Position numbers and translations under genes: made by a program | The notes under the pieces: model-generated | What the model was told of the DNA's origin: nothing | Databases searched by the model: none | Seen by the model: only the letters and a program-made list of their open reading frames with translations | Part shown: in pieces, positions 1 to 64,000 of the stretch | How positions within the stretch are numbered: position 1 is the first letter of the stretch | Layout of the letters: each line of letters starts with the position of its first letter | NCBI RefSeq assembly: GCF_020421205.1 | Contig: NZ_JAIZZH010000002.1 | Coordinates: 248,001 to 312,000 of the forward strand | DNA: 64,000 nt | Source: Hymenobacter pini | GTDB taxonomy: Bacteria; Bacteroidota; Bacteroidia; Cytophagales; Hymenobacteraceae | Reading direction: 5' to 3'

Positions 1-1
1 A

Positions 2-1447
2 GAGCGCCGCACCCAGGCCCTGCAGCAAAGCCGCGACCTGCTGCAGTCGGTGTACGACACCAGCCTGGTGGGTATGAGCGTGCTGCACGCCGTGTGCAAC
101 GAGGCCGGCACCATCCAGGATTTCACCTTCGTATCCGTCAATCAGGAGCTTACCCGCATCATGGGCCGCCCCAACGTGGCCGGCCGGCGCTACCTGGAGG
201 TTTTTCCGGAACTGCGGGGTTCGGCCCTGCTTGAAGCCATGCAACGCACCGTGGATACGGGCGTGCCGGAGCAGTTGGAGTACCTGTACCCGGGCGGGCC
301 TACCCCGCTCTGGCTGGCCTGCATGTACGTGCGCCTCGATGATGGGCTGGTAGCCACGGTATTGGACGTTACGGCCCGTAAGCTGGCCGAGGAAGAGCGG
401 CAAAAACACTTGGCACTGCTGCTGCAGGCCGAAGACGTGGCCGGGCTAGGTAGCTGGGAGTATAATCCCGCTACCGATACCTTCACCTGGTCGGCGGGGA
501 TGTACCAGCTTTTCAGCCGCCCCCCCCACAGCGCCGTGCCACCTGCCGTGTACCTGGAGCACGTGCTGACCGACGACCACGCCGTGGCCGAGCGCCTGAC
601 CGAGCAACTGCGCGCCGGTACTACGCACGTAGAGGAAACATTGCGCATCCGGGCTGGCAGCGCCGTAAAAACGCTGCGGGTGAAGGCCATCCGCCAGCCC
701 AGCGTGGCCAGCCTGCCCGGCTTGCTCCTGGGCGTGGATCTGGATATCAGCCAGGTACGGCAGCTGGAAGAAGACAATCTGCAGCTTCGGCTGGCGCAGC
801 AGCGGGCGTTGTTTGAAGCCGTGCAGCAAACCCAGGAAGCCGAGCGGCAACGGATTGCCGAGGCCCTGCACAACGGTGTGGGCCAGCTGCTGTACGCCAT
901 CAAGCTGCGCCTGAGTCAAGTGCAATCATCTCCCAATCAGCTGGCGCCGGTGGCTTATACCGAAGCCAGCCGGCTGATTACGGAGGCCATTGCCCAGACC
1001 CGCGCCCTCTCCCACGAGCTGGTGCCCTTGGTGCTTAAGGAATTCGGGTTGGAAGCCGCCCTGCAGGACATCTGCCGCAAGCTTAGCAGCCGGCAGATGT
1101 ACATTCGTTGCCATGTTCAGCTGGATGACCCAAGGCCAACGCCTGCACTTCAGCTGGCGCTCTACCGTATGGCTCAGGAGCTGTGCCAGAACGTAGTAAA
1201 GCACGCCCCTACCGCCACAGAGGCGTATCTGGAAGTTGAAACTATGCCCGGATTTGTGCTGCTGCGGGTGGAAGACAACGGCCCCGGTTTTCCCGATAAT
1301 CCGGGCGGCATACCCGGTTCGGGCCTGGGGTTGCGCACCATTCGTGACCGGGTTGCGTTACTGGGCGGAACACTGGAAACGGGCAACTCGCCCGAGTTCG
1401 GTGCTTACGTTCGAATCCGTATTCCCCTTATCTCCTCCCACCTATGA
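2..1447 (+). CDS. PAS sensor histidine kinase, NarX/DesK-like (5' end outside window)
   Basis: Cytoplasmic sensor kinase that should autophosphorylate on His and pass phosphate to the regulator encoded next. The frame is open from base 2 through a coiled coil, so the true start lies left of the window; the GTG at 50 is internal. Two PAS-like domains are followed by a HisKA_3 dimerisation helix with ERQRIAEALHNGVGQ, where His is the phosphoacceptor. The C-terminal GHKL ATPase shows the N box (CQNVVKHA), DNGPGF and GSGLGLRTI. Its stop overlaps the next start by four bases (ATGA), so the pair is translationally coupled. No membrane segment is seen in the visible part. The signal sensed is unknown. 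Confidence 0.93.
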   Translation, partial: ERRTQALQQSRDLLQSVYDTSLVGMSVLHAVCNEAGTIQDFTFVSVNQELTRIMGRPNVAGRRYLEVFPELRGSALLEAMQRTVDTGVPEQLEYLYPGGPTPLWLACMYVRLDDGLVATVLDVTARKLAEEERQKHLALLLQAEDVAGLGSWEYNPATDTFTWSAGMYQLFSRPPHSAVPPAVYLEHVLTDDHAVAERLTEQLRAGTTHVEETLRIRAGSAVKTLRVKAIRQPSVASLPGLLLGVDLDISQVRQLEEDNLQLRLAQQRALFEAVQQTQEAERQRIAEALHNGVGQLLYAIKLRLSQVQSSPNQLAPVAYTEASRLITEAIAQTRALSHELVPLVLKEFGLEAALQDICRKLSSRQMYIRCHVQLDDPRPTPALQLALYRMAQELCQNVVKHAPTATEAYLEVETMPGFVLLRVEDNGPGFPDNPGGIPGSGLGLRTIRDRVALLGGTLETGNSPEFGAYVRIRIPLISSHL

Positions 1448-2085
1448 TTCGAGTTGTTTTAGTTGATGATCATGCCGTGCTGCGCGACGGATTGCGGGCA
1501 CTGCTAGCAAGTGAGCCCCTGCTGGAAGTGGTGGGCGAAGCCGAAAACGGCGAGAAGCTGCTGGAGCTGCTGCCCTCTGCCCCGGCCGATGTGGTGCTGC
1601 TGGATATGAACATGCCCGTGCTGGACGGCCTAGCCACGGCCCTGCGCCTGCGCGAGGAGTTCCCCACGGTTCGGGTCATTATGCTGTCGATGGTGGACAA
1701 CGAGTTCAGTATTGGGCAGGCCCTAGACGCCGGGGTGGCCGGATACGTGCTGAAGAACGCCGACAAAGCCGAAATTCTGGTGGCTATTCAGATGGTTGCG
1801 GCCGGCAAGCGGTTCCTGTGCTCAGAACTGGGGCTGGTCATGCTGCAAAAGGTGCTGAGCGGCAACATGACCAGTACCCCTAAAGCCCCGGATGAACTCT
1901 CGCCCCGGGAGCGGCAAGTGCTGCGCCTGGTGGGCGAAGGCCTCACCACCGCCCAGATAGCCGACAAGCTGTTCACCAGCCCCCGCACTGTGGAAACCCA
2001 CCGCCAGAACATCATGGAGAAAACCGGCGCCAAAAACACGGCGGCCCTGGTGCGCTACGCCATGGAGCGGGGCTGGCTAGACTAG
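1444..2085 (+). CDS. LuxR/NarL-family response regulator
   Basis: DNA-binding partner of the upstream kinase. Residues 1-120 form a receiver domain with the acidic pair in VDDH, the phospho-acceptor Asp in LLDMNMPVLDG and a conserved Lys in VLKNADK. Residues 148-210 form a LuxR-type HTH beginning LSPRERQVLRLVGEG, with recognition helix SPRTVETHRQNI. The 213-residue length is normal for the family. Start overlap with the kinase (ATGA) supports one transcript. Target genes cannot be read from the sequence. Confidence 0.95.
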   Translation: MIRVVLVDDHAVLRDGLRALLASEPLLEVVGEAENGEKLLELLPSAPADVVLLDMNMPVLDGLATALRLREEFPTVRVIMLSMVDNEFSIGQALDAGVAGYVLKNADKAEILVAIQMVAAGKRFLCSELGLVMLQKVLSGNMTSTPKAPDELSPRERQVLRLVGEGLTTAQIADKLFTSPRTVETHRQNIMEKTGAKNTAALVRYAMERGWLD

Positions 2086-2153
2086 GCAATACGCCTGCAG
2101 CCCACCAGGCAACTCACGGTAGCCACCTGGTTGCCTGCCGCTGTGGCCGCGCC

Positions 2154-2807
2154 TCAGGCCCCGGCCCGGGTAAATACGTCTTCCAGCGTATCGGTTTGCA
2201 CACCGGGTGTTTCGTCGAGGGCGGCGTTTATCATGGCCTGGGCCACGGTACGGCCGTGAATGGGCCGGTACTGGTGCAACAACGGCAATGCCCCCGCAAC
2301 GGTAGCCAGCAGAATGCCGGCCTTCTCGCCGAGCCGGGGCTCCTGCCGGTTGCCGGCCAGGATGCCAGGCTGGATAATGCGGATACGCTGAAACGGCAGC
2401 CGCTTCACGTCGCGCTCCAGTTCGCCCTTCATGCGGCTGTAAAATACCAGCGCATCGGCATCGGCTCCGGCTGAGGAAACCAGCACGTACACGGGCACGC
2501 CGTTTTCGGCCGCCGCTTTGGCCGCCTGGAACTGGTAGGTATAATCAACCTGGTACTGGGCCTGCTGGCCTCCCGCCTGCCGCAGCGTGGTGCCCAGCGA
2601 CGAGAACAGCACGTCGCCGGTGAGTAGGTGGCTCCACCTACGGGGCTGGTCAAAATCGACAATGTGCTCCTCCAGCTTGGGGTTCTGGTAGCCGGTGGGC
2701 CGGCGCGTAAAAACTTTCAGGTGCGTAAATCGGTCGTCGAGCAGCAATTGGCCGAGCAGGTAGTTACCTACCAGGCCAGTGGCGCCCACTAGAAGTGCCG
2801 TATACAT
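2154..2807 (-). CDS. NAD(P)-binding atypical SDR (TIP30/HTATIP2-like)
   Basis: Short oxidoreductase-like protein with an N-terminal Rossmann fold; the glycine motif GATGLVGNYLL at residues 8-18 binds the dinucleotide. The 217-residue length and the sequence around VLVSSAGADADALVFYSRMKGELE match the atypical SDR group of NmrA/HTATIP2-like proteins, which often lack the usual YxxxK catalysis; here a Y-x-x-x-K arrangement (YSRMK) is present. Single gene, transcribed toward the regulator. Substrate unknown. Confidence 0.85.
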   Translation of the reverse strand: MYTALLVGATGLVGNYLLGQLLLDDRFTHLKVFTRRPTGYQNPKLEEHIVDFDQPRRWSHLLTGDVLFSSLGTTLRQAGGQQAQYQVDYTYQFQAAKAAAENGVPVYVLVSSAGADADALVFYSRMKGELERDVKRLPFQRIRIIQPGILAGNRQEPRLGEKAGILLATVAGALPLLHQYRPIHGRTVAQAMINAALDETPGVQTDTLEDVFTRAGA

Positions 2808-3003
2808 ACGTTGAGCAGAACAAGAGAAAGGAAGGAACAGACCTCAGAACCGGCAGGAGCTGCCGCCTCCGAGGATGGCTGGGCTTTATAACCAAGCAAG
2901 ACGTATTTCGTTACCAGAAATTGTACAGTCCTGCCGGAATATTCTGATAATGACCAAGATTAAGCCATTTCAGAAAACGCACAACTGACCTGACACCTCT
3001 GGT
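2808..3003. other. Intergenic, 196 bp
   Basis: Upstream region of the SDR gene and downstream region of the quinone reductase, both on the minus strand. It is AT-richer than its flanks, as expected for a promoter region, but I see no clear operator or strong hairpin. Confidence 0.4.
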
Positions 3004-3978
3004 TTAGCCCACAGTAAGTACCAGCTTGCCAATGTGGGCGCTGCTTTCCAGCAGCTCGTGCGTCTCGCGGGCCTGGGCCAGCGGCAGCGTGGCGTGCACC
3101 ACCGGGCGCACGGCCCCGCTGGCCAGCAACGGCCACACGTGCTGCTCCACGGCCCGAGCCAGCGCGGCTTTGAACTCGGCGGAGCGGGGCCGCAATGTGC
3201 TACCCGTAATGGTCAGGCGGCGGCTCATCACCTCCAGGGCATTAAACTCGGCCGGGCCGCCCAGCATGGCATTGATGAACACTAGGCGGCCATCCTCGCG
3301 CAGCAGGCGCAGGTTTTTAAGGGTGTAGGGGCCACCCACCATATCCAGTATCACATCTACCCCACCGCTGGCCTGCAGTACGGCCTCAAAGTCCTCGGTG
3401 CGGTAGTTGATAACGGGCTCAGCCCCCAGGGCGCGTACGGCGGCGGCCTTTTCCTCGGAGCCTACGGTGGCGGCCACGGTGCTGCCCAAGGCCCGAGCCA
3501 GCTGCACGGCCAGCACCCCAATGCCACTGCTGCCCCCGTGCACCAGCAGCCGCTCCTGGGGCTGCAGCTGCCCCCGCTGAAACACGTTGTGCCACACGGT
3601 AAAGGCCGTTTCGGGGAGGCTAGCCGCTTCCGCCATGCTCAGGCCCGCCGGTTTGGGCAGGCAGTGCCGGGCATCTACGGCCACATACTCGGCATAGCCG
3701 CCCTGGCTGAGCAGGGCGCACACTACGTCGCCGGGGTGCCAGCGCACTACCTCGGCCCCGCACTTCACCACGGTACCGGCTATTTCCAGCCCCGGCACCA
3801 AACCGGTTACGTCGCCGCTGCCGCGGTATTTGCCCTGGCGCAGCAGCACATCGGGGCGGTTTACGCCGGCGGCGGCTACCTGAATGAGCACTTCGTGCGC
3901 GGCGGGCTCCGGGGTGGCCAGCTGGCGCAGCTCCAGCACTTCGGGGCCGCCGGGCTGGCGTATAGTAATGGCGTTCAT
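3004..3978 (-). CDS. NAD(P)H:quinone oxidoreductase, PIG3-like MDR family
   Basis: Zinc-independent medium-chain dehydrogenase that would reduce quinones or enones with NADPH. The N-terminal GroES-like domain contains the family pattern AAGVNRPDVLLRQGKY; the Rossmann domain has VHGGSSGIGVLAVQLA at about residues 140-155. Cysteine/histidine zinc ligands of the alcohol dehydrogenases are absent. I start at the internal Met (MNAITIRQPGG), 12 residues after the longest possible start, because this is where the family begins. It is a monocistronic gene about 130 bp from a divergent neighbour. Confidence 0.92.
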   Translation of the reverse strand: MNAITIRQPGGPEVLELRQLATPEPAAHEVLIQVAAAGVNRPDVLLRQGKYRGSGDVTGLVPGLEIAGTVVKCGAEVVRWHPGDVVCALLSQGGYAEYVAVDARHCLPKPAGLSMAEAASLPETAFTVWHNVFQRGQLQPQERLLVHGGSSGIGVLAVQLARALGSTVAATVGSEEKAAAVRALGAEPVINYRTEDFEAVLQASGGVDVILDMVGGPYTLKNLRLLREDGRLVFINAMLGGPAEFNALEVMSRRLTITGSTLRPRSAEFKAALARAVEQHVWPLLASGAVRPVVHATLPLAQARETHELLESSAHIGKLVLTVG

Positions 3979-4107
3979 GTGGTAGAGAGGAAAAGAAGTA
4001 CTGTTCAGCAACAAAGGGCCCTACCCAAGCGTAGAGCGCAACAGAACCATACGCACAGGTTTCGCAAAAGTATAGCGCTCCGCGTACTGCGTTGGTTGCC
4101 CTCTATC

Positions 4108-4608
4108 ATGAAGTCCCTGTCCCGCCTACCTCGCTTTCTTCGTACCGCTGGCCAGCTCACGGGCCTAGCGGCCTGGCAAACCGGGCGCCTGTTTCGGCAA
4201 GCGGCCCGCGCCGCCCTGGACTCAGTGCAGGATGTACTGCGCGCGGAGGTAGAAAAGGGCAACCTGCGGCAGGTGCGGGAGTTTCTGGCCGATAAGGCGC
4301 TGCCCGCCGCCCGGGCTCTGTTGCTGGAGCGCATGGCCGCCCGCTTGCTGGTTCGCCTGGGCCTGCGTGGCGCGCTGGCCAGCAACGTGGTGGGCTGGGT
4401 GCTGCCCGTTGTGCTGGAGCAGGTGCTGAAAGCTGCCCACAAATCGGGGCTGCTCGATAAAATCCGTACTCACGCCACGGTGCAGGATACCCTGCAGCGC
4501 CTCGATGAGCTAAAACTGGCCGCTTGGAAGCGGCTGGCACCCGACCACGGCACCGGGGCCGAGGTGCTGCCCGACGATACCCAACTGCCCCCGCAGCTTT
4601 CGGCCTAA
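4108..4608 (+). CDS. Conserved hypothetical helical protein
   Basis: A 166-residue basic, mainly helical protein. I take the ATG at 4108 because the longer open frame to its left is only the antisense shadow of the quinone reductase. The middle (VLRAEVEKGNLRQVREFL and the following helix) is amphipathic, and a stretch near VVGWVLPVVLEQVL could be membrane-associated. No family recognised; function unknown. Confidence 0.7.
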   Translation: MKSLSRLPRFLRTAGQLTGLAAWQTGRLFRQAARAALDSVQDVLRAEVEKGNLRQVREFLADKALPAARALLLERMAARLLVRLGLRGALASNVVGWVLPVVLEQVLKAAHKSGLLDKIRTHATVQDTLQRLDELKLAAWKRLAPDHGTGAEVLPDDTQLPPQLSA

Positions 4609-4718
4609 ACTGGCGGTAAACCCACTTTTCTTCGTAAAAATTCCCGTTTCACCCGTTCATTTTTTTTATTGTTTGTGCGGTACCGCTTCACAATCCAACC
4701 ATTAAAAAGGCCACGTAC

Positions 4719-5090
4719 ATGGGGCCAATGAAACAAACCCCTGAGCGGCCGTTGGGCGAAAATCCTGCTTTCCCACCGGCCCGAACCGCTTTGCGCGACC
4801 TGTACCGCTCGGTTCGTTGCTTGTCTTCCACCGACCCCTACGCCCCGGCCCGTTTGGCCCGGGTTGCCGACCAAGCCGAGTATTTCCTGCTGGCCTGGCC
4901 GGCCGAGGAGTGGCCCGCTTCGCTTCACTCCAGCCAGCCCTTACCTACCCGTCAGACCTTACTCACGTGGGTACTCACGGCCCGTCACGAAATCAGCCAG
5001 TTGGGTACTACGCCCACCGTTGCCTGGACGTACCCCTCCTGGCACCGGATTTTTACCTTGCTGCTGGCAGCCCTGGTGCATTTTGCCTGA
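4719..5090 (+). CDS. Small hypothetical protein
   Basis: A 123-residue frame preferred over two overlapping frames at the same place because it starts upstream of both and has a balanced composition with a hydrophobic C-terminal helix (IFTLLLAALVHFA). It could start at the second ATG (4728). It stands alone, without a recognisable family; it may be a weakly anchored membrane protein. Confidence 0.5.
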   Translation: MGPMKQTPERPLGENPAFPPARTALRDLYRSVRCLSSTDPYAPARLARVADQAEYFLLAWPAEEWPASLHSSQPLPTRQTLLTWVLTARHEISQLGTTPTVAWTYPSWHRIFTLLLAALVHFA

Positions 5091-5234
5091 CGCGTATTTC
5101 CGGCTCCTTTCTTTACCTGCGCCCTGCCCACCCGGTAGGGCGCTCTTTTTTAGTCCGCGCTGATACCGGATGATTGGGAGCTACCGTTTATTTCCCGCAT
5201 CTTCCTCCGCTCCACTCCATTTCCTAGCCGCAAT

Positions 5235-5798
5235 ATGTACGCCCCCCGCCCCGATGCCCGCGCGCTGGCTCAGCAGCGCCAAGCCGCTGAGTACGCCCGC
5301 ATGGCTGCTATGGCTCAGAAAGGCCGCTGGCTAAACCGCGCGGCCGTGCTTTTTTGCTTGGTACTGGCGCTGGACTGGGCCCTGCCGCTGCAGCAGTTTG
5401 TGGATGAGCCAGTACTGGAGCGGCGGCCCGTATCGGTGGGTGCTTACCTCTCCAACCCGCAGATGGCGTACCGAATCCGCACGCCGCACACCACGTTTGA
5501 ACTCCACACCAGCCAGGCCTACAAAATCCAGGACGCCCCGCGCGTGACGGTGTGGCGCACTCCCCTGCTTCACGTGGTGCGGCTGGTGAAGGCCCCCACG
5601 GTGCTGGAGGGCCGGGAGCCGTTTGCACCCTACGGGGGCGGGGTGTACAAACCTACCACGGCCATCTTCCCAATTGCGCTGTTACTGGTGGCGGGCGTGG
5701 GCCTGCTACTGCCCTTCGAGCCCGAAACCCGCCTGAACACGTCCATTGTCAGCGGGCTGCTCTGGCTGATTACGCTGGTTATTATGGTGCTGTTCTAA
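5235..5798 (+). CDS. Hypothetical inner-membrane protein
   Basis: A 187-residue protein with a charged N-terminus, one membrane helix around residues 36-52, an extracytoplasmic-looking stretch of about 85 residues, and two further hydrophobic helices at the C-terminus (IFPIALLLVAGVGLLLPF, then ending LITLVIMVLF). No enzymatic motif. The spacing from its neighbours suggests its own transcript. Function unknown. Confidence 0.75.
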   Translation: MYAPRPDARALAQQRQAAEYARMAAMAQKGRWLNRAAVLFCLVLALDWALPLQQFVDEPVLERRPVSVGAYLSNPQMAYRIRTPHTTFELHTSQAYKIQDAPRVTVWRTPLLHVVRLVKAPTVLEGREPFAPYGGGVYKPTTAIFPIALLLVAGVGLLLPFEPETRLNTSIVSGLLWLITLVIMVLF

Positions 5799-5842
5799 CC
5801 CAAGGCAGCTGTAATGAATAGTCTGTGTACTGATAGCTCAGG

Positions 5843-7153
5843 CTAGTGGGCATGTACCCAGGGCAAATCTGCCCACTGCGTGGTATACGCCGGGGTGCGC
5901 CAACGGCAGCGGCCCGCCCAGGGTGGCGTAGCCACCTGCGGGGCCGACACAGCGGCGGCAAAGCGAATCATACCGGCCCCGTAGCGCCCGTTCAGGCGGT
6001 CTAGCTCCTGCATCAGTCGGGTCCGGCGGGCCGTGTCCTGCGGCGGGGGCGCAAACAGATGCTGCTGTTGCTGGCCCGCCGGCTCCAGCCCGCTAAGCAC
6101 CACACCCGCTTTTTTGTACACGCCACCGGCCGTCATCATTGGTTGCAGCGCGGCCAGGGCCTGCAGCAGCAGCACCGTGGTATCGGCCGTGGCCATAAGC
6201 AGGGTGTGCGTGGCGGATTGCGTGTGCGGCGGCGGGGCCACCCCGTACCGGTCCTGGCTGATAAACACCGTTAGCACGTTGGCCACCTGGCCCTGCTGCC
6301 GCAACTTCTCGGCTGCCCGCGAAACAAAGTGCGCCACCGCTACCTGCAAATCGGCCAGCGTGGTGAGCGGCTGCCCAAAACTGCGCGAGTACGTAATGCT
6401 TTTTCGGGCATTTTCCTCCCCCAGCTCGCTAATGGACAAGCACGGTATGCCCCGCAACTCCCGCACCAGCCGCACCCCCGTTACGCCGCCCAGGTAGCGC
6501 CGGGCCCAGGCCTCGCTCTGGGCCGCCAACTCGGCGGCCGTGGTAATGCCCAGTTCAGCCAGCTTTTGCCCGTAGCGCCGCCCGATGCCCCATACCTCAT
6601 TTACGGGCGTGTTCTTAAGAGCCCACTGCTGTTGGGCATCGGTATCCAGCAGCAGCACACCCGAGGGCACACCTAGTTGCTTGCTGAGGCGGTTGGCCAG
6701 CTTAGCCAGTGTTTTGGTAGGGCCTAGCCCAATAGTTACCGGAATGTGAGTACGCTTCCTGATGGTATCCCGCCAGTGGGCCGCCAGCTCCGGCAAGCTC
6801 TGCCCGGGCTTGTAATAGGGTTTGAGGCCGTGCAAATCCAGGAAGCACTCATCAATGGAATACACCTCTACGGCGGGTGCCACCGAGGCCAGGTAGCGCA
6901 TCACCCGCCCCGACATGTCGCCGTACAGGGCGTAGTTGCTGGAAAACACCCGCACATGGTGGCGCTCCAGCTCCTGCCGTACCTGAAAGTGCGCCGCCCC
7001 CATGCGTATGCCCAAGGCCTTGGCCTCGGCAGACCGGGAAATAATGCAGCCGTCGTTGTTGCTGAGCACTACCACGGGCTGCTTTTCCAGATCGGGCCGA
7101 AAAACCCGCTCGCAGCTCACGTAGAAGTTGTTGCAATCAACTAACGCGTACAT
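5843..7153 (-). CDS. umuC: Y-family DNA polymerase V catalytic subunit (UmuC), copy 1
   Basis: Translesion polymerase that copies damaged templates with UmuD'. The N-terminal palm starts [17 protein letters not shown]; the catalytic acidic pair is in [12 protein letters not shown]. It continues with thumb, HhH and little-finger regions of normal length (436 residues). The start overlaps the umuD end by 17 bp, so the two are translationally coupled. A second umuDC operon lies at 43.4-45.2 kb in the island; the two proteins are clearly homologous but diverged along their whole length. Confidence 0.97.
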
Positions 7154-7604
7154 GGCTGGAGAGGCGGCTGCGCCGCGTTTCGGTTACCACGTGCGTTACC
7201 ACGCCCCACACGCTGAACAAATCCGGCTCGTCAATGGCCAGCTCCGGAAAGCAGGGGTTATCGGGTACCAGAAACCAACGGTCACCGGCGCGCTTCACGA
7301 GGCGCTTCACCGTAAATTGCCCCTCCACCACGGCAATAACTACGTCGTTGTGGTCGGCGCGCAACTGGCAGTCAACGGCCAGCAGGGCCCCGTCCCGAAT
7401 GCCCGACTCCCCGCCCGTCATGGAGTCGCCCATCACCCGCACCAGGTAGCTGGAATCGGGGTTAGGCAGCAGCAGCTTGTTCAGGTCCAGCTTCATACCG
7501 CGGTGATCTTCCGCGGGCGAAGGAAAGCCCGCTGGCACGCACGAATCAAAGAAAGTCAGCCAGATTGGCTCCCGCACCACTGGCACAAATAGCACTTCAC
7601 ACAT
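7137..7604 (-). CDS. umuD: UmuD-like S24 peptidase, copy 1
   Basis: Self-cleaving accessory subunit of polymerase V. Ser61 in VMGDSMTGG and Lys100 in [11 protein letters not shown] form the Ser-Lys dyad of the LexA/UmuD group. The likely self-cleavage bond is Ala25-Gly26 ([12 protein letters not shown]), a typical position. The protein lacks a DNA-binding domain (155 residues). It is the first gene of the operon, read from a promoter at about 7.63 kb. Confidence 0.95.
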
Positions 7605-7625
7605 AGCCCGTCAGGTTTGGTATAC

Positions 7626-7680
7626 GTGCAAGTATACGATTTACTAATTTATTTAGTTAGTATATCTAAATAAATTAGTA
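7626..7680 (-). promoter_or_regulatory. umuDC copy 1 promoter with 15-bp perfect inverted repeat
   Basis: On the minus strand a -7-like box TATACTTG (consensus TAnnTTTG, one base off) lies in a 13-bp stretch that is identical upstream of umuD copy 2. Just upstream are perfect 15-bp arms at 7642-7656 and 7666-7680 with a 9-bp spacer (left arm TACTAATTTATTTAG). This is a plausible dimer operator controlling the damage operon. The rest of the interval, 7681-7912, is AT-rich with no other gene. Confidence 0.7.
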
Positions 7681-7912
7681 GTTAATATTCGCTATAAAAT
7701 TATGCAGGCATCAACTCCTAGCACTACCCCTGCAAACCAACTAATGGTGTACTGTACGTAGCTATATCTGTACCTGAATTATCTAGCAGCAGAACTATAG
7801 AAGCTTCTGGCCGTACGTGTACGGCTGTAGCATCAGGAGTTGTCACCCCGTCAAGCTACCAGTTTATCCTATTTCTAGTCCGATCTTATAGGCGCCTTTG
7901 CCCTCTGCCCCG

Positions 7913-8329
7913 ATGGTACATCTTGCCTCTTTCCCGTTTGTTACCTTCTACCTGCACGATATTGGCTGCAAGGCCCTGGAAGCCGTGTGGAACGATTACG
8001 TGAGCAGCGCCTTCTTTCGTGAGGCCGTGCTGCAGGCCGTCGCGTTTGTGCAGCAGCATCAGGTCACGGCCTGGATAGCCGACGACCGACGCCTGGGTCC
8101 CATGGAACGCGACGACCTGGCCTGGATTGGCACCACTATTCTGCCGACGCTGGCGGCTAGTGGCCTACGTCGGCTGGCCTTGGTTGAGTCAGATGATTGG
8201 CTGAACCGCGCCCTGATTCAGGAGGAATACACTTTCCCCGTGTCGAGCCTCACGCTTGAACTCCGGCATTTTGCCGATGTGCCGACCGCCCGCGCCTGGG
8301 CCTGCAGCCCACTGGGCATCCAGGAGTGA
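7913..8329 (+). CDS. Hypothetical STAS/SpoIIAA-like protein
   Basis: A 138-residue soluble protein. I use the ATG at 7913 rather than the TTG five codons upstream. The middle pattern, a helix followed by WIADDRRLGPMERDDLAWI and a strand/helix with LRRLALVESDDW, resembles the small STAS-like proteins common in Bacteroidota, which often act as stress or adaptation proteins; this match is only by impression. It converges on the lipoprotein gene across a shared terminator. Confidence 0.65.
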   Translation: MVHLASFPFVTFYLHDIGCKALEAVWNDYVSSAFFREAVLQAVAFVQQHQVTAWIADDRRLGPMERDDLAWIGTTILPTLAASGLRRLALVESDDWLNRALIQEEYTFPVSSLTLELRHFADVPTARAWACSPLGIQE

Positions 8330-8376
8330 ACACCAAAGCTACCTCCAATAGACCGTCAGCTATAACCTTCACACAA

Positions 8377-8405
8377 AAGCCCCGTTGCCAGGGGCAACGG
8401 GGCTT
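8377..8405. terminator. Bidirectional terminator
   Basis: A 13-bp perfect stem (AAGCCCCGTTGCC with its complement) and a 3-base loop, flanked by A and T runs on the appropriate sides. It lies between two convergent genes and can serve both. Confidence 0.85.
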
Positions 8406-8436
8406 GTACGCACACGCAAATTACCTGTGCAGGAGC

Positions 8437-9393
8437 TTATTTGCAGAAGCCGGAGTAGTTCCAAGTCAGGTTCCGGGAGTTGAGTTCATTGCCCCAGAAT
8501 TCAGAGTACATTCCCCCCTTAATCTGTACGTAGTTGATGCAGTCTGCTGGCAGGTAGACGTTGCTTACCAGCGTGTTATTGCCCCAGGTGGTTTTGTAGG
8601 TGCCGAAGTTGGCCTGGCCGGGACCACCACTGCCGAAAACAGTGAAGGAGCTGCGCCAGGAAATGCTCATGGGAGCCATTTCCTTGTAGCAGTTCGTACT
8701 CTCAATTTCCCAGGTATCCGGACCGAAGGTGCGCTTCTTCAGGTACTCAAACTTGTTGCGGGCTTCCACCACCAGGAACCACCGGTCCTGCCAGCCTATC
8801 ACTTCATGAACCAGCTTGCGGTTGCGGCCCTGGTAGGAGAATTGCTTTTGCACATTGTAGTTGCCGCGCTGCTGCACGGTAGGGTCTGACTCATAACCCT
8901 CGCCTTCCGGCTGGAACGGAGCGGCGACCAGTTCCATGCTGGGCAAGCCCTCTACCTTGCCCGAGTAACGAATCTCCTCGTATTCGTTGGCATTAGCAAC
9001 GAACTCGCGGCCTTTCTGGTAAATGGCTACTTCGTCACCAACCTGGAAGGCACCCTCCTTATTGAGCACGCGGTTGTAGGCCAGCGGCAACTCAAAGGTT
9101 GAATCCTGGATTACGTAGCTGGTAAACTCTCCGCCGCTAACAGATTTCAACCAGCCCTGGAATTCCTCCTCATTCATCTCGCCGATTTGACTCAACGCTT
9201 TAGCGGCGGATTCACGGTTTTCAAAAATGAAGCGGCCGTTGTCTACTTTGACACCTTCGATGGAACCGATTTCCTCATTGTTACTTTTCTGCTGGGCGGC
9301 TGAGGCACTGCCGGGCTGGATAGATGCTTCCTTCTCGCAGGAGGCCAGCAGTACAAGGGCACTGAGAGCGGAAAGCACGAGTTGCTTTTTCAT
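8437..9393 (-). CDS. Hypothetical lipoprotein
   Basis: Secreted lipoprotein of 318 residues. I start at the internal Met (MKKQLVLSALSALVLLASC), which gives a signal peptide with a lipobox LLASC; the residues after Cys (EKEAS) are charged. The mature part has no enzyme motif I know and looks beta-rich toward the C-terminus, with two cysteines that could pair. Single gene; function unknown. Confidence 0.85.
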   Translation of the reverse strand: MKKQLVLSALSALVLLASCEKEASIQPGSASAAQQKSNNEEIGSIEGVKVDNGRFIFENRESAAKALSQIGEMNEEEFQGWLKSVSGGEFTSYVIQDSTFELPLAYNRVLNKEGAFQVGDEVAIYQKGREFVANANEYEEIRYSGKVEGLPSMELVAAPFQPEGEGYESDPTVQQRGNYNVQKQFSYQGRNRKLVHEVIGWQDRWFLVVEARNKFEYLKKRTFGPDTWEIESTNCYKEMAPMSISWRSSFTVFGSGGPGQANFGTYKTTWGNNTLVSNVYLPADCINYVQIKGGMYSEFWGNELNSRNLTWNYSGFCK

Positions 9394-10163
9394 AAACGGG
9401 GTACTGAAAGGGATGTAGGATTGTGGTGAATACTGCTGCAAACCTACCAGCCCCTTTGAGCTGGTCACAAGCCCTAACTGCTGAGCTTTGTGACATGTGT
9501 TTAACCCATATTCCCTTGTCTTTCCAGCCCTGCACCGATGGTTGCTATTGAGCTATGTAAATGCTCTAAGCTGCTGCCTGAGGCCTTCATTTCGCACCAG
9601 ATCTTTACTCTTGTGCCCATAAATCAGCCGGGTAGGTTTAGCTAAATGCGGTGGATCATTCTGTAACAGCATTACGCAGTAACGCCTTATTCACCTCATG
9701 ATAATTAGAGTGTTATACAGCGCTGAATTATTCGTCCAACTAGGCCATTGCTTACACAGCCATTGGAAACACTACCACTCTTTGAAGAGTACACTTCGAT
9801 TTATCCTGCTAATCCGGTGACGTGCTAATCGAAAACTGCAGTGTTTGCATACTAGGGTTGCCTAGCACCTTCGGTAATTCGGTTTCAGTATGGAAAGCCC
9901 GTTTTGTGACGAGTCAGTAACGTTACCATTCTGTTATCAGCCATTCGCACCAACCAAAATCAGTAATTGACTTTCCTTAGTACACAACTACTTGTTACGC
10001 CATATTGCTGGATGCAGGGATGCACCTACCTCCTTGCCCAATGCCGCAATACAGAATTGGTGGCTACACAGGGCACGAGAAGGCCTTTATATGCTGCCCC
10101 TGAGTCAGATGAAGGCCCGCCGTTTTATTACAAAGCCCTGACGCATGGGCTATATGTTCAAAA
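9394..10163. other. Gene-poor interval, 770 bp
   Basis: Lower GC than its surroundings. An 82-codon open frame at 9967-10215 runs through the terminator stem and has no protein-like pattern, so I do not call it. The stretch next to 9394 should hold the lipoprotein promoter. I see no repeat or RNA gene. Confidence 0.5.
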
Positions 10164-10226
10164 CAACAGCCCGGTTACAGGAGAGAAAAAGCGCAGGACC
10201 TTTTCTCTCCTGTAATCGGGCTGTTG
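10164..10226. terminator. Very long hairpin terminator of the PAS kinase
   Basis: Arms of 26 bp (10164-10189 and 10201-10226) pair completely except for one G-U, around an 11-base loop. It lies 18 bases past the stop of the minus-strand kinase. The stem ends in A/T runs at the loop side, so part of it may be read as a terminator from both directions. Confidence 0.75.
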
Positions 10227-10244
10227 CCTACGAATAAGAAATAC

Positions 10245-12842
10245 TTACAGGGGTAGGCGCACTCGAAACGTAGTGCCAACGCCCAAGGTACTCTCCACCT
10301 GGATAGTCCCGCCTTGATTTTCAATCAGGCGCTTGATGGAGTACAACCCGACGCCTGAGCCCTCCACGTGGTCGTGCAGGCGGGTGAACAGCCCGAAGAG
10401 CTTTTTCTGCTGGCTGCCGGACAGGCCCAGCCCGTTATCCTCAACGCGTAACTCCACCCACTGCGCGTCGCAGGTGGCGGTAAGCCTCACCCGCGCCGGC
10501 CGGTCGGGAGCCCGGTATTTGATGGCGTTGCTCAGCAGGTTGAAGAGAATACTGCGGATGTCTTTGGGCGTGCCGCGCACCACGGGGCAGGTAGCCACGT
10601 CAATCAGTAATTCTACCGGGCCGTTGGCCAGCAGCGGGGCCAAATCCAGCCGCACATCTTCCACCAGCGCCGCCAGTTCTATCGGTTGGCGGCCTTCACC
10701 GGTGCGCTGCTCTAGACGTACAATGTTGGTCAGGTGCGAAATGGTTGTCTGGAAACGCTTGACAGCCTGGTCAATCAGACTGAGCATGTACTCCACATCC
10801 GCCTTGGCCACTGGCTCATCGAACAGCTCCTGCCGCAAGGCTGCCACCAACCCCTCGATGTTCAGCACAGGGGCGCGCAAATCGTGCGAGGCGGTGTAGA
10901 TGAACGTGTCCAGGTCCACATTCACGCGGGTGAGCTGCGCATTCACCTCGGTGAGTTCCTGATTGGAGCGCAGCAGCTCCTGGTTCACAGCGGCCAGGGC
11001 GTCGTTCAGCTTCTGCACCTGCTGCCGGCTTACCACGGAGGCCGTCACGTCAAAGCCAAACACCACAATCCCATCAATGGTGCCCGCGGCATCGTAGCGG
11101 GCCTGGTACACGAAATCAAAGTAGCGGTTGTGCTCCCGCCCATCTGGCCCCATGAAGGGAATCGGGTACTCGCGCCCCTCAAATGAAATGCCCGTCCGGT
11201 ACACGTCCTGCAGAATGCCCACCAGCGGCGTTTGCCGCAGTTCGGGCACCGCGTCCAGCATTGACCGGCCCAGCAGCTCCCGTTCCGGAAACAGGGCCTG
11301 GTAGCTGGCATTCAGCAGCTCGAATACAAAGTTGGGGCCATTCAGCAGGGCAATGGCCGCGGGAGCTTGCTCCACCAAGCGCAGCAGGCGCTGGCTTTGC
11401 TGCCACACCTCCTGCGTACGCTGCTGCACGCGCGCTTCCAACTCCTGGTTCAGCTGCTCCAGCTGCCGGCGGGCCAGTACCTGGGCGGTTACTTCGTTGG
11501 CCACCACCATTGCCCCGTTGATAATGCCGTCCTCGGCGTACATGGGCACGTACACGAAGTCCCAGTACACCGTCTCGCGCCGGCCGTTCCGGTCATGCTG
11601 GGCTTCCATTGCGTGGGCTATGTGCGGCTCCCCAGTGGCCATCACGTGGTCCAGCAGTTGCTCGTAGCCCATGCCGGCTACTTCGGGTAGCGCCTCAAAC
11701 AGCCCTTTCCCGAGCAATTGCTCCTGGGTGCGCCCCCACAGGCGGGCCACCGTGGCGTTGGCCAGCTCAATAACGTAGTGGGGCCCCCGGTACACGGCAA
11801 TAGCCGCCGGGGCTTGTTCAAAAACGCGCTGCAGCTCGCCGCGCTGCCGTTCGGCTTCGGCGCGGGCCGCTTCCAGCTCACGGGTGCGGCGCTCCACCCG
11901 TGCTTCCAGGCCCTCGTTCAGCTGGGCCAGCTGCCGGGTGCGCTGCTCCACCCGCGCTTCCAGCTGTTGGTTCAGCTCCTGCAGGGCCTGCCGGGCCCGA
12001 ACTTGCTCACTCACGTCCACGGCCACATCAATAACGCCCAGCACGGTTCCCTGGGCATCCACCAGGGGCTGATACACAAAGTTGTAGTAGGTGGTCTGCA
12101 GCCGACCGTCGCGCAGCAGGGTAGCCGGCGTTTCCGTGCCCGTTACCGGCACCTTCGTTTCCCGCACGTGCTGGAGCATGTGGTCAAATCCCTGGCCTTG
12201 CAATTCAGGTACCGCCTCCAGCAGAGGCCGGGCAAAGACCTGTTCCGGGGTGCGCCCCCACATGGTGGCCATTTGCTCGTTGGCCGCGGTTATACGCAGC
12301 TCTTCGCCCTGAAACAAGGCCAGGGCAACCGGTGCCTGCGCAAGTAAGGCCTGCAGCAGGCTGCGTTCCTGCTCGGCCTCGGCGCGGGCCTGCCGCTCCC
12401 GGGCCTGGCTTTCCCGCAGCATTTGCTCCACGGGGGTGCGGGGCTGCTCGTTGGTATCGGTAAAATTGACAACCAGCAGGTTTTCGTGGCGCTGGGCTAC
12501 GAGCAGAAAATAGCCATCCAGCCCATCGGCCTGATAGTTGGTCTGATGGCGCTGCTGCTCACCGGTTTTGTAGGCGGCGCAACATTTGGCAAACACACCA
12601 TCTTGCTGGGCCGTGGGAAACAACGACAGCAGCGAAAGAGGTGGCTGCTCCGGCTGCTGCAGCATACGCTGGCCCGCCGGATTAAGGTACACCCAGGCAA
12701 AATCCCGAATATGGATCTGATCCGCATCAAAGAGCGGTTTCAGAACAGCCACTGCCGTTAGCGACATGGTGAGCAGCGTGTCCAACAGTTCCGCTGGCGG
12801 ACCTAGCTCGGCCGGCAATACGGGTTCAGAAGCAGTAGACAT
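10245..12842 (-). CDS. Multi-PAS sensor histidine kinase
   Basis: Soluble sensor kinase of about 865 residues. Four PAS-type modules in tandem are separated by coiled-coil linkers carrying near-identical heptads (LEARVEQRTRQLAQL and relatives). Then follow HisKA with phosphoacceptor His in ASHDLRAPVLN, and a GHKL ATPase with NLLSNAIKYR, VEDNGLGLS and GSGVGLYSIKRLI. I start at MSTASEP, seven codons inside the longest frame. No membrane segment and no receiver domain, so its partner regulator must be elsewhere. The repeated PAS modules appear to have arisen by internal duplication. Confidence 0.93.
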   Translation of the reverse strand: MSTASEPVLPAELGPPAELLDTLLTMSLTAVAVLKPLFDADQIHIRDFAWVYLNPAGQRMLQQPEQPPLSLLSLFPTAQQDGVFAKCCAAYKTGEQQRHQTNYQADGLDGYFLLVAQRHENLLVVNFTDTNEQPRTPVEQMLRESQARERQARAEAEQERSLLQALLAQAPVALALFQGEELRITAANEQMATMWGRTPEQVFARPLLEAVPELQGQGFDHMLQHVRETKVPVTGTETPATLLRDGRLQTTYYNFVYQPLVDAQGTVLGVIDVAVDVSEQVRARQALQELNQQLEARVEQRTRQLAQLNEGLEARVERRTRELEAARAEAERQRGELQRVFEQAPAAIAVYRGPHYVIELANATVARLWGRTQEQLLGKGLFEALPEVAGMGYEQLLDHVMATGEPHIAHAMEAQHDRNGRRETVYWDFVYVPMYAEDGIINGAMVVANEVTAQVLARRQLEQLNQELEARVQQRTQEVWQQSQRLLRLVEQAPAAIALLNGPNFVFELLNASYQALFPERELLGRSMLDAVPELRQTPLVGILQDVYRTGISFEGREYPIPFMGPDGREHNRYFDFVYQARYDAAGTIDGIVVFGFDVTASVVSRQQVQKLNDALAAVNQELLRSNQELTEVNAQLTRVNVDLDTFIYTASHDLRAPVLNIEGLVAALRQELFDEPVAKADVEYMLSLIDQAVKRFQTTISHLTNIVRLEQRTGEGRQPIELAALVEDVRLDLAPLLANGPVELLIDVATCPVVRGTPKDIRSILFNLLSNAIKYRAPDRPARVRLTATCDAQWVELRVEDNGLGLSGSQQKKLFGLFTRLHDHVEGSGVGLYSIKRLIENQGGTIQVESTLGVGTTFRVRLPL

Positions 12843-13128
12843 GCAAAATGTGGAACGGAGCAAGCGTGTAATTCCCCCGCAAGATAGTCTCTTCCAGGTG
12901 CGCTGTCTCCTACGGCTGCCGTACCAGGATGTTCAGGAAAGAATGCACAGCCTCCCGCCGGCCCGCCCGAAGTTTACGAGGCGCTTATGGCTTCGCAATA
13001 ACCCCGGTACACTTCTTATACGCAAAGCACTGACCATAATAACCTTCGCATAGCGCGTGAGCGGCATAGAGAAGGTCACAAGGCCCAAATCAAAACATTT
13101 TAGGAGCTGGACCGTTCAGGCGCTAGCA
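12843..13128. other. Intergenic between divergent genes
   Basis: About 286 bp between the kinase (minus) and the small gene at 13129 (plus). It should carry both promoters; I see no clear palindrome. Confidence 0.4.
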
Positions 13129-13413
13129 ATGGCATTCCCGTACCAATTGCGCATCATTCAGCGCCAGCAGCAGCTGGTGAGTACCATTACCCAGGGCTCG
13201 GAGCTGGAAAGGCGGGCGCTGGGCATGTATGTACGCGAGTGGCAGCAACATCTGCAGGAGGTCTGCTGGCAACGCACCGGCCTGAGCCGGCACCAGCTAC
13301 CCCGGATAGAGCAGGCGCTGGCCCAGTTGGAGGGCCTGCGCCAGGAAGCCCACCTGCTGGCTTGGCAACAGGTGCAGGCGCGGCTCCTGACCGCCGCCGC
13401 ACTGCTAGGCTAA
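13129..13413 (+). CDS. Small helical protein, paralogue of the one at 33.0 kb
   Basis: A 94-residue helical protein starting at the ATG at 13129 (MAFPYQL). It aligns over most of its length with the island protein at 33041-33361: both have QxxLVxxITQG, a central helix with YxREW, and RIEQALAQLExLRxxAH near the C-terminus. No known domain. Its partner here, the gene at 13609, also has an island relative, so the pair probably belongs to an old mobile-element module left in the chromosome. Confidence 0.7.
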   Translation: MAFPYQLRIIQRQQQLVSTITQGSELERRALGMYVREWQQHLQEVCWQRTGLSRHQLPRIEQALAQLEGLRQEAHLLAWQQVQARLLTAAALLG

Positions 13414-13608
13414 CTCAGGCAGCAGGCAGCCTTTGATAACCACGCCCAGCAGTTGGCTCAGGCGGACTCACCCACCCCGCCAAGGACGTTCTGGCTTACA
13501 GTGAAGTACCGCAATGCCTTGCAAATCAACATCTTTAGGACTGTATTCTTGTTTTTATGGCATGCTCCCAAGGAGTAGATTTAAGGCAAATAAACATTTC
13601 CTCGTCCG

Positions 13609-13881
13609 ATGGTAGCCCCTGCCCTTCTTCTTGAACTTCAGACCTTGGGACAACGCCTGGCCGAAGCCACGGAAGCAGAAGAACTCGGCGGCCAGGGGCC
13701 CTTGGATGCGGCGCAGCGGTTTTTATTTACTTATCTGCCACAGGAACCGGCAGTACCGCACCGCGCCGATGAGCTGCTGGAACTGCTGGCCCCCTCACCC
13801 CACGTGTACCACTCGTGGGCGGGGCAGCGGCAGCTGGTACTGGAGGGGCTCACGCTGCTGCAGCAGGTGTGGCTGCGGTAA
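13609..13881 (+). CDS. Small conserved protein, near-identical paralogue of the one at 34.8 kb
   Basis: A 90-residue acidic helical protein. It differs from the island protein at 34810-35085 at only about nine positions over the whole length, and both share the same ending (LxQVWLR) and a central PLDAAQRFLFTYLPQEPAVP. Such tight conservation of two copies about 21 kb apart suggests recent duplication or strong constraint. Function unknown. Confidence 0.75.
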   Translation: MVAPALLLELQTLGQRLAEATEAEELGGQGPLDAAQRFLFTYLPQEPAVPHRADELLELLAPSPHVYHSWAGQRQLVLEGLTLLQQVWLR

Positions 13882-14351
13882 GCTGCCTCTGCTTCTTCCC
13901 GTCTGTTTCCCCCGTAAACCTACCAGAGCCGCTTCTGCCTGACATCATCCACCTGGATGAGCACTATCTCATCCCGCCTTATTCTTGCCCAACATGTCAG
14001 AGCGGCTCTCTTTGCCAGGATATAGAAAAACCAGAATATGGAAGAATAGTGTTTGCGCCAAGCCTGATTCCTAAATACACCAGAAGCCCTTAGGATGGCA
14101 CGTGCTGGCCCCCTGCCCGAAATCGGGCGCATATTTTTCCGGGGCTTTCCCGTAGTCGGCAGAGCTTGCGCAGTAAATTGATAGTACAGCAGAGGCTTCT
14201 TATTCGGAACAGTTTTTCTACTTTAAGAAGCTCCGCTTAGAACTCGGTTAGTTAGGCTTTCTACGTAGTGGCAGGTCCAACGGTCCTGAATTTTATTGCT
14301 ATACTTTTACATTCTAGCCAACACTGCAGTAAAAATTATTACAAAATAATC
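13882..14351. other. Gene-poor interval, about 470 bp
   Basis: AT-rich toward its right end. Short open frames here are not protein-like. I see no RNA gene or repeat. It forms the upstream region of the sugar operon. Confidence 0.5.
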
Positions 14352-14359
14352 TATATTTG
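14352..14359 (+). promoter_or_regulatory. Bacteroidota -7 box of the sugar operon
   Basis: TATATTTG matches the TAnnTTTG consensus exactly and lies about 67 bases upstream of the first gene. I see no good -33 TTG at the usual distance, so another factor may help. Confidence 0.55.
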
Positions 14360-14425
14360 TTGCACTTTTTTTTAAATCATCTCCCAAGAATTTCTTGAGT
14401 CATTCTTGGTTCCTCTCTGTTTTTT

Positions 14426-15523
14426 GTGATTGAAGTCACTACTAGTTTTTTGCCTCCGCTTGAGGAATATACGGAATGGCTTTCGGCTATCTGGAATAGC
14501 AATCGAATAACCAACAACGGCCCTCTTGTTCAACAACTGGAACGGGAGTTGTCTGCCACTCTGGACGGATTGTACGTGCAGTTAACCACGAACGGCACTA
14601 CAGCCCTGCAGCTGGCCTTGCAGGCCCTGCAGATTACGGGGGAAGTTATTACCACTCCGTTCTCGTTTGTTGCTACTACTACCTCAATATTGTGGGAGGC
14701 CTGTACTCCTGTATTCGTCGATATTGATCCGGATACACTTTGTATTGATGCCCGGTTGATTGAGGCGGCCATCACCCCACGCACCCAGGCTATTCTTGCC
14801 ACGCATGTGTATGGTTATCCGTGCGATGTAGAGACCATTGCGGCCGTTGCCCGGCGGTATAACCTGAAGGTGTTGTATGACGGCGCACATGCTTTTGGAG
14901 CCAGGTACAACGGCCGTTCACTTCTCAGCTACGGTGACCTGACGGCCTGCAGTTTTCACGCTACCAAGCTCTTTCACATGGGAGAAGGCGGGGCCGTGGT
15001 CACGCAATATTCGGAACTTGCGGAAAAAATCGGGCTCCTGAAGTCGTTTGGCTACAATCAGGACGAACATCACCTTGCCGGCATCAATGGCAAGGCTTCT
15101 GAGATTCATGCAGCGCTGGGCCTGTGCCTGCTGCCACGAGTTCCGGCCTTTATACATGCCCGGTCCCACTTGTATGCTCTCTACCGGGAAGAATTAGCCG
15201 GCTTGCCGCTGGCCTACCCTCACTTACCCGATTCGCTGGCGTATAACTACGCGTATTTCCCCGTCATCTTTGCCACGCATGAGATGCTCGTACACACGCA
15301 GCAGGCGCTTGCCCGGCAGGATATCGAAACCCGACGCTATTTTTTCCCCTCCCTCAATACTTTACCCTATTTGCCCAACTATACTCCGTGCCCGGTATCC
15401 GAAGCCATGTCGATGCGGGTGCTGTGCTTACCCTTCTACCAACAGTTGCAGCCTGAGCAGGTGCGTTTAATAACCACGTGTATACGGTTGGCACTTTCTG
15501 AGCAACCTACCACTGCCGCCTGA
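14426..15523 (+). CDS. DegT/DnrJ/EryC1-type sugar aminotransferase
   Basis: PLP-dependent enzyme that transfers an amino group to a nucleotide-linked keto-sugar. The PLP lysine is in CSFHATKLFHMGEGG; the N-terminal cofactor-binding loop is TTNGTTALQLALQAL, and the D-x-A/H region is in LYDGAHAFGARY. The length (365) is normal. Start is GTG at 14426. The next gene begins just after the stop, followed by an acyltransferase, so the product is probably an N-acylated amino sugar for a surface glycan. Confidence 0.92.
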   Translation: MIEVTTSFLPPLEEYTEWLSAIWNSNRITNNGPLVQQLERELSATLDGLYVQLTTNGTTALQLALQALQITGEVITTPFSFVATTTSILWEACTPVFVDIDPDTLCIDARLIEAAITPRTQAILATHVYGYPCDVETIAAVARRYNLKVLYDGAHAFGARYNGRSLLSYGDLTACSFHATKLFHMGEGGAVVTQYSELAEKIGLLKSFGYNQDEHHLAGINGKASEIHAALGLCLLPRVPAFIHARSHLYALYREELAGLPLAYPHLPDSLAYNYAYFPVIFATHEMLVHTQQALARQDIETRRYFFPSLNTLPYLPNYTPCPVSEAMSMRVLCLPFYQQLQPEQVRLITTCIRLALSEQPTTAA

Positions 15524-15524
15524 G

Positions 15525-16487
15525 ATGCCCCACCTGCCGTTGGTGAGCGTGCTCATGCTCACCTATAACCACGCCGCTTTTATCGAGCAGGCAATTGAGA
15601 GCGTGCTCACGCAGCAGACCGACTTTGCGTACGAGTTGATTATTGGGGAAGATTGCTCCACCGATCAAACCCGTCGCATCATCGAGTCGTATGCGCGCAA
15701 GTATCCCGACCGGATTTTACCGCTATACCACGCTCATAACCAAGGCATGGGCCTTAATTTAAAGGCCTGCCTGGCCGTTGCGAAAGGTCGGTTTGTGGCT
15801 CCACTGGAAGGCGATGATTATTGGCTTGATCCGCGCAAGCTGCAAAAGCAGGTGGATTATTTGCTTGCCCATCCTGAGGTGGCGTTGTGCTTTCACGAAG
15901 TGCAGATTGTAGAAGGAGCCCATGCTCACATTCTGCGCGTTACCAGCAACCGGGAAAACTATACTATGCAGGAGCTGGTTACCTACGGCCGAACTATTCC
16001 GATGACCTGCTCCATGCTGCTACGCCGTGAGCAATTGCAGTTGCCCGAGTGGCTGTTTACCGTAGCGCTGCTTGACTACCCGATTGTTATCATGCAGGCA
16101 GCCCACGGTGTAATCAGCAGGCTGCCAGAAGTTATGGCTGCGTACCGCCGCCATGCCGGTGGGGTGTGGTCAGGTGCATCACCCACTACCAACCAGCGCC
16201 GCTTTATTCACATGTTTGAGCAGTTGGCCAAGCATTTTGCACCAACCGCTCACGCTGCTCTGGTTCGCCAAGCGCTGTACACACATGCCCTCTCTCTGGC
16301 CGATGGCCTAGTACGTGAAGGCTCTCCACGGGAGGCTACCTATTTTCTGGTACGGGCGTTGCGTGCGCGGCCTGGAGTGCGCTTCCAGAACCTAAAGAGC
16401 CTGGTTGGTGTGGTCAGCCGTTGGGCCGGCAGCCAGGTACTCGCCCGCAAGAAGCGCCCTGTTCTCACTTCATATTCCGATTGGTAA
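15525..16487 (+). CDS. GT2-family glycosyltransferase
   Basis: GT-A-fold transferase that adds a sugar from a nucleotide donor. N-terminal VSVLMLTYNHAAFIEQAIESV is typical; the acidic residues are in GEDCSTDQT and in the metal-binding EGDDYW (residues about 96-101). The length (320) and the second-half pattern fit the family. No transmembrane helix, so it works at the inner membrane face. It is co-transcribed with the aminotransferase. Confidence 0.92.
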   Translation: MPHLPLVSVLMLTYNHAAFIEQAIESVLTQQTDFAYELIIGEDCSTDQTRRIIESYARKYPDRILPLYHAHNQGMGLNLKACLAVAKGRFVAPLEGDDYWLDPRKLQKQVDYLLAHPEVALCFHEVQIVEGAHAHILRVTSNRENYTMQELVTYGRTIPMTCSMLLRREQLQLPEWLFTVALLDYPIVIMQAAHGVISRLPEVMAAYRRHAGGVWSGASPTTNQRRFIHMFEQLAKHFAPTAHAALVRQALYTHALSLADGLVREGSPREATYFLVRALRARPGVRFQNLKSLVGVVSRWAGSQVLARKKRPVLTSYSDW

Positions 16488-16497
16488 ATCACAGATC

Positions 16498-17154
16498 ATG
16501 AACATTGTCATCTATGGTACTGGTACGCAGGCAGAGCTTGCGTATTACTTTCTCGCTCAGGACACGGAGCACGAAGTAGTAGCGTTTTGTGTGGATGCTG
16601 CCTACATCGACCCACATAAGCCTACCTTATTCCACTTACCTATCATCAGCGTGGAGGACCTGCCCTCGTTATTTCCGCCTCTGGCATACCAGGTTCACAT
16701 TGCCCTAGGGCATAACCTGCGGCGTGCTCAGGCCTTTTCCCTTATTAAAACATTCGGCTATACGTGCTTCACCTACATCGGCTCCAGGGCATTAACCTGG
16801 CCCAATGTGGTGATTGGCGAGAATGTGTTCATTGACCCTTCTACCGAGCTTCATCCATTTGTGCAGATTGGAGATAATTCGATTATCGGCGGCACGCAAA
16901 TTGGTCATCACGCACGGGTTGGCTCTAATATTATGGCAACCAGCTGCCTTGTCGGAGCCAAATGCACAATCGGTGATGGCACCTATCTGGGCCTGAACTG
17001 CGTTATTCGGGAGGGTGTCACTATTGGCAAAAACAACCTGATTGGTGCCTGTGCCTACATAGACCATGATACGGAGGATGATGCCGTATACTCTGGGCCC
17101 AAAAGCACGAAAAGAGCTGTTCCCTCAAGCAGGGTATCATTTTTTAATGTTTAA
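16498..17154 (+). CDS. NeuD/PglD-like sugar O/N-acyltransferase
   Basis: Left-handed beta-helix acyltransferase. The N-terminus binds a nucleotide-sugar (IVIYGTGTQAELAYYFL); from about residue 95 hexapeptide repeats follow, with many I/V-G-x-x-x pattern positions (VVIGENVFI, IGDNSIIGG, VTIGKNNLIGA) and catalytic His in DHD. I chose the ATG at 16498, not the longer frame that overlaps the glycosyltransferase. It closes the sugar operon. Confidence 0.88.
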   Translation: MNIVIYGTGTQAELAYYFLAQDTEHEVVAFCVDAAYIDPHKPTLFHLPIISVEDLPSLFPPLAYQVHIALGHNLRRAQAFSLIKTFGYTCFTYIGSRALTWPNVVIGENVFIDPSTELHPFVQIGDNSIIGGTQIGHHARVGSNIMATSCLVGAKCTIGDGTYLGLNCVIREGVTIGKNNLIGACAYIDHDTEDDAVYSGPKSTKRAVPSSRVSFFNV

Positions 17155-17167
17155 CGCGGCAATGAAC

Positions 17168-17491
17168 TCATAACTCCCGGACATCAATACCTGCCCAGTT
17201 AACACACTGAAAAGCCCCTGAAATCAATAGCTCGGGGGCTTTTTCAGTGCAGGTAAAGGTAAGCGCGCATCGTCCGACTTCTGCACAGGTAACCTGCATC
17301 CTCTGCTGCCCGAAGCCGAATGAATAGGCCACCGAAAGCTCAAAGGTATGGCTGTAGCAAGTGGGTAGTTCCAAGTTTGTGCGACCAGGCGCGTACTTGG
17401 AGCCAGAATAATCAGCATCCTGCTTAGCTATCAGCAAGGAGGACATCCTATGTAGAAACTGAAAAGCAGGCACAAAAAAAGCCGTCCCCAC
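17168..17491 (-). CDS. Doubtful small protein
   Basis: A 107-codon frame whose middle is moderately protein-like (a likely internal start is MSSLLIAKQ). It contains the hairpin of the sugar operon inside its 3' end. Weak support; may be a decayed gene. Confidence 0.25.
   Translation of the reverse strand: MGTAFFVPAFQFLHRMSSLLIAKQDADYSGSKYAPGRTNLELPTCYSHTFELSVAYSFGFGQQRMQVTCAEVGRCALTFTCTEKAPELLISGAFQCVNWAGIDVREL
17207..17247 (+). terminator. Terminator of the sugar operon
   Basis: Arms CTGAAAAGCCCC and GGGGCTTTTTCAG pair around a loop of about 14 bases and end in a T run, 53 bases after the acyltransferase stop. Confidence 0.7.
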
Positions 17492-17497
17492 CCGGAC
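17462..17497 (-). repeat. Lipoprotein-end repeat, copy 1
   Basis: The stretch 17470-17497 is identical over 28 bases to 46885-46912, and flanking bases are also similar. On the minus strand it reads GTCC-loop-GGAC followed by a T run, so it may be the terminator of the lipoprotein gene. At copy 2 it directly follows the gene; here extra sequence lies between. Confidence 0.75.
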
Positions 17498-17511
17498 TTT
17501 TAATAGAGCAG

Positions 17512-17547
17512 TAAAACCCGCTTCAAAATCATTTGAGGCGGGTTTTA
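17512..17547. terminator. Strong bidirectional hairpin
   Basis: A 16-bp stem (TAAAACCCGCTTCAAA with its complement, one G-T pair) with loop ATCA and A/T runs on both sides. It lies in the extra sequence between lipoprotein copy 1 and its end repeat. Confidence 0.8.
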
Positions 17548-17550
17548 ATA

Positions 17551-17583
17551 AAAAGTGGTGGCGGATACGGTGTCGGCAACGCC
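17551..17583 (+). repeat. GGTGGCGG att-like repeat, left copy
   Basis: Aligns with 46762-46796 behind the integrase: AAAA-x-TGGTGGCGGAT-xx-GGTG-x-CGGCAA then CGCC, with three substitutions and a 2-base gap. A possible leftover of an integration site. Confidence 0.55.
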
Positions 17584-17621
17584 CTAGTGCCTATACCCTT
17601 TTCTCTACCTAATATCGAGGC

Positions 17622-17915
17622 TCATCGCTCGCCTTTTCGGTAAGTAAAGTAATACCAGCGGCCATGCACACGACGCCATCTTTGGTAGAAACGCGGCCGG
17701 GGTACTTCGACTCCAGTGTTTGGCGTGGCTACCTGCGTCACGCGCACCTGCTCAGGAGCAGGTGCTTCGGCAGAATGATCCACCGGTGAGAACTTGCGCT
17801 CCTGGTAGAAGTAGTCCACCGGTGCCGGCACCACTGGGGGCGGCGCTGGCCCGCCACAGACCGTAGCCAGGATAAAGCAAAGGCTGCCGAACAGCAGAAC
17901 GATGTAACATCTCAT
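17622..17915 (-). CDS. Small lipoprotein, copy 1
   Basis: A 97-residue exported protein. N-terminal signal with hydrophobic core and lipobox-like end (LATVC), then a proline-rich linker and a basic C-terminus with RWRRVHGRWYYFTYR. It is highly similar to the protein at 46921-47289 but about 25 residues shorter at the C-terminus. The two copies also share upstream sequence, including the 38-bp element, and a downstream repeat. Function unknown. Confidence 0.8.
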   Translation of the reverse strand: MRCYIVLLFGSLCFILATVCGGPAPPPVVPAPVDYFYQERKFSPVDHSAEAPAPEQVRVTQVATPNTGVEVPRPRFYQRWRRVHGRWYYFTYRKGER

Positions 17916-17947
17916 AAGCTGAGGGTTTGGTTTTGGGTTGATTGAGG

Positions 17948-17985
17948 CCCAAAACTGCCACCCCCTGCCTCGGTCAAAAAGGACA
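17948..17985 (-). promoter_or_regulatory. 38-bp promoter-like element, copy 1
   Basis: Lies 33 bases before the lipoprotein start. Read on the minus strand it holds TTTTTG, then tandem GGCAG boxes, then CAGTTTTG, a near match to TAnnTTTG. Copies at 47326-47363 and 58699-58736. Confidence 0.6.
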
Positions 17986-18003
17986 GTAAACCTGATGTAT
18001 TTT

Positions 18004-18210
18004 CTACAGATGTGCTAACTGATCTGATAGCTTTGCTAGTGTAGTTTCCCCCTGTGCATAGGATTCAAGCAAGGCTGTTTGCTGCTCCGTAACGGGTTCA
18101 GCATATTGACCGGATAGGGTTATCAGGAGTGCTACAAACTCGATACGAGCTTGTTCTGTAGTAGGAGGAAATGGATGCTCCGCTGCCCAAGTAGAGAGAT
18201 GGTTATTCAT
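18004..18210 (-). CDS. Small acidic protein, VbhA-like antitoxin shape
   Basis: A 68-residue all-helical protein. The C-terminal pattern LLESYAQGETTLAKL resembles the Y-x-x-G-E-x-T-x-x-x-L signature seen in VbhA-type antitoxins of Fic toxins, but no Fic gene (HPFxxGN) lies nearby. Between the lipoprotein and the serine recombinase. Tentative. Confidence 0.5.
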   Translation of the reverse strand: MNNHLSTWAAEHPFPPTTEQARIEFVALLITLSGQYAEPVTEQQTALLESYAQGETTLAKLSDQLAHL

Positions 18211-18311
18211 CCTACTAAAATATCGCAGGGTGAAAACGGAAGCTATCCTGATAAAATGGTATTTGACTCAAATAAATACTGAAACTCAACTCGTAATAGT
18301 ACTGACCTGAA

Positions 18312-18899
18312 TCACGAGCAAGGCTCTGATAGCAGCTTGCCTACAGTGGTCGGTGAAAGCCCCAGGGCGGTGGCAATGGCCCGATTGCTTATACCGGTGG
18401 CCTTGAGCCGCAGCACGTGCTCACGATGACCATCAGCTGATGGCCGGCCCAGCACTTTGCCATTGGCCACTGCTTTGGCTAGGCCTGTTTTTGTTCGCTC
18501 CCCCTGCCGCACCCGTTCCTGCTTGGCAATCGTGGCCAAGATACCGATGATGGCATCCTTGAAAATGCCGGTGCTGTCCAGATACTGCTCGGTAAAGGAT
18601 AGAAATTGTACGCCGGCAGCCGAGAGCTTCTGCAGGTAGTTGAGTGTCTCGACCACGCCCTCACGGCTGAAGCGGTCCAGAGCCCAGAATATCACCACGT
18701 CGAAGCGGCGCTGGTGCGCATCCAGGAAGAGCCGCTGAAACTGCGGCCGTTCCGCTTTGCCACCCGACTCCTGGTCGGTGTACTCCTTGTAGATAGTGTA
18801 ACCCTTGCGCTCCGCGAAGGCCCGCAGCTCACGTAGCTGGTTCTCGTTATCCTGACCTTTGTCCCGAGTGCTCACCCGGGCGTAGATAGCGGCTGTCAT
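18312..18899 (-). CDS. Serine recombinase (resolvase/invertase), copy 1
   Basis: Small site-specific recombinase that cuts DNA through Ser10 (YARVSTRDKGQDNENQL). The catalytic domain contains the Arg/Asp group in ALDRFSREG, followed by the long E helix and a C-terminal HTH (ISNRAIATALGLSPTTVGKLL). At 195 residues it is a complete resolvase/invertase. A second, diverged one is at 48208. I see no clear inverted crossover sites flanking an invertible segment. Confidence 0.93.
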   Translation of the reverse strand: MTAAIYARVSTRDKGQDNENQLRELRAFAERKGYTIYKEYTDQESGGKAERPQFQRLFLDAHQRRFDVVIFWALDRFSREGVVETLNYLQKLSAAGVQFLSFTEQYLDSTGIFKDAIIGILATIAKQERVRQGERTKTGLAKAVANGKVLGRPSADGHREHVLRLKATGISNRAIATALGLSPTTVGKLLSEPCS

Positions 18900-18978
18900 A
18901 TCCCAAATCTACCAAACATCTAGTCAGCAACTGGCTACTTACTCGCATCTCCCTCCAACTTTCACACACCAAAATGTG

Positions 18979-18986
18979 TAGTTTTG
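18979..18986 (+). promoter_or_regulatory. Bacteroidota -7 box of the propeller gene
   Basis: TAGTTTTG matches TAnnTTTG exactly, 31 bases before the ATG at 19018. The usual -33 TTG is not clear. Confidence 0.55.
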
Positions 18987-19017
18987 TTAGTCAATCATTT
19001 CTAGTATCGTTCAAAGT

Positions 19018-20772
19018 ATGAGGCTTTTTACTTATTGGTTATCGTGTGTTGTTGCTATACTACTGCTCAGCTGTACCAGTGTGGCATTCGGGCAAAGCTG
19101 GCAATGGGTTGCGGCAGCACCCGCAACAGATACCCGTGGCAGTTCCGTGCGGGTGACGGCCTTGGATAGAGACGGCAACATTGTAGTTGCCGGTACGTTT
19201 TCGGGTACGCTTACGCTGGGCAGCAGCACCCTCACCTCAACGGGGGAGGTAGAAGGATTTGTGGCCCGTATGAGCCCGGCGGGCGCGTGGCTGCAGGCCA
19301 ATGTCATCCACGCCCAAAAAGGTGGATCAGTCTTTCCGCGAGCTATAGCGGTGGATGCCAGTAATACAGTTGTGGTGGGGGGAGACTTCAGCGGGCCATC
19401 CATCACCTTTGATACTCGTAAGCTTTCCAACACGGATCTGGCCATCGGCTCCGTTTCCACGGATATTTTTGTCGCCCGACTGAGCCCCGCTGGAGTCTGG
19501 ACGCAAGTAGTGCAAGCCGGCGGAGTTAAGGCAGATTACCTTACTGAGCTCACTTTGGATAGAGCCGGAAACGTGGCCGTGGCGGGAAACTTCTTTAGTA
19601 TTCCCTGCCGGTTTGGTTCCCTAAGCGTCACGAACATTGACGATTCCAAGTACCCTACAGGGGATTTCTACGTGGCCCGGTTAAACGCGGCTGGCACATG
19701 GACGCAAGCAGTCAGCGCCGGCAGTAGTGGCTCAGAATTAGCAGTCGGTCTTACTGTTGAACCAGATGGAACCCTGAATGTACTCGGCTATTTTACTAGC
19801 TATTACCTGCAGCTGGGAAACACCAACATGATGTCTAATATCGGCACCTTCTTTGGCAGCCCGGGTACGTTTCCTACCCCGTTTATGGCAAAACTAAGTA
19901 CAGCGGGAACGTGGACCCAATCCTTTGCCGTACTGGGCACGAATAGCATCGTACCCACTGCCATGGTGGCGGATACTAACGGAGACCTGCTAATTACGGG
20001 CCTTTTCTACGGTACGGCCCGCTTTATGGAACCGCCCCTGTCCAATGTAAATGCTCCGTACGGCACATCTACTACGGCTGACGTGTTTGTCGCACGTTAC
20101 AGCAAATCGGAGGGCTGGAATATGGCCGTACGGGGCGGCGGCCGTGGACATGAAAGTGCTAGCAGCATTGCGCTGGATGCCCAGGGCAACATTCTCATCG
20201 CCGGTACTTTTCAGGGAGCTACGACAACTTTTGGGGCTTTCACCCTCACGAATTCAATGGCCCCGGCTGGGACAGACCTGAGCGGTTCGGCTGATATCTA
20301 CGTGGCCCGCCTCAGCCGAGCCGGTCAATGGACGCAGGTATTAGCGGCCGGTGGGCAAGGTTCGGACACAAATTCAAGCATCCTGACTGATCCTACTGGT
20401 GCGGTAGTCATTGTTGGAGGTGATTTTGCCCCTCCGGCCTCGTTTGGCTCACTTATCCTTACTTCCGCCTCATCTGTTTCGGGCGTGGGCTACGTTGCCC
20501 GCGTAGGCGGACTCCCACTCCGGTCTTCAGGCCAGCAGGCTACGGCATCGGTACGCCTTGCCCCAAACCCAACACAGCGGTACACGACGCTCACTTTACC
20601 AGCCGCAGCAACCACCCAGCGCATCGAGGTATTGGATGCCCTGGGCCGGTTGGTACGCACCCAAACAGTGCCTGCCCTGGAAACAAGCACGCAGCTGGAT
20701 GTGCTGGGCCTGAAAGTAGGCGTGTACTTCGTACGCTCTGGTAGCTCCACTGCCAGATTGCTGGTAGAGTAA
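19018..20772 (+). CDS. Secreted beta-propeller (SBBP repeats) with T9SS tail
   Basis: Exported protein of 584 residues. A signal peptide ends about residue 25 (SVAFGQ). Seven blade-like repeats follow, each with a core such as DRDGNIVVAGTFSG and an end FVARMSPAGAW. The last 80 residues form a type A T9SS sorting domain: LAPNPTQRYTTLTLP, IEVLDALGRLVRTQ, and GVYFVRSG near the end. It would be attached to or released at the cell surface. The insertion of a host-type surface protein between a recombinase and other exported genes is notable. Confidence 0.88.
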   Translation: MRLFTYWLSCVVAILLLSCTSVAFGQSWQWVAAAPATDTRGSSVRVTALDRDGNIVVAGTFSGTLTLGSSTLTSTGEVEGFVARMSPAGAWLQANVIHAQKGGSVFPRAIAVDASNTVVVGGDFSGPSITFDTRKLSNTDLAIGSVSTDIFVARLSPAGVWTQVVQAGGVKADYLTELTLDRAGNVAVAGNFFSIPCRFGSLSVTNIDDSKYPTGDFYVARLNAAGTWTQAVSAGSSGSELAVGLTVEPDGTLNVLGYFTSYYLQLGNTNMMSNIGTFFGSPGTFPTPFMAKLSTAGTWTQSFAVLGTNSIVPTAMVADTNGDLLITGLFYGTARFMEPPLSNVNAPYGTSTTADVFVARYSKSEGWNMAVRGGGRGHESASSIALDAQGNILIAGTFQGATTTFGAFTLTNSMAPAGTDLSGSADIYVARLSRAGQWTQVLAAGGQGSDTNSSILTDPTGAVVIVGGDFAPPASFGSLILTSASSVSGVGYVARVGGLPLRSSGQQATASVRLAPNPTQRYTTLTLPAAATTQRIEVLDALGRLVRTQTVPALETSTQLDVLGLKVGVYFVRSGSSTARLLVE

Positions 20773-20875
20773 ATGGCTTGTGCTAATGCGTCCGCGTAGT
20801 CCTGCCCGAATAGTGGCCGTTTTCCAAAAAAGGCTCGGCTTCTGAGTACGAATGACTGTCCAGAAAAGGGTATCA

Positions 20876-20913
20876 AAAACGCCCCCGAAAAACCGCGTTT
20901 TCGGGGGCGTTTT
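20876..20913. terminator. Terminator, twin of the one at 49.62 kb
   Basis: Perfect 16-bp stem AAAACGCCCCCGAAAA with its complement, loop ACCGCG. The same stem core occurs at 49621-49650. Outside it, TGTCCAGAAAA at 20857-20867 and TTTTCTGGACA at 20946-20956 form an additional 11-bp inverted repeat. Confidence 0.85.
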
Positions 20914-21073
20914 CATGTCCGGTCAGACTGTCCGTAAACCGTCCGTTTTCTGGACATGTTGACTGAACCCTCATATAGGTAGTAAATGATGTCACAATTT
21001 GGCAGACAGTAGCCTTGCTCTTCCTTTCAGTTGCGTGGATCTTGGATTGCTCATCCACCTCTTTTCCACTGCT

Positions 21074-21370
21074 ATGAAAAAGCTTTCTTTCTCAGTCCTG
21101 GCCGCCTTGCTTCTGCTTGGAGCAACTACTCACCTGCAGGCCGCTGAAGCCACTGGCCGCACGGAGCAGGCCGCAAGCAATGCCGACTATCATCGTGGGG
21201 TGATTTATGGTGGGTACGTGCGGTCCGCCGCCGTTACCAACGATGATTTGATCGGTCCCTATGAAACGGCGCAAGCCGAACGTACGGCAGCCGCTCAGGC
21301 TGGGGATTGGAATGCATTTGACTACTGGAGCGGTTACATTGATGGCCTAGGCCCGGTACTGCTACCCTAA
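21074..21370 (+). CDS. Small exported protein
   Basis: 98 residues. MKKLSFSVLAALLLLGATTHLQAAEA is a typical signal peptide, so I start at 21074 instead of the longer frame. The mature part is short and acidic with aromatic residues (ADYHRGVIYGGYV, FDYWSGYIDG). No family recognised. Confidence 0.8.
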   Translation: MKKLSFSVLAALLLLGATTHLQAAEATGRTEQAASNADYHRGVIYGGYVRSAAVTNDDLIGPYETAQAERTAAAQAGDWNAFDYWSGYIDGLGPVLLP

Positions 21371-21391
21371 CGCAGCAGCCGCCTACTCACC

Positions 21392-21437
21392 AAAAAGCCC
21401 CCTGCCCCGGTTATCTACTCCGGGCAGGGGACTTTTT
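21392..21437 (+). terminator. Terminator after small exported gene
   Basis: Arms AAAAAGCCCCCTGCCC and GGGCAGGGGACTTTTT with one mismatch and a T run at the end. Confidence 0.8.
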
Positions 21438-21439
21438 GG

Positions 21440-21751
21440 CGGATAGTGACACCTAGAGGGATGCACGCCCCTAGGATGAGCACTTCTTCAACAATCGCCA
21501 CAGGTGATATACTGGAACTACCTACGTAGCACTGGCAAAGGCTAAACATCGCCCCCGCTTTGTGGCAGCAGCACGGCAGCTGGCGAAGAACACCTCGTTG
21601 TACGAGCAGCCAGACTGCGTCAGCCTGGCTCACTTGTGTTTCCGAATTGTTATCATCCCATAGCCCGTTCTGGCGCAACTGCAAAATCTAGCTAGCTTTA
21701 AGGCTGCGAAACACTTGTTCTTCGCTAAGTTCTTTCCTTTCAGTCTAGTTG
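21440..21751. other. Intergenic, about 310 bp
   Basis: Upstream region of the nuclease gene. A short antisense frame here is not protein-like. No clear -7 box found. Confidence 0.4.
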
Positions 21752-23092
21752 ATGCACTCCTCTACGCTCCCCCGGGCCCTCGGCATCCCCCTGCTGCTGG
21801 CCTTGACCGGATGGCTGGCCCCGAACGCCCGGGCCCAGACGACCACCACGGAATCATTTGATTCCGGCACGAAAACCACCTACCCGGCCGCCGCCGTCAC
21901 GCTGGGCACCGGCTCCTGGATCTTCGACGACGCCGTACTCGGTGCCGAAGCTCAGGACCACCGGGCCGGCACCCAGGCGGCCCGCCTCCAGCAGCGCGGT
22001 ACGCTTACGATGGACTTTTTCCTGCCCGATGGGGCTAGTACCGTCACCGTGCAGCACGCCGCCTACGGCACGGATGCCACCGCCGCCTTTGAGCTCTGGT
22101 ACCAGACGCAGGGCTGTCCCGACTGGGTGCGGGTAGGCCAGCCGGTGGTGGCCACCGGCTACGCCCTGCAGACGGCTTCCTTCGCCGTGGATGTGCCCGG
22201 TAGCTTACGCTTCCAGTTGCGAAAAGTCAGTGGGGGAGCCGCCCGCCTCAACCTGGACAACTTTACGGTCGCCGGCTACGCGACTTCGCCCCCGCCCGTG
22301 GCCACGGGGGATGATCAGCACCTGACCATGGGCAACCCCAGCGGGGCCGTAGCGGATGTGAACCAGCCGACCAACTACCTGTTGGAAAAGCCCCAGTACG
22401 CGCTCAGCTATCACCGCGACCAGGGCAAGCCCAACTGGGTCAGCTGGTACCTAGCCCCCAAGTGGATTGGCTCCACTGCCCGCCAAGACAACTTCCGCAA
22501 CGACCCGACGCTGCCCGCCGGTTGGTACCAGGTCGGGGGCAGCAGCTATTCGGGCTCCGGTTTCGACCGGGGCCACAACTGCCCCTCGGCTGACCGTACC
22601 AGTTCCGTGGCGGACAACTCGGCCACGTTCCTAATGACCAACATGATTCCCCAATCGCCCACTAACAACCAGCAGACCTGGGCGGCGCTGGAAAACTACG
22701 GCCGCACGCTCATCAACGCCGGCAATGAGCTCTACATCATTATGGGCTCCTACGGCAAGGGGGGCAGCGGCGTCATCCGCGTGAGCGGCCAGCCGGACCG
22801 GCCGGTGTACGCCGAAACCATCGACCAGGGCCGCATTCAGGTGCCCAAGCGCGTCTGGAAAGTGATTGTGGTGCTGCCCATGGGTACCAACGACATCAGC
22901 CGGGTAAACGCCGGCACCCGCATCATTGCCATTGACACGCCCAACGATAACGGCATGACTTCCAACTGGGGCCAGTACCGCACCACGGTCGATGCCATCG
23001 AGGCGGCCACCGGCCTTGACCTGCTTTCGGCCCTGCCCGTGAGTGTGCAGCAGGCAGTGGAGGCCCAGGTTGATAATGGTCCCACCAACTAA
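21752..23092 (+). CDS. Secreted DNA/RNA non-specific endonuclease (NucA-like)
   Basis: Extracellular nuclease of the beta-beta-alpha-metal group that degrades DNA and RNA. A signal peptide ends at about residue 29 (NARAQ). Residues 30-170 form a beta-sandwich that probably binds a surface or substrate. The catalytic part has the signature DRGHNCPSADRT with the general-base His, and metal-binding Asn in NMIPQSPTNNQQTWAALENY. It lacks an evident T9SS tail. I start at the ATG one codon after the TTG of the longer frame. Adhesin gene follows 40 bp downstream. Confidence 0.92.
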   Translation: MHSSTLPRALGIPLLLALTGWLAPNARAQTTTTESFDSGTKTTYPAAAVTLGTGSWIFDDAVLGAEAQDHRAGTQAARLQQRGTLTMDFFLPDGASTVTVQHAAYGTDATAAFELWYQTQGCPDWVRVGQPVVATGYALQTASFAVDVPGSLRFQLRKVSGGAARLNLDNFTVAGYATSPPPVATGDDQHLTMGNPSGAVADVNQPTNYLLEKPQYALSYHRDQGKPNWVSWYLAPKWIGSTARQDNFRNDPTLPAGWYQVGGSSYSGSGFDRGHNCPSADRTSSVADNSATFLMTNMIPQSPTNNQQTWAALENYGRTLINAGNELYIIMGSYGKGGSGVIRVSGQPDRPVYAETIDQGRIQVPKRVWKVIVVLPMGTNDISRVNAGTRIIAIDTPNDNGMTSNWGQYRTTVDAIEAATGLDLLSALPVSVQQAVEAQVDNGPTN

Positions 23093-23131
23093 GGCCGCGG
23101 CTATTTCCCGTCCCGTTTTTCTGACTTTCCC

Positions 23132-26100
23132 ATGCGGTCTTCTACCTTTCGCTTTCTCTTCCTGACCCTCTGGCTGCTGGGGCAGCTGGGCCTGAGTGCC
23201 CGCGCCCAGACGCCCTACGCGCTAAGTAACGGCGCGTACTCCGAAAACTTCGACCAGATCGGCAACTGGACCACCAATTTTGCTTCCGGCACCGGGGCGG
23301 CCACGTTCGGCGTGGCCACCCCCAGCCCGACGCTACCCAACCAGAACACCGTCTTTAGCACCGGCAACGGCGGCGGCGTGCAGAAACTCACCGGCTCCAT
23401 CGTGCTGCTGGCCACCGGCTCCACCGACAATAGCGCCGCGGCGGCGTTCGATCTGAGCCTGGACTTTAGCAACACCACCGCTGGCACGCTGACTGTGGAC
23501 TGGGCCAGCGTGGCCAACTCAACCGGTAACCGCCAGTCCACTTTCAAGCTCCAGACCAACACCGGCACCAGCGGGGCCTGGGTGGATCTGCCCGGCTCCA
23601 GCGTGGTGCTCACCAACAATGTGGCCACCAACGGGCAGCTTACGGCCCTGGCCCTGCCGGCGGCCTTTGACAACAAGCCCACGGCCAAAATTCGCTTCTA
23701 TCTGCAGAACACGGCCGGCGGCACGGGTACCATTACCGGCTCCCGTCCCAAGGTCAGCCTGGATAACCTTAAGATTACGGCCACCGCAACTGGCATCCCG
23801 GCCGCGCCCACCATCACGACCGGTACCATCGCCGGCAGCCCCTTCTGCGTGAGCGGCAGCGGCGCAGCCGTTTCCGTACCATTCACCGTTACCGGCGGGC
23901 TCACCGGCTCGTTTGCCGCCCAGCTTTCCGATGCCAGCGGCGCCTTTTCCGCCGACCTGACTCGGAACCTGCTCGGCACTGGCTCGGCCTCCCCCATCGC
24001 GGCGACCATCCCGGCCGGCACGGCCGCGGGTACGGGCTACCGCATCCGCGTGGTGCACGCGGCCTCTTCTACCCTGGGTACCGCCAACACCACGGACCTG
24101 ATCCTGACGGCCCCGCCCGCCAGCATTACCGTTACGCTACAGCCGGACGGGCCGCAGAGCCTGACTACTACCGGCGCGGGCACAAGCATTGATGCTTCGG
24201 CCACTGCGGCCTCCACCTTTACCTGGGCGTACAGCACTAGCAGCACGGGTCCCTTTACCACCACGATCAGCGGGGCCACCGCGGCCAGCTATACGCCCAA
24301 GGGCGCGGACTTCGGCGCGGTGGCCGGCACCTATTACCTCGTCGCCCGGGCCACGAGCACCTGCGGGAGCGTGACCGGCACCAGCACCCCGGTTACCATT
24401 ACCGTAAGCGCGCCCCCACCCACAGTTTCCGCTACGCCTAACCCGGTACCGGACTTCGGCAACGTAGCCGTGGGCGCCGCTTCGCCCCCCAAGACCATAA
24501 CCTTGACGGGCAGCAACCTATCCGGCAGTGTAACGCTGAGCCCACCCGCCGGCTTCCAGCTGCGTGCCGGCTCGACCGCCTTCAGCTGTGCCACCCTCTC
24601 GCTCGCACCCACCGGCGGCAGCCTCTCGGCCACGGTTGAAGTGCGGTTCGTGCCGGCGCTGGCGCAGGCCACCACCGGCAGCATCACCGTCGCAACGTCG
24701 GGGGCCAGCTCCCTGCCCGGTATTCAGGTATCCGGGACGGGCATTGCCCCGGTTTATCCGCCCAGCCTGCGCACCGCAGCGACTACCGCCGTGACGGCGA
24801 CCACCGCCACCAGCGGCGGGGAAGTGCTCGAAGACGGTGGCAGTCCGGTTACCGTGCGCGGGGTGGTGTACGCCACCACCGAAGCCCCCACTACCCAGGA
24901 CGAGTTCACCCAGGAGGGTAGCGGAACGGGTTCCTTTACCAGCCAGCTGACCGGCCTGCAGCCCAGTACCACTTACTACCTGCGCGCCTACGCCACCAAT
25001 GCCCAGGGCACCAGCTACGGCGAACAGGTCAGCGTGACCACGCCGGCCGTGGTCCTGGCCGTGGAGCCGACCCAGGCCAGCACGCTCACGGCCACTACCG
25101 TGGCGCCCACCAGCGTGACGCTCAGCATCAGCGGGGGCAACGGGGCCAAGCAGCTGCTGGTGGTCACGCCCGGCCCAGCCCTGTCGTTCCAGCCCACGGA
25201 CGGGACCACCTACGCCGCCGATCCCGCTTTCGGTCAGGGGGACCAGCCTACGCCCGGTACCTACGTCGTGCTGGCCGGCAACGCCTCCACGCTAACGGTG
25301 ACCGGCCTTGCGGCCGATACGGAATACACGTTTGCCGTCTTCGACTACAACGATAACGCGACCAGCGGGGCGGAGAATTACCTACTCACTCCTCACGGCG
25401 AGCTGACGCTCTCCACCCCGGCCCCGCCGGCCGGCCTGCTCCTGGCCGACAACTTTGACTACCCGGCCGGGGACCGGCTGACCGACCATGGCTGGACGGC
25501 CCACAGCGTCCCGGGCACCAATGCCATCCTGGTTGCCGCACCGGGTCTGAGCCAGACCAGTTACACGTCGACGGCCGCCAACCGTCCCGCCGCCGCCAAT
25601 GCCGCCGCTGCCCTAACGGCTTCGGGTGAGGACGTGAACCGGACCTTTGCCAGCCAGGGGGCTGGCACGGCCGTGTACGCCTCCGTCCTGGTCAACGTGA
25701 GCAGCGCCTCCACTGCGGACTATTTCCTGCACCTGAGCCCCGACCCGGTGGCCAGCACCTTCCGGGCCCGGTTGTTTGTGCGCGCGGCGACTGGGGGCAA
25801 GGTCCAGTTCGGCGTATCCGGCAGCGGCACTACGACCCAGTGGGACCCGGCCTTCTACGAGCTGGGCACTACTTACCTGCTGACCTTGCGCTACACGTTC
25901 GGGCCCTCTGGCACTGAAACCCGCCTGTACGTGAATCCCGGGCAGAGCGAGCCCGCGACTGCCAACGCTACCAGCACGGAAGCGGCCAGCTCGGCTCCGG
26001 CCAGCATCGGGGCTGTCGCCCTGCGCCAGGGCTCCAACACGTCGCCTCTGCAGCTGGACGGCCTGCGCGTGGCCAACAGCTACGCAGCGGCCCGGGCCTT

Positions 26101-26692
26101 TGTGGCCCCCGCCGGCCCGCTACCCGTCACCCTGACCCGCTTCGACGTCCAGCGGCAGGCCGGGGGAACCGTGCAGGTAACGTGGGCGACGGCCCAGGAG
26201 GTGGGTGCCCAAAGCTTCCAGGTGCAGCGCAGCCTGGACGGCCGCACTTTCTCGACCGTCCTGACCCGGGCGGCAGCCGGCACCAGCAGCCAGGCCCGCC
26301 AGTACCAGGCCCTGGACGCATCGGCCCCAGTGAGCCAGCTTTATTACCGCTTGGAGCAGCAGGACCAGGATGGCAGCCGGCACTACAGCCGCGTTGTTGC
26401 CGTGGGCCCGCTGGGTAGCAGCGCGACGGCCGCGCTTACCGTAGCTCCCAATCCCGCGAGTCCGGACCAGCCCCTGACGCTAACTGTTACCGGCCGCGCT
26501 GGACAACGCCTGGCCCTGCAGGTGCTAGACAATGCGGGCCGGCAGCTCGCTACCCAGCCGCTGCTTCCCGCTACAGATCAGGCGCAGCTACCCGTGCGGC
26601 TGCCTGTTACCCTGCCCGCGGGCACGTATGTGCTGCGCCTAATCGGCCCCGGTGCTACCCCGCTGCACACCCGCCTGGTACTGGTCCGGTAG
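23132..26692 (+). CDS. Large secreted adhesin-like protein with T9SS tail
   Basis: 1186-residue surface protein. Signal peptide to SARAQ. N-terminal beta-sandwich of the type found in Bacteroidota nuclease-associated proteins (YSENFDQIGNW). Ig-like or choice-of-anchor modules follow in the middle (FGNVAVGAASPPKTITLTG), then a Fn3-like module (GLQPSTTYYLRAYATNAQG), and another jelly-roll domain from about residue 770. The end is a T9SS sorting domain (LTVAPNPASPDQPLTLTV, ending GTYVLRLIGPG). The high GC and Ala/Thr-rich content fit a host gene. It may share a transcript with the nuclease. Confidence 0.88.
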   Translation: MRSSTFRFLFLTLWLLGQLGLSARAQTPYALSNGAYSENFDQIGNWTTNFASGTGAATFGVATPSPTLPNQNTVFSTGNGGGVQKLTGSIVLLATGSTDNSAAAAFDLSLDFSNTTAGTLTVDWASVANSTGNRQSTFKLQTNTGTSGAWVDLPGSSVVLTNNVATNGQLTALALPAAFDNKPTAKIRFYLQNTAGGTGTITGSRPKVSLDNLKITATATGIPAAPTITTGTIAGSPFCVSGSGAAVSVPFTVTGGLTGSFAAQLSDASGAFSADLTRNLLGTGSASPIAATIPAGTAAGTGYRIRVVHAASSTLGTANTTDLILTAPPASITVTLQPDGPQSLTTTGAGTSIDASATAASTFTWAYSTSSTGPFTTTISGATAASYTPKGADFGAVAGTYYLVARATSTCGSVTGTSTPVTITVSAPPPTVSATPNPVPDFGNVAVGAASPPKTITLTGSNLSGSVTLSPPAGFQLRAGSTAFSCATLSLAPTGGSLSATVEVRFVPALAQATTGSITVATSGASSLPGIQVSGTGIAPVYPPSLRTAATTAVTATTATSGGEVLEDGGSPVTVRGVVYATTEAPTTQDEFTQEGSGTGSFTSQLTGLQPSTTYYLRAYATNAQGTSYGEQVSVTTPAVVLAVEPTQASTLTATTVAPTSVTLSISGGNGAKQLLVVTPGPALSFQPTDGTTYAADPAFGQGDQPTPGTYVVLAGNASTLTVTGLAADTEYTFAVFDYNDNATSGAENYLLTPHGELTLSTPAPPAGLLLADNFDYPAGDRLTDHGWTAHSVPGTNAILVAAPGLSQTSYTSTAANRPAAANAAAALTASGEDVNRTFASQGAGTAVYASVLVNVSSASTADYFLHLSPDPVASTFRARLFVRAATGGKVQFGVSGSGTTTQWDPAFYELGTTYLLTLRYTFGPSGTETRLYVNPGQSEPATANATSTEAASSAPASIGAVALRQGSNTSPLQLDGLRVANSYAAARAFVAPAGPLPVTLTRFDVQRQAGGTVQVTWATAQEVGAQSFQVQRSLDGRTFSTVLTRAAAGTSSQARQYQALDASAPVSQLYYRLEQQDQDGSRHYSRVVAVGPLGSSATAALTVAPNPASPDQPLTLTVTGRAGQRLALQVLDNAGRQLATQPLLPATDQAQLPVRLPVTLPAGTYVLRLIGPGATPLHTRLVLVR

Positions 26693-26716
26693 GCTGACAG
26701 GAAATCCGCTTTCACG

Positions 26717-26747
26717 AGAACGGCTACCCAGATTGGGTAGCCGTTCT
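26717..26747 (+). terminator. Terminator after adhesin
   Basis: A perfect 14-bp stem (AGAACGGCTACCCA and complement) with loop GAT, 24 bases after the stop. No long T run, so efficiency is uncertain. Confidence 0.65.
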
Positions 26748-26952
26748 ACGTTTTGCGCTAACCCGAAACTCGCCCGGATGCCATTAAGGCTAAAAGCCGG
26801 GCAAAGACCCGTCCTTGCACTTGCTCCCCTGGCATCCTTCAGAGAATGCCTGCGCCATCGGTCTGCCGTCATCCATTGCCATTGAAAAGGCACAGTAGCG
26901 AACTCAAACGTCTGAGCAGCGCATCCACATTCGCTCCGCCGAATTCCTTTAT

Positions 26953-27016
26953 TGCCTAACGGCCTCGTCCTCCCCGTTACCGGCGCCGGTAACGGGGAGG
27001 ACGAGGCCGTTAGGCA
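26953..27016. repeat. 64-bp perfect palindrome without spacer
   Basis: The two 32-base halves, 26953-26984 and 26985-27016, are exact reverse complements with no central spacer; the centre is CCGGCGCCGG. It lies between the adhesin and the first gene of the accessory region. Longer and more perfect than any terminator in the window. Possible roles include a strand-exchange or replication hairpin or a bidirectional terminator. Confidence 0.9.
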
Positions 27017-27091
27017 GAGAGGCTGCCCAGTCCTCTGTTTCGGACAGATACCAGCTATCTACTTGCCTTTTCTAGCCTACTGGTTCGCCTG

Positions 27092-27406
27092 CTACACGTA
27101 GGCTGGCAGAATCGGCGTAGTGGTGGGGGGCGCAAAGGGCATTGTCTTCGATTGCTTGACCGTGTTCCACAGCGTAGTGCCCGAATTCAGTAAGCCCGTC
27201 GCGACACTACCCGCCGCTAGCAGCTTCTCCCACACGGACCCCGACGAGGACGCCGGGGCTGGACTGGGCTGATACACGACTTGGGGGGCCGGCACGTAGC
27301 GGGGCGGAGCCGGTGCGGCGCTCCGGGCGGGCGTCGCTGTCTGGCGAAGGGCGGCGTAGAGAATCAGGCCGATGCCGCCCATGAGAAGCAGGTCTTTTTG
27401 CTGCAT
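27092..27406 (-). CDS. Small membrane-anchored Pro/Ala-rich protein
   Basis: 104 residues starting at MQQKDLLLMGG; upstream codons of the longer frame are discarded because they look like shadow. One membrane helix at residues 6-18 (LLMGGIGLILYAA), then a proline-rich linker and a helical end with LLAAGSVATGLLN. Similar build to minor phage membrane proteins (spanin or pilot type), but no firm family. Confidence 0.6.
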   Translation of the reverse strand: MQQKDLLLMGGIGLILYAALRQTATPARSAAPAPPRYVPAPQVVYQPSPAPASSSGSVWEKLLAAGSVATGLLNSGTTLWNTVKQSKTMPFAPPTTTPILPAYV

Positions 27407-27465
27407 ATAAGAGGAAGAAAAGAATGAAAAGCCAGCGTAACTTCCGTGGTGGCCAATGCCAAGCC

Positions 27466-27675
27466 CTACTCCACGGGCTGCTGGTAGAGGCCCGGCAAGC
27501 CGAAGTGCTGATAGAACTGCGTGACCTGCCCCACCGAGAGGCGGCTGCGTCCGTGAATGCCCACCTGCTCGCACCACACGCGCAGGGTATTGCGGTGCAA
27601 ACCGTATTCGCGGGCTAGTTCATACTTGAATTTGGCGCGTACTGGCAGACTTGCCGGGGCCACAGAGCAGATCAT
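27466..27675 (-). CDS. Small HTH protein, paralogue of 28179
   Basis: 69 residues with a helix-turn-helix: KYELAREYGLHRNTLRVWCEQ, followed by a beta-hairpin-like LSVGQVTQFYQHFGLPG. The gene at 28179 on the other strand encodes a homologue; they face away from each other across about 500 bp. Both are likely small DNA-binding regulators. Confidence 0.7.
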   Translation of the reverse strand: MICSVAPASLPVRAKFKYELAREYGLHRNTLRVWCEQVGIHGRSRLSVGQVTQFYQHFGLPGLYQQPVE

Positions 27676-28178
27676 AGAGCAGAAATAAGGCGGACGTAAC
27701 ACTGGAAGCGGCCGCCAGTACCGGCCCCGTTACTGGGCCGATACTGGCGGTTCCCTTCACCCTGTGCTGGACCCGGCAAGCGCCGATCTAGTAGCCGGCG
27801 GGTGGCCGCAGGCCCCCGCTGCCTGGCGCTACATGTTCTTCTGGTACGCGCCTCGCGGAAAGCAGGAAAGTGGGCCGGGACCACACAGGGGTTCACCGGG
27901 CCCCGACGCGAAAGAAGAGGCGCGCAGAAGGACTCGGCCAGCAGTGGCAGCCGCTACCGCTCGACTCGCCGCGCTTGCCTAGCACAGTGCCCGAAAGGTG
28001 GCGGGTGCGGCTTCGGCGCTGTGCGAAAATGCTGGATAATGCCTGGAAATAGTCTAGTATTCTGGTAAAAATGCTAGTATCTTGCATAACGTGCGCCGCA
28101 CCCCCACCCGGCCGTCTCGTGTCATTTTGCCACTTTCTCTTCCCATTACTCGTGCAGCAACTCACTAGCCAGACCACC
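27676..28178. other. Divergent interval between two HTH genes
   Basis: Five hundred bases without a supported gene. Apart from the 27712 hairpin, I see only shadow frames. It probably carries the promoters of both HTH genes. Confidence 0.4.
27712..27750. repeat. Hairpin in HTH-pair interval
   Basis: 16-base arms (CCGCCAGTACCGGCCC; right arm complementary except one base) around a 7-base loop. Related CCAGTA/CGGCC words recur at 28391-28435. Confidence 0.7.
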
Positions 28179-28367
28179 ATGGGGGTGCGCCCCAAATCCA
28201 AGAAAGAACTCGCCCAAGAGTACGACATCCATACCGGCACCATTGCCCGCTGGTGCCAGAAACTTGGCATTCACACCCACGGCCGGCTTACCGTACACCA
28301 AGTATTAGCTTTCTACCAGCATTACGGCCTCCCGGGCCAGTACGAGATGAAAATTCAGCTCTCCTAA
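28179..28367 (+). CDS. Small HTH protein, paralogue of 27466
   Basis: 62 residues, start at 28179. KKELAQEYDIHTGTIARWCQK is the helix-turn-helix and LTVHQVLAFYQHYGLPG the shared tail. No dimerisation extension. Its homologue lies divergently at 27675. Confidence 0.7.
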   Translation: MGVRPKSKKELAQEYDIHTGTIARWCQKLGIHTHGRLTVHQVLAFYQHYGLPGQYEMKIQLS

Positions 28368-28390
28368 CTGGTTGATGGGCTGTCGTAGTA

Positions 28391-28435
28391 GCCAGTAGCG
28401 GCCAGTAGCGGTACCACAACGGCCGCTACTGGCCG
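28391..28435. repeat. Tandem 10-mer and hairpin
   Basis: GCCAGTAGCG occurs twice in tandem (28391-28400, 28401-28410). A perfect 13-bp stem joins 28399-28411 to 28423-28435 with an 11-base loop. It could terminate the small HTH gene or act as an operator. Confidence 0.65.
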
Positions 28436-28633
28436 TTACGCTATTGTAGAAGTACTGGAGGGCTGCGAGCCCTCGGCCGTAGGGATATGTATCCCTACAG
28501 CCCACCACGCGGTACAGCACTGATCTGCCAGCAGAACCTTTCGGTCCCCACCTACTTGGTTGGTTCTGACCAGACAGAAAAAGATGCGCAAGGAGGTAGC
28601 TAAGCAGCCGTTTACCGGGCCACTACTGGCCCG

Positions 28634-28867
28634 CTACCGGGGGCTGCAGCTGGCAATACCCTGCCAGGCCATAGCGCTTTCCGGTGCAGTTTGCCCTACA
28701 CTGTGTTCAGGAGGCCGCGCGCTTCGGCCGTGACTGCCCGTAGTTCTTCCTGTGCCAGGGACGGTGGTAAGGCCTTCACGCAGGTGGTACATGTGCCGGG
28801 CTTTGCCGAGTGCGTGCGCCTCGTCGTCGTGCAGGGCCACTATCTGGTCCAGCTGCGGCACGCTCAT
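28634..28867 (-). pseudogene. Downstream part of broken gene or short overlapping ORF
   Basis: A 77-codon frame that overlaps the upstream gene by ATGA. Its first half (MSVPQLDQIVALHDDEAH) is protein-like. Its second half is not, whereas another frame ends plausibly with LAQEELRAVTAEARGLL and a stop at about 28701. The pattern suggests frame changes in a decaying gene, though two real short genes are possible. Confidence 0.4.
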
Positions 28868-28999
28868 CGGGTCCAGGTTCCGTTTTCCTTCCGGCAGTAC
28901 TCGGGCCGGCCGGCCGTGAGGTTTTCGTAAATCACGCAGCGGGCCACTTTCGCTCCCAGCTTGTCCACCAGTTTGCGCAGCCCTGCCAGGCCATAGCGC
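28659..28999 (+). repeat. 19-bp direct repeat pair
   Basis: CCCTGCCAGGCCATAGCGC is found at 28659-28677 and again at 28981-28999, one copy downstream and one inside the broken gene. Confidence 0.7.
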
Positions 29000-29163
29000 G
29001 CGGGGTCGGCTACGGCAAAGCGGCCACTGCTGTCGAAACTGTAAAAGTCCATCTGCCCGGCCTGGCCTGGGTTCACGTGGCTCCAGTACACGCGAGCCTT
29101 CCAGAGCGCGGTGTTTTTGAGGTGTGCGGGCCCGGTAGTCGGGCAAGCGGTTGTGGGTACCAT
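28864..29163 (-). CDS. Short protein downstream of the replication-type gene
   Basis: 99 residues, with a protein-like centre (GQMDFYSFDSSGRFAVADP and GLRKLVDKLGAKVARCVIYE). It begins 32 bases after the Rep-like gene and looks co-transcribed. No family recognised. It may be the first part of a frameshifted gene that continues in the next entry. Confidence 0.5.
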   Translation of the reverse strand: MVPTTACPTTGPAHLKNTALWKARVYWSHVNPGQAGQMDFYSFDSSGRFAVADPARYGLAGLRKLVDKLGAKVARCVIYENLTAGRPEYCRKENGTWTR

Positions 29164-29194
29164 GGAGAAGATTGGAAGAGTAAAGCGGCTGGCC

Positions 29195-30532
29195 TTAGAG
29201 CAGCGCCAGCACACGTTTGTTGAGTTTATCGGTGCCCAACTGGCCAGCCAGCTGATCGAGTCGAGCAATGTGCTGCTGATAAAGTGCGGCGAAGCTGGTG
29301 GCCTTGATGCGGGCCGCGAGGCGTAGGGGCGTTTTCTGCCCCCGATCCAGCTTGCGGCGCAGCGTAAGCTCCCGAATAGCCTCGGCTACCGCTTTGTTAA
29401 GCTGGCTGAGCTGGTAGGCTTTACGGTCAGCGACCAGCCAGGCGATGGTACCCCGGAAGCCTTTCGCGTTTTCCGCGTCGAAATAGCCCTTTCCCTTGAT
29501 CATCTCGGCCCAGGGCATGCCGGCTTTGTAGCGGCCCTGGTGGCGGGCGAAGTGCAGCTCGACTAGCTCCAGACGGCGCAGCACGCCCCGGTGGTAGGCA
29601 TCGTAGTTAAAGTGCGGGTCCTGAAAGCCAGCGTACACCCCACGCAGTATTGCCTGCTGGGCCAGCTGCTGCTGCTGCTCGTTGAAGCGAATGCCCGGGT
29701 AGACGCAGGCCTGAGCCTTGAGCCAGGCCTCGGTGAGGTACCCGGCGTATTTGGCCTGGTTTTCCCCCACTGCGGGCCACTTATCCACCGCCGGCGGCAG
29801 CGCCGGTTGCCGGCCGCCGCCGCCGCCAGTGCCCCATTCCGACGCGTGGGGCCCTTTTCTGCCCGCCTGGCGACCCTCCGTTTCCGGAAAGGGTCTTTCG
29901 GCCTCATCGTCCGAGGCATTTTTTCCACACCCACCGATTTCATATTTCTGCGTTTCTGGAAGGTCAGGAAGCTCATTAACCGGAAATTTTGTACCGGTTG
30001 TGGCATCTTCCGCGCAGCTTGTTGCCTGCCCAACAGCCGGCTCATCGAGCATTTCTGGGGGATTCTGGGCGGGTTTCAGAATGAAGTCGGGGTTGATCCA
30101 CAATTCAAAGCTGCGCTGGCGGCCATGCCACTTTTTGCGCACGATAAAGCCAATGTCGATAAGCTGGGCCAGGTGGGTGCGCATCGTGCGCTCCGTAAGG
30201 CTGCGCTTCTGCATGAGCTGGCGAGCATCCACCAGGATGCTGGGCAGCAGCAGTTGGCCGGTATCGGTGCGGTGCGCCTGCAGCAGCAGCGGCTGCGCAA
30301 GCAGTCGCTCCACGGTGCGCCGGTACTGCTTGAGCAAGGCCTCGCCAGTGGCTTTGCCGCCATCGGTCACGGTGCGCCGGCCCCGGCGCACAATGGTTTC
30401 TTGCACCCCAGCCCGGGGTCCTCGCGTGATGCAGCGCTCGACCTGGATGCGTGGCGTTTGATGCCAGAGGGCGTCGACGCGACGGTGCCAGTACAACAGG
30501 CAATTACCCAGAGAAAGAAGTTGAACGGACAT
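29195..30532 (-). CDS. Winged-helix replication/initiator-type protein
   Basis: 445 residues from the internal start MSVQLLSLGNC. Residues about 60-160 contain a winged helix typical of phage or plasmid replication proteins (DARQLMQKRSLTERTMRTHL, then IDIGFIVRKKW). A low-complexity linker rich in Gly, Pro and Glu follows; the C-terminal 160 residues are helical and basic, with many Gln. Such helix-turn-helix proteins in Bacteroidota elements usually act in replication start or its control. Sits at the head of the minus-strand early genes. Function is inferred from the domain only. Confidence 0.65.
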   Translation of the reverse strand: MSVQLLSLGNCLLYWHRRVDALWHQTPRIQVERCITRGPRAGVQETIVRRGRRTVTDGGKATGEALLKQYRRTVERLLAQPLLLQAHRTDTGQLLLPSILVDARQLMQKRSLTERTMRTHLAQLIDIGFIVRKKWHGRQRSFELWINPDFILKPAQNPPEMLDEPAVGQATSCAEDATTGTKFPVNELPDLPETQKYEIGGCGKNASDDEAERPFPETEGRQAGRKGPHASEWGTGGGGGRQPALPPAVDKWPAVGENQAKYAGYLTEAWLKAQACVYPGIRFNEQQQQLAQQAILRGVYAGFQDPHFNYDAYHRGVLRRLELVELHFARHQGRYKAGMPWAEMIKGKGYFDAENAKGFRGTIAWLVADRKAYQLSQLNKAVAEAIRELTLRRKLDRGQKTPLRLAARIKATSFAALYQQHIARLDQLAGQLGTDKLNKRVLALL

Positions 30533-30793
30533 AGAAAAAATAGAGAGCAGAACGCGGGGTAAAAGTGGCCGTAGCGGGCACCGGGGGGCGGGTATTCCCG
30601 TCCAGGCCGCTACGAGCCGGGCTGCTAGCTGGCAGACCCTCCGTGCCCCCAGCCAGCGCGAGCTGGCCCGGTTTCCATCGTTCGTTCCCACCCGCTGGGG
30701 AACGGTCGGCTTCGCTCGCCCCGGTCAAAAACAGGCCGGGGCGCGCCGATGGAGGCAGTGTACAACTAGGTGTGGGCGGGGGAAATGGTCGAC
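30533..30793. other. Intergenic with GC hairpin
   Basis: About 260 bp. It holds a hairpin GCCCCGG-loop-CCGGGGC near 30718-30742, which may terminate the gene at 30794. No protein-like frame. Confidence 0.5.
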
Positions 30794-31306
30794 TTAGCCT
30801 CGTTCGTGGATCTGCAGGTACAGCCCATAGCGGCCGGGAATCGGCTGGCGCGTATCCTTTGTTTGTAGCTGGCTGCAGCTCACCCCTAACCGGGTTGTGC
30901 GGCTATCCTCGAAACGTAGTAGCCAGTTGTTGCGCGAGAGGAAATCCTTGATTTCGGGCATAGCCCCACTCACGCGAATGCTAAAATGCTCGATGGCGGA
31001 ACCCCGGTTGCCGTAGGGAATGGGCTGAATGCTGCCCGAGCGATTTTCCGGCAACTCCTCCCACATCTTCAGCACATCGCGCTTGGCAATGCTTCCCGAA
31101 GCCGTCACATCCAGGCCGATGGGCTTGCGGCCGGTAGCACCTGGTTGTACTGGGGGTGCTTTACCGGCCGCTACGGGCATTCGACGGGTTCTGGGGGCCT
31201 TGGACCGGTCTGGCGAGTCCCGTACCGGGCACTGGCCTGAGGGACATATACCCTCCCCGCCGCAGTGCGGGCAGGCGGCAAACCAATTAGTAGTCGTCTT
31301 AGCCAT
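30794..31306 (-). CDS. Hypothetical protein with N-terminal zinc ribbon-like motif
   Basis: 170 residues from MAKTTTNWF. The pattern CPHCGGEGICPSGQC has four cysteines suited to bind zinc. The C-terminal part has a beta-rich stretch (HFSIRVSGAMPEIKDFL). The start overlaps the end of the gene at 31299 by eight bases. No known family. Confidence 0.6.
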   Translation of the reverse strand: MAKTTTNWFAACPHCGGEGICPSGQCPVRDSPDRSKAPRTRRMPVAAGKAPPVQPGATGRKPIGLDVTASGSIAKRDVLKMWEELPENRSGSIQPIPYGNRGSAIEHFSIRVSGAMPEIKDFLSRNNWLLRFEDSRTTRLGVSCSQLQTKDTRQPIPGRYGLYLQIHERG

Positions 31307-31865
31307 TACGCGGCCCTCCTTCCTGGACGCTGCGCATACGTGCATAGGCCTGTTCCTCCCCGGCTTGATGCGCAAGTCCCAGCAACGTTTCTATCACTTG
31401 GTACCCAATGCCGATTTCTGGAGTACCCGCACTATCACGACGGAAGAAGAGCACCTGCAGAAAAGCAGCGTACTTGAGCAGCCCTGCTTTATAGAACGGC
31501 CAAGCAAAGGATGAAATAGAAAACTTCACTCGTTGGATGGGCAGCCACGAGGACTGACGGGACTTTAGAAAGCTGCGCAAATCGAAGGTGAGGTACGCTT
31601 GAACGTCGGCTTCTTCGCGCTCCAGCGTCTCATCGTTGATTTCCCCTTCCACCTCTAGGTCTTCGCTGGTATATAGGCCCGCCTCGTAGTACACAAGTAG
31701 GGCCGCCCCCAGCGCAGCGTAATCGCAGAACATGGTTTCCACCAGCTGCTCCTGCTCGCAGCCGCCCACGTTGTGGATGGCCGCGGGATTTTCCCGCACC
31801 TCGGCTATATCCCTCTCCCAGAGCTGAAAGATGCCGGGCGTTTCGCGGTCTGCTCCCTCAGCCAT
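31299..31865 (-). CDS. Hypothetical helical protein
   Basis: 188 residues from MAEGADRE; the first 24 codons of the longer frame overlap the upstream gene and look spurious. Acidic with many aromatic residues, largely helical. Overlaps the previous and next genes by a few bases, so it belongs to one operon. Function unknown. Confidence 0.65.
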   Translation of the reverse strand: MAEGADRETPGIFQLWERDIAEVRENPAAIHNVGGCEQEQLVETMFCDYAALGAALLVYYEAGLYTSEDLEVEGEINDETLEREEADVQAYLTFDLRSFLKSRQSSWLPIQRVKFSISSFAWPFYKAGLLKYAAFLQVLFFRRDSAGTPEIGIGYQVIETLLGLAHQAGEEQAYARMRSVQEGGPRNG

Positions 31866-32196
31866 TCGACATCCCTCCTTCCCGTAGTAAGCCGGTAACG
31901 GACTCCAGGCGCTCCGTGAGCCGCTGCTCACTGGCAAGCAGTACCTGCTCCTGCTCTAGGAAGCGGCCGGGGTGCTGGCGAGCCACCGAAAGCAGAAAGC
32001 GCACGGAGTCCAGCTGCTCACTGAGCTGGCCTTGCTCGACAAGCAGTTGGGGGCGGCGCACGCTGGTACGCGGGCGCAGGTGCTCCAGGCCGAGCAAGTG
32101 TATGGGCTGCTGGTATTCGGCCAGCAGAAAGTCGCGGAAAGAGCGCGGAGGGCCGGCGGCAGGCCGGGCCGTGTAAAGGGCGTAAGTAGCGGGCAT
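31858..32196 (-). CDS. Hypothetical helical protein
   Basis: 112 residues, with Gln/Glu/Leu-rich helices (LLVEQGQLSEQLDSVRFLL and LLASEQRLTERLESVTGLL), probably a coiled coil. Its 3' end overlaps the next gene by eight bases. Function unknown. Confidence 0.65.
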   Translation of the reverse strand: MPATYALYTARPAAGPPRSFRDFLLAEYQQPIHLLGLEHLRPRTSVRRPQLLVEQGQLSEQLDSVRFLLSVARQHPGRFLEQEQVLLASEQRLTERLESVTGLLREGGMSNG

Positions 32197-32223
32197 GGGT
32201 AAGAAAGGGGCGTGACAGATAGA

Positions 32224-32601
32224 TCAGTTACGCGAGCGGGTCGCCCGGGCCGGCGCGGGCGCGGGGGCGGCCGCGCCCAGATTCAGGGAACTCAGGTCGA
32301 AGTCCAGGCCCTGGCCGAAGGCGGCCAGCGCCGGCCAGGGAATGCTGGGCTGAGTGGGGCTAAACCAGTAGGCCTGCAGCGTGATGGTAGCGCCTTGCCG
32401 GCCGGCCTTGCCCTTGTGCAGCCAGCGCTGCACGGTGGCCCGGCTCACGCCGCAGTGCTCCATGACCTGCTCAATGCTCAGCAGGCGGGGCAGCGGCGTG
32501 CCGCCGGTGGGCAGCGCCTGCTGCAGCTGCTCCAGGCGGGCGAGCAGGGCCTGAAAGTGCTCGGCAATGAAGCCGGTAGAGGCAATGTCCGTGAGGTGCA
32601 T
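32224..32601 (-). CDS. MerR/excisionase-type HTH protein
   Basis: 125 residues. The first 40 form a helix; then LLSIEQVMEHCGVSRATVQRWLHKGKA is an HTH of the excisionase/helix-turn-helix 17 type. The C-terminus is Pro/Ala-rich and basic. In mobile elements such proteins regulate excision or replication. First gene of the minus-strand operon that ends at 30794. Confidence 0.8.
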   Translation of the reverse strand: MHLTDIASTGFIAEHFQALLARLEQLQQALPTGGTPLPRLLSIEQVMEHCGVSRATVQRWLHKGKAGRQGATITLQAYWFSPTQPSIPWPALAAFGQGLDFDLSSLNLGAAAPAPAPARATRSRN

Positions 32602-32733
32602 GAAGTGGTGGAAAATAAGGGTCGTACCAGCGGCGGCCGGCCGCCGCGCGCCCGTGATAAAACCCGTGATAAGAGAGGTAGCAACACGCGTGCGTGCTCT
32701 GTCGTAGGGAGGATACTTTGCCCCCGCCTTGCT

Positions 32734-33090
32734 ATGGATCTATCGCTACTGCCGCGCCTTCAACAGCTGCACGCTGAGCTGGAAGCTCTTGCCTGCTCGC
32801 CCACCAGCACCAGCGTGCTCTATGCCATCCGGCGCGAGTTGCTGCGCTACTACCGGCAGATTCCGGTATTCGACCAAAAAACCTGGCCGGCCTCGTTCCA
32901 GCGCGGATTCGTGCACGAGCAGGCGCTACTGGCGGCCGCCGTGCCGTTTCCAGCCCCAAGCTTGGAGCAGCAGATTGCCGCCGTGCACCAGTCCCTGCAC
33001 ATGCTGCGCCAGACGCTGCAGTACCCTTCCAATCCACTTTATGCCGCTGCCCGCCATGCCCGTATTGGAGCCCAACCGGCCAGCCGCTGA
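32734..33090 (+). CDS. Hypothetical helical protein
   Basis: 118 residues from MDLSLLPRL. Contains helices with HAELEALACSPTSTSVLYAIRRE and ALLAAAVPFPAPSLEQQ. Its 3' end overlaps the next gene by about 35-50 bases in another frame. No relation to a known family. Confidence 0.6.
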   Translation: MDLSLLPRLQQLHAELEALACSPTSTSVLYAIRRELLRYYRQIPVFDQKTWPASFQRGFVHEQALLAAAVPFPAPSLEQQIAAVHQSLHMLRQTLQYPSNPLYAAARHARIGAQPASR

Positions 33091-33361
33091 GCTGCTGCCG
33101 CTGCTGGTCGTTGCCCGGCAAGCCTCGCTGGTGGAGCAGATCACCCAAGGCACCCACCTGGAGCAGTTGCTGCTGGGCGTCTACCAGCGCGAGTGGCTGG
33201 GCCATGTACGCGAGGCCCGGTACCTGCCCCTGGCCGGCTACGATCAGCCGAAGATTGAGCAGGCACTTGCCCAGCTCGAAATCCTGCGCCGGCAGGCCCA
33301 CGCGCTCAGTTGGCAGCAGCAGCGAGAGCAGTTGCTGGCCGTAGCTGCCCTGCTGCGCTAG
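33041..33361 (+). CDS. Paralogue of the 13.1-kb small protein
   Basis: About 106 residues (the start may be 33041 or 33056). The last 80 residues align with the chromosomal protein at 13129 (ITQG, YxREW, KIEQALAQLEILRRQAH). It overlaps the upstream gene. The relationship suggests a mobile-element origin for both copies. Confidence 0.65.
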   Translation: MPLPAMPVLEPNRPAAELLPLLVVARQASLVEQITQGTHLEQLLLGVYQREWLGHVREARYLPLAGYDQPKIEQALAQLEILRRQAHALSWQQQREQLLAVAALLR

Positions 33362-33538
33362 GCGGACCAGGTCTGCTACCCACCCGGGCACACTCGGGCA
33401 GTCTGCCCCATCGCAGGCGACCCGGCTAGCAGCCCGTATCGCCGAGAGAAGGGGTGCACCGAACCGATTGCTTCCCTGCTTGTGAAGCTCGACCATATCC
33501 TGTATATTCAGCTTGGTCGCTCTTCTGCCTACTCCCCT

Positions 33539-33829
33539 ATGCACCTGCCACACCTGCTGGAGCACTTGCCTCACCTGCAACAGCTGGCGCAGGCTCCCAC
33601 GCTCACACCCGAGGAATTGCAGTTGCTGGAAAGCAGCCTGCAGCGTGCGCTGGAAAATATGGCCACCTACCGCCTGGTGTCGGCCACTCCCCTGCAACTG
33701 CAGGAATATTTTTACCTGCTGGATGCCTACGCTCGGGACATGAGCTGGCAACACATGGGAGCCCGGCAGCGCCTGGCCCAAGATGCCCTGCGGCTGTGCC
33801 AGGCCCTGTGTCACCTGCCAGTTAGCTGA
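33539..33829 (+). CDS. Hypothetical helical protein
   Basis: 96 residues starting MHLPHLLEHLPHL. Leu-rich, likely helical throughout (LQLLESSLQRALENM and ALRLCQALCHL). It has a similar style and orientation to its left neighbours and may be their fourth family member. Confidence 0.6.
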   Translation: MHLPHLLEHLPHLQQLAQAPTLTPEELQLLESSLQRALENMATYRLVSATPLQLQEYFYLLDAYARDMSWQHMGARQRLAQDALRLCQALCHLPVS

Positions 33830-33852
33830 GTGGTAATACCGGTGTACCATCC

Positions 33853-34167
33853 TCAGGCCGCTTTTGGCAACAGCAGCTGAAACTCGCGGCGGCAGTCGGT
33901 CCAGTCGATTTCCCGAATGCCGCTGGGCAGCTCGGGCACGAGCAGCACCTCCTGGTGGGTGGTGCCCTCCTGCCGGGCCGTGCGCAGCTCCGGGGGCATG
34001 GTGCCGCGCACGTACACGGTGAGGTGGCCCTGCTGGTAGCTGTAGCCCAGAATGGGCTCGGGGGCGGGCACCAGAGCGGCCCCTTCCGGGAGCTGCTGCA
34101 CGCGCACGCGCTTGCCGGTGCGGGCATCGGTGAGGGAAATCGGCGGAAAGAATAGCTGTTTGGACAT
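33853..34167 (-). CDS. Hypothetical beta-rich protein
   Basis: 104 residues with a beta-like pattern (GYSYQQGHLTVYVRGTMPP, EVLLVPELPSG). Starts MSKQLFFPP. Converges with the gene at 33539. Belongs to the early minus-strand genes. Confidence 0.6.
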   Translation of the reverse strand: MSKQLFFPPISLTDARTGKRVRVQQLPEGAALVPAPEPILGYSYQQGHLTVYVRGTMPPELRTARQEGTTHQEVLLVPELPSGIREIDWTDCRREFQLLLPKAA

Positions 34168-34178
34168 GGCCGGGGCAG

Positions 34179-34469
34179 TTAGGCACGCGTGGCGGATTCG
34201 GGAAAGGCGGGGGCCTCGGTGGCCGTGGCCGTGACCAGGCGCAGCTCCCCGCGCAGGGCCGCCCGGCGCTGCTGCTCGTAGCGGCGCACCAGCGGGGTTT
34301 CCTCCCGGTACTGGGGGTGCGTGGCGTCAATTTCCTGGCAGCGGCGCTCCAGCTCGTCCAGGGACGTGAGCATGACCACGGCCGGGGGCAAGAGCGTAGT
34401 GGTCAGGCGCGCTAAATCGCGCAGGCACGGGCGGCGGGCCGGCTGCCGGGGGTCGGTGTTGAGGTGCAT
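34179..34469 (-). CDS. Hypothetical helical protein
   Basis: 96 residues from MHLNTDPRQ; the longer frame extends into the previous gene only. Contains a helix ending LDELERRCQEIDATHP. Charged, no known family. Confidence 0.55.
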   Translation of the reverse strand: MHLNTDPRQPARRPCLRDLARLTTTLLPPAVVMLTSLDELERRCQEIDATHPQYREETPLVRRYEQQRRAALRGELRLVTATATEAPAFPESATRA

Positions 34470-34500
34470 AGCAAGCGAAGGGTATAGAGGGAAAAGTGGA

Positions 34501-34758
34501 CTACTTCTCGAATAAGGTGGCCGGCGCGTGCTCCGGGCGCAGGTGCGCGGGCACGGCAAACTCGGGCAGGGAGTGCTCCACCAGGGCCAGCAGGTCGGGC
34601 AGGCAGGCCACTTTGCCCTGCTTGACGTGCGAGAGGCGCGTGGAGGCCGAGGCGTACTGCTGGCCATAGCCGGCGCGGATGGCCCGGTCCACGGCGAAGT
34701 GCGGCAGGTCCTCGCAGACCAGCGCCAGGAGGGCATAGTATTTCTGCTTTTCCGTCAT
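34501..34758 (-). CDS. Small protein with XRE-like helix pattern
   Basis: 85 residues from MTEKQKYYALL. STRLSHVKQGKVACLPDLLALVEHSLPEF resembles the tail of an HTH regulator of the Cro type (turn, recognition helix). It lies just inside the early operon after the divergent gene pair, a usual position for a Cro-like regulator. Confidence 0.5.
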   Translation of the reverse strand: MTEKQKYYALLALVCEDLPHFAVDRAIRAGYGQQYASASTRLSHVKQGKVACLPDLLALVEHSLPEFAVPAHLRPEHAPATLFEK

Positions 34759-34809
34759 GACAATGGGGAAAAAGAGTAGATTTGAAACGCGTATGTATGT
34801 CTTTGCCCG

Positions 34810-35085
34810 ATGGCGGTAGCCCCTGCCCTGCTTCTTGAACTCCAAGCCCTGGGGCAACGCCTCATGGAAGCCACGGAGGCCGAGGAAGCAGATGGCCGGG
34901 GGCCCCTGGATGCGGCGCAGCGGTTCTTGTTTACCTACCTGCCGCAGGAGCCCGCGGTGCCCCACCGGGCCGACGAGCTGCTGGAGCTGCTGGCTCCCTC
35001 GCCCCACGTGCATCACTCGTGGGCGGGGCAGCGGCAGCTGGTACTGGAGGGGCTGACGCTGCTGCACCAGGTGTGGCTGCGCTAG
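34810..35085 (+). CDS. Near-identical paralogue of the 13.6-kb protein
   Basis: 91 residues. Aligns over the full length with the gene at 13609, with one extra residue at the start and about nine changes. Its 3' half is antisense to the 3' part of the gene at 34931-35419. Purpose unknown; conserved core PLDAAQRFLFTYLPQEPAVP. Confidence 0.7.
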   Translation: MAVAPALLLELQALGQRLMEATEAEEADGRGPLDAAQRFLFTYLPQEPAVPHRADELLELLAPSPHVHHSWAGQRQLVLEGLTLLHQVWLR

Positions 35086-35419
35086 ACCGGGCGGCGGCGC
35101 GGGCTTCGGCCAGCGGCTCCCAGCTGCCCAGTAAAAAGGCTACATCCACCACATCGCGCACGAGCAGACGGCCCGTGCCGGCCGCATAGGCCCCCTGCTG
35201 CGCCCGCAGCTCCAGCGTTTTGCGCCCCGTGCGGGTCTGATGCTGGTAGATAGCCAGAAACACCTGCTGGCCCGGGTTGATCCAGGCCCCCTGCACGCCC
35301 ACCGAGCCATCGGGGGCGAACAGTTCGGTGCTGACAAAGCCATGTTCCCGGAGCACGGCCTTGACCGGCTGGCTGAACTGGCGGATGGTATCGGGGCAGT
35401 ACGGGGCAAGGTCTTCCAT
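34931..35419 (-). CDS. Hypothetical early protein with antisense tail
   Basis: 162 residues. The first 110 are protein-like (AVLREHGFVSTELFAPDGS, LVRDVVDVAFLLGSWEP). The last 50 are low-complexity Ala/Pro/Arg and lie opposite the conserved gene on the plus strand, so they are probably tolerated rather than selected. It is the first gene left of the operator at 35.48 kb, divergent from the repressor. Confidence 0.6.
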   Translation of the reverse strand: MEDLAPYCPDTIRQFSQPVKAVLREHGFVSTELFAPDGSVGVQGAWINPGQQVFLAIYQHQTRTGRKTLELRAQQGAYAAGTGRLLVRDVVDVAFLLGSWEPLAEARAAARSSAATPGAAASAPPVPAAAAPPTSDARGAREPAAPAARRPGGAPRAPAAGR

Positions 35420-35483
35420 CGTGTTTGGACGATTTGGCTGCCGGTTGCTTTACTTGGGCAGCGAGTACGTACAAACATACGTG

Positions 35484-35507
35484 CAATTGTCTAAAAATAG
35501 ACAATTG
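35484..35507. promoter_or_regulatory. Repressor operator
   Basis: Perfect inverted repeat CAATTGTCTA-AAAA-TAGACAATTG in the divergent interval between the repressor and the early gene. A further CAATTG half-site is at about 35524. Strong candidate for the repressor's autoregulatory and switch operator. Confidence 0.75.
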
Positions 35508-35539
35508 TCCAGAGAAATAATTTCCAATTGCTCACAAAT

Positions 35540-35953
35540 ATGAGCCAAGAGACTATAAGTCAGCGCCTTTCAATTCTCATCAAGGCTTTAGGTCTGAATC
35601 CTAGAAGCTTCAGCGAGAAATTTGGTGTGAATGAGGGCACTACCAGAGGATATACAACTAGAGGTTCTGTCCCCAATGCTGACTACATAGCTACACTTCT
35701 CCGAGCAATTGAGCATTTGAACCCAGCTTGGCTCCTACTCGGCCGTGGCGAGATGTTTCTCGATGGATCGGCCGAGGTGCAGGTGGTGGATGCGAAACGC
35801 GGGGGTGCGCTGGCGGAGCTGGAGAAGGAACTTGCTACCGTACGCAGGGAGAATGAGCAACTGAAGGCACTCATAGCCGCGAAGGATGACCTGATTGCGG
35901 CTAAGGAGGAAGTACTAACGCTGCTGCGTAGCTCCAAAAACTTACGCAGCTGA
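35540..35953 (+). CDS. XRE-family phage-type repressor with coiled-coil tail
   Basis: 137 residues. The HTH fills residues 5-65 (ETISQRLSILIKALGLNPRS, VNEGTTRGYTTRGSVPNADYIATLLRA). It ends with a coiled coil (LEKELATVRRENEQLKALIAAK). The Met at 35540 is preferred over the one four codons upstream. The stop overlaps the next gene's start. The 3' end, from codon 109, has a second copy at 36380, see that entry. Confidence 0.85.
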   Translation: MSQETISQRLSILIKALGLNPRSFSEKFGVNEGTTRGYTTRGSVPNADYIATLLRAIEHLNPAWLLLGRGEMFLDGSAEVQVVDAKRGGALAELEKELATVRRENEQLKALIAAKDDLIAAKEEVLTLLRSSKNLRS

Positions 35954-36354
35954 TGGCAACTGTTCAAAAGCACAGATTTGATGTCTGGGCATCCAACCTT
36001 CTGTTCCTGGCCTTTGGCCTGAGTGTCCTGATGAACTATCTGCGGCATACGGGTTACTTCGCCCCTACTTTGCAGACCAAGGACTATATCATGCTATACC
36101 TGATTTCTCCTGTCCTGCTGGTGGCGTACTACTACATCAGGAAGGGCTTCCGCGAGGCGAAAACGTTAGTCCTTGCCCTCTGCGGTGTTACTCTCCTGAA
36201 TACTCTCACCAGTTCGCACAACTTCATATCCAGCGAAGACCCACTCAAAACCTTCGATTTCCTTTCGCAACCACTGCTGTACCTAGCTGCCAGCATCCTG
36301 CTACTTCTAAGTTTGTGGTCGTTTCGGCGTTCCAGTACTGCACATGAAGCATAG
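35953..36354 (+). CDS. Inserted four-helix membrane protein
   Basis: 133 residues with four hydrophobic segments (NLLFLAFGLSVLMNYL, YIMLYLISPVLLVAYYYI, TLVLALCGVTLLNTL, LYLAASILLLLSLWSF). The start codon overlaps the repressor stop by one base. It lies between two copies of the repressor 3' end, which implies insertion. Prophage repressor neighbours of this type often encode exclusion or immunity proteins; this is inference. Confidence 0.75.
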   Translation: MATVQKHRFDVWASNLLFLAFGLSVLMNYLRHTGYFAPTLQTKDYIMLYLISPVLLVAYYYIRKGFREAKTLVLALCGVTLLNTLTSSHNFISSEDPLKTFDFLSQPLLYLAASILLLLSLWSFRRSSTAHEA

Positions 36355-36379
36355 TTTACACTCTCTCCCCAAGCAGCCC

Positions 36380-36469
36380 AAGGCACTCATAGCCGCGAAG
36401 GATGACCTGATTGCGGCGAAGGAGGAGGTGCTGGCGTTGCTCCGTGGGGGGCATAACCGGCCGAACTGA
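36380..36469 (+). pseudogene. Second copy of repressor 3' end (orphan tail)
   Basis: Thirty codons: KALIAAKDDLIAAKEEVL and then a different end. Its first 38 bases (36380-36417) are identical to 35864-35901. No start codon or HTH of its own. It lies after the membrane gene and ends exactly at the start of the 41-residue gene (TGATG). Most likely the original 3' end of the repressor, displaced when the cassette entered. Confidence 0.85.
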
Positions 36470-36594
36470 TGCGACTGCTGAAAAGAGTCCTAATTGGGCT
36501 AGCGGTCCTGCTTGGGCTGCTGCTTCTTCTCAACCAATTCATTCCTGATGTTGATTCCAGCGCTGATATCGACAGAGAAATGGGCAAGATGTAA
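36469..36594 (+). CDS. Tiny membrane protein (41 residues)
   Basis: Begins at the TGATG overlapping the orphan repressor tail. MRLLKRVLIGLAVLLGLLLLLNQF is a basic start and one long membrane helix, followed by an acidic C-terminus. The pattern matches small hydrophobic peptides of the toxin or holin-like kind. The former coupling to the repressor gene would have been broken by the insertion. Confidence 0.6.
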   Translation: MRLLKRVLIGLAVLLGLLLLLNQFIPDVDSSADIDREMGKM

Positions 36595-36741
36595 GTGTCC
36601 ACGGTAAGAAATACTGCTCCGCGGCCAGGTACAGAATAAGGAACTGATTATTTAACTGCTGCGCGGGCAGCAGAAGTAATTGTATATGAGGCTGCTACTA
36701 TAAGTTTTCGTATACGCTACAACAATGCACAGTGAATTAAT

Positions 36742-37749
36742 ATGGAGCCAAGTGTTAAAACCGAGCCAAGACAGAAGTTAGTTACATTCATCGGGGATTA
36801 TTTAGACCGAACTTCCTATAAGGTCATTGCATTTATCATAGCCGGCATTATCCTATCCAGCGCCTTTCTATTTTGGGTCTTAGGTGCTGCCAAATTAGCT
36901 AGTCAAGCAGATCCTGTATGTTTTCTAGATGCGCTGTACTTCAGCGTTATCACTTTTACCTCCCTAGGCTATGGTGACATAGCACCCATTGGTGCAGGAA
37001 AAATAATTGCTGCGCTAGAAGTGCTTAGTGGCCTTGTGTTTATTGCTGTTCTAGTAGGGAAGTTAGCGTCTGAACGGCAAGCAGCACTTCTATTACTCGT
37101 CTACACAAGTGAGCAGCAGCACCGCTTATCTGCCTTCTCAAAAGGCATCCAGGCTTATGATATCAAGCTTAATAAGGATGCAAACAATTATGAGCATGAA
37201 AAACTAAATAAACATTCCAAAGCGCTTTATAAGTATATAACAGGTCTACAACTCTACCTCGAATTTCAATCAAATGAGGGCCGTCTTGCCTCATTTGGCA
37301 ATACATCTACACTTACTAAGCTTTATAAGCGTTTTCTCTCCTTATATATAACTACGCTTGACATCCTTTTCACTGCTGGTATAGAGCCGAAGACGTACCG
37401 GAAGTTGGAGCGCATACTCAATCGTATGTCAAGAATTAGTTCGGGAATGAAGAAATTTCATAGTGCCGACGAACACGCAACTGCGTTGTTTAATGAACTC
37501 GAAAATCAGAGATTACGACTCGTCAAATGGAATAATCTTAGAGCCCAGAATAAGGAAGCTAGTATGTTCTTTGATCGCCCCAACCCAACAAAACGGTTGG
37601 TCAAAAAGGTAGAGGCATTGAACCCAATATTTCCCTGGGACAGAGATTTAGACAAATTTATAGCATCGGAACTCCGCATTCCCAGGAGGCTTGCAGGTAG
37701 ATGTCTTGATATTATTAGGAAGAAAAATAACTACCAGTACCCAGAATAG
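36742..37749 (+). CDS. Two-TM potassium channel with large cytoplasmic domain
   Basis: 335 residues. TM1 is at about 28-50, a pore helix and selectivity filter TSLGYGD at 73-79, TM2 at 88-107. This is the Ion_trans_2 pattern. The rest (about 225 residues) is soluble, helical and basic, without an RCK domain I can recognise. AT-rich against its neighbours, so probably acquired. Two-TM channels fused to sensing domains occur in phage-defence islands; that role is plausible but not shown. Confidence 0.9.
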   Translation: MEPSVKTEPRQKLVTFIGDYLDRTSYKVIAFIIAGIILSSAFLFWVLGAAKLASQADPVCFLDALYFSVITFTSLGYGDIAPIGAGKIIAALEVLSGLVFIAVLVGKLASERQAALLLLVYTSEQQHRLSAFSKGIQAYDIKLNKDANNYEHEKLNKHSKALYKYITGLQLYLEFQSNEGRLASFGNTSTLTKLYKRFLSLYITTLDILFTAGIEPKTYRKLERILNRMSRISSGMKKFHSADEHATALFNELENQRLRLVKWNNLRAQNKEASMFFDRPNPTKRLVKKVEALNPIFPWDRDLDKFIASELRIPRRLAGRCLDIIRKKNNYQYPE

Positions 37750-37762
37750 ACTATTATTTACA

Positions 37763-38023
37763 ATGCCCACCTCCCACTCCCTCTTCGACGCCCTACCCTT
37801 TGAGCAGCAACTGGCGCTGGTCTGGGAGGAGGGCCGCTTCTTGGCCCGCCGCTGGGAGGAAGAGGACGGCGTGAGCTTGTACCTGATGGACGGGGGCTTT
37901 TTCTGCGAGGTGTACCTAGAGCTGGAGCACTACACCGTACTGCGGCTGGAGAGCTTCGCTGATAGCTCCGAGCGGCTGCAGGATTACGCGGCGTATGTGC
38001 GGCTGGGAGATTTGCTGGCTTGA
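37763..38023 (+). CDS. Small acidic protein
   Basis: 86 residues, starts at 37763 (MPTSHSLFDALPFEQQ). Acidic, aromatic-rich (LMDGGFFCEVYLELEHY). GC content is again high. 14 bp after the channel stop. Similar to minor proteins common in Bacteroidota mobile regions; unknown role. Confidence 0.7.
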   Translation: MPTSHSLFDALPFEQQLALVWEEGRFLARRWEEEDGVSLYLMDGGFFCEVYLELEHYTVLRLESFADSSERLQDYAAYVRLGDLLA

Positions 38024-38046
38024 GGCACAATGCGTTCTATGCGGCA

Positions 38047-38436
38047 TCAAAACCGCTCGTTCAGGTGCAACTGTCCATTAATGTAGTAAGTCACAATGTG
38101 GCCGCTGAAGCGACTCTTGGACAGTCGCTCCGCCTCCTCATGCGCATGCTGCTCCGACGTGGCCAGCACTGTCAGAGACTCCTCAAGGCGCGGTAGTGGC
38201 TGAGCGCGAAACTCCGCGGGCAGCGTTGGATTATCCTCTCCTACAATCTGCACCTGATAAATATGGTAGCCAGATGGTAGATCCTGCAACTCCTGCGCTT
38301 TTCTATTCCCACACCTCTTACATTGTAACTCAAGCGTCACATGCTTGCTAACTTCAGTGACTACACGACCTGCTCGGTGCGGAGTGATAGTCTGCTCGCG
38401 TGAGCAGGTAATATTGAGCACAAGCTGCTTTGTCAT
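38047..38436 (-). CDS. Hypothetical protein with zinc ribbon-like CxxC
   Basis: 129 residues starting MTKQLVLNITCSREQ. Has LQCKRCGNRKAQELQ, a CxxC pair, and a C-terminal beta-rich half (GHIVTYYINGQLHLNERF). Probably a small DNA/RNA-binding or regulatory protein; family unknown. Stands alone between the channel and the DUF2622-like gene. Confidence 0.6.
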   Translation of the reverse strand: MTKQLVLNITCSREQTITPHRAGRVVTEVSKHVTLELQCKRCGNRKAQELQDLPSGYHIYQVQIVGEDNPTLPAEFRAQPLPRLEESLTVLATSEQHAHEEAERLSKSRFSGHIVTYYINGQLHLNERF

Positions 38437-38723
38437 AGTAGTTATCAGGCGTGTATTGTGGTCAAATCTAACACTATTCCCTGTTGCAGCTTTAGGCATA
38501 GCATATTCATAGCCCTGCTGCATATTCGCGCAATCTGTTACAGTGGGCGAAAAAAGTGTCATAGGAACGTATATACGCACTTGAAAAAGTTTGTAGCTTG
38601 CCGAATAGCAGGGTATAACACCTGCTTACTTACCGACCTCTCCTATTGCATATCCTTGTAAGCCCGTAGCACCCAGCGGGGTGTTATGTAAAACCGTAAT
38701 TACCTTCCCTTACCCCCAGTGCC

Positions 38724-39098
38724 ATGAATTCCTATATTGCCCGAGTAGTACTCCATCGCACGGATGGCAGCGACGACTATGCGGACTTACACGCCGAGAT
38801 GCTGAAGATTGGATTTCGGCGTGACATTGAGGATCAAGAGAAGGTCAAGTATCGACTGCCATCAGGCACGTACCACTATGACGTAGCCAGGCCTGTTTCT
38901 GGTGTTCAACACAGAAGCATTGACGCGGTCTATAACAGCGTTAAGGCAGCAATTGAAAAGGTGATGGAGGATGAGACACTCTACATCAGACAGGCTAATA
39001 GGCCGCCATCCATCCTGATTTCGCAGGCGGATGAGACTACTTGGAGCGGCCTTGCCCCCTTACCCACCCCGAAGATACTGCCTAGGAGAAAGAGCTAG
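38724..39098 (+). CDS. DUF2622/GhoS-like small protein
   Basis: 124 residues. The N-terminal pattern YIARVVLHRTDGSDDYADLH with later GFRRDIEDQEKVKYRLPSGTYHY fits small proteins of the DUF2622 group, which have a ferredoxin-like fold related to Cas2/GhoS. In the group, some are antitoxin ribonucleases; the activity here is open. Its stop overlaps the vsr end by four bases (convergent). Confidence 0.65.
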   Translation: MNSYIARVVLHRTDGSDDYADLHAEMLKIGFRRDIEDQEKVKYRLPSGTYHYDVARPVSGVQHRSIDAVYNSVKAAIEKVMEDETLYIRQANRPPSILISQADETTWSGLAPLPTPKILPRRKS

Positions 39099-39529
39099 GA
39101 TATCTCTCCAACTAGCCTATCCAGGGTCTCCTGCCTGATAGCAGCCTTCAGTTCACACTCCCAGACAACTAAGACCTTCCAGCCAGCCTCACGAAGGGCC
39201 TGCTGATGACGCTGGTCACGAGCTACGTTTCCCTTGAGCTTCGCTTCCCATTTCTCCGGATTCGTGCGCGGCTTACCTGGGCGAATATTACACTGTTCCC
39301 CATGCCAGTGCCAAAAGCAGCCTTGTACAAAGATGACAGTCCGACGACTTGGAAATACTATATCAGGCTTTCCTGGAAGCCTAGGATCATGCAGTCTATA
39401 GCGGTAACCTAATCCATGAAGATAGTGTCGCACCAACATTTCCGGCTTTGTGTCCTTGCTGCGAATTTTACCCATCAGGTTACTTCGCTCAATAGGTGTA
39501 AGATTCGCAAAGGGGGCGTTCGGCTGCAT
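39095..39529 (-). CDS. vsr: Vsr endonuclease (very short patch repair type)
   Basis: 144-residue endonuclease that nicks T:G mismatches arising from deaminated 5-methylcytosine. The family N-terminus is MGKIRSKDTKPEMLVR; the catalytic Asp is in LPGKPDIVFPSRR, followed by FVQGCFWHWHGEQC, in which Cys and His bind zinc. The C-terminus has GWKVLVVWECEL. Divergent from the GHKL gene and about 2.6 kb from the methyltransferase of the same set. In plain form it is a mismatch enzyme; in island gene sets like this it can serve as restriction nuclease. Confidence 0.95.
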   Translation of the reverse strand: MQPNAPFANLTPIERSNLMGKIRSKDTKPEMLVRHYLHGLGYRYRLHDPRLPGKPDIVFPSRRTVIFVQGCFWHWHGEQCNIRPGKPRTNPEKWEAKLKGNVARDQRHQQALREAGWKVLVVWECELKAAIRQETLDRLVGEIS

Positions 39530-39595
39530 AGAATAAAAACAAAAAAACGAGACTGCTAATTCCCAACTCAGGCCTAACTAAATTAATATAAGCAC
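39530..39595. promoter_or_regulatory. Divergent promoter region of the defence cluster
   Basis: Only 66 bases between vsr and the ATPase gene, strongly AT-rich. It should hold both promoters. No clear palindrome. Confidence 0.5.
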
Positions 39596-41101
39596 ATGCC
39601 CACTACTGATGCCAACGCAAATACCTTGATAAGGGATGCTGAACAAGACCCGAAGAAAATTGATGGCCGGCCGTTCAAGGATTTCTTCATCAACATGCTA
39701 ATAAGGGACTTACAACTTCATGATGCTATCGCAGATCTGGTTGACAACTCTGTGGATGCGGCACGCGCACTTGTTGCAGAAGATATCGAAGGCCCCACTA
39801 CTCCCGAACAAAGACTGAGAAGCTTCAGGCTTGACAATTTGGAAGTCAATATCACAACTGCTCCTGATGAGTTTGTAATTCAAGATAACTGCGGTGGGAT
39901 GGAAGCATCTGTTGCTCGCAACAGAGCATTCAGGTTTGGTAGAGATCCAGAAGCAGAGCATACGCCTGGATCAGTTGGCCGATTTGGCATCGGGATGAAG
40001 CGGGCCTTATTCAAAATTGGCCGTAATATCCATGTTAAGTCGGTTGCCGAGCACTCTGACTTCATTTTAAAGATCAATGTGGATAATTGGGCCAGCCCCG
40101 ATATGCAAAACGATTGGGGATTTGAATTTTCTACTCTGCGTGAAACCAGTGATAGTGCGCCTATCAACAACCCATTAAACAAGCGCGGATTAAAAATTAA
40201 AATAACAGATCTTAATCCAGATGTATCACAAAGATTTGGAGACGATTCAGTATCCAGCGAAAATGGAACAACATTCGAATCTGATTTAGGCAATAGACTC
40301 AGCTCGCAGAATTTATTTAATATTAACAGAGGCTTGAAAATAAGCATAAATGGCTCAGAATTAAACACTAAACATATGGATATTAAATCCAGCGATGAGT
40401 TTAATGCTGGGCAATTTACTACAACTCAAACAGTGAAAAATGAAAATAATGAAGATGTAGAAGTACAGATTCATTTAATAGTTGGCCTCAGCGATGCAGT
40501 ATTGGAAGAGGGAGGGTGGTATATCTTCTGTAACGACCGTCTTGTTGTCGGGCCAGAGCAATCCTGGCGGACTGGTTGGACAGGTAAAGGTGGTGATGGT
40601 TTCGCCAAATATCATGGCCAGTTTTCTAGATTTAGAGGATATGCATTCTTCACAAGCGTTGATGCTTCGGTTCTGCCTTGGACGACTACCAAAACTGATT
40701 TGGATATGGACTCACGCCTGTATCTGGCAGTACGTGCTAAAATGATAGAAATGTCCGATCCTGTCATTACATTTTTAAATCAGCTTAAAGCTGAAAGAGA
40801 AGGAGGTGAAGATGTTAACCCTTCTTCAAATTGGGTCATGAATCAGAAGGTTGAAGAAGCTCCATCAGTTAGCCTAGTGCAAATTGTGAGTGCTCCTCAA
40901 GACACTCGAGATGGGGATTTCAGTGCCCCAACGCCAACGCCAAGAGCTAAGCCAGCCAAAACCGAGCAATCAATTCAGTATTCAATATCCAAGAGCAAAG
41001 CCGATAAGGTGAAACGCAAACTCGGCTTGAGCTCCTATAGAGAAGTAGGTCAAATGACCTTCGACTATTACTATCGTTACGAAATAGAAAAAGTAGGATA
41101 G
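39596..41101 (+). CDS. GHKL (HSP90/MutL/MORC-like) ATPase
   Basis: 501 residues. N-terminal ATPase with three motifs: IADLVDNSVDAARAL at 45-59, VIQDNCGGM at 94-102, and GRFGIGMKRALFKIG at 128-142. A second domain follows, then a C-terminal helix pair. Such MutL-like ATPases are found in restriction-modification islands together with Vsr-type nucleases and cytosine methylases. It is AT-rich and starts an operon with the next two genes. Works as a clamp or sensor of DNA; direct role unknown. Confidence 0.9.
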   Translation: MPTTDANANTLIRDAEQDPKKIDGRPFKDFFINMLIRDLQLHDAIADLVDNSVDAARALVAEDIEGPTTPEQRLRSFRLDNLEVNITTAPDEFVIQDNCGGMEASVARNRAFRFGRDPEAEHTPGSVGRFGIGMKRALFKIGRNIHVKSVAEHSDFILKINVDNWASPDMQNDWGFEFSTLRETSDSAPINNPLNKRGLKIKITDLNPDVSQRFGDDSVSSENGTTFESDLGNRLSSQNLFNINRGLKISINGSELNTKHMDIKSSDEFNAGQFTTTQTVKNENNEDVEVQIHLIVGLSDAVLEEGGWYIFCNDRLVVGPEQSWRTGWTGKGGDGFAKYHGQFSRFRGYAFFTSVDASVLPWTTTKTDLDMDSRLYLAVRAKMIEMSDPVITFLNQLKAEREGGEDVNPSSNWVMNQKVEEAPSVSLVQIVSAPQDTRDGDFSAPTPTPRAKPAKTEQSIQYSISKSKADKVKRKLGLSSYREVGQMTFDYYYRYEIEKVG

Positions 41102-41102
41102 T

Positions 41103-42116
41103 ATGCTTAATCATGAGGCTGTTAATTATCGTCTGCGTCCAGCAAAAGGCGCGGAAAGAAAAATGCTATGCGAAATCATGGCACGATTAAGTGTATTTGG
41201 TAGATTAGAAGAATACTTGTATATAGGATTTGGATCTATTTATTTCACCGATTACCTTCTATTCCATAGAATATTAGGAATAAATAATATGCATAGCATT
41301 GAGCAAGAAATTACTGATGAGCCGGACGAATTCACAGTTAATCGATATGAATTCAATCGTCCTTATTCGTGCGTCAATATACATTTCGGCACAGCCACAG
41401 AGCATCTGCCAAGAATGCCATGGCGTACGGGTAAGGCGATAGTATGGCTTGATTATGTTAAGGGCCTAAAAAATGATTTTATACATGATCTTCGCATAGC
41501 TACTCAACGAGCACTACCTGGCTCTTTCTTACTAATCACTGTCAATGTAGAAGCAGAGACCTTACCAGGTGCTACTCCTGAACAACAAGAAGCTTACAGG
41601 TATAAACAGTTAACGAAGCGGCTCAATGGCAAGTATATTCCCGCGGGCACTGATAAGAAGGCCTTATCAACCCCTGAATTAGTAGAACTGTATCACGGCA
41701 TTTTAACTGGCGTAATTAATGAGTCGTTGAATGCACGTAACGGGCTTGCAAAAGAGGAAAACAAAATCGTAGCTCATCAAGTGGTAAATATCCAGTACGC
41801 CGATGGCCCGACCATGGTGACATTCGGCTGGATACTTGTAAGCAAAAAGGATACTGAAACCTTTGATAAAGCAGGCTTTAAGGACATTGGCTTCTATCGA
41901 CCTAGCTTCGAGCCGTTTGTCGTGAGTATTCCAAACCTCACTATCAAGGAGCTAGGCTGGCTGGAATCCATGATCCACTCTGTGCGAATAGATGACGATG
42001 ATAATGTTACCTATGAGAGCATTATTGGGAAGGCACCAGCTCTTGATGCAGCAGATATTAGGATGTATAGGCAGATTTACCGCTATTTTCCGACCTTCGC
42101 AGAAGCAATTTTGTGA
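41103..42116 (+). CDS. Unknown protein with Rossmann-like start (possible methyltransferase fold)
   Basis: 337 residues. The pattern LEEYLYIGFGSIYFTDYLLFHR then MHSIEQE resembles motif I of a nucleotide-binding or methyltransferase fold, followed by IVWLDYVKGL in the position of the catalytic strand. It lacks an NPPY-type motif. The start lies one base after the ATPase stop and the stop four bases before the methyltransferase start, so it is part of the system. The most interesting unknown of the cluster. Confidence 0.6.
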   Translation: MLNHEAVNYRLRPAKGAERKMLCEIMARLSVFGRLEEYLYIGFGSIYFTDYLLFHRILGINNMHSIEQEITDEPDEFTVNRYEFNRPYSCVNIHFGTATEHLPRMPWRTGKAIVWLDYVKGLKNDFIHDLRIATQRALPGSFLLITVNVEAETLPGATPEQQEAYRYKQLTKRLNGKYIPAGTDKKALSTPELVELYHGILTGVINESLNARNGLAKEENKIVAHQVVNIQYADGPTMVTFGWILVSKKDTETFDKAGFKDIGFYRPSFEPFVVSIPNLTIKELGWLESMIHSVRIDDDDNVTYESIIGKAPALDAADIRMYRQIYRYFPTFAEAIL

Positions 42117-42120
42117 GTAA

Positions 42121-43404
42121 ATGTTGGAACTCTCTGTAGTAGATGTCTTTGCTGGCGCGGGCGGGTTCAGCGAGGGCTTTCGCCTCGCTGGATACGAGGT
42201 TCGCGCCTGCGTAGAAATAGACAAGTGGGCGGCGCAGACGCTGCGCCGCAACTTTCCCAAGGCAACCATAATTGAGGAGGATATCCGGAAGGTATCTACG
42301 CGTGAGAAAGTCCGGGCGCTGGTAGGCCAGCGCCCGGACGTCATCATCGGTGGGCCACCCTGCCAGGGGTTTAGCATGGCTGGCCCGGTAAAGAATCCCA
42401 ACGACCCTCGCAACTCGCTCTTCAATAACTTCGCCAGCTGGGTGGATGCCCTTCGTCCATCCGTGTTCGTGCTGGAGAACGTGTATGGCCTGCTTTACCG
42501 AGCCAATGAGAGTGGTGAGCAGGTTATCGACGTGATTCGCCGGACCTTTCAGGACCTGGAGTATCATGTTACGGTCTGGCAGCTGAACGCCGCGCAGTAT
42601 GGGGTACCACAGCTCAGGCAGCGCGTATTTATCGTTGGCTCGCTGGCCGCGCCCATCGAGCAGCCCCCGCGCCCCACGCACTACCTACCCGTTGCGGAGG
42701 GCCAGCTGCGCTTCGACGCGGATCTGCTACCGCCCGTCACCGTGTGGGACGCCCTATCAGACCTGCCTCAGATCAGTGCCGGGGAGGGAGCTGACGTACT
42801 GCCTAGCTACGGCATGCGCGCCAGCACTCCCTACCAGCGGTGGGCGCGACGCGGTAGCCGGAAGGTATATAACCATGAGGCCATGAAGCACACCAAGCGC
42901 CTGGTGGAGCGCTTCCGGCTGATCCAGAGCGGCACGGCCCTAGCGGAGATGGAGGAACAGTACCGCGTATTCAGGCGCGGCGCTAGCGGGGAGCTCTCCG
43001 CTGCCACGTACAGCTCCAATTACCGACACCTGCGACCTGGGATGGTTTCCTATACCATCCCGGCCTCCTTCTACTCCACCTTCATTCATCCTACCCTTCC
43101 CCGTAACCTGACGGCCAGGGAGGCTGCGCGCCTGCAGTCATTTCCTGACACCTATGTCTTCTGTGGCAAGCGCACGCAGGTATCCAGCAAGCTGCTCAAG
43201 AGCAAGGGGCGAGAGGATGAGAACTACCTGTCCCAGTATAACCAGGTAGGCAACGCCGTGCCCCCACTCCTATCAATGGCTATTGCCCAGCATGTGCAGG
43301 CACACATTGAGCAGGTCATGGGCACGACCTGTGAGGTTGAGATGCCCGCTGTCCAGCCCGAGCTGACCCTGGCGGCCAGCGGGCGGGAGGAAATCGCGGC
43401 GTAG
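42121..43404 (+). CDS. DNA (cytosine-5-)-methyltransferase
   Basis: 427-residue enzyme that methylates cytosine C5. Motif I VDVFAGAGGFSEGF (7-20), catalytic Cys81 in GGPPCQGFS, motif VI LENVYG (119-123 region), motif VIII QYGVPQLRQRVFIVG, and motif X QYNQVGNAVPPLL near the end. The variable region (target recognition) is between about 215 and 330. It is GC-rich, unlike the two genes in front, hinting that parts of the cluster have different origins. Protects host DNA for the associated nuclease system. Confidence 0.95.
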   Translation: MLELSVVDVFAGAGGFSEGFRLAGYEVRACVEIDKWAAQTLRRNFPKATIIEEDIRKVSTREKVRALVGQRPDVIIGGPPCQGFSMAGPVKNPNDPRNSLFNNFASWVDALRPSVFVLENVYGLLYRANESGEQVIDVIRRTFQDLEYHVTVWQLNAAQYGVPQLRQRVFIVGSLAAPIEQPPRPTHYLPVAEGQLRFDADLLPPVTVWDALSDLPQISAGEGADVLPSYGMRASTPYQRWARRGSRKVYNHEAMKHTKRLVERFRLIQSGTALAEMEEQYRVFRRGASGELSAATYSSNYRHLRPGMVSYTIPASFYSTFIHPTLPRNLTAREAARLQSFPDTYVFCGKRTQVSSKLLKSKGREDENYLSQYNQVGNAVPPLLSMAIAQHVQAHIEQVMGTTCEVEMPAVQPELTLAASGREEIAA

Positions 43405-43430
43405 GGCAGACAGGCAGGGCCTGTCTGCCC

Positions 43431-44729
43431 TCACCCCCGAATACACAGAATATCCTCCCACACGGTCGTATAGGCCGGGGTCTGAAACTGACTCTGCCCG
43501 ACCCAGGGCAGCACGTAGGTACCCTTCTGGGGCAGGGCCGCGGCAAAGCGCACGGCCCCGGCCCCGAAGCGCTGGTTGATCTTATCCAGGTCGGCCATGA
43601 GCTGGGTGCGGCGCTCGGCCTGCTCATTGGCCTCAAAGAGCAATAGCTGCTGCTGGCCGGCCGTCTCCAGCCCGTCCAGGACTACCCCCGCTTTCTTGTA
43701 CACCGTGCCCGGCTCCCAGATGCGCTTCAGGCCCGCCCGGGCGTAGCGCAGCAGCTCCCCCGTGTCGCTGCTGGCCGCCGGCAGCGTGAGCACCGCCGAG
43801 CGCGTGTGCGGCGGGGGCTCCAGCCCGAAGCGGTTCTTGCTCAAGAACACGGTGAGCACGCTGGCCGCCGAGTTCTGCCGGCGCAGCTTCTCGGCCGCCC
43901 GGCTGGTAAAGTGGGCCACGGCGGCCGAGAGGTCGGCAAACTCCTGCAGGGGCTCGCCGAAGCTGCGGGTGCAGGCCAGGCTCTTGCGCGAGAGGCTCCC
44001 GTCCTCGCTCGGCAGCAGGCCCTGGCAGGGCGTGCCCTGCAGCTCGCGCACGAGGCGCGCCCCCACTACCCCGCCCAGCTGCTTGCGCGCCCAGCCCTCA
44101 CTTTGCGCCGCCAGCTGCGCGGCCGTGCGAATGCCCTGCTCCTGCAGCTTGCGCCCGTACTGAAAGCCAATGCCCCACACGTCCTCCACCGGGGTGCGCT
44201 CCAGCGCCCACTGCCGCAGTGCCGCACTGTCCAGGCACAGCACGCCCTGCTGCTCGGGCAGCTTCTTGGCGAGGCGATTGGCCACCTTGGCCAGCGTCTT
44301 GGTGGGGGCCATGCCGATGCAGACGGGAATGTGGGTGCGCTTGCTGATTTGCTTGCGCCACTCGGCGGCCAGCTTTACGAGCGTGCCGCAGTAGGGCTCC
44401 AGCCCGTGCAGGTCCAGAAAGCACTCGTCGATGGAGTAGATTTCAATCTCCGGCACTACCGAGGCCAGGTAGTGCATCACGCGCCTGCTCATATCCCCGT
44501 AGAGGGCGTAGTTGCTGGAGCACACCTGCACCCCGTGGCGCACGAGCACGGGCTTGACCTGAAAATAGGGCTCCCCCATTTTCAGGCCCAGGTCCTTGGC
44601 CTCCTGCGAGCGGGAGATGATGCAGCCGTCGTTGTTGGACAAGACCACCACGGGCCGGCCCAGCAGCCGGGGCTGAAAGGCCCGCTCGCAGCTCACGTAA
44701 AAGTTGTTGCAGTCAACCAGGCCGTACAT
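43431..44729 (-). CDS. umuC: UmuC, copy 2
   Basis: 432-residue Y-family polymerase. Begins [18 protein letters not shown]; catalytic [13 protein letters not shown] drop 24 codons of the longer frame because the umuD stop lies at the start (TGATG). Homologous to copy 1 throughout. Mobile elements often carry umuDC, which may also raise recombination and survival under damage. Confidence 0.96.
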   Translation of the reverse strand: MYGLVDCNNFYVSCERAFQPRLLGRPVVVLSNNDGCIISRSQEAKDLGLKMGEPYFQVKPVLVRHGVQVCSSNYALYGDMSRRVMHYLASVVPEIEIYSIDECFLDLHGLEPYCGTLVKLAAEWRKQISKRTHIPVCIGMAPTKTLAKVANRLAKKLPEQQGVLCLDSAALRQWALERTPVEDVWGIGFQYGRKLQEQGIRTAAQLAAQSEGWARKQLGGVVGARLVRELQGTPCQGLLPSEDGSLSRKSLACTRSFGEPLQEFADLSAAVAHFTSRAAEKLRRQNSAASVLTVFLSKNRFGLEPPPHTRSAVLTLPAASSDTGELLRYARAGLKRIWEPGTVYKKAGVVLDGLETAGQQQLLLFEANEQAERRTQLMADLDKINQRFGAGAVRFAAALPQKGTYVLPWVGQSQFQTPAYTTVWEDILCIRG

Positions 44730-45196
44730 CAGCTCACGCGCACGTGGGCCGAGAGCCGGCCGCGCCGGGTTTCGGTGAGCACGTGCGTCACCACGCCCCA
44801 CACGTCAAACAAATCCGGCTCGTCAATGGGAATCTCCGGGAAGCTGGGATTGTCCGGCACCAGAAACCAATGCTCGCCTTGGCGCTTCACGAGGCGCTTG
44901 ACGGTAAACTGCCCCTCCACCACGGCAATGACCACGTCATCGGGCCGGGCCTCCAGCCGACAGTCCACGGCCAGCAGCGCCCCGTCGCGGATACCGGACT
45001 CGCCGCCCGTCATCGAGTCGCCCATTACCCGCACCAGGTAGCTGGAATCGGGGTTGGGCAAGAGCAGCTGGTTTAGGTCCAGCTTCATGCCCTCGTGGTC
45101 CTCGGCGGGCGAGGGAAACCCCGCCGGCACGCAGGAATCAAAGAATGTCAACACGAGCGGGCCCCGCACGACGGGGACAAACAATACTTCACACAT
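44729..45196 (-). CDS. umuD: UmuD-like S24 peptidase, copy 2
   Basis: 155 residues from [10 protein letters not shown], as in copy 1; three extra codons of the frame are left out. Ser61 in GDSMTGG and Lys100 in GQFTVKRLV are conserved, as is the likely Ala25-Gly26 cleavage site ([11 protein letters not shown]). Its last base overlaps the umuC start. It shares the upstream 13-bp stretch with copy 1, but a different operator. Confidence 0.95.
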   Translation of the reverse strand: MCEVLFVPVVRGPLVLTFFDSCVPAGFPSPAEDHEGMKLDLNQLLLPNPDSSYLVRVMGDSMTGGESGIRDGALLAVDCRLEARPDDVVIAVVEGQFTVKRLVKRQGEHWFLVPDNPSFPEIPIDEPDLFDVWGVVTHVLTETRRGRLSAHVRVS

Positions 45197-45218
45197 GGCC
45201 TTCAAATGAGTTGGTTAG

Positions 45219-45276
45219 GTGCAAGTATACGCCCTGCCAAAATAATTAGTTAATTATCTACTAAAATAATTAGTTA
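45219..45276 (-). promoter_or_regulatory. umuDC copy 2 promoter with direct repeats
   Basis: The 13 bases at 45219-45231 (GTGCAAGTATACG) equal those at copy 1 and contain the reverse of TATACTTG. Upstream are two copies of AAAATAATTAGTTA (45239-45252 and 45263-45276), 24 bp apart. The operator is therefore direct repeats here, in contrast to the inverted repeat at copy 1. Confidence 0.65.
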
Positions 45277-45370
45277 TTTACGTATTTCCAGCCTGATGCC
45301 CGCCGGCCGTGTTTGGTAGCTTTCGGGCGGGGCTTTCTAGTTTCGAGCCTTTACCTTATCGCGCTTATTT

Positions 45371-46705
45371 ATGGAAGTCACGTACCAGCTGCGCACGGAG
45401 CGGTTGTCCAAGAAAAAGGGCACCGCCCCTATTCAGATTACCTTCTGGTGGGATAACCGGCGGCTGCGCCTGAGCTCCGGCGAGTACTGCCGGCCGGCTG
45501 ACTGGAACGGCAAAACGGGCCGGGTGAAGGATAAGCCCGGCGCGTACGCCGACGCCATCAACCAGGTGCTCAGCCGCTGGAACCAGGCCGGCCAGGAAGC
45601 CCACCAGGAAGCGCGGCGCAACTGGCTGCGCCTGGATGAGCAGCAGATGGAGGATGCCCTACGCACGCGCTACCAGCAGCTGCTGGCCGAGGCCCGGGGC
45701 CTCACGCCGGCGGAGCTGCCAATACCGGTGCGCCGGCACGTGAGCCTGCTGGAGTACATGGACCAGTGGTGCGACTTTATGGAGAGCGTGGTCTCGGAGA
45801 AAACCGGCCGCCGGTTCAGCACCGGCTACCTGCGCCAGCTCCGCCACGTGCGCCAGGAGCTGGACAACTTCAGCCAGCAGCAGAAGTACCCGCTCACCTT
45901 CCAGAGCATGAATGCGGATTTCTACGCGAAGTTCCTCACCTACCAGGTAGAGGTGCTGGATAACGGCACCAACACGTTTGCCGGCTACATCAAGCGCATG
46001 AAGCAGTTTCTGTACTGGTGCGAAGACCGGGAGCTGCCCACCACGCCCAAGTTTCACGACTGGAAGGCCCGCGAAACCTACGTCGGGGCCGATTTTCTCA
46101 CCGCCGCCGAGCTGCGCCGCTGGGAGCAGGTCGAGCTGGATACCCCGGCCGTGGCGGCCCGCCTGCTGGAGGCCTTCCCCTTGAGCACGGGCACCCACGG
46201 CCGGCGCAAGCTCACCCTGCAGGATCACCTGCAGCGCCTGCAGCACGCCCGCGACAAGTTCCTGCTCTGCGCCTATACCGGCCTGCGCATCTCCGACGCC
46301 GACAGGCTCGCCCCCGAGCACATTCAGGGTGACCTGATCAAGCTGGAAGCCGGCAAAACCGGCATTCTCTGCTACATCCCCTTCCTGGACGATGAGGTGC
46401 TCAAGCCGGTGCAGCTGGTAGAGCAGTACGCCGGCCAGGGCCTGGCCACGTGCCTGCCCGCCACCTACGACCTGGACGAGTACCTGCCCCACATTGCCCA
46501 GCTCGCCGGCATCACGCGCCTGCACGTGACCTCGCGCATCGGCCGCAAAACCTTCGTGACCACGCGCATCTACCAGGGCGTGCCGCGCACCCAGGTGATG
46601 CTGGCCACCGGCCACCAGACCGAAAAGAGCTTCCTGCGCTACCTGGGCACCAACGAGAAAGAACTGGTCGAAAGCTACCGACGCGTGGCCAAACTGGCCG
46701 CCTGA
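45371..46705 (+). CDS. Tyrosine recombinase/integrase
   Basis: 444-residue integrase of Bacteroidota type: N-terminal arm-binding domain, core-binding domain (SLLEYMDQWCDFM), and catalytic domain. Catalytic Arg306 (TGLRISDADRL), Lys329, Arg392 in SRIGRKTFVTT, His415 (TGHQTEKS) and nucleophile Tyr424 (FLRYLG). The first His of the usual HxxR is Arg389 here. Three GGTGGCGG repeats follow its stop. Likely the recombinase of one of the two elements. Confidence 0.93.
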   Translation: MEVTYQLRTERLSKKKGTAPIQITFWWDNRRLRLSSGEYCRPADWNGKTGRVKDKPGAYADAINQVLSRWNQAGQEAHQEARRNWLRLDEQQMEDALRTRYQQLLAEARGLTPAELPIPVRRHVSLLEYMDQWCDFMESVVSEKTGRRFSTGYLRQLRHVRQELDNFSQQQKYPLTFQSMNADFYAKFLTYQVEVLDNGTNTFAGYIKRMKQFLYWCEDRELPTTPKFHDWKARETYVGADFLTAAELRRWEQVELDTPAVAARLLEAFPLSTGTHGRRKLTLQDHLQRLQHARDKFLLCAYTGLRISDADRLAPEHIQGDLIKLEAGKTGILCYIPFLDDEVLKPVQLVEQYAGQGLATCLPATYDLDEYLPHIAQLAGITRLHVTSRIGRKTFVTTRIYQGVPRTQVMLATGHQTEKSFLRYLGTNEKELVESYRRVAKLAA

Positions 46706-46779
46706 ACTGGTGGCGGATTTGGCGGCGGAACTGGTGGCGGATTTTGCCTGCCAAATACCCCAAAACTGGTGGCGGATTT
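46705..46779 (+). repeat. Three 16-bp direct repeats after the integrase
   Basis: AACTGGTGGCGGATTT occurs at 46705-46720, 46729-46744 and 46764-46779. The first begins at the last base of the integrase stop. They look like integrase arm sites or an att core. The third extends into the repeat in the next entry. Confidence 0.85.
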
Positions 46780-46796
46780 GGTGGCGGCAAAACGCC
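46762..46796 (+). repeat. GGTGGCGG att-like repeat, right copy
   Basis: Aligns with 17551-17583, except three substitutions and two added bases. Together they may mark the ends of a 29-kb element. Confidence 0.55.
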
Positions 46797-46829
46797 TAAC
46801 GCCGCTTACTGCTGCCTAATACCGAAAAC

Positions 46830-46864
46830 AAAAACGCCCTGCTAGATATCAGCAGGGCGTTTTT
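46830..46864. terminator. Terminator of integrase
   Basis: Perfect 14-bp stem AAAAACGCCCTGCT with complement, loop AGATATC, ending in T run. Confidence 0.88.
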
Positions 46865-46875
46865 ATTAGTCAGCA

Positions 46876-46912
46876 AAAAGCAGGGCACAAAAAAAGCCGT
46901 CCCCACCCGGAC
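46876..46912 (-). repeat. Lipoprotein-end repeat, copy 2
   Basis: 28 bases identical to 17470-17497. Here it directly follows the lipoprotein stop on the minus strand and probably terminates it. Confidence 0.75.
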
Positions 46913-46920
46913 CAATGATG

Positions 46921-47289
46921 TTAACCAAAATCGGCCTTATCTCCGCCTAATCGGGGTATACTGCGACTATGTGGCAATTTATGTGGCAAACCGGCCCGCT
47001 TATCCCCTAGCCTGTAGGTAAAGTGGTACCAGCGGCCATGTACGCGACGCCAGCGCTGATAAAACCGGGGACGTGGTGCAGACACGTCGGTGGTGGGAGC
47101 CGCAACTTGGCTCACGCGCACTTGCTCCTGCGTGGGAGCATCAGCCGGGTGCTCTACGGGTGCGCACTTTCGCTCCTGGTAGAAGTAGTCCACCGGTGCC
47201 GGCGTCACTGGAGGCGGTGCCGGCCGGCTACAGGCCGTGGCCAGGATGAAGCAAAGGCTGCCGAAGAGCAGAACAATGTAACTTCTCAT
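46921..47289 (-). CDS. Small lipoprotein, copy 2
   Basis: 122 residues from MRSYIVLLFGS. Lipobox-like LATACS, proline linker, basic RWRRVHGRWYHFTYR. Copy 1 lacks the last 25 residues (KRAGLPHK...). Upstream 38-bp element and downstream repeat are shared. Probably carried and regulated as part of the phage's tail-side genes. Confidence 0.8.
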   Translation of the reverse strand: MRSYIVLLFGSLCFILATACSRPAPPPVTPAPVDYFYQERKCAPVEHPADAPTQEQVRVSQVAAPTTDVSAPRPRFYQRWRRVHGRWYHFTYRLGDKRAGLPHKLPHSRSIPRLGGDKADFG

Positions 47290-47325
47290 AAGCTGAGGGT
47301 TTGGTTTGGGTATGTGTGAAATGGA

Positions 47326-47363
47326 CCCAAAACTGCCACCCTCTGCCACGGTCAGAAAGGACA
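47326..47363 (-). promoter_or_regulatory. 38-bp promoter-like element, copy 2
   Basis: Same layout as copy 1: box, tandem GGCAG, CAGTTTTG. It is 37 bases in front of the lipoprotein start. Confidence 0.6.
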
Positions 47364-47405
47364 CAAATTGTTCTCTAACTTGGAACTCACATTCATCTAG
47401 TTCAA

Positions 47406-48218
47406 ATGGAGCAAGCGGACATATTATCCAAAGTGTACTACCTGGTCGGTGCTGTAGGAGGAATAGGCGTTATCCTAATAGGAGCATCTGTATTTATCAG
47501 CAGCTTAGTACAGCAGAAGCTGATTTATAGACTTCAGAGTCAAAACAATAGAGAGATTGAAGACATCAAGGCCATAATAGCCCAGAACAACACGTTCATA
47601 TCCAGTCTAAACTCAAACCACAGTGCTGTATATCAAAAGTTACAGGCTAAAAGATTAGAGGTAGTAGATGAATATTGGAAGTGCATATTAAAGTCCAAGA
47701 ATAGTATACCAGGCTGTGTATATCTAATGCACCGAGTTCTAAATGACAAAGAGCTTACAGACGTTGAGCAAATTGGGCGATCTAAAAGCTGGGGTCGTGA
47801 TCTATCGTCCCTTTCAACAATAGAAGTGAACCAAATAATATTTGAAGCAACCAACCCTATCGACTATCAAAAACCATTCATCTCTAGCACCCTTTGGACT
47901 CTCAAGTATGCTTACGGGTCTATTATTGGAAGAACGACCTATCAGTTGATTGATGGCTATCAAAAGGGAGAGATAAAACCATGGAAGGAGGACAAACTGA
48001 TAAATCAGTCTATGTCACTAGTTCTATCAGCAGAAGAAATAAATAGCATAAAGGCTATGCCTTATGGTGGGGTCAACTATATGTTGGAATTACTAGAAAA
48101 TAAAATGGTGGATGAGATCCAGAGATTTATTTCTAATGATGATTTTATAAAAGATAGTGCTGATCAATTTAAAAGAATAACTCAACTCATAGGTCATAAT
48201 CCGAATATCAATTCTTAG
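47406..48218 (+). CDS. AT-rich membrane protein, possible defence moron
   Basis: 270 residues with one or two N-terminal membrane helices (LVGAVGGIGVILIGASVFI), then a coiled coil (LQSQNNREIEDIKAIIAQNN) and a helical domain. AT content is markedly higher than its surroundings. Lies between the lipoprotein and the recombinase; converges with the latter by 11 bases. No family recognised; a defence or exclusion role is only suggested by context. Confidence 0.65.
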   Translation: MEQADILSKVYYLVGAVGGIGVILIGASVFISSLVQQKLIYRLQSQNNREIEDIKAIIAQNNTFISSLNSNHSAVYQKLQAKRLEVVDEYWKCILKSKNSIPGCVYLMHRVLNDKELTDVEQIGRSKSWGRDLSSLSTIEVNQIIFEATNPIDYQKPFISSTLWTLKYAYGSIIGRTTYQLIDGYQKGEIKPWKEDKLINQSMSLVLSAEEINSIKAMPYGGVNYMLELLENKMVDEIQRFISNDDFIKDSADQFKRITQLIGHNPNINS

Positions 48219-48813
48219 CAGCCATATACTTATGCACAGTGCCCACTGGCACTCCAGTAGCTATGCTGATTTTACGGACGCTCAGGCCCTCGGACTGCAG
48301 CTGCTGGATATGCTCGACCAACTCAGGTGCTAGTGCACGACGGCCGTGGACATACACCTCCCCTTTCTCGGCGGCCTTTTGCTTCTTTCTGGCCAGGCCC
48401 GCACTCACATTTTCGCTCAGGCGCTGCGAGTAGTAGCCGGCGGCCCAGGATATCATGGCCTTCATCAGCTCCTTCATCGGGCCGGTGGTATTGAGCAGTG
48501 GTTCCGAGTAGCTCCAGAAGCTGACGCCGCACTGCTCCAGCAGCGACGTGTGCTCAAACACCTTCTCGATACCCTCGCGGCTGAAGCGACTTAGGTCCCA
48601 TACGCGCACTAGGTCGAACTTGCGCTTCTGGGCGTCGCGCATCATTTCCTGGAAAGCCCGGCGGTTGCTCTTGCGGCCGGAGTCTTCGTCGACGTACTCT
48701 TTATATACAGTGTCGCCTGCTCGTTCAGCCTCACGTCGTAAAACCATCAGCTGATTTTCGGGATCTTGGTCTTTGTCAGCGGTAGAGACGCGTGCGTAAA
48801 GGGCAACTCTCAT
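48208..48813 (-). CDS. Serine recombinase, copy 2
   Basis: 201 residues. Ser10 in YARVSTADKDQDPENQL; ARG/ASP in VWDLSRFSREGIEK; C-terminal HTH SVRKISIATGVPVGTVHKYM. Diverged from copy 1 but with the same order of domains. Start overlaps the stop of the AbiC-like gene by four bases (ATGA), thus same transcript. Confidence 0.93.
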   Translation of the reverse strand: MRVALYARVSTADKDQDPENQLMVLRREAERAGDTVYKEYVDEDSGRKSNRRAFQEMMRDAQKRKFDLVRVWDLSRFSREGIEKVFEHTSLLEQCGVSFWSYSEPLLNTTGPMKELMKAMISWAAGYYSQRLSENVSAGLARKKQKAAEKGEVYVHGRRALAPELVEHIQQLQSEGLSVRKISIATGVPVGTVHKYMAAKN

Positions 48814-49547
48814 TTCGATGCAGCATTAGACAAGTCCCACGCCTTCTCGTAGATGTTTGCCTTGTCAGATAGAAACTGATTCTTCATCTGCATCATTAAC
48901 GTGAAGTTTTTAACAGATTCCTCCTCTAGCACGGTTTCTACTGGTTTTATAACCATGATTGATTCTAAAGGCATGATGCATTCGTTGTGATACTTCCTAA
49001 CTACGAAAAGTTTATATGCTGCAGGAAAATCATCGCTAAACACCTTATTATAGCATAACGACAATAGCATTGCGGCCTCGAATAGCTTTTCATCCTGTAT
49101 TGCTAAATTTCTATTAGCCTGTGGAGCAAAATCAGATTTGGTCAGGAATCGGTGCGATTGAACTTGTTCGTCAATCCTGCTTATCCCAGAAGCAATGCTT
49201 CTGATATCTGCTAACCGTTGCTTTATTTCCCCCCCTGCACTTTCTATAATCTGCTCTGTCGTCTTTACCACTATTTCGCTTGACGTTCTGCCGATTTCGA
49301 GTTGCAAGGCTTCATACTGGGTGGTATTTGCATTCAATTGCTCCTGCAAGGAGAAATACACAATGAGCATTCCGGCTAGGTTTAGTAGTGGCCCGGCTAT
49401 ACCGCCGATAGTATCACCCACGGTGCCGAGCGTAGCGAAGTTTGTTTTCGCGGAAGCAGGTAAATAGAAATAGGCCATTGCCACAGCTCCGATTGCCGCG
49501 AGAAATCCAACGAAGAAGGTCAGTAATGCCTTAGTAGTAGTTGTCAT
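48810..49547 (-). CDS. AbiC-like membrane protein (putative abortive infection type)
   Basis: 245 residues. Two membrane helices in the first 65 residues, between which lies TLGTVGDTIGGIAGPLLNLAGM. This GDxxGGxxxPLL pattern is the hallmark of the putAbiC family of suspected phage abortive-infection proteins. A long cytoplasmic helical part follows. Coupled to the recombinase. Function in defence not proven. Confidence 0.7.
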   Translation of the reverse strand: MTTTTKALLTFFVGFLAAIGAVAMAYFYLPASAKTNFATLGTVGDTIGGIAGPLLNLAGMLIVYFSLQEQLNANTTQYEALQLEIGRTSSEIVVKTTEQIIESAGGEIKQRLADIRSIASGISRIDEQVQSHRFLTKSDFAPQANRNLAIQDEKLFEAAMLLSLCYNKVFSDDFPAAYKLFVVRKYHNECIMPLESIMVIKPVETVLEEESVKNFTLMMQMKNQFLSDKANIYEKAWDLSNAASK

Positions 49548-49620
49548 AGTATGGTTTAGTTAGTTCTCAAAATTACACCGCTGCCTGCTGTTTCGGGTGT
49601 TCAAATTACCTATTAAAAAA

Positions 49621-49650
49621 CGCCCCCGAAAAACGGCGTTTTCGGGGGCG
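49621..49650. terminator. Terminator, twin of 20.88 kb
   Basis: A 12-bp stem CGCCCCCGAAAA with complement and loop ACGGCG, preceded by an A run. Ends the tape-measure transcript on the minus strand or insulates the AbiC-like gene. Confidence 0.85.
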
Positions 49651-49703
49651 TCAGCATGGTATGAAAAAGTGTTCGAAAAAGAGTTCTAATCTGAACGCTT
49701 CGG

Positions 49704-52700
49704 TTACTTGATTTCAGCTTGCTTCCGGGTGGCCTCCCGTTCCTCCAGTATCCGCTCCAGCAGATGCACGTCCAGGTGCACGCCCAGCTCGCGGGCCCAC
49801 TGCTCCACGTCCTGCAAGCGTAGGTCCAGGCGGCGCAGCACGTCCACCAGCTGCTGGTCGGCCGAGGCCCCGCTGCCGGCGGCCGGCTCTACGTCGCCCG
49901 AGGTGGAGCCACCTTGGCGGAAGCCCGGGCCGCCGAGGCGCTTCTGCTCCAGCCATTGCTCGACCTGCACCACCTGCGGGTCGGCACGCATCCACTCCGG
50001 AATCACGTACTCATTCTCGTGCACGACGCCGGCAATCGGGAAACCCTCCGGATCCAGGAGCTTACCGCTGCTGCCCACGCTCAGGCCCGAGCCGGTGGCT
50101 CCCCCCTTGCGGAAGCCCAGGCCCAGGATTTTGCTGATACCCACGCCGGCGGCCGCGGTGGAGGCAATGTTGGCTCCGATGGTGTAGGCCGTGCCCAGGG
50201 CAATCGTAGCCGGCGGCGCCAGGGCCGAAATCTTGGCCCCAGCCTCGGCGTTGGCCGCATACTGCTTGGGCACGCTCATGCCGATTTCGGCAATGGCCAG
50301 CGCCTTCTGCGCCGCCACCCCGGCTTTATAGAGGATAGTCTTTTTGTTGGTCATCTCCAGCAGCGCGTTGAATTCATCGGAATTCAGCAGCCGGCGGGCG
50401 GCGGTGAGACCCTTCTCGATTTTATAGTACCCCTCATCCATGCCCTTGCGAGAGGCTAGGAAGTCCGCTTGGTTCCGGAGCTTCTCGGCCTGGAGCTTCT
50501 TATACTCGGCCGACTCCTCCCCGCCCTTCTGCTTGACCAGTTCCAGCTCCCGCTCCAGGGCCGCCTGCTTCACGGCGTACACTGCATCCTGAAAGGCCCA
50601 CTCATCCATAACGCCATTGGCCAGCTTTACCTCCAGCTCCGCTAGGCGCTGTTCTTCGTCAGCCTGGGCCCCGGCGATGCGCTTGTCCAGCTCCTCCTGT
50701 TTCTTTTTCTCCGACTCGGCATCGAAGGTAGCCTGCAACTCGCGTAGCTTCAGGTCGCGCGCCAGCAGGATATCCTCCACGCGCTGCGAGTAATCATTCT
50801 CCAGCCCGGTGAGTTTATCGACCTGCGCGCTGGCGTCCTGGAAGATTTTCTGCCGCTGCTCCTCGCGCCGCAGCTGCTCATCCGTATAGCCTTTCTGGTC
50901 CAGCTGGCTGCGCAGGGCGTCGCGGCCGCTGAATACAACTAACTCGTCTTTTACCAGCCGCTTCAGATCATCCAGGTGCTGCTGGTCGGCTTTGTCCTGG
51001 GCGGCTTTGGCTTCCTTGCGTGCCTTCTCACGGGCCGCCTGGGCCTCCTTGGCGGCTTTCTCGCGCTGCTCCTTGGTCGTGCCGTCGCCGCCGGCGCCAG
51101 GCCGGGTATCGGGCGCATCGCCCCCATCCTGGCTGGTGGCCGCCGCCTCGGCAGGGCGGGCCGCCCGGGTAGCATCAAACGCTTTCAGGTAGGCGCGGCC
51201 GGCGGCGCCCCCGATTTTATTGAACTCATCGACGGCACCGCTGATGTCGCCGGCCAGCACCGCTTTCCACGCCCGACCCACCTGGGTGAACGAGGCCCGG
51301 GCCGCGGCCGAGAAACCCTCAAAGAACGCCGGCGAGTCGCGCAGCATGTCAAAGAGCAGCCGCAGCGGGGCAATCATCAGGTAGATGACCGCCCGGGCGT
51401 CACTGGAGCTTTTCACCCACTCGATGGTGGACTTGGCCATGGCGGCAAACGCCTCGTAGCCCAGCCGCAGGGGCGTGAGCAGCAGGCGCAGTACGGCCCC
51501 GATGCCGCTGGCAATATCCTTGACCAGGCTGCCCTCCTTGCTGACCAGGCCCATGCTCTCGCCCAGCTCCAGCAGCTCCTGCCACACCTCCTGCACTGGC
51601 GCGTACAGTTCCTTGAACGTGGCCCCGAGCGAGGCCAGCAGCGTGTAGAGGAAGGTCATCGACTCATTGGTGAGAATATCGATGCTGTTGCCGGTGCCCT
51701 CAAACTGCTTGGTCAGCTCGTTCTGGGCCTCCGCCAGGTCGCGCTGCGAGCTGAGCAGGGCCTGCTGCTGGCGCACGTAGGGGTTGGTCTGATCGATGAG
51801 CGTTTCCACCCCGCCCCCGATGTTCTTCAGCGACTGCAAATACTCCAGGCCGGCATCTTCGCCCGGACCGCCGAACACGTCGGCAATGACGGTTTGCAGC
51901 TGCGAAGCCGGAATCTTGGTGTCGTTCATCTGCGTCGACACCAGTTGCAGGGCCTGCACCGACGAAATGGAGCCGTCATTGATGCCCTTGAACAGCTTCT
52001 GAGTAAACTCAGTACCGAAGGCCGCCTCCATGGCGTCGCCGGTGGCCTTGGTCTGCTCCCGGATCCGCAGGCCGAACTCCTTTACCACGTCGGCCCCCTT
52101 ATCGGAAAACACGCCCGAGGTCTGGGACTTGGTGACAATGCCGATGAATTCAGAGGCCGACACGCCGGCGGCCTTGAACTGGGCGGGGTATTCCTTCACC
52201 TGGTCGAGGAACTCGCCGTTCACGTCGGCACCGGCCACAAAGCCCTGCTCCAGCAACTTGAGCGCCTCCTTCTGGGAAATACCCATCTGCTTGCTCAGCG
52301 CGTTGCTGGCCACCAGCACTTCGTTGTATTCCTTACCGAAGGTTTGCGAGAGGGCGCGCACGCCCACGGTCAGCTCATCCAGCTCGGTGCCAGTGGCGCC
52401 GGTGAGCGAGTTGATATCGGCGCGCATCTTGCCGATTTCCTTCGTGGTGTTAATCACCTCGGCACCCAGCTCCTTAATCATGTCCAGGGCGGCCTCGGCT
52501 GTGACGGCCACGCCGGCGAAAGCAAGGGCATCCTTGAAGGTCAGGGCCGGCTCAGCAGCCTCACCCAACTCCTTCTTCACGCCCTCAATCCGCTCTTTCA
52601 GTTCTTTGTAGTCCTGAATCAGCTTCGCCCGGCCCGGGTCGTTGGCCGCCACTTCGTCCAGTTGCTTCTCCAACTGGGCAGCAGCTGCCTTCATTTGCCC

Positions 52701-53291
52701 GAAGGTAGCCTCCACTTTCTGGCCATTCAGGATAACCTGGCGGTTTTCCTGGTTCATGCGCTCGGTGGCCTCGGCGAGTTGCCGCTGCTCTTCGGCCAGT
52801 TCCTCGGCCGTTTTCTGGTAGGTACGCATTTCCGTACCAGCAGCCTGGATACGCTGCTGAAGTACCTGGTAGTCGCGCAGCAGGGCGGCCCGGCCCGGGT
52901 CGTCGGCCGATACCTCTTCCAGCTGCTTGGCCAGAATGCCGGCGGCATCCTTCATCTCACGCATTGATGCCGACGACTGCTGGCCTGTGCGCACGGTCGC
53001 CGCCTGAGACTGGGCCAGCTGCTCGGCCTGCTCCGCCAGCTGCTGCTGCTCAGCCGCCAGCTCCTCGGCCGTTTTCACGACGAGGCGCATTTCGGCGCGG
53101 GTTTCCTGGATACGTTGGTTCAGGCGGGCATAATCATCCTGCAACTTGGCCCGGCCGGGGTCATCGGCCGCCATTTTGGACAATTGACTATTGAGCACGC
53201 CCAAGCCTGCCGCCATCTCTTTGAGACTGGCGTTGGGCTGCTGCGCGTCGACGACAATCTTAACTTTCCGCTCTTCGGGGGTCTCCGCCAT
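49704..53291 (-). CDS. Phage tail tape-measure protein
   Basis: 1195 residues; sets the tail length and enters the host cell with the DNA. N-terminal three repeats with period about 87 residues, each containing DDPGRA (at 43, 130 and 218) and, in the first two, KTAEELA. The TP901-type core (about 250-560) has GATGTELDELTVGVRALSQ and hydrophobic stretches. Further coiled coils follow. C-terminus carries the usual GxxxGG-type end (VHENEYVIPEWM, FRQGGST). Last structural gene. Confidence 0.95.
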   Translation of the reverse strand: MAETPEERKVKIVVDAQQPNASLKEMAAGLGVLNSQLSKMAADDPGRAKLQDDYARLNQRIQETRAEMRLVVKTAEELAAEQQQLAEQAEQLAQSQAATVRTGQQSSASMREMKDAAGILAKQLEEVSADDPGRAALLRDYQVLQQRIQAAGTEMRTYQKTAEELAEEQRQLAEATERMNQENRQVILNGQKVEATFGQMKAAAAQLEKQLDEVAANDPGRAKLIQDYKELKERIEGVKKELGEAAEPALTFKDALAFAGVAVTAEAALDMIKELGAEVINTTKEIGKMRADINSLTGATGTELDELTVGVRALSQTFGKEYNEVLVASNALSKQMGISQKEALKLLEQGFVAGADVNGEFLDQVKEYPAQFKAAGVSASEFIGIVTKSQTSGVFSDKGADVVKEFGLRIREQTKATGDAMEAAFGTEFTQKLFKGINDGSISSVQALQLVSTQMNDTKIPASQLQTVIADVFGGPGEDAGLEYLQSLKNIGGGVETLIDQTNPYVRQQQALLSSQRDLAEAQNELTKQFEGTGNSIDILTNESMTFLYTLLASLGATFKELYAPVQEVWQELLELGESMGLVSKEGSLVKDIASGIGAVLRLLLTPLRLGYEAFAAMAKSTIEWVKSSSDARAVIYLMIAPLRLLFDMLRDSPAFFEGFSAAARASFTQVGRAWKAVLAGDISGAVDEFNKIGGAAGRAYLKAFDATRAARPAEAAATSQDGGDAPDTRPGAGGDGTTKEQREKAAKEAQAAREKARKEAKAAQDKADQQHLDDLKRLVKDELVVFSGRDALRSQLDQKGYTDEQLRREEQRQKIFQDASAQVDKLTGLENDYSQRVEDILLARDLKLRELQATFDAESEKKKQEELDKRIAGAQADEEQRLAELEVKLANGVMDEWAFQDAVYAVKQAALERELELVKQKGGEESAEYKKLQAEKLRNQADFLASRKGMDEGYYKIEKGLTAARRLLNSDEFNALLEMTNKKTILYKAGVAAQKALAIAEIGMSVPKQYAANAEAGAKISALAPPATIALGTAYTIGANIASTAAAGVGISKILGLGFRKGGATGSGLSVGSSGKLLDPEGFPIAGVVHENEYVIPEWMRADPQVVQVEQWLEQKRLGGPGFRQGGSTSGDVEPAAGSGASADQQLVDVLRRLDLRLQDVEQWARELGVHLDVHLLERILEEREATRKQAEIK

Positions 53292-53301
53292 GGGGCTTTA
53301 C

Positions 53302-53751
53302 TTATAAGTTAATCTGTACTGTTTCAGAGGGTAGCCCCTCGCTTACCGCCGAAATGAGCAGCGTGCCGTGCAAGTCCGACATCAGCTCGGCCAGGCGCTT
53401 GGTCTGGTAGCCAATCTCCCGGGCATACCAATTGCGCTTCTTGCGTTTGTAGCGCTTCAGGCTGCCATTGCTGTTGCGGATGCGGTCGTAGCCATCATCG
53501 GGTTTGCGGATGCCAGCACCCATACCCCGGCCCACGCCCATGTCGACAAACTTGCCATACAGGGCATAGGAAAGCTGCAGCTGCAGCCGTCCCTCCGCAG
53601 AACTCACCACCTGCTTTTTAAAGCTGGCCATGAGCGTGCCGGTGTCCTCAATGCGCAGCTTGCGCATGTTTTCAATAAAGCGCTCAATAGTGATATCAAG
53701 CCACTTTTTCGCTACTTCCAGCTCACTTTGTAGCGCGTCCTGATTGCTCAT
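53302..53751 (-). CDS. Tail completion-like protein
   Basis: 149 residues from MSNQDALQSEL; the long upstream extension is not used because the previous gene ends at 53748 (ATGA overlap). Basic, with YGKFVDMGVGRGMG resembling HK97 gp10-type tail completion proteins. The position before the tape measure fits. Confidence 0.65.
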   Translation of the reverse strand: MSNQDALQSELEVAKKWLDITIERFIENMRKLRIEDTGTLMASFKKQVVSSAEGRLQLQLSYALYGKFVDMGVGRGMGAGIRKPDDGYDRIRNSNGSLKRYKRKKRNWYAREIGYQTKRLAELMSDLHGTLLISAVSEGLPSETVQINL

Positions 53752-55223
53752 CGTCTGATGGGTCGGTAGGTGAAGCGGGCCTGCTCCAGCCGGCGGGAGG
53801 TGCTCACGCTGAAGGCTACTTTTTCCCACAAATACTTGCGCCCCGCCACCAGCTCCTTGCGCTTCGGATCCAGGCTCAGCAGGTCGGCCACCCGAAACTC
53901 CATCGTGCGCTCCTCGCGGCCGGCCCGGTCCAGAAAGTCCAGCCAGGGCTGGTAATTCCGGGCGTACAGGCCCTCCAGGCCGGGCCAGCTCAGCGCCGGC
54001 AGCATGCCATCGGGACTGGCGCTGGTGGCCATCGGGTAGGTGCTGCCCTGGTAGGTGCCCACGCCCAGGTCGTAGAGCAGGCGCAGGCCGGCCCGGCTGT
54101 CCTCACCCGCCTCGAAAGCCGGCGAGGCGCCCTTGGCCAGCACCGCCGGCACCAGGCGCGTTGAGTTGTCGCTCTTGTCCAGGGCCTCGAGCACGTGCAG
54201 CGTGCCGGCCTGGGTGTCGATGGTCGTTTTGCCGTTGCCCACCCGCAGCTGGGCCCAGCTCGTGTCGCGGGTTTTGTTCAGGTCGTCACTCTCCAGCCCC
54301 AGCTTGAGCAGAAAGCCGCCCCCCTCGGCCACCGCCAGGCGCCCCGGGCCGCCCCGGCGCTCCACGTAGGCGTCGTCGGCCACCACGTCGCGCAGGCGGG
54401 TGATGCGGAGCTCCGGCCGCACGGGGTGAAAGTCGAAGCCCAGGCCGAAATACTTCTGCACGCTGACCAGAAACTCGCCCACGCCCTGGTCGGGCACGTG
54501 CGCGCTGAGCGCAAACGTGGCCGGCAGCACCGGCACCGTATCGGTGGGCGCAGCCAGCACTTCGGCCGCCCGGTCAGAGTAGCAGATCAGTTGCTCGGCG
54601 TCCTGGAGCCACTCGCCCGACACGCGGTACCCCACCGCCCCCAGCACCCGCCGGAGCAACGGCACAACGCGCGGGAACGGCACAATCGGGAATTGCCAGG
54701 TGCCGCCGGCGTTGAGCCGGTAGCTGCCGGCGCGGTAGTCGTTGAGCAGGCCCGCCCCGGCTTTAAACGCGTCGTTCTTGTCATAAAACTGCGGATTATA
54801 GACGGTGGGCAGGGCATACAGAGCTGCGTCCGGACGCAGCTCCAGGGCTACGGACCCGAGGTCCAGCTGCCGCAGGGTGCGGCCGTTGATACGAGCCTGC
54901 AAATCGGCCGCATCCGCGGCGAAGGTGTACTGCCACGTGCGCTTCTGCTCGTCGCACTCCCGGTAGAGCAGGCTGCCCTGCCGCCAGAGTACCCCGTCGA
55001 TGTAGAAGCCGCAGGCCTCCGGCTCCACCACCTCGCCCTGGGCGGCGCGCACGTGGGGAAAGTTCAGGGCCCGCAGGTTCTGGGGGCTCCAGGGCAGCGA
55101 AAACGAGTACGACGTGGTGCCGGGCACGGCATCGAAGCGAAACAGCGGATTCTGGATTTCCAGGCTGATGGTGGTGCCGGCGGCCAGATCCAGGGCGCCG
55201 GCACTTGTGACCAATTCAATCAT
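53748..55223 (-). CDS. Phage tail baseplate/hub protein (Bacteroidota type)
   Basis: 491 residues. A beta-rich beginning (LEIQNPLFRFDAVPGTTSYSFSLPW) suggests the distal-tail-type hub; the middle has HVPDQGVGEFLVSVQKYFGLGF, a common pattern of Bacteroidota tail hub proteins. It overlaps the previous gene by four bases. Probably sits between tail tube and fibre. Confidence 0.7.
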   Translation of the reverse strand: MIELVTSAGALDLAAGTTISLEIQNPLFRFDAVPGTTSYSFSLPWSPQNLRALNFPHVRAAQGEVVEPEACGFYIDGVLWRQGSLLYRECDEQKRTWQYTFAADAADLQARINGRTLRQLDLGSVALELRPDAALYALPTVYNPQFYDKNDAFKAGAGLLNDYRAGSYRLNAGGTWQFPIVPFPRVVPLLRRVLGAVGYRVSGEWLQDAEQLICYSDRAAEVLAAPTDTVPVLPATFALSAHVPDQGVGEFLVSVQKYFGLGFDFHPVRPELRITRLRDVVADDAYVERRGGPGRLAVAEGGGFLLKLGLESDDLNKTRDTSWAQLRVGNGKTTIDTQAGTLHVLEALDKSDNSTRLVPAVLAKGASPAFEAGEDSRAGLRLLYDLGVGTYQGSTYPMATSASPDGMLPALSWPGLEGLYARNYQPWLDFLDRAGREERTMEFRVADLLSLDPKRKELVAGRKYLWEKVAFSVSTSRRLEQARFTYRPIRR

Positions 55224-57349
55224 AGCGCACCGGAATCAGGCCCCACGGCTACGGCTGACTGGCCAGCCAGCAGCGGGGGCAGGTACGGGGTAAACTGCCG
55301 CTCAGCGGGCAGTACAAAGTCAATTTCCAGCGTGGGTACCGGCCGGCCGTCGTCGAGCACGTTGACCGTTTTGGTCTTCACGTAGCCGGCCAGCCAGCGC
55401 CCCGCGTTCCAGAGCAGCGCCCGGCGGGTCAGCAGCAGCTCCTGCAGGCCCAGCTGCCGGACCCGGCCCAGGTGCACGCCCGAGGCCAGCTTGAGCACCG
55501 GCCTGAGTTCTCGCTCCAGCACGGCCGTGTCGCCGGCAAGTGGGTCGTAGTCCAGCGGCAGATTCAACTCTACCTGGTCGCCGGTTACTTCGGCATCGAG
55601 CTGGGCTTCCCCTTCGGCCACGAACGTGTTCATGCCCCCCAGCGAGTTGGCGTAGAGCACGTAGCGGCGCAGCGGGGCCTGCCGCTGACTCAAGTAGTAG
55701 GTGCGCACCTCGCTCACCACAAACCCGTCGTCGTCGGCCACCCACACCCGCCAGCTGCGGATGCGGGCCCGCTGCTCGGCCGGCAGCCGCTCCAGGCGCA
55801 GCTGGGCAAAGCCACAGCCGAAACAGAACACCTCGTACCGCTGCACGCCGCCTTCCACTTCGCCCACGTTCAGCTCCTGGGTGGAGTTGTCGTCGAAGGT
55901 TAGCTCCACGACCAGGCGCACGCTGGGCGTAGCTGTCAGAGCCTGGTAGTAGAGAAACTCCGGCTGGTCGGCAAACACCTCCTTTTCCCGGGGCTCCCAG
56001 GTCAGGAAAGGACGAACTTGCTGCTGGTAGCTGTTGTGCCAGGTGCGGGCCCGGGCCTCGGTAAAGCTCAGCCCCCCGAGCAACACGTAATGCTGCTCGG
56101 CCGAGAGGGCTGCCGCCCGCACCGGCGGGGTGCCGTAGACCTGGGCATAGCGCAGGAAAAACCGCTTAAATAGGCTCTCGGCCCGCTCCGCCACCGGGCC
56201 CACGGCCGCTGGCACGTGGTACTGAAGGTAGGGCGAGAGCAGCTCCTGCACCTGAAACGCCGTGCGCCCATCCTTATCGGCCGGCTGCTCCAGCTCCGCG
56301 CCCACGGCCGTGAACTGATTGCTCAGGTACTGCTCCTCGACCAGCACCTGGCACACGAAGGTGAGGTTGGGCTTCAACGTCGGGTCCTGGCGGTATAAGG
56401 CACCGGCGTCGAGGCGCAGCGGAATGGGGTTGCGTACCAGGTAGCAGTTCAACTTGGAATACTCCACCACCACGTCGGCCGTGCAGCCCTTGGCGTCGGT
56501 GATGGTACAGGCGTGGGTGCCCTCGCCCAAATCATCCCGGAAGGCATCGGTGCTGCCATCGTCCCACAAAAACGCAAGTGGTGGAGTGCCACCGGAAGCC
56601 TGGAGCGTGACGCCAGCCTCGGTTTTCTGCACCACCACATCGATGCGCGCATTCTGGCCCACCACTACGTCACGGTAGAAGCTGGCCTGGTTGGCGTCGG
56701 TCAGGGTGACGCGGTAGGTGCCGGCCGGCAGGTTGCTGCGGCTGAGCGTCGTCACATTATCATCCCACTTAACCGAGAGCGGGGCCTGCCCTCCACTCAC
56801 GGCCAGCTGCACGGCGGCCGTACTGCTACCGTAGCAGGTGGCCACCGTCACGGTGGGCGTGATGGTCAGGGGCAGCAGCGTCGGGTTGCGGCTGATTTCC
56901 CGGAAGCGCGGGTAGTCGTTGCCCGGGCTACCGAAACCAAAGTCCACCAGCGGGCCAAGGTCCAGGGCCGCGTCGTAGTAGCGGGCCGTAATGGTAATCT
57001 GGCCCTTGTACATGCCGGTGGAGTCCACCGAGGGGTCATCGACGTAGCCGTCGCCATCGGCGTCCTCGGGCGTGGTGGCCGGTAGCAGCTCGTGCACCAT
57101 CTGGTACTTGTCGCCCAGGCCCCGGCCGGCCAGTACCTGCTCAATGGCATACCGCAGGCTGTCGGCCGTGGTGAGCAACGGATTCGTCGTGCCGGCCTGG
57201 GTAGAAACGGTGTACTCGCCAGGCACGGCAGTGTAGCCGTGGCGGGCCGTGAACGTGTGCGCCTGGCCGGCCAGCGTGAGTTGAATCTGCTGACCGTCGC
57301 CGGGGAATACAAACTGGAAAATCAGCCGGGAATACCGTTCGCCTGCCAT
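55220..57349 (-). CDS. Large tail protein with two SprB-like repeats
   Basis: 709 residues from MAGERYSRLIF. N-terminus binds the tail (RLIFQFVFPGDGQQIQL). Residues about 165-230 and 236-297 are SprB-type repeats: each has a W-D-D, G-T-(Y/H) and a final TDAxx strand (GTYRVTLTDAN, GTHACTITDAKGCT). The rest is beta-rich. Host gliding adhesins use the same repeat, so the tail may copy or bind such surface structure. Overlap by four bases with next gene. Confidence 0.75.
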   Translation of the reverse strand: MAGERYSRLIFQFVFPGDGQQIQLTLAGQAHTFTARHGYTAVPGEYTVSTQAGTTNPLLTTADSLRYAIEQVLAGRGLGDKYQMVHELLPATTPEDADGDGYVDDPSVDSTGMYKGQITITARYYDAALDLGPLVDFGFGSPGNDYPRFREISRNPTLLPLTITPTVTVATCYGSSTAAVQLAVSGGQAPLSVKWDDNVTTLSRSNLPAGTYRVTLTDANQASFYRDVVVGQNARIDVVVQKTEAGVTLQASGGTPPLAFLWDDGSTDAFRDDLGEGTHACTITDAKGCTADVVVEYSKLNCYLVRNPIPLRLDAGALYRQDPTLKPNLTFVCQVLVEEQYLSNQFTAVGAELEQPADKDGRTAFQVQELLSPYLQYHVPAAVGPVAERAESLFKRFFLRYAQVYGTPPVRAAALSAEQHYVLLGGLSFTEARARTWHNSYQQQVRPFLTWEPREKEVFADQPEFLYYQALTATPSVRLVVELTFDDNSTQELNVGEVEGGVQRYEVFCFGCGFAQLRLERLPAEQRARIRSWRVWVADDDGFVVSEVRTYYLSQRQAPLRRYVLYANSLGGMNTFVAEGEAQLDAEVTGDQVELNLPLDYDPLAGDTAVLERELRPVLKLASGVHLGRVRQLGLQELLLTRRALLWNAGRWLAGYVKTKTVNVLDDGRPVPTLEIDFVLPAERQFTPYLPPLLAGQSAVAVGPDSGAL

Positions 57350-57350
57350 G

Positions 57351-57893
57351 CTAGTTAAAAACTGAAGGGTTGTAAGCCAGCGCGGCCGTGGCCGGCGTGG
57401 TAAAGTCGAAGTCCCAGCGGGTGCCGTACCAGGTGCCGTCGCCGATGGGGCCAATGGTGTCGCTGGTGATGGATTTCTCATCGATGCGCACTTTCACCTG
57501 GCCACTGAGCTGGTGCAGCACGGCCGCTAGGATCTGCTCACCGGTCTGCTCTGTGGCGTCAATGGCCTGCTCGATTTGGTCCTGGTTATTTGAATCGGCA
57601 ATTTTCTGGAACACGTAGAAGGCCCCGGAGCGGCGGCGCTGCTTGTTGTCACCCCCGTTATCTAGGTACTGCGTGTGGCAGCTTTCCACCACCAGCATCT
57701 GGTTGGTTGCGCCAGCCTTATAGTAGCGGCCCAGCTGGGTTCGCGCCATTTCGGCCAGATCCACCTGCTTTTGAAACGGGTCGATGCTCACCACCACGCG
57801 GGCAAAGCGCGGCTGCGCGGGCGAGTGCTGGATGAGCTGGTGGCGCGTGGCCAGGTCGCGGAACACCGCAACGTATTGGGAGTGTCGTAGCAT
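57351..57893 (-). CDS. Tail-region hypothetical protein
   Basis: 180 residues, mixed alpha/beta. Ends 1 base before the SprB-type gene start. Contains a pattern RVVVSIDPFQKQVDL and IGDGTWYGTRWDFDF. Probably minor tail protein. Confidence 0.65.
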   Translation of the reverse strand: MLRHSQYVAVFRDLATRHQLIQHSPAQPRFARVVVSIDPFQKQVDLAEMARTQLGRYYKAGATNQMLVVESCHTQYLDNGGDNKQRRRSGAFYVFQKIADSNNQDQIEQAIDATEQTGEQILAAVLHQLSGQVKVRIDEKSITSDTIGPIGDGTWYGTRWDFDFTTPATAALAYNPSVFN

Positions 57894-58696
57894 TAGCGTT
57901 TCTGTTTGCGGGCTTCCTTGGCCCGGTCATTCATTTCAGCCAAAATGGTGCGCAGGTGCTGGCCGGCGGTCTGCTCCAGCGGGCCGAAGGCCCCGCCGGA
58001 AAGCAGGCGCAGCACGCGGCCCCAGTCGGCTGACTCCTGCCGGCTGCCGGGCGCTGCCTCGGTGGCCACGTCGAATACTTCCGGAAACTCCTGCACCAGT
58101 TGCTGCCGGCAGCCGCGGTACCAGGCCAGGATGCAGAGCCGGTCCACGTCGGGCACCTGGTTCAGATAGCGGGCGTAATAGCCCACGTTGTGCTCGTTGA
58201 ACCGCTCCCGGGTGTCACCAGTCCACTCCGGGTGGCCCGGGCGAATGCCGGGCCCGCGGCGCATCGGGCGGTACAGTGCGGCCAGGAAGTGGTTAAAGGC
58301 CGCGGCTGACTTGCGCTTGGCGTACTGGCAGAAGTAGGTATCGGCGAAGATGAACTCGCCGAAGAGCACGCCTTGCAGGGAGTCGCCCGGGCCCAGCAGG
58401 CGCAGCGGCTTCGGTGCCGGCACCCGCAGCTCGGGCACCAGCTGGCGCGTGAGGTAGTGCTCCTCCGTGAAAATAAAGTCGGTGAGCGGGTAGAGCTGCT
58501 CCACCTGAAACTTCGGCAGCTCAATGAGCTGCTCCAGGGGCGCGCCACTCACAATGCTGAGCAGTCGCAGCTTGGCGGGCCAGAACTGCTCCGGCCCGTA
58601 GAGCACCTCGATGACGCCGGCGAGCTGGCCCCGGGTGAGCTCGTCCCAGGTACTGGCCGGCGAGTACTGCTTACCCCAGATTTCTAGTCGTTCCAT
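57893..58696 (-). CDS. Phage structural protein (tail/assembly)
   Basis: 267 residues from MERLEIWGKQYSPA. Helical, with LTRGQLAGVIEVLYGPEQFW and a basic C-terminus (EMNDRAKEARKQKR). It starts three bases behind the 38-bp element, and overlaps the next gene by one base (TAATG). If the element is a promoter, its mRNA is leaderless. Confidence 0.7.
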   Translation of the reverse strand: MERLEIWGKQYSPASTWDELTRGQLAGVIEVLYGPEQFWPAKLRLLSIVSGAPLEQLIELPKFQVEQLYPLTDFIFTEEHYLTRQLVPELRVPAPKPLRLLGPGDSLQGVLFGEFIFADTYFCQYAKRKSAAAFNHFLAALYRPMRRGPGIRPGHPEWTGDTRERFNEHNVGYYARYLNQVPDVDRLCILAWYRGCRQQLVQEFPEVFDVATEAAPGSRQESADWGRVLRLLSGGAFGPLEQTAGQHLRTILAEMNDRAKEARKQKR

Positions 58697-58698
58697 GG

Positions 58699-58736
58699 GG
58701 CAAAACTGCCGCCGGCTGCCACGGTGAAAAAGGACA
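58699..58736 (-). promoter_or_regulatory. 38-bp promoter-like element, copy 3
   Basis: Reads on the minus strand with TTTTTC, two GGCAG boxes, then CAGTTTTG only four bases ahead of the ATG at 58696. Terminator 58743-58769 directly in front, so this is a fresh start of transcription for tail genes. Confidence 0.65.
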
Positions 58737-58742
58737 CAAAAA

Positions 58743-58769
58743 AGCCCCTCCGCACGGTGCGGAGGGGCT
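58743..58769 (-). terminator. Terminator closing the amidoligase cassette
   Basis: Perfect 12-bp stem AGCCCCTCCGCA with complement and loop CGG; a T run follows on the minus strand. Confidence 0.88.
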
Positions 58770-58888
58770 AGTCGATGGGGAGCATGGGCAGGCCGCCCTG
58801 GGCATTTCAGTGCGTAGCCGAGCGGCCAAACTACGCACGCCAAACCATCTGCCTGGCCCGAGGGCCGCTCCCCGCTGTCGGGAGTGGT

Positions 58889-59122
58889 TTATGCGGGGAT
58901 AAGGAACCCGAACTGCTTCAGGTCGCTGACGAAGTTAGCAATGGAATCGATACGAATGGTGTCGCCGGTTTGGAACTTGGCGCGTTCGGCCATGCCTTCC
59001 ATAAAATCTTCGATACCGACGCTGGGTAGCCAAGGCTGGGCGTCTTCACGCAGGGCCTGTACAATGCCCAAATCGGTGGAGGCCTTCAGCTGGCCCCCAC
59101 CGAGTATGTTGTATGTGGTCAT
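58889..59122 (-). CDS. 77-residue protein coupled to amidoligase (candidate substrate)
   Basis: 77 residues from MTTYNILGGGQLKA. Begins one base after the amidoligase stop (TAG-A-ATG), so expression is tightly coupled. Has a Gly-rich N-terminus (ILGGGQLKAS) and a helical, acidic middle ending FGFLIPA. No known family. As a small protein next to a carboxylate-amine ligase it could be the target or a partner. The role is inference. Confidence 0.7.
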   Translation of the reverse strand: MTTYNILGGGQLKASTDLGIVQALREDAQPWLPSVGIEDFMEGMAERAKFQTGDTIRIDSIANFVSDLKQFGFLIPA

Positions 59123-59123
59123 T

Positions 59124-60107
59124 CTAGCGGGTTTGTAGCGCCGTGCGGCGGCGGGTGTAGTAGGTAGCGATGTCGCGCTGGTTAAAGTTAGCAAAGTCCG
59201 TTACGCTGTTGGTGGCGGGTACTTCGTGCTGGCGGCTGTACTCTACGAGGTTGAGCAGGAAGCGTACCCAAAAAATTACTTTGTCGGCGTTGGTGCTGCC
59301 GCTATGCTGGCGGAATTCGATGGTACCGTGGCGGAAGAAAGCCTGCAAATTTACCTTGTAGTAGCGGCTGGTGCCGTTGATGGCCGTGGCCAGGGCCTGG
59401 GTAGTCGTGGCGGCGCGTATGGCCTCCTCGGTGGCGGTTAGGGTACGTCCGCCCTGGATGCTCCGGCAGTAGGTGTTGTTGTTGGCGCGGCGGCTGCTGG
59501 GCATCAGCTGGTCGATGGTCCGCTCCAGGCGCAGGTAGTTGAGGCAAATCCGGCGCAGGTGCTCCAGGGTCAGGTCGCGGGCGTCTATGTGCACGTGCAG
59601 GCCGCAGGAGTCGTTTACGTTGGCGTTGGTGGTATTCAGGGCCCGGCAGGCCCGGCGTACATCCTCCAGCCCGTCGCAGCCGTTCAGTACGGGGCTTACC
59701 AGTTCGAAGGCGTTCTGGCCGCTTACGCTGGCGTCCGATACGATTTTCCAGTGGGGGCGGGTGGTGTGGTTGTAGCCTTCGCCCTGGGCTTCAATACCCT
59801 GGGCCTCCAGCTCGCCGAGCAGGGCGGTGCGGGTCGGGCCGAAGGCTTCGATTTCTACGCCGAAGTTGCGGGCTACGGTGCGGGGCGTGAAGGTTGCCCA
59901 GGTAGCGGCGGCGGGGGTTGGTACCGGCGTGGCCAGGGCGGCGGTGGCGCGGGTAGTTACCCAGGCGGCGTACACGTTCTGGGCGAAGCCGTAGCCTACG
60001 TTCATCATGGTGGCTACTTCGCGGCGGGTGTGGCCCAGGGCGAAGAGGCACTGCATTTTCCAGGTTTTCGTTACTCCGGTGGTGGCGAGGATTTGGGCGG
60101 CGGTCAT
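59124..60107 (-). CDS. Amidoligase (COOH-NH2 ligase, ATP-grasp/GS-like)
   Basis: 327 residues. Should form an amide bond between a carboxyl and an amine group with ATP. N-terminal 60 residues form an HTH-like helix bundle (LGHTRREVATMMNVGYG). Catalytic part begins with NFGVEIEAFG (the two Glu), continues with SDASVSGQNAFELVSPVL, GLHVHIDARD and ends with GTIEFRQHSG. These are the typical signatures of the putative amidoligase family. Sits alone between lysis and tail genes. Confidence 0.9.
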   Translation of the reverse strand: MTAAQILATTGVTKTWKMQCLFALGHTRREVATMMNVGYGFAQNVYAAWVTTRATAALATPVPTPAAATWATFTPRTVARNFGVEIEAFGPTRTALLGELEAQGIEAQGEGYNHTTRPHWKIVSDASVSGQNAFELVSPVLNGCDGLEDVRRACRALNTTNANVNDSCGLHVHIDARDLTLEHLRRICLNYLRLERTIDQLMPSSRRANNNTYCRSIQGGRTLTATEEAIRAATTTQALATAINGTSRYYKVNLQAFFRHGTIEFRQHSGSTNADKVIFWVRFLLNLVEYSRQHEVPATNSVTDFANFNQRDIATYYTRRRTALQTR

Positions 60108-60141
60108 ATTCGTAAGGCGTTGTTTGCGTGTCGTTTAGTAT

Positions 60142-60227
60142 GACAAACAACGCATCACTTGGCCCGACGAGTCAAGTCACAAAACCTTATTTCCAGCTCA
60201 AAAACGAAGATTCCATGCACGGTGCAA
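60142..60227 (-). promoter_or_regulatory. Duplicated 85-bp leader/promoter, copy A
   Basis: Upstream of the amidoligase. Aligns at about 70 % with 60480-60564; shared words GACAAAC, ACGCATC, CAAGTCA, GATTCCA and GCACGGTGC. It carries TTG and GTTTG boxes in minus-strand orientation. Confidence 0.65.
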
Positions 60228-60303
60228 CACACCGATTAGGCGTGTGCAATCGTGCGCGCACGTGGCCAGTGCCGCCGGCGTTACCCAGGCAGAAAGAAGG
60301 CGT

Positions 60304-60453
60304 TTATCGGGCGGGCTGCTCGACAGGATTCCCGTTCCAATCCACCCACTTCACCTTCCGGGCGTTGGCTTCCGCAATGAACTCTGCCACGCTCTGGCGG
60401 TGGCTAACGCGTTTGCGCTTGGGGGTGGCGGCAGGGGTTGAAGGCTGGCTCAT
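60304..60453 (-). CDS. Small basic protein, cassette member
   Basis: 49 residues from MSQPSTPAATPKRKR. Basic first half, then helix AEFIAEANARKVKWVDW. Too short to name. The same leader as for the amidoligase lies 27 bases upstream, which supports that it is a real gene. Confidence 0.6.
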   Translation of the reverse strand: MSQPSTPAATPKRKRVSHRQSVAEFIAEANARKVKWVDWNGNPVEQPAR

Positions 60454-60479
60454 GACGTGGCGTTTTCGTGTGGTAGTGG

Positions 60480-60564
60480 GACAAACCACGCATCGTTTTT
60501 CGGCCGTTCCAAGTCAAAAAACCACTATTTCAGCACGCTGCTGCAGATTCCAGGCACGGTGCCA
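60480..60564 (-). promoter_or_regulatory. Duplicated 85-bp leader/promoter, copy B
   Basis: Second copy, before the 49-residue gene. The end GGCACGGTGCC is a near-palindrome and may be an operator. Confidence 0.65.
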
Positions 60565-60598
60565 TGGTGTGACTGGAATGGTGCAATCCGGCACAAAA

Positions 60599-60626
60599 AA
60601 AGCCCCGGGCCGTCGCCCAGGGCTTT
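60599..60626 (-). terminator. Terminator between lysis genes and amidoligase cassette
   Basis: Stem AAAGCCCCGGGC against GCCCAGGGCTTT with one mismatch, loop CGTC; A run upstream gives a T run on the minus strand. Confidence 0.8.
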
Positions 60627-60686
60627 CGTGTTGCAGTAGGTGTTGCTCTGTGCCGGGCCACACACCTGTAAACCCGGCAGGCAAAC

Positions 60687-60995
60687 TTACTCCGATTCCA
60701 GTTCTTCGATGCGTTTTTCCAGACCGGCCACAACCTGAATCAATCCCTGCTCCAGGTTGCTCAGCGGCGTGAGTGGGTACAGGTCGTAGGCACCCAGGAT
60801 GGCCAGGCCTTCCCCCACACCTACAAACACCGGGGCAGCCTTGGGCTGGCGAGGCGGCGGCTCTGGGGCCGCCTCCTGCTCGGGAGCTGATGCGTCGCCG
60901 GGCTGCCAGCGAAATCCGTCGTCGGTACCGTTGGGGTCCGGATCTGGGGGCCGATTGCCGAAGCCAATCGGGCGCTTGGGTGGGGTTTTAGCCAT
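60687..60995 (-). CDS. Hypothetical phage protein
   Basis: 102 residues from MAKTPPKRP. N-terminal 60 residues are Pro/Asp-rich and disordered; the end is a helix (LEQGLIQVVAGLEKRIEELE), suggesting oligomerisation. Follows the lysis genes. Confidence 0.6.
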   Translation of the reverse strand: MAKTPPKRPIGFGNRPPDPDPNGTDDGFRWQPGDASAPEQEAAPEPPPRQPKAAPVFVGVGEGLAILGAYDLYPLTPLSNLEQGLIQVVAGLEKRIEELESE

Positions 60996-61164
60996 GGTAC
61001 AGCAGTCGTGGCAAGCCGGGGTAATCGCTGCGAACACCAGTAAACTCTTCCGAGCACCTTAGCATACGGGTCATGCTCCCGCTCTACACCCCGGCCGTAT
61101 GACGACGGCCGAAGTGCTCGGATTGTGATTTTACTAGTAGTTCGCGTGGCGAAGGTAGGAAACC

Positions 61165-61196
61165 AAACTGCCCCGGCAGCACGGCCGGGGCAGTTT
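61165..61196 (-). terminator. Terminator after the lysis genes
   Basis: Perfect 13-bp stem AAACTGCCCCGGC with complement, 6-base loop. Three bases before the end of the spanin-like gene. Confidence 0.8.
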
Positions 61197-61198
61197 AT

Positions 61199-61603
61199 TT
61201 ATTTGCGCCAGGGCTTCAGCCAGCAGACCAGGCTAATAGCACCCAGAACTACCAAGCCAATCGTCAGCTGCTGGCCGGTAATCCCCTCCTGCACAGTACT
61301 GGTGGTTTCCGGGTTACCAACATTCTTCAGCTTCACTTTGCGGGCAGCCGGCGCATTCACGTTGGCCAGGGCCTGGGTCTGGGCGGCCACCCACTTCTCC
61401 CGCTGCTTCGGCGTGGCCGCCGGCGGCGGCGGCACCAGGTACGCCGGCAGCTGGGCCTGCGTCTGCAGCTGCTCGGGCGTGGGCGCCGCCACCAGGGGCG
61501 GCACCTCCCGAGTGGCCGCGCAGCCGGCGGCCAGGTAGAAGATCAGCAGGATGAAAGCAATCAGGGCCCAATCCCGGAATTTGAGTTCTTTTAGTGCATT
61601 CAT
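61199..61603 (-). CDS. Small lysis-associated membrane protein (spanin-like)
   Basis: 134 residues. One N-terminal membrane helix with a lipobox-like Cys (LIFYLAAGCAATR), then a Pro/Gln-rich, helical part (LQTQAQLPAYLVPP, KQREKWVAAQTQAL) and a second hydrophobic stretch at the end (LTIGLVVLGAISLVCWL). This topology fits an inner/outer membrane linking (spanin-like) role. Overlaps the endolysin by four bases. Confidence 0.65.
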   Translation of the reverse strand: MNALKELKFRDWALIAFILLIFYLAAGCAATREVPPLVAAPTPEQLQTQAQLPAYLVPPPPAATPKQREKWVAAQTQALANVNAPAARKVKLKNVGNPETTSTVQEGITGQQLTIGLVVLGAISLVCWLKPWRK

Positions 61604-62160
61604 GACGCCGCCGGTTTAGGAACTACACCACCCGGAATGCCCAGGGCCTTGGCGGCCACCAGGAACCGGTTCATTCGGTCCGCATATCCGTTGGTGCCCC
61701 CGTTGATGCGCTTGGTGATGGTATCGAAGAAGTTGCCGTCGGCCAGCTCATTGAGGTTGCGGCTGTTCCAGTACCAGCCGGCCGACATGGCGGCATGCAG
61801 GGGCTGCTCCAGCAGCAGCGGGTTGGCAATGAAGTCCACGTTGAACGCCTTGCTCAGGGCGAAGTAGTTGGCCCGGCCGGTAATCTGAATCAGACCGCGG
61901 CCGCGGAACTTCACCCCGTCCCCTTTGTAGACGTTGCCCAGATCTTTGCGGCCCTCGTAGGCCGCGCCGGAGGCATATTCGCGCACGGCATCCAGGCCGC
62001 AGGACTCGTGGCCAATCTGGGCCAGGAAGTGGGCCACGCGCAGGGGCGTGTCAATTTTAAACACCGCCAAGGTGGTGTTGATGGCGCCGAGGAACTTGTC
62101 GGCCTCGGCGGCGGTGGTGCCCACCAGGGCAGCCATCAGCAGTTGTTTGGTCAGCTGCAT
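61600..62160 (-). CDS. GH19-type endolysin
   Basis: 186 residues from MQLTKQLL; the upstream Met of the longer frame is in the holin overlap. Cell-wall hydrolase of the GH19 (chitinase-fold) family. Catalytic Glu in FLAQIGHESCGLDAV, a second acidic in YEGRKDLGN, and FRGRGLIQITGRANY. No signal peptide, so it depends on the holin. Confidence 0.9.
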   Translation of the reverse strand: MQLTKQLLMAALVGTTAAEADKFLGAINTTLAVFKIDTPLRVAHFLAQIGHESCGLDAVREYASGAAYEGRKDLGNVYKGDGVKFRGRGLIQITGRANYFALSKAFNVDFIANPLLLEQPLHAAMSAGWYWNSRNLNELADGNFFDTITKRINGGTNGYADRMNRFLVAAKALGIPGGVVPKPAAS

Positions 62161-62170
62161 ACAGTAAAAT

Positions 62171-62701
62171 TTAACCAATGGAAACGTCTCGAACAGGTGG
62201 CTCCGGCAGGGCCGTACTCAGCTCAGCATCCGGCACCGCCAGCAGCTCCTCGGGCGGTATTTTGCTGCGGAACTGGCCGGTTTCTTCCCAGTCCTGCATG
62301 CCCTTGCGCAGAAACTTGGGCAGCGGCAGGCCGGCTCCTCCCAGGTTGCGCAGGTTCTCATCGATGCTCTTCGTTTCGATGATCAGGATGAAGAAGTAGA
62401 TGGCCCCCTTGAAGCCGATGGCCAGGTAGGGCGCCAGGGGCAGCGGCTGGCCATCGACCTGCACCGAGCTGAGCACGTGGGCTACTACCAGGCCCACGGC
62501 GTAGTCGCGCAGCTTGGTGAACATCTGACGCATACCCCGGGAGTGGAAGCGCCCCTGCCGGAAGCTGCGCACCATGCCCAGGCTGGTATCGAGCAGAAAC
62601 AGCACCATCAGAAACACCAGGGCATTCCAGTCGCTGAACACGTATTTTTCAATGAAGCGGGCCCCCATTTCCAGCGCCGGCGGCAGTAGTAAAGTCAGCA
62701 T
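62171..62701 (-). CDS. Phage holin (Phage_holin_4-like)
   Basis: 176 residues, with membrane helices at about 25-40, 75-90 and 98-115 (ALVFLMVLFLLDTSLG, AIGFKGAIYFFILIIETKS). The sequence ETKSIDENLRNLGG with following PLP is typical of the holin_4 family. Opens the inner membrane for the endolysin. Overlaps the neighbouring gene by one base. Confidence 0.85.
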   Translation of the reverse strand: MLTLLLPPALEMGARFIEKYVFSDWNALVFLMVLFLLDTSLGMVRSFRQGRFHSRGMRQMFTKLRDYAVGLVVAHVLSSVQVDGQPLPLAPYLAIGFKGAIYFFILIIETKSIDENLRNLGGAGLPLPKFLRKGMQDWEETGQFRSKIPPEELLAVPDAELSTALPEPPVRDVSIG

Positions 62702-63717
62702 CAGATAGCGCGGTAAACCTTGGAGTCGGCGGTATTCAGAGGTACCACCGGTGCCGTGGCCGGCCGATATGGGCCCAGGGAGAAATAAGTGGCGTACCGG
62801 CTGGCGGAGGCCCGCTGGTTAAGAAACTGGCGCATCCGCTCCAGCAGGATATCGGCCGAACGCTGGGCCTCGAAGGCCCGGGCCTGGAGCAGTGCGTCCA
62901 GGCCGGCATCGGCTTCCTTGGAGTTATCGGTATCGATGCGGGCCACCATCAACTCAATACCGTCGCCGGTCAGGCGCAGGCCCAGCTCGGGCACGGCCCG
63001 GGCCAGCGTGAGGCTGGCCAGCGCCGGCCGGATGAACTGCTCCAGCAACTCCTCGTTTTCGGGTGTCAGGCTGCGGGTACGCACCTGGGTGCGCAGCTCA
63101 TCCAGGAACTCGTAGCCCAGCTGCGGGGCCAGGATAAACAGCTCCTGCTTTTTTATGAGGGGTTTGAGGGCCTCGAACACCGGCCAGGAGTCCTGGATGT
63201 TCTCGAAGCGCGAAAACTCCGGCGCGCTGGTCAGCAGTTGCAGCCGCTGGTACTGGCTGGCACCGGTGGCCCAGGCTTGCAACTCGGGCGAGCTGGTGTA
63301 ATTATCCTCCAGCCACTGGAGCAGCACGTTCAGGTCCAGGTAGCCTTTGCGCGTAAGGGTCTTACGCAGGGCCTCTATTTGCCATTGAAAGGCCGTTTTC
63401 TCGGTACCAGTACTCACAATGTGAATGCCGGTGTCGTCGATACTTACCTGGATTTCGTCCAGAGAGCCGGCCACGCTCAGCCGGACCAGCGGGGCCTGCA
63501 CCAGCCCAAGCAGCTCGCCGGCCAGCGTGTCGTCGCCGGCCGTAGTGCCGGCCGAGTACTGCTCCTCCAGCCACCTGAGCAGCGGGGCCCCAAGCAGGGG
63601 CAGCAGCACGGTGCCGCGCAGGTGCTCGGCCTCCCGCTGCACCGCTTCCGGCACGTCGCTGGTATCGATGGTGACGTAGCGGCGCAGCTCGTCTCTAGTT
63701 GTCAGTAGGCTCTGCAT
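62701..63717 (-). CDS. Phage head/tail-adaptor-like protein (DUF6712-like)
   Basis: 338 residues, helical. Begins LLTTRDELRRYVTIDTSDV, followed by many Leu/Glu helices (LLRWLEEQY, YLDLNVLLQWLEDNY). Such proteins sit next to portal genes in Bacteroidota phages and serve as adaptor. Overlaps the portal-like gene by 23 bases. Confidence 0.65.
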   Translation of the reverse strand: MQSLLTTRDELRRYVTIDTSDVPEAVQREAEHLRGTVLLPLLGAPLLRWLEEQYSAGTTAGDDTLAGELLGLVQAPLVRLSVAGSLDEIQVSIDDTGIHIVSTGTEKTAFQWQIEALRKTLTRKGYLDLNVLLQWLEDNYTSSPELQAWATGASQYQRLQLLTSAPEFSRFENIQDSWPVFEALKPLIKKQELFILAPQLGYEFLDELRTQVRTRSLTPENEELLEQFIRPALASLTLARAVPELGLRLTGDGIELMVARIDTDNSKEADAGLDALLQARAFEAQRSADILLERMRQFLNQRASASRYATYFSLGPYRPATAPVVPLNTADSKVYRAI

Positions 63718-64000
63718 CGGAAGGGTTGTCAGCTTGGCCGCCAGTGGCCGTGGAAGTGTTGGATTTCGAAACGTCGGCCGTCTGGGCCAATGGGTTGAGG
63801 AAGCGGAACTCCAGCTCTGCGGGCCAGCCGTTGTAGTCGCGTACCAGGTACAGCGGCTCCAGAATCAGGTCCTGGTGGAAGCGGTGGGTACTGATGAAGT
63901 TGTTGAAGGCAATGCGCTTGTCGGAGCCGGAGCCGGCCCCCATGCCCTTGCCCGGGCTGATGCCCACCAGGGTCGGGTCCACGCTCAGCGCAGTGTAGAT
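63695..64000 (-). CDS. Portal-like protein, C-terminal part (start outside window)
   Basis: The frame is open to the right edge (reads IYTALSVDPTLVG at the edge). The GTG at 63982 is internal. It has the pattern SDKRIAFNNFISTHRFHQDLILEPL typical of the C-terminal part of Bacteroidota phage portal proteins, and ends with a disordered tail. Gives direct support for a prophage continuing beyond 64 kb. Confidence 0.7.
   Translation of the reverse strand: MYTALSVDPTLVGISPGKGMGAGSGSDKRIAFNNFISTHRFHQDLILEPLYLVRDYNGWPAELEFRFLNPLAQTADVSKSNTSTATGGQADNPSDAEPTDN

Follow-up and report, generated by a model that had tools for sequence, protein, structure and literature searches.

Do the genes for a Vsr mismatch endonuclease, a GHKL ATPase, a 337-residue protein and a C5-cytosine DNA methylase that lie clustered in Hymenobacter pini form one system, and, if so, what does the 337-residue protein contribute to it? 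The cluster was analysed within a stretch of 64,000 nucleotides (hereafter the window). An open reading frame check recovered four packed genes, those on the plus strand being separated by 1 and 4 bases, as described in an earlier note on this DNA, and Pfam profiles confirmed the identities proposed there for the Vsr, ATPase and methylase genes (Table 1).

Table 1 Genes of the cluster and features of the surrounding prophage-like region (window coordinates unless another contig is named).
Feature	Position	Strand	Description
Vsr mismatch endonuclease	39095..39529	-	144 aa; PF03852 3.4e-29, TIGR00632 over cut-off; divergent from ATPase gene
GHKL ATPase	39596..41101	+	501 aa; PF13589 (HATPase_c_3) 3.6e-14; MORC-like head, S5/transducer domain and C-terminal extension
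MT35 (PF20553 Methyltransf_35)	41103..42116	+	337 aa; PF20553 4.4e-86; predicted class I SAM-dependent methyltransferase
C5-cytosine DNA methylase	42121..43404	+	427 aa; PF00145 (DNA_methylase) 4e-62
Excisionase-like	32224-32601		
Repressor-like	35528-35953		
Integrase	45371-46705		
Tape measure	49704-53291		
Endolysin	61600-62178		
Holin	62171-62701		
Terminase	L082:1792-3471		beyond the window

The 337-residue protein had been described as belonging to no known family, which is incorrect: it matches PF20553 (Methyltransf_35, hereafter MT35) at 289 bits, far above the cut-off of 27, and the match spans the whole length, with residues 5–335 aligning to profile positions 4–307 of 309. The Rossmann-like start noted earlier and the guess that the protein is a modifying unit both fit the class I methyltransferase indicated by Pfam and by fold, the AF2 model of 41103–42116 (pLDDT 90) having a class I methyltransferase fold with a C-terminal extension. 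Among solved structures Trm1 matches this model best (Z 14.0 over 215 residues at rmsd 3.9), but RsmD-type enzymes and others score equally well. N-, C- and O-methyltransferases all figure among the nearest folds, and the O-methyltransferase name given to the family comes from annotation. Kinship with Trm1 was rejected, as its first place by fold is shared with other methyltransferases and a profile search of PDB sequences found no relative; a search for a set of Trm1 sequences yielded a single match, below threshold. Within the SAM site, the motif I glycine (G44) is invariant, the motif II acid stands at the end of strand 2 and the motif IV WxDY is conserved, and from these motifs MT35 is likely to be an active methyltransferase. 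It is thus predicted to be a class I methyltransferase whose substrate is not assigned by its family. PADLOC recognises the Vsr and C5 methylase of the window and nothing in the 337-residue protein, and none of 41 MT35 family members matched any of the 5027 models of PADLOC-DB 2023. No mention of PF20553 was found in the literature search.

The ATPase was modelled with a pLDDT of 86, and its nearest solved folds are MORC3 (Z 21.2), MORC4, Hsp90, MORC2 and topo VI-B. The GHKL and S5 motifs are intact, including an invariant D97xGG, GxxGxG and K366, and an aspartate (Asp47) stands at the N-box position of the usual catalytic glutamate, as in 34/35 sequences of the family; the corresponding residue of MutL is Glu29. 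A Pfam scan of the whole protein gave no nuclease match in residues 400–501. The modelled fold thus places this protein among MORC-like GHKL ATPases, with no recognised nuclease.

ATPases of the MORC/paraMORC type have been linked to restriction-modification islands (Iyer, Abhiman and Aravind 2008, PMC2292703), and that work describes GHKL plus S5 ATPases beside C5 methylases and Vsr, with a predicted role in DNA looping. The window ATPase resembles them in gene surroundings and in having MORC3, MORC4 and MORC2 as its closest solved folds. It differs in forming stand-alone units without a recognised SFII helicase or fused nuclease, in having Asp instead of Glu as the N-box acid in nearly all family members, and in its PF20553 partner, which is not mentioned in the passages of PMC2292703 that were consulted. 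We regard the ATPase–MT35 arrangement as a variant of the MORC/paraMORC restriction-modification theme.

A survey of 63 loci (53 found by searching 84,980 genomes with an alignment of five sequences, 4 viral, 3 from a phylum sample, 2 from plasmids and the window itself) placed the ATPase gene directly upstream of MT35 in 62, in bacteria, one archaeon and prophages, with the remaining locus starting at a contig edge. The two genes mostly overlap or lie within 5 bases of each other. The earlier note had staked its proposal on the conservation of the 337-residue gene beside the ATPase in other genomes, and that is what the survey found. PF20553 occurred in only 4 of 395 genomes of the phylum sample, which was drawn without regard to gene pattern, with the ATPase directly upstream in all 4 and no strong ATPase match in the remaining genomes, and 1 of 120 genomes of the window's genus carries the pair. 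Distance matrices of ATPase and MT35 are correlated at 0.99 overall and 0.92 outside DISARM, and among 17 stand-alone C5 loci the correlation was 0.98 for ATPase and MT35 versus 0.60 for MT35 and C5. ATPase and MT35 are therefore obligate partners that co-evolve. No such pair was found in PADLOC-DB, and a literature search covering few subscription-journal papers found it described neither by itself nor with phosphorothioation, DISARM or Vsr.

Base composition separates the same two genes from the methylase. GC content is 0.43 in the ATPase gene and 0.42 in MT35 versus 0.61 in the C5 gene (third-position GC 0.38, 0.38 and 0.74), so that the boundary falls between MT35 and C5, and the step is steeper than at every other stand-alone locus measured. 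This is consistent with the arrival of the ATPase–MT35 pair as one unit, and the earlier suggestion that the operon was assembled from different sources fits both the GC jump and the repeated exchange of modification partner described below. The cluster lies in a prophage-like region (window 28000–64000 and L082), and these surroundings, together with the jump in GC, might be taken to mean that unrelated genes were piled up as prophage cargo and do not make a system. We consider this very improbable, as it is contradicted by the 62/63 adjacency of the survey and by the repetition of ATPase–MT35–C5 in the same order in phage PfAC20, L027, L028 and L074; moreover, the 5.15 Mb genome has no C5 methylase or Vsr gene other than those of the window, which with the recurrent adjacency indicates that the association is not due to chance. 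The proposal that all four genes form one system is supported for ATPase, MT35 and C5, which recur as a unit in the same order in PfAC20, and is not supported for Vsr as a core part.

Vsr follows the methylase. Of the 40 loci that have C5, 23 also have Vsr, compared with 1 of the 23 that lack C5 (Fisher p 2.6e-5), this single locus lying at a contig edge; none of the N4/N6 or Dnd loci has it. This mismatch nicking enzyme has an established role in the repair of deaminated 5-methylcytosine. That it tracks C5 and not the pair argues against Vsr as the effector, and its candidacy as a restriction nuclease was rejected on the same grounds; it is probably a 5-methylcytosine-deamination repair companion of the C5 methylase. 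The window protein keeps the catalytic Asp, the PD motif and FWH, and has Gln at the position of E. coli Vsr His64. An operator repeat was sought in the gap between the Vsr and ATPase genes, where only a 9-base AT-rich palindrome was found.

The C5 methylase, with its motifs FAGAGG, PPCQ, ENV and QLRQR intact, would be the self-marking enzyme. Its best plasmid relative is M.PamI (38%), the modification half of PamI, a functional NcoI-specific restriction-modification system in which it lies beside R.PamI (PMC3925955). The likeness to type II systems (PamI, NotI-like) extends to this modification half; no cognate restriction endonuclease gene was found at the window, and the pair adjoins the methylase instead. 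Elsewhere in the genus, a NotI-family gene comes after one C5 relative (L098), and after another comes a two-HATPase protein (L100) resembling the HEF_HK/Response_reg_2 systems (PMC8011034), which also place an HATPase_c_3 protein beside C5 and Vsr. The window ATPase has only HATPase_c_3, without a second, kinase-like HATPase_c, and its neighbour is PF20553 rather than a response regulator. A different, longer GHKL protein was also observed beside C5 and Vsr in two other places, once adjoining the pair (L069:11477-14400) and once adjoining DISARM without the pair (L079:20218-22212).

While the pair is constant, the modification partner varies across the 63 loci, being a C5 methylase, an N4/N6 methylase, Dnd phosphorothioation genes or a class-I-DISARM-like operon. 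DISARM-like operons account for 28 loci, stand-alone C5 methylases for about 20 (some with Vsr) and an N6_N4_Mtase gene for seven, and L030 has a DGQHR-domain gene. At least 10 partner changes are required on a quick MT35 tree with long branches, and the DISARM loci, being closely related, do not count as independent cases. In the DISARM-like loci the pair lies between the MmeI-like drmMI gene and drmA, the typical order being C5-Vsr-drmD-MmeI-[ATPase-MT35]-drmA-drmB-drmC. Loci of this kind include L017, L018, L034 and L036–L041, often with C5 and Vsr upstream. However, DISARM occurs without the pair (L079), the pair occurs without DISARM, and drmA, drmB, drmC and drmD are all missing around the window genes. 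At two further loci the pair adjoins Dnd modification genes, namely the full dndBCDE set (L024) and dndC, dndD and a DndE–AAA fusion (L021), while neither 20 kb stretch showed DndFGH, the restriction module that usually goes with them, or any DndH-sized gene; the pair may stand in for DndFGH at such loci. The fusion itself (L021:7126-8607) joins a DndE domain to an AAA/HerA-like ATPase. Assignment of the window to DISARM, Dnd or HEF_HK was rejected, as was assignment to MZA, for which the MzaB match was weak (26.8 bits versus a cut-off of 850).

A modification gene lies within 7 kb of the pair in 44 of the 47 loci with long flanks, the exceptions being two Parabeggiatoa genomes and a Gemmataceae MAG (L043, L073 and L042), in which none was found nearby. 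This near-constant companion would be superfluous in pure abortive infection, in which the ATPase would sense infection through unmarked or damaged DNA and release MT35 to methylate host RNA or another host target, so that growth stops. Although the top rank of Trm1, with RsmD-type and other RNA methyltransferases next, and the small, mobile two-gene cassette would suit such a mechanism, methyltransferases of many kinds match MT35 to within one Z unit of each other, and we regard it as improbable.

No recognised restriction endonuclease was found among the window neighbours scanned, and the pair sits where one would be expected; likewise, no nuclease, helicase or other known effector was recognised in the stand-alone three-gene unit. 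A hidden nuclease among recurrent neighbours was considered and rejected, as all-against-all clustering found none common to the stand-alone loci. One N4/N6 locus (L033) has a DUF2161 PD-(D/E)xK gene. Because the pairing is obligate, the two genes co-evolve, their partner is exchangeable, phages carry them and they fill this restriction slot, we favour, with a probability of about one half, the reading in which the pair provides the effector of a modification-gated defence system. The locus would then be a small mobile system of restriction-modification type, in which a two-protein effector replaces the usual restriction endonuclease. The C5 methylase would mark a sequence of host DNA as self, and the MORC-like ATPase, as an ATP-closing dimer, would bind MT35 in one complex that engages DNA without the mark. 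The ATPase might clamp or loop such DNA, and MT35 might use SAM on a nucleic-acid target, leaving the invader unable to replicate or to be expressed, while Vsr would repair the T:G mismatches arising from deamination of 5-methylcytosine. The combination of clamping and methylation is a tentative part of this scheme.

A precedent for the pair as effector is provided by VcSduA, a Shedu protein with a GHKL domain of paraMORC3 type and a fused nuclease, which defends against phage and is a tested GHKL restriction effector (PMC12137116). The likeness lies in the GHKL ATPase, which in VcSduA serves direct anti-phage restriction; VcSduA has its own PD-(D/E)xK nuclease, whereas none was recognised here and MT35 is a separate predicted methyltransferase. 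Several observations count against the effector reading: the stand-alone three-gene unit has no nuclease, helicase or other known effector, DISARM already has effectors where the pair joins it and exists without the pair, and the three loci without a modification gene are awkward if the pair is harmful in the absence of self-marking.

An apparently intact methyltransferase such as MT35 would suit modification and effector roles equally well, and the main rival explanation, which we think possible but doubtful, is that the pair is an auxiliary modification module, in which an ATPase-driven MT35 adds a second mark to the same DNA and any restriction enzyme is unrecognised, elsewhere or absent. 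The conserved SAM-site residues of motifs I, II and IV, the many nucleic-acid methyltransferases among the nearest folds and the carriage of the pair with a C5 methylase by phages, without a recognised nuclease, are all in keeping with it, and the phage three-gene unit would then be pure anti-restriction. However, the pair also joins Dnd and DISARM, both of which have their own modification enzymes, and MORC/paraMORC ATPases are linked to restriction (PMC2292703), one of them being the effector tested in PMC12137116. In addition, an insertion in Sinorhizobium meliloti psymA (L016:5056-8055) splits the ATPase gene from MT35, which is truncated at its N terminus, and C5 and Vsr are still present, as expected if the restriction side is lost first, although this is a single case.

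Each restriction activity is generally seen as matched to a modification activity, whereas here a two-gene unit is constant and its partner changes. As these partners comprise three chemistries and two large defence systems, one effector might recognise several kinds of self mark, or simply the lack of one. A more specific version of the effector reading, which we put forward with considerable reserve, is that of a portable, nuclease-free effector, in which a MORC-type clamp and a dedicated methyltransferase silence or trap DNA lacking a 5mC, N4/N6 or phosphorothioate mark. If true, eukaryotic MORC silencing would have a counterpart in bacteria, and DISARM, Dnd and simple methylases would share a general "restriction cartridge". 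As far as the literature searched goes, the survey also points to the pair as an unrecognised optional part of class-I DISARM.

PfAC20, a filamentous phage of Pseudomonas, has exactly ATPase–MT35–C5 as cargo, its C5 gene having been scored as an incomplete defence system by its authors (PMC11878078), and L074, L076 and L077 lie in viral contigs; a viral scan with a single protein query gave no match. These cases suggest that some "orphan" or "incomplete" methylases of prophages are complete systems, and either PfAC20 or the window offers a minimal three-gene test object for prokaryotic MORC-like ATPases. In the prophage-like region of the window, the low-GC cargo stretch that holds the pair also encodes an Ion_trans_2 potassium-channel-like protein (36742–37749), and a UmuC-like polymerase (IMS, DUF4113) with an S24 peptidase (UmuD-like) lies convergent with the C5 gene (43431–45205).

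Follow-up and report, generated by a model that had tools for sequence, protein, structure and literature searches.

Genes of the Amidoligase_2 family (PF12224) are common in bacteriophages. Carboxylate–amine ligase activity of this family is a published prediction, and no report of a demonstrated substrate for a phage member was found in the literature searched. Phage amidoligase cassettes have been described in phiEco32, RIO-1-like and LUZ24-like podoviruses (Iyer et al. 2009, as cited in PMC5498523, PMC10580990 and PMC11318856). These papers carry a proposal by earlier authors: a phage amidoligase accompanied by an amidotransferase or a cyclotransferase would modify the peptides of peptidoglycan and prevent superinfection. 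A cell-wall change combined with a superinfection block is a hypothesis for phiEco32/RIO-1-type phages too (PMC5498523 and PMC10580990), and the literature searched yielded no demonstration of peptidoglycan modification by phage amidoligases.

The locus described here, found in a 64,000-nt window (the whole stretch of DNA that was analysed; contig C8, 248001–312000) of a Hymenobacteraceae genome with close relatives in Hymenobacter, resembles these cassettes in that an amidoligase-family enzyme, predicted to be an ATP-dependent ligase, is encoded in a phage accessory cassette with a partner gene close by. It differs from them in the identity of that partner. The phiEco32/RIO-1/LUZ24-type cassettes contain a glutamine amidotransferase, a gamma-glutamyl cyclotransferase and often an ATP-grasp enzyme, none of which lies beside the cassette here, whereas the Hymenobacter cassette has a small, non-enzymatic-looking partner and an amidoligase with an N-terminal helix-turn-helix. 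The genome as a whole had no match to PF06094 (gamma-glutamyl cyclotransferase, AIG2-like), present in 9 of 14 control genomes, and the gamma-glutamyl cycle is therefore incomplete here.

Reading rightwards from 48208, the minus strand of the window encodes an invertase, the tape measure protein and other tail proteins, followed by the cassette and, beyond it, endolysin and holin; portal, terminase and DNA methyltransferase genes follow on the right, mostly outside the window. Together with the integrase gene, these tail, lysis, portal and terminase genes around the cassette identify the region as a prophage, and the cassette lies between lysis and tail genes (Table 1), as stated in a preliminary description made from the sequence. 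The invertase gene (48208–48813), at the tail end of the prophage, encodes a DNA-invertase-like serine recombinase, so that tail-gene switching is possible, and a prophage protein combining a ParB-like domain with a DNA methyltransferase (L184, 7120–8406) adjoins the terminase genes.

Table 1 Features of the amidoligase cassette and its prophage setting (window positions)
Feature	Position	Strand	Details
Integrase gene	45371–46705		In the window
Tape measure gene	49704–53291		Tail side of cassette
Intrinsic terminator downstream of 77-aa gene	58743–58769	−	12-bp stem and T-run; −25.2 kcal/mol, z −5.9 vs shuffles
77-aa partner protein	58889–59122	−	Starts 1 nt after amidoligase stop (TAG-A-ATG); predicted strand-strand-helix-helix-helix-strand fold
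Amidoligase, 327 aa	59124–60107	−	PF12224 Amidoligase_2, E 1.4e-44
Amidoligase parts			N-terminal helix-turn-helix, residues ~1–59; linker; glutamine-synthetase-like Amidoligase_2 domain, ~80–290; C-terminal helices
Amidoligase leader, promoter-like	60108–60200	−	CTTG (60173–60176), 21 nt, GTTGTTTG (60144–60151)
Inverted repeat	60117–60153	.	GCGTTGTTTG-17 nt-CAAACAACGC; overlaps putative −7 element; ends 9 nt before amidoligase start codon
49-aa orphan ORF	60304–60453	−	Behind second leader copy
Second, diverged leader copy	60454–60562	−	CTTG (60510–60513), 20 nt, GTGGTTTG (60482–60489)
Intrinsic terminator of upstream gene (60687–61037)	60599–60626	−	−26.5 kcal/mol, z −5.6 vs shuffles
Holin/endolysin	61600–62701		Other side of cassette

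The same description had proposed an insulated, moron-like cassette, and this was supported: the cassette is a moron-like two-gene unit of an amidoligase and a small folded protein, with flanking terminators, a conserved leader that is promoter-like in sequence, a late-gene position, patchy presence (14 of 204 Hymenobacteraceae genomes) and varied genomic slots. Both of the terminators placed at its ends proved to be real folds, but the one at 60599 follows the upstream gene, to which it belongs, and thus insulates the cassette rather than ending it. This hairpin had no entry in a mechanical terminator scan, yet it folds 5.6 s.d. better than shuffles, and most relatives have a terminator-like stretch at the equivalent position.

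The amidoligase contains the EIE, GLHVHIDARD and GTIEFRQHSG motifs noticed at the outset. Its match to PF12224 is full-length (profile positions 3–244 of 245) and well above the cut-off (153 vs 22 bits), with the catalytic motifs retained, and it also matches PHROG 2443 'amidoligase enzyme' (E 1.9e-49). The best PDB folds for its AlphaFold model (pLDDT 88.8) were YbdK and glutamine synthetases (E 1.6e-4 to 1e-3, Foldseek probability 1.0), with low TM-scores (~0.33–0.42). Residues E85, E87, E135, H171, H173, E264 and R266 were invariant across 18 aligned relatives and appear to be of the metal- and ATP-site type; the modelled enzyme thus combines the glutamine-synthetase-like fold with the conserved putative metal and ATP ligands of PF12224, and is predicted to be an intact ATP-dependent carboxylate–amine ligase. 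Most chromosomal Bacteroidota members of PF12224 that we found belong to another branch, two of the three read adjoining a class-I amidotransferase/C26 peptidase. The first 59 residues are modelled as helices of helix-turn-helix type, with a weak Pfam match (HTH_23, E 0.089). This part is missing from aligned amidoligases outside the Bacteroidota branch and from many amidoligases that are paired with the small protein, and is therefore not essential to the pair.

The 77-residue reading frame, one base past the amidoligase stop codon as first described, encodes a member of a new family, absent from Pfam, PHROGs and NCBIfam. Searches with it used single-sequence queries, as the whole alignment was too weakly conserved. 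Its model is compact (pLDDT 93.9), with a confident fold up to the last residues; a fold search of the PDB gave no significant match, and one unnamed viral protein in BFVD matched (E 2.8e-5, TM 0.90). Purifying selection was evident (dN 0.08–0.31 vs dS 0.72–1.75 in seven informative pairs; eight pairs, with L010–L011 left out as out of register). The pattern Y..(G/D)GG.I.A.S...(L/F)V..(L/M)R...F/W....(F/Y)M...A.R.K.Q.G..(I/V)RTDS...F..DL...GF is common to 32–38 distinct relatives. D67, R25 and R57 were the most conserved polar positions among aligned relatives, D67 being a near-invariant carboxylate (97% D/E), and the alignment contained no catalytic-looking conserved residues and no invariant lysine, while C-termini varied between groups.

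A check of whether homologous amidoligases usually lack this neighbour gave the opposite answer. In 204 Hymenobacteraceae genomes the amidoligase search returned 17 places in 16 genomes. Two of these were set aside, G068 because the contig breaks off there and G119 because it matches weakly and only in the N-terminal part; the remaining 15 amidoligases, intact and spread over 14 genomes, all had the small protein directly downstream. Among 73 related amidoligase loci, a set with some near-duplicates, 51 had the small protein downstream and five ended too soon to show a partner. Most of those lacking it had other enzymes: six a gamma-glutamyl cyclotransferase only, seven a class-II amidotransferase-like enzyme and two both, with no partner found in two. 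The small protein occurred alongside a gamma-glutamyl cyclotransferase in two of the 51 loci, and never together with a class-II amidotransferase-like enzyme in the loci read. Starting instead from the small protein alone, we retrieved 58 viral loci, all of which had a same-strand upstream amidoligase, mostly 5–37 nt away, although 52 of them represent one phage lineage and independent cases are therefore fewer than 58 suggests.

The pair was present in 7/7 Porphyromonas phage records and recurred in Prevotella, Bacteroides, Porphyromonas and Fibrisoma elements, where the other neighbours differ between groups (terminase, tape measure, endolysin, HicAB). Distance matrices of the amidoligase and the small protein were correlated (r = 0.91; 0/2000 permutations as high). 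The two genes are thus conserved and co-transmitted as a unit, in adjacent reading frames behind their own promoter-like region, and, since they occur next to each other in phages of many kinds, they very likely form one working unit.

We placed the partners on a maximum-likelihood tree of amidoligase catalytic domains, whose deep branches are weak and some of whose branches are long. A mostly Bacteroidota clade (30 rows, support 96/93) was small-protein-partnered except for L027, L040 and L055; these three, whose partner is a class-II amidotransferase-like enzyme, group together within it. The least number of partner-label changes on the tree, counting all partner types, was 6 vs 13.7 in shuffles, which indicates that an enzyme mostly keeps its partner by inheritance, with an occasional swap.

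A few relatives of the small protein without any amidoligase were also found (L076, L077, L122 and L123), and the domain can therefore have another use. L076 and L077 are stand-alone relatives in other Bacteroidota; the former (G226 C94, 1501–1725; 74 aa) has a mazG-like gene and a large uncharacterised gene as neighbours, in a genome with no PF12224 match. L122 and L123 are found in Hymenobacter and have an added C-terminal region. In L122 (G076 C26, 401–1965) a 154-aa protein of this kind lies directly behind an AbiTii-like gene (PADLOC AbiTii, E 1.3e-28), and protein search found no amidoligase in that genome. In another Hymenobacter prophage (L123/L185, G113 C16) a 149-aa protein with the small-protein domain (L185, 5060–5509) replaces the whole cassette and adjoins the tail-side gene that also follows the cassette in the window.

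Upstream of the amidoligase, the leader contains CTTG and GTTGTTTG, which we take to be Bacteroidota-type −33/−7 promoter elements; the same elements, 20–21 nt apart, were seen in the Hymenobacter relatives inspected, and another genus has a similar version of them. Two related leaders had been noted, and the alignment agrees (72% identity over 53 nt and 86% over 21 nt, offset 337–338 nt, repeats D1 and D7; core pattern twice in the window vs 0.07 expected). The leader of the 49-aa reading frame appears from this likeness to be a duplicated promoter region and, like the frame itself, was confined to this genome among the relatives read. The 49-residue basic protein had been counted as part of the set; no homolog was found in 71 other related loci or 119 other Hymenobacteraceae genomes, and it was therefore rejected as a third cassette member. 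In relatives L029 and L031 the gap upstream of the amidoligase (window 60108–60562) has different small ORFs.

The inverted repeat within the amidoligase leader, which like the helix-turn-helix had gone unmentioned in the preliminary description, has perfect 10-bp arms (0/200 shuffles as good) and is a candidate operator or hairpin. Most Hymenobacter leaders have similar repeats with 7–10 bp arms, and in four of the five other Hymenobacteraceae a repeat of different sequence occupies the same place; none was clearly significant in more distant loci. No compensatory changes or covariation were seen for an RNA hairpin at the amidoligase start, the second leader being uninformative for pairing since its 3′ arm aligns poorly. 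Given the nearly invariant 5′ arm and the overlapping promoter-like element, a DNA operator is at least as likely as an RNA hairpin. The N-terminal helix-turn-helix of the amidoligase would probably bind this repeat at the promoter and set the expression level.

Most likely, the amidoligase modifies a host target with the small protein as its accessory subunit, and to the subunit role itself we assign a probability of roughly 0.55. The small protein would bind the enzyme and serve substrate delivery, targeting or activity control, taking the position held in other phages by a gamma-glutamyl cyclotransferase or a class-II amidotransferase-like enzyme. With less certainty, the amidoligase may act on a molecule of the host, coupling an amine or amino acid to it; a peptide of the cell envelope or a protein would be the likeliest target. 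The envelope as the target is a tentative suggestion, on balance unlikely, which draws on the earlier proposal for phage amidoligase cassettes (PMC5498523 and PMC10580990). Such a modification might, again less certainly, help the lysogen or infected cell against competing phages.

The preliminary description had left the 77-residue protein as either substrate or partner, and it is the partner that the evidence favours. As a substrate, the small protein would receive an amine or amino acid, or be ligated to other proteins, and act as a phage tag or modified effector. Near-obligate adjacency and co-evolution are what tag/ligase or precursor/enzyme pairs display, and D67 could be a modification site. 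The Pup ligase PafA is likewise a glutamine-synthetase-fold ligase encoded with a small protein. Unlike Pup, however, which is disordered and has a conserved C-terminal attachment residue, the small protein is predicted to be folded, without a conserved C-terminal Glu/Gln motif; nor does it resemble a RiPP precursor, with a short leader–core peptide and variable core, as one predicted folded domain runs along its whole length. A folded domain with no invariant lysine and a variable C-terminus speaks for a binding partner rather than for a C-terminally joined tag or a precursor peptide, and the relatives without a ligase also count against a substrate, a role we regard as unlikely. More doubtful is a phage protein-modification system in which the small protein would be the dedicated substrate or carrier: the amidoligase would charge it with an amine or amino acid, or link it to proteins of the host, so as to reprogramme or protect the host; if true, the small-protein family would be a new kind of protein modifier.

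Less probable again is that the small protein is an antitoxin-like control or antidote restraining a host-damaging amidoligase and translated in step with it. The coupled gene order with 1-nt spacing, the stand-alone relatives (one beside an AbiTii-like gene) and the tight control suggested by the helix-turn-helix and operator-like repeat would fit this, but PADLOC matched neither protein, and other phage amidoligases without the small protein carry enzymes instead. Least probable of all is a virion- or packaging-related unit, in which the amidoligase would modify a phage structural protein with the small protein as chaperone or adaptor: the cassette does lie among late genes, and in Porphyromonas phages the pair sits between portal/adaptor and tail genes, but only some prophages have it, its slots vary, and the promoter-like leader together with the terminators suggests that it is expressed independently.

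The impression of a system not yet described thus holds in part. Both the enzyme family and the concept of phage amidoligase cassettes were known before, the peptidoglycan proposal included (PMC5498523, PMC10580990 and PMC11318856), but neither the small-protein family nor its near-obligate association with an amidoligase turned up in the libraries and literature searched, Iyer et al. 2009 lying outside that search. The replacement of the small protein by a class-II amidotransferase-like enzyme within one clade makes it possible to compare the roles of the two partners, and a near-obligate small partner, kept across phages of several bacterial families, makes this a system of two proteins whose small size would suit co-expression, crystallisation and assay.
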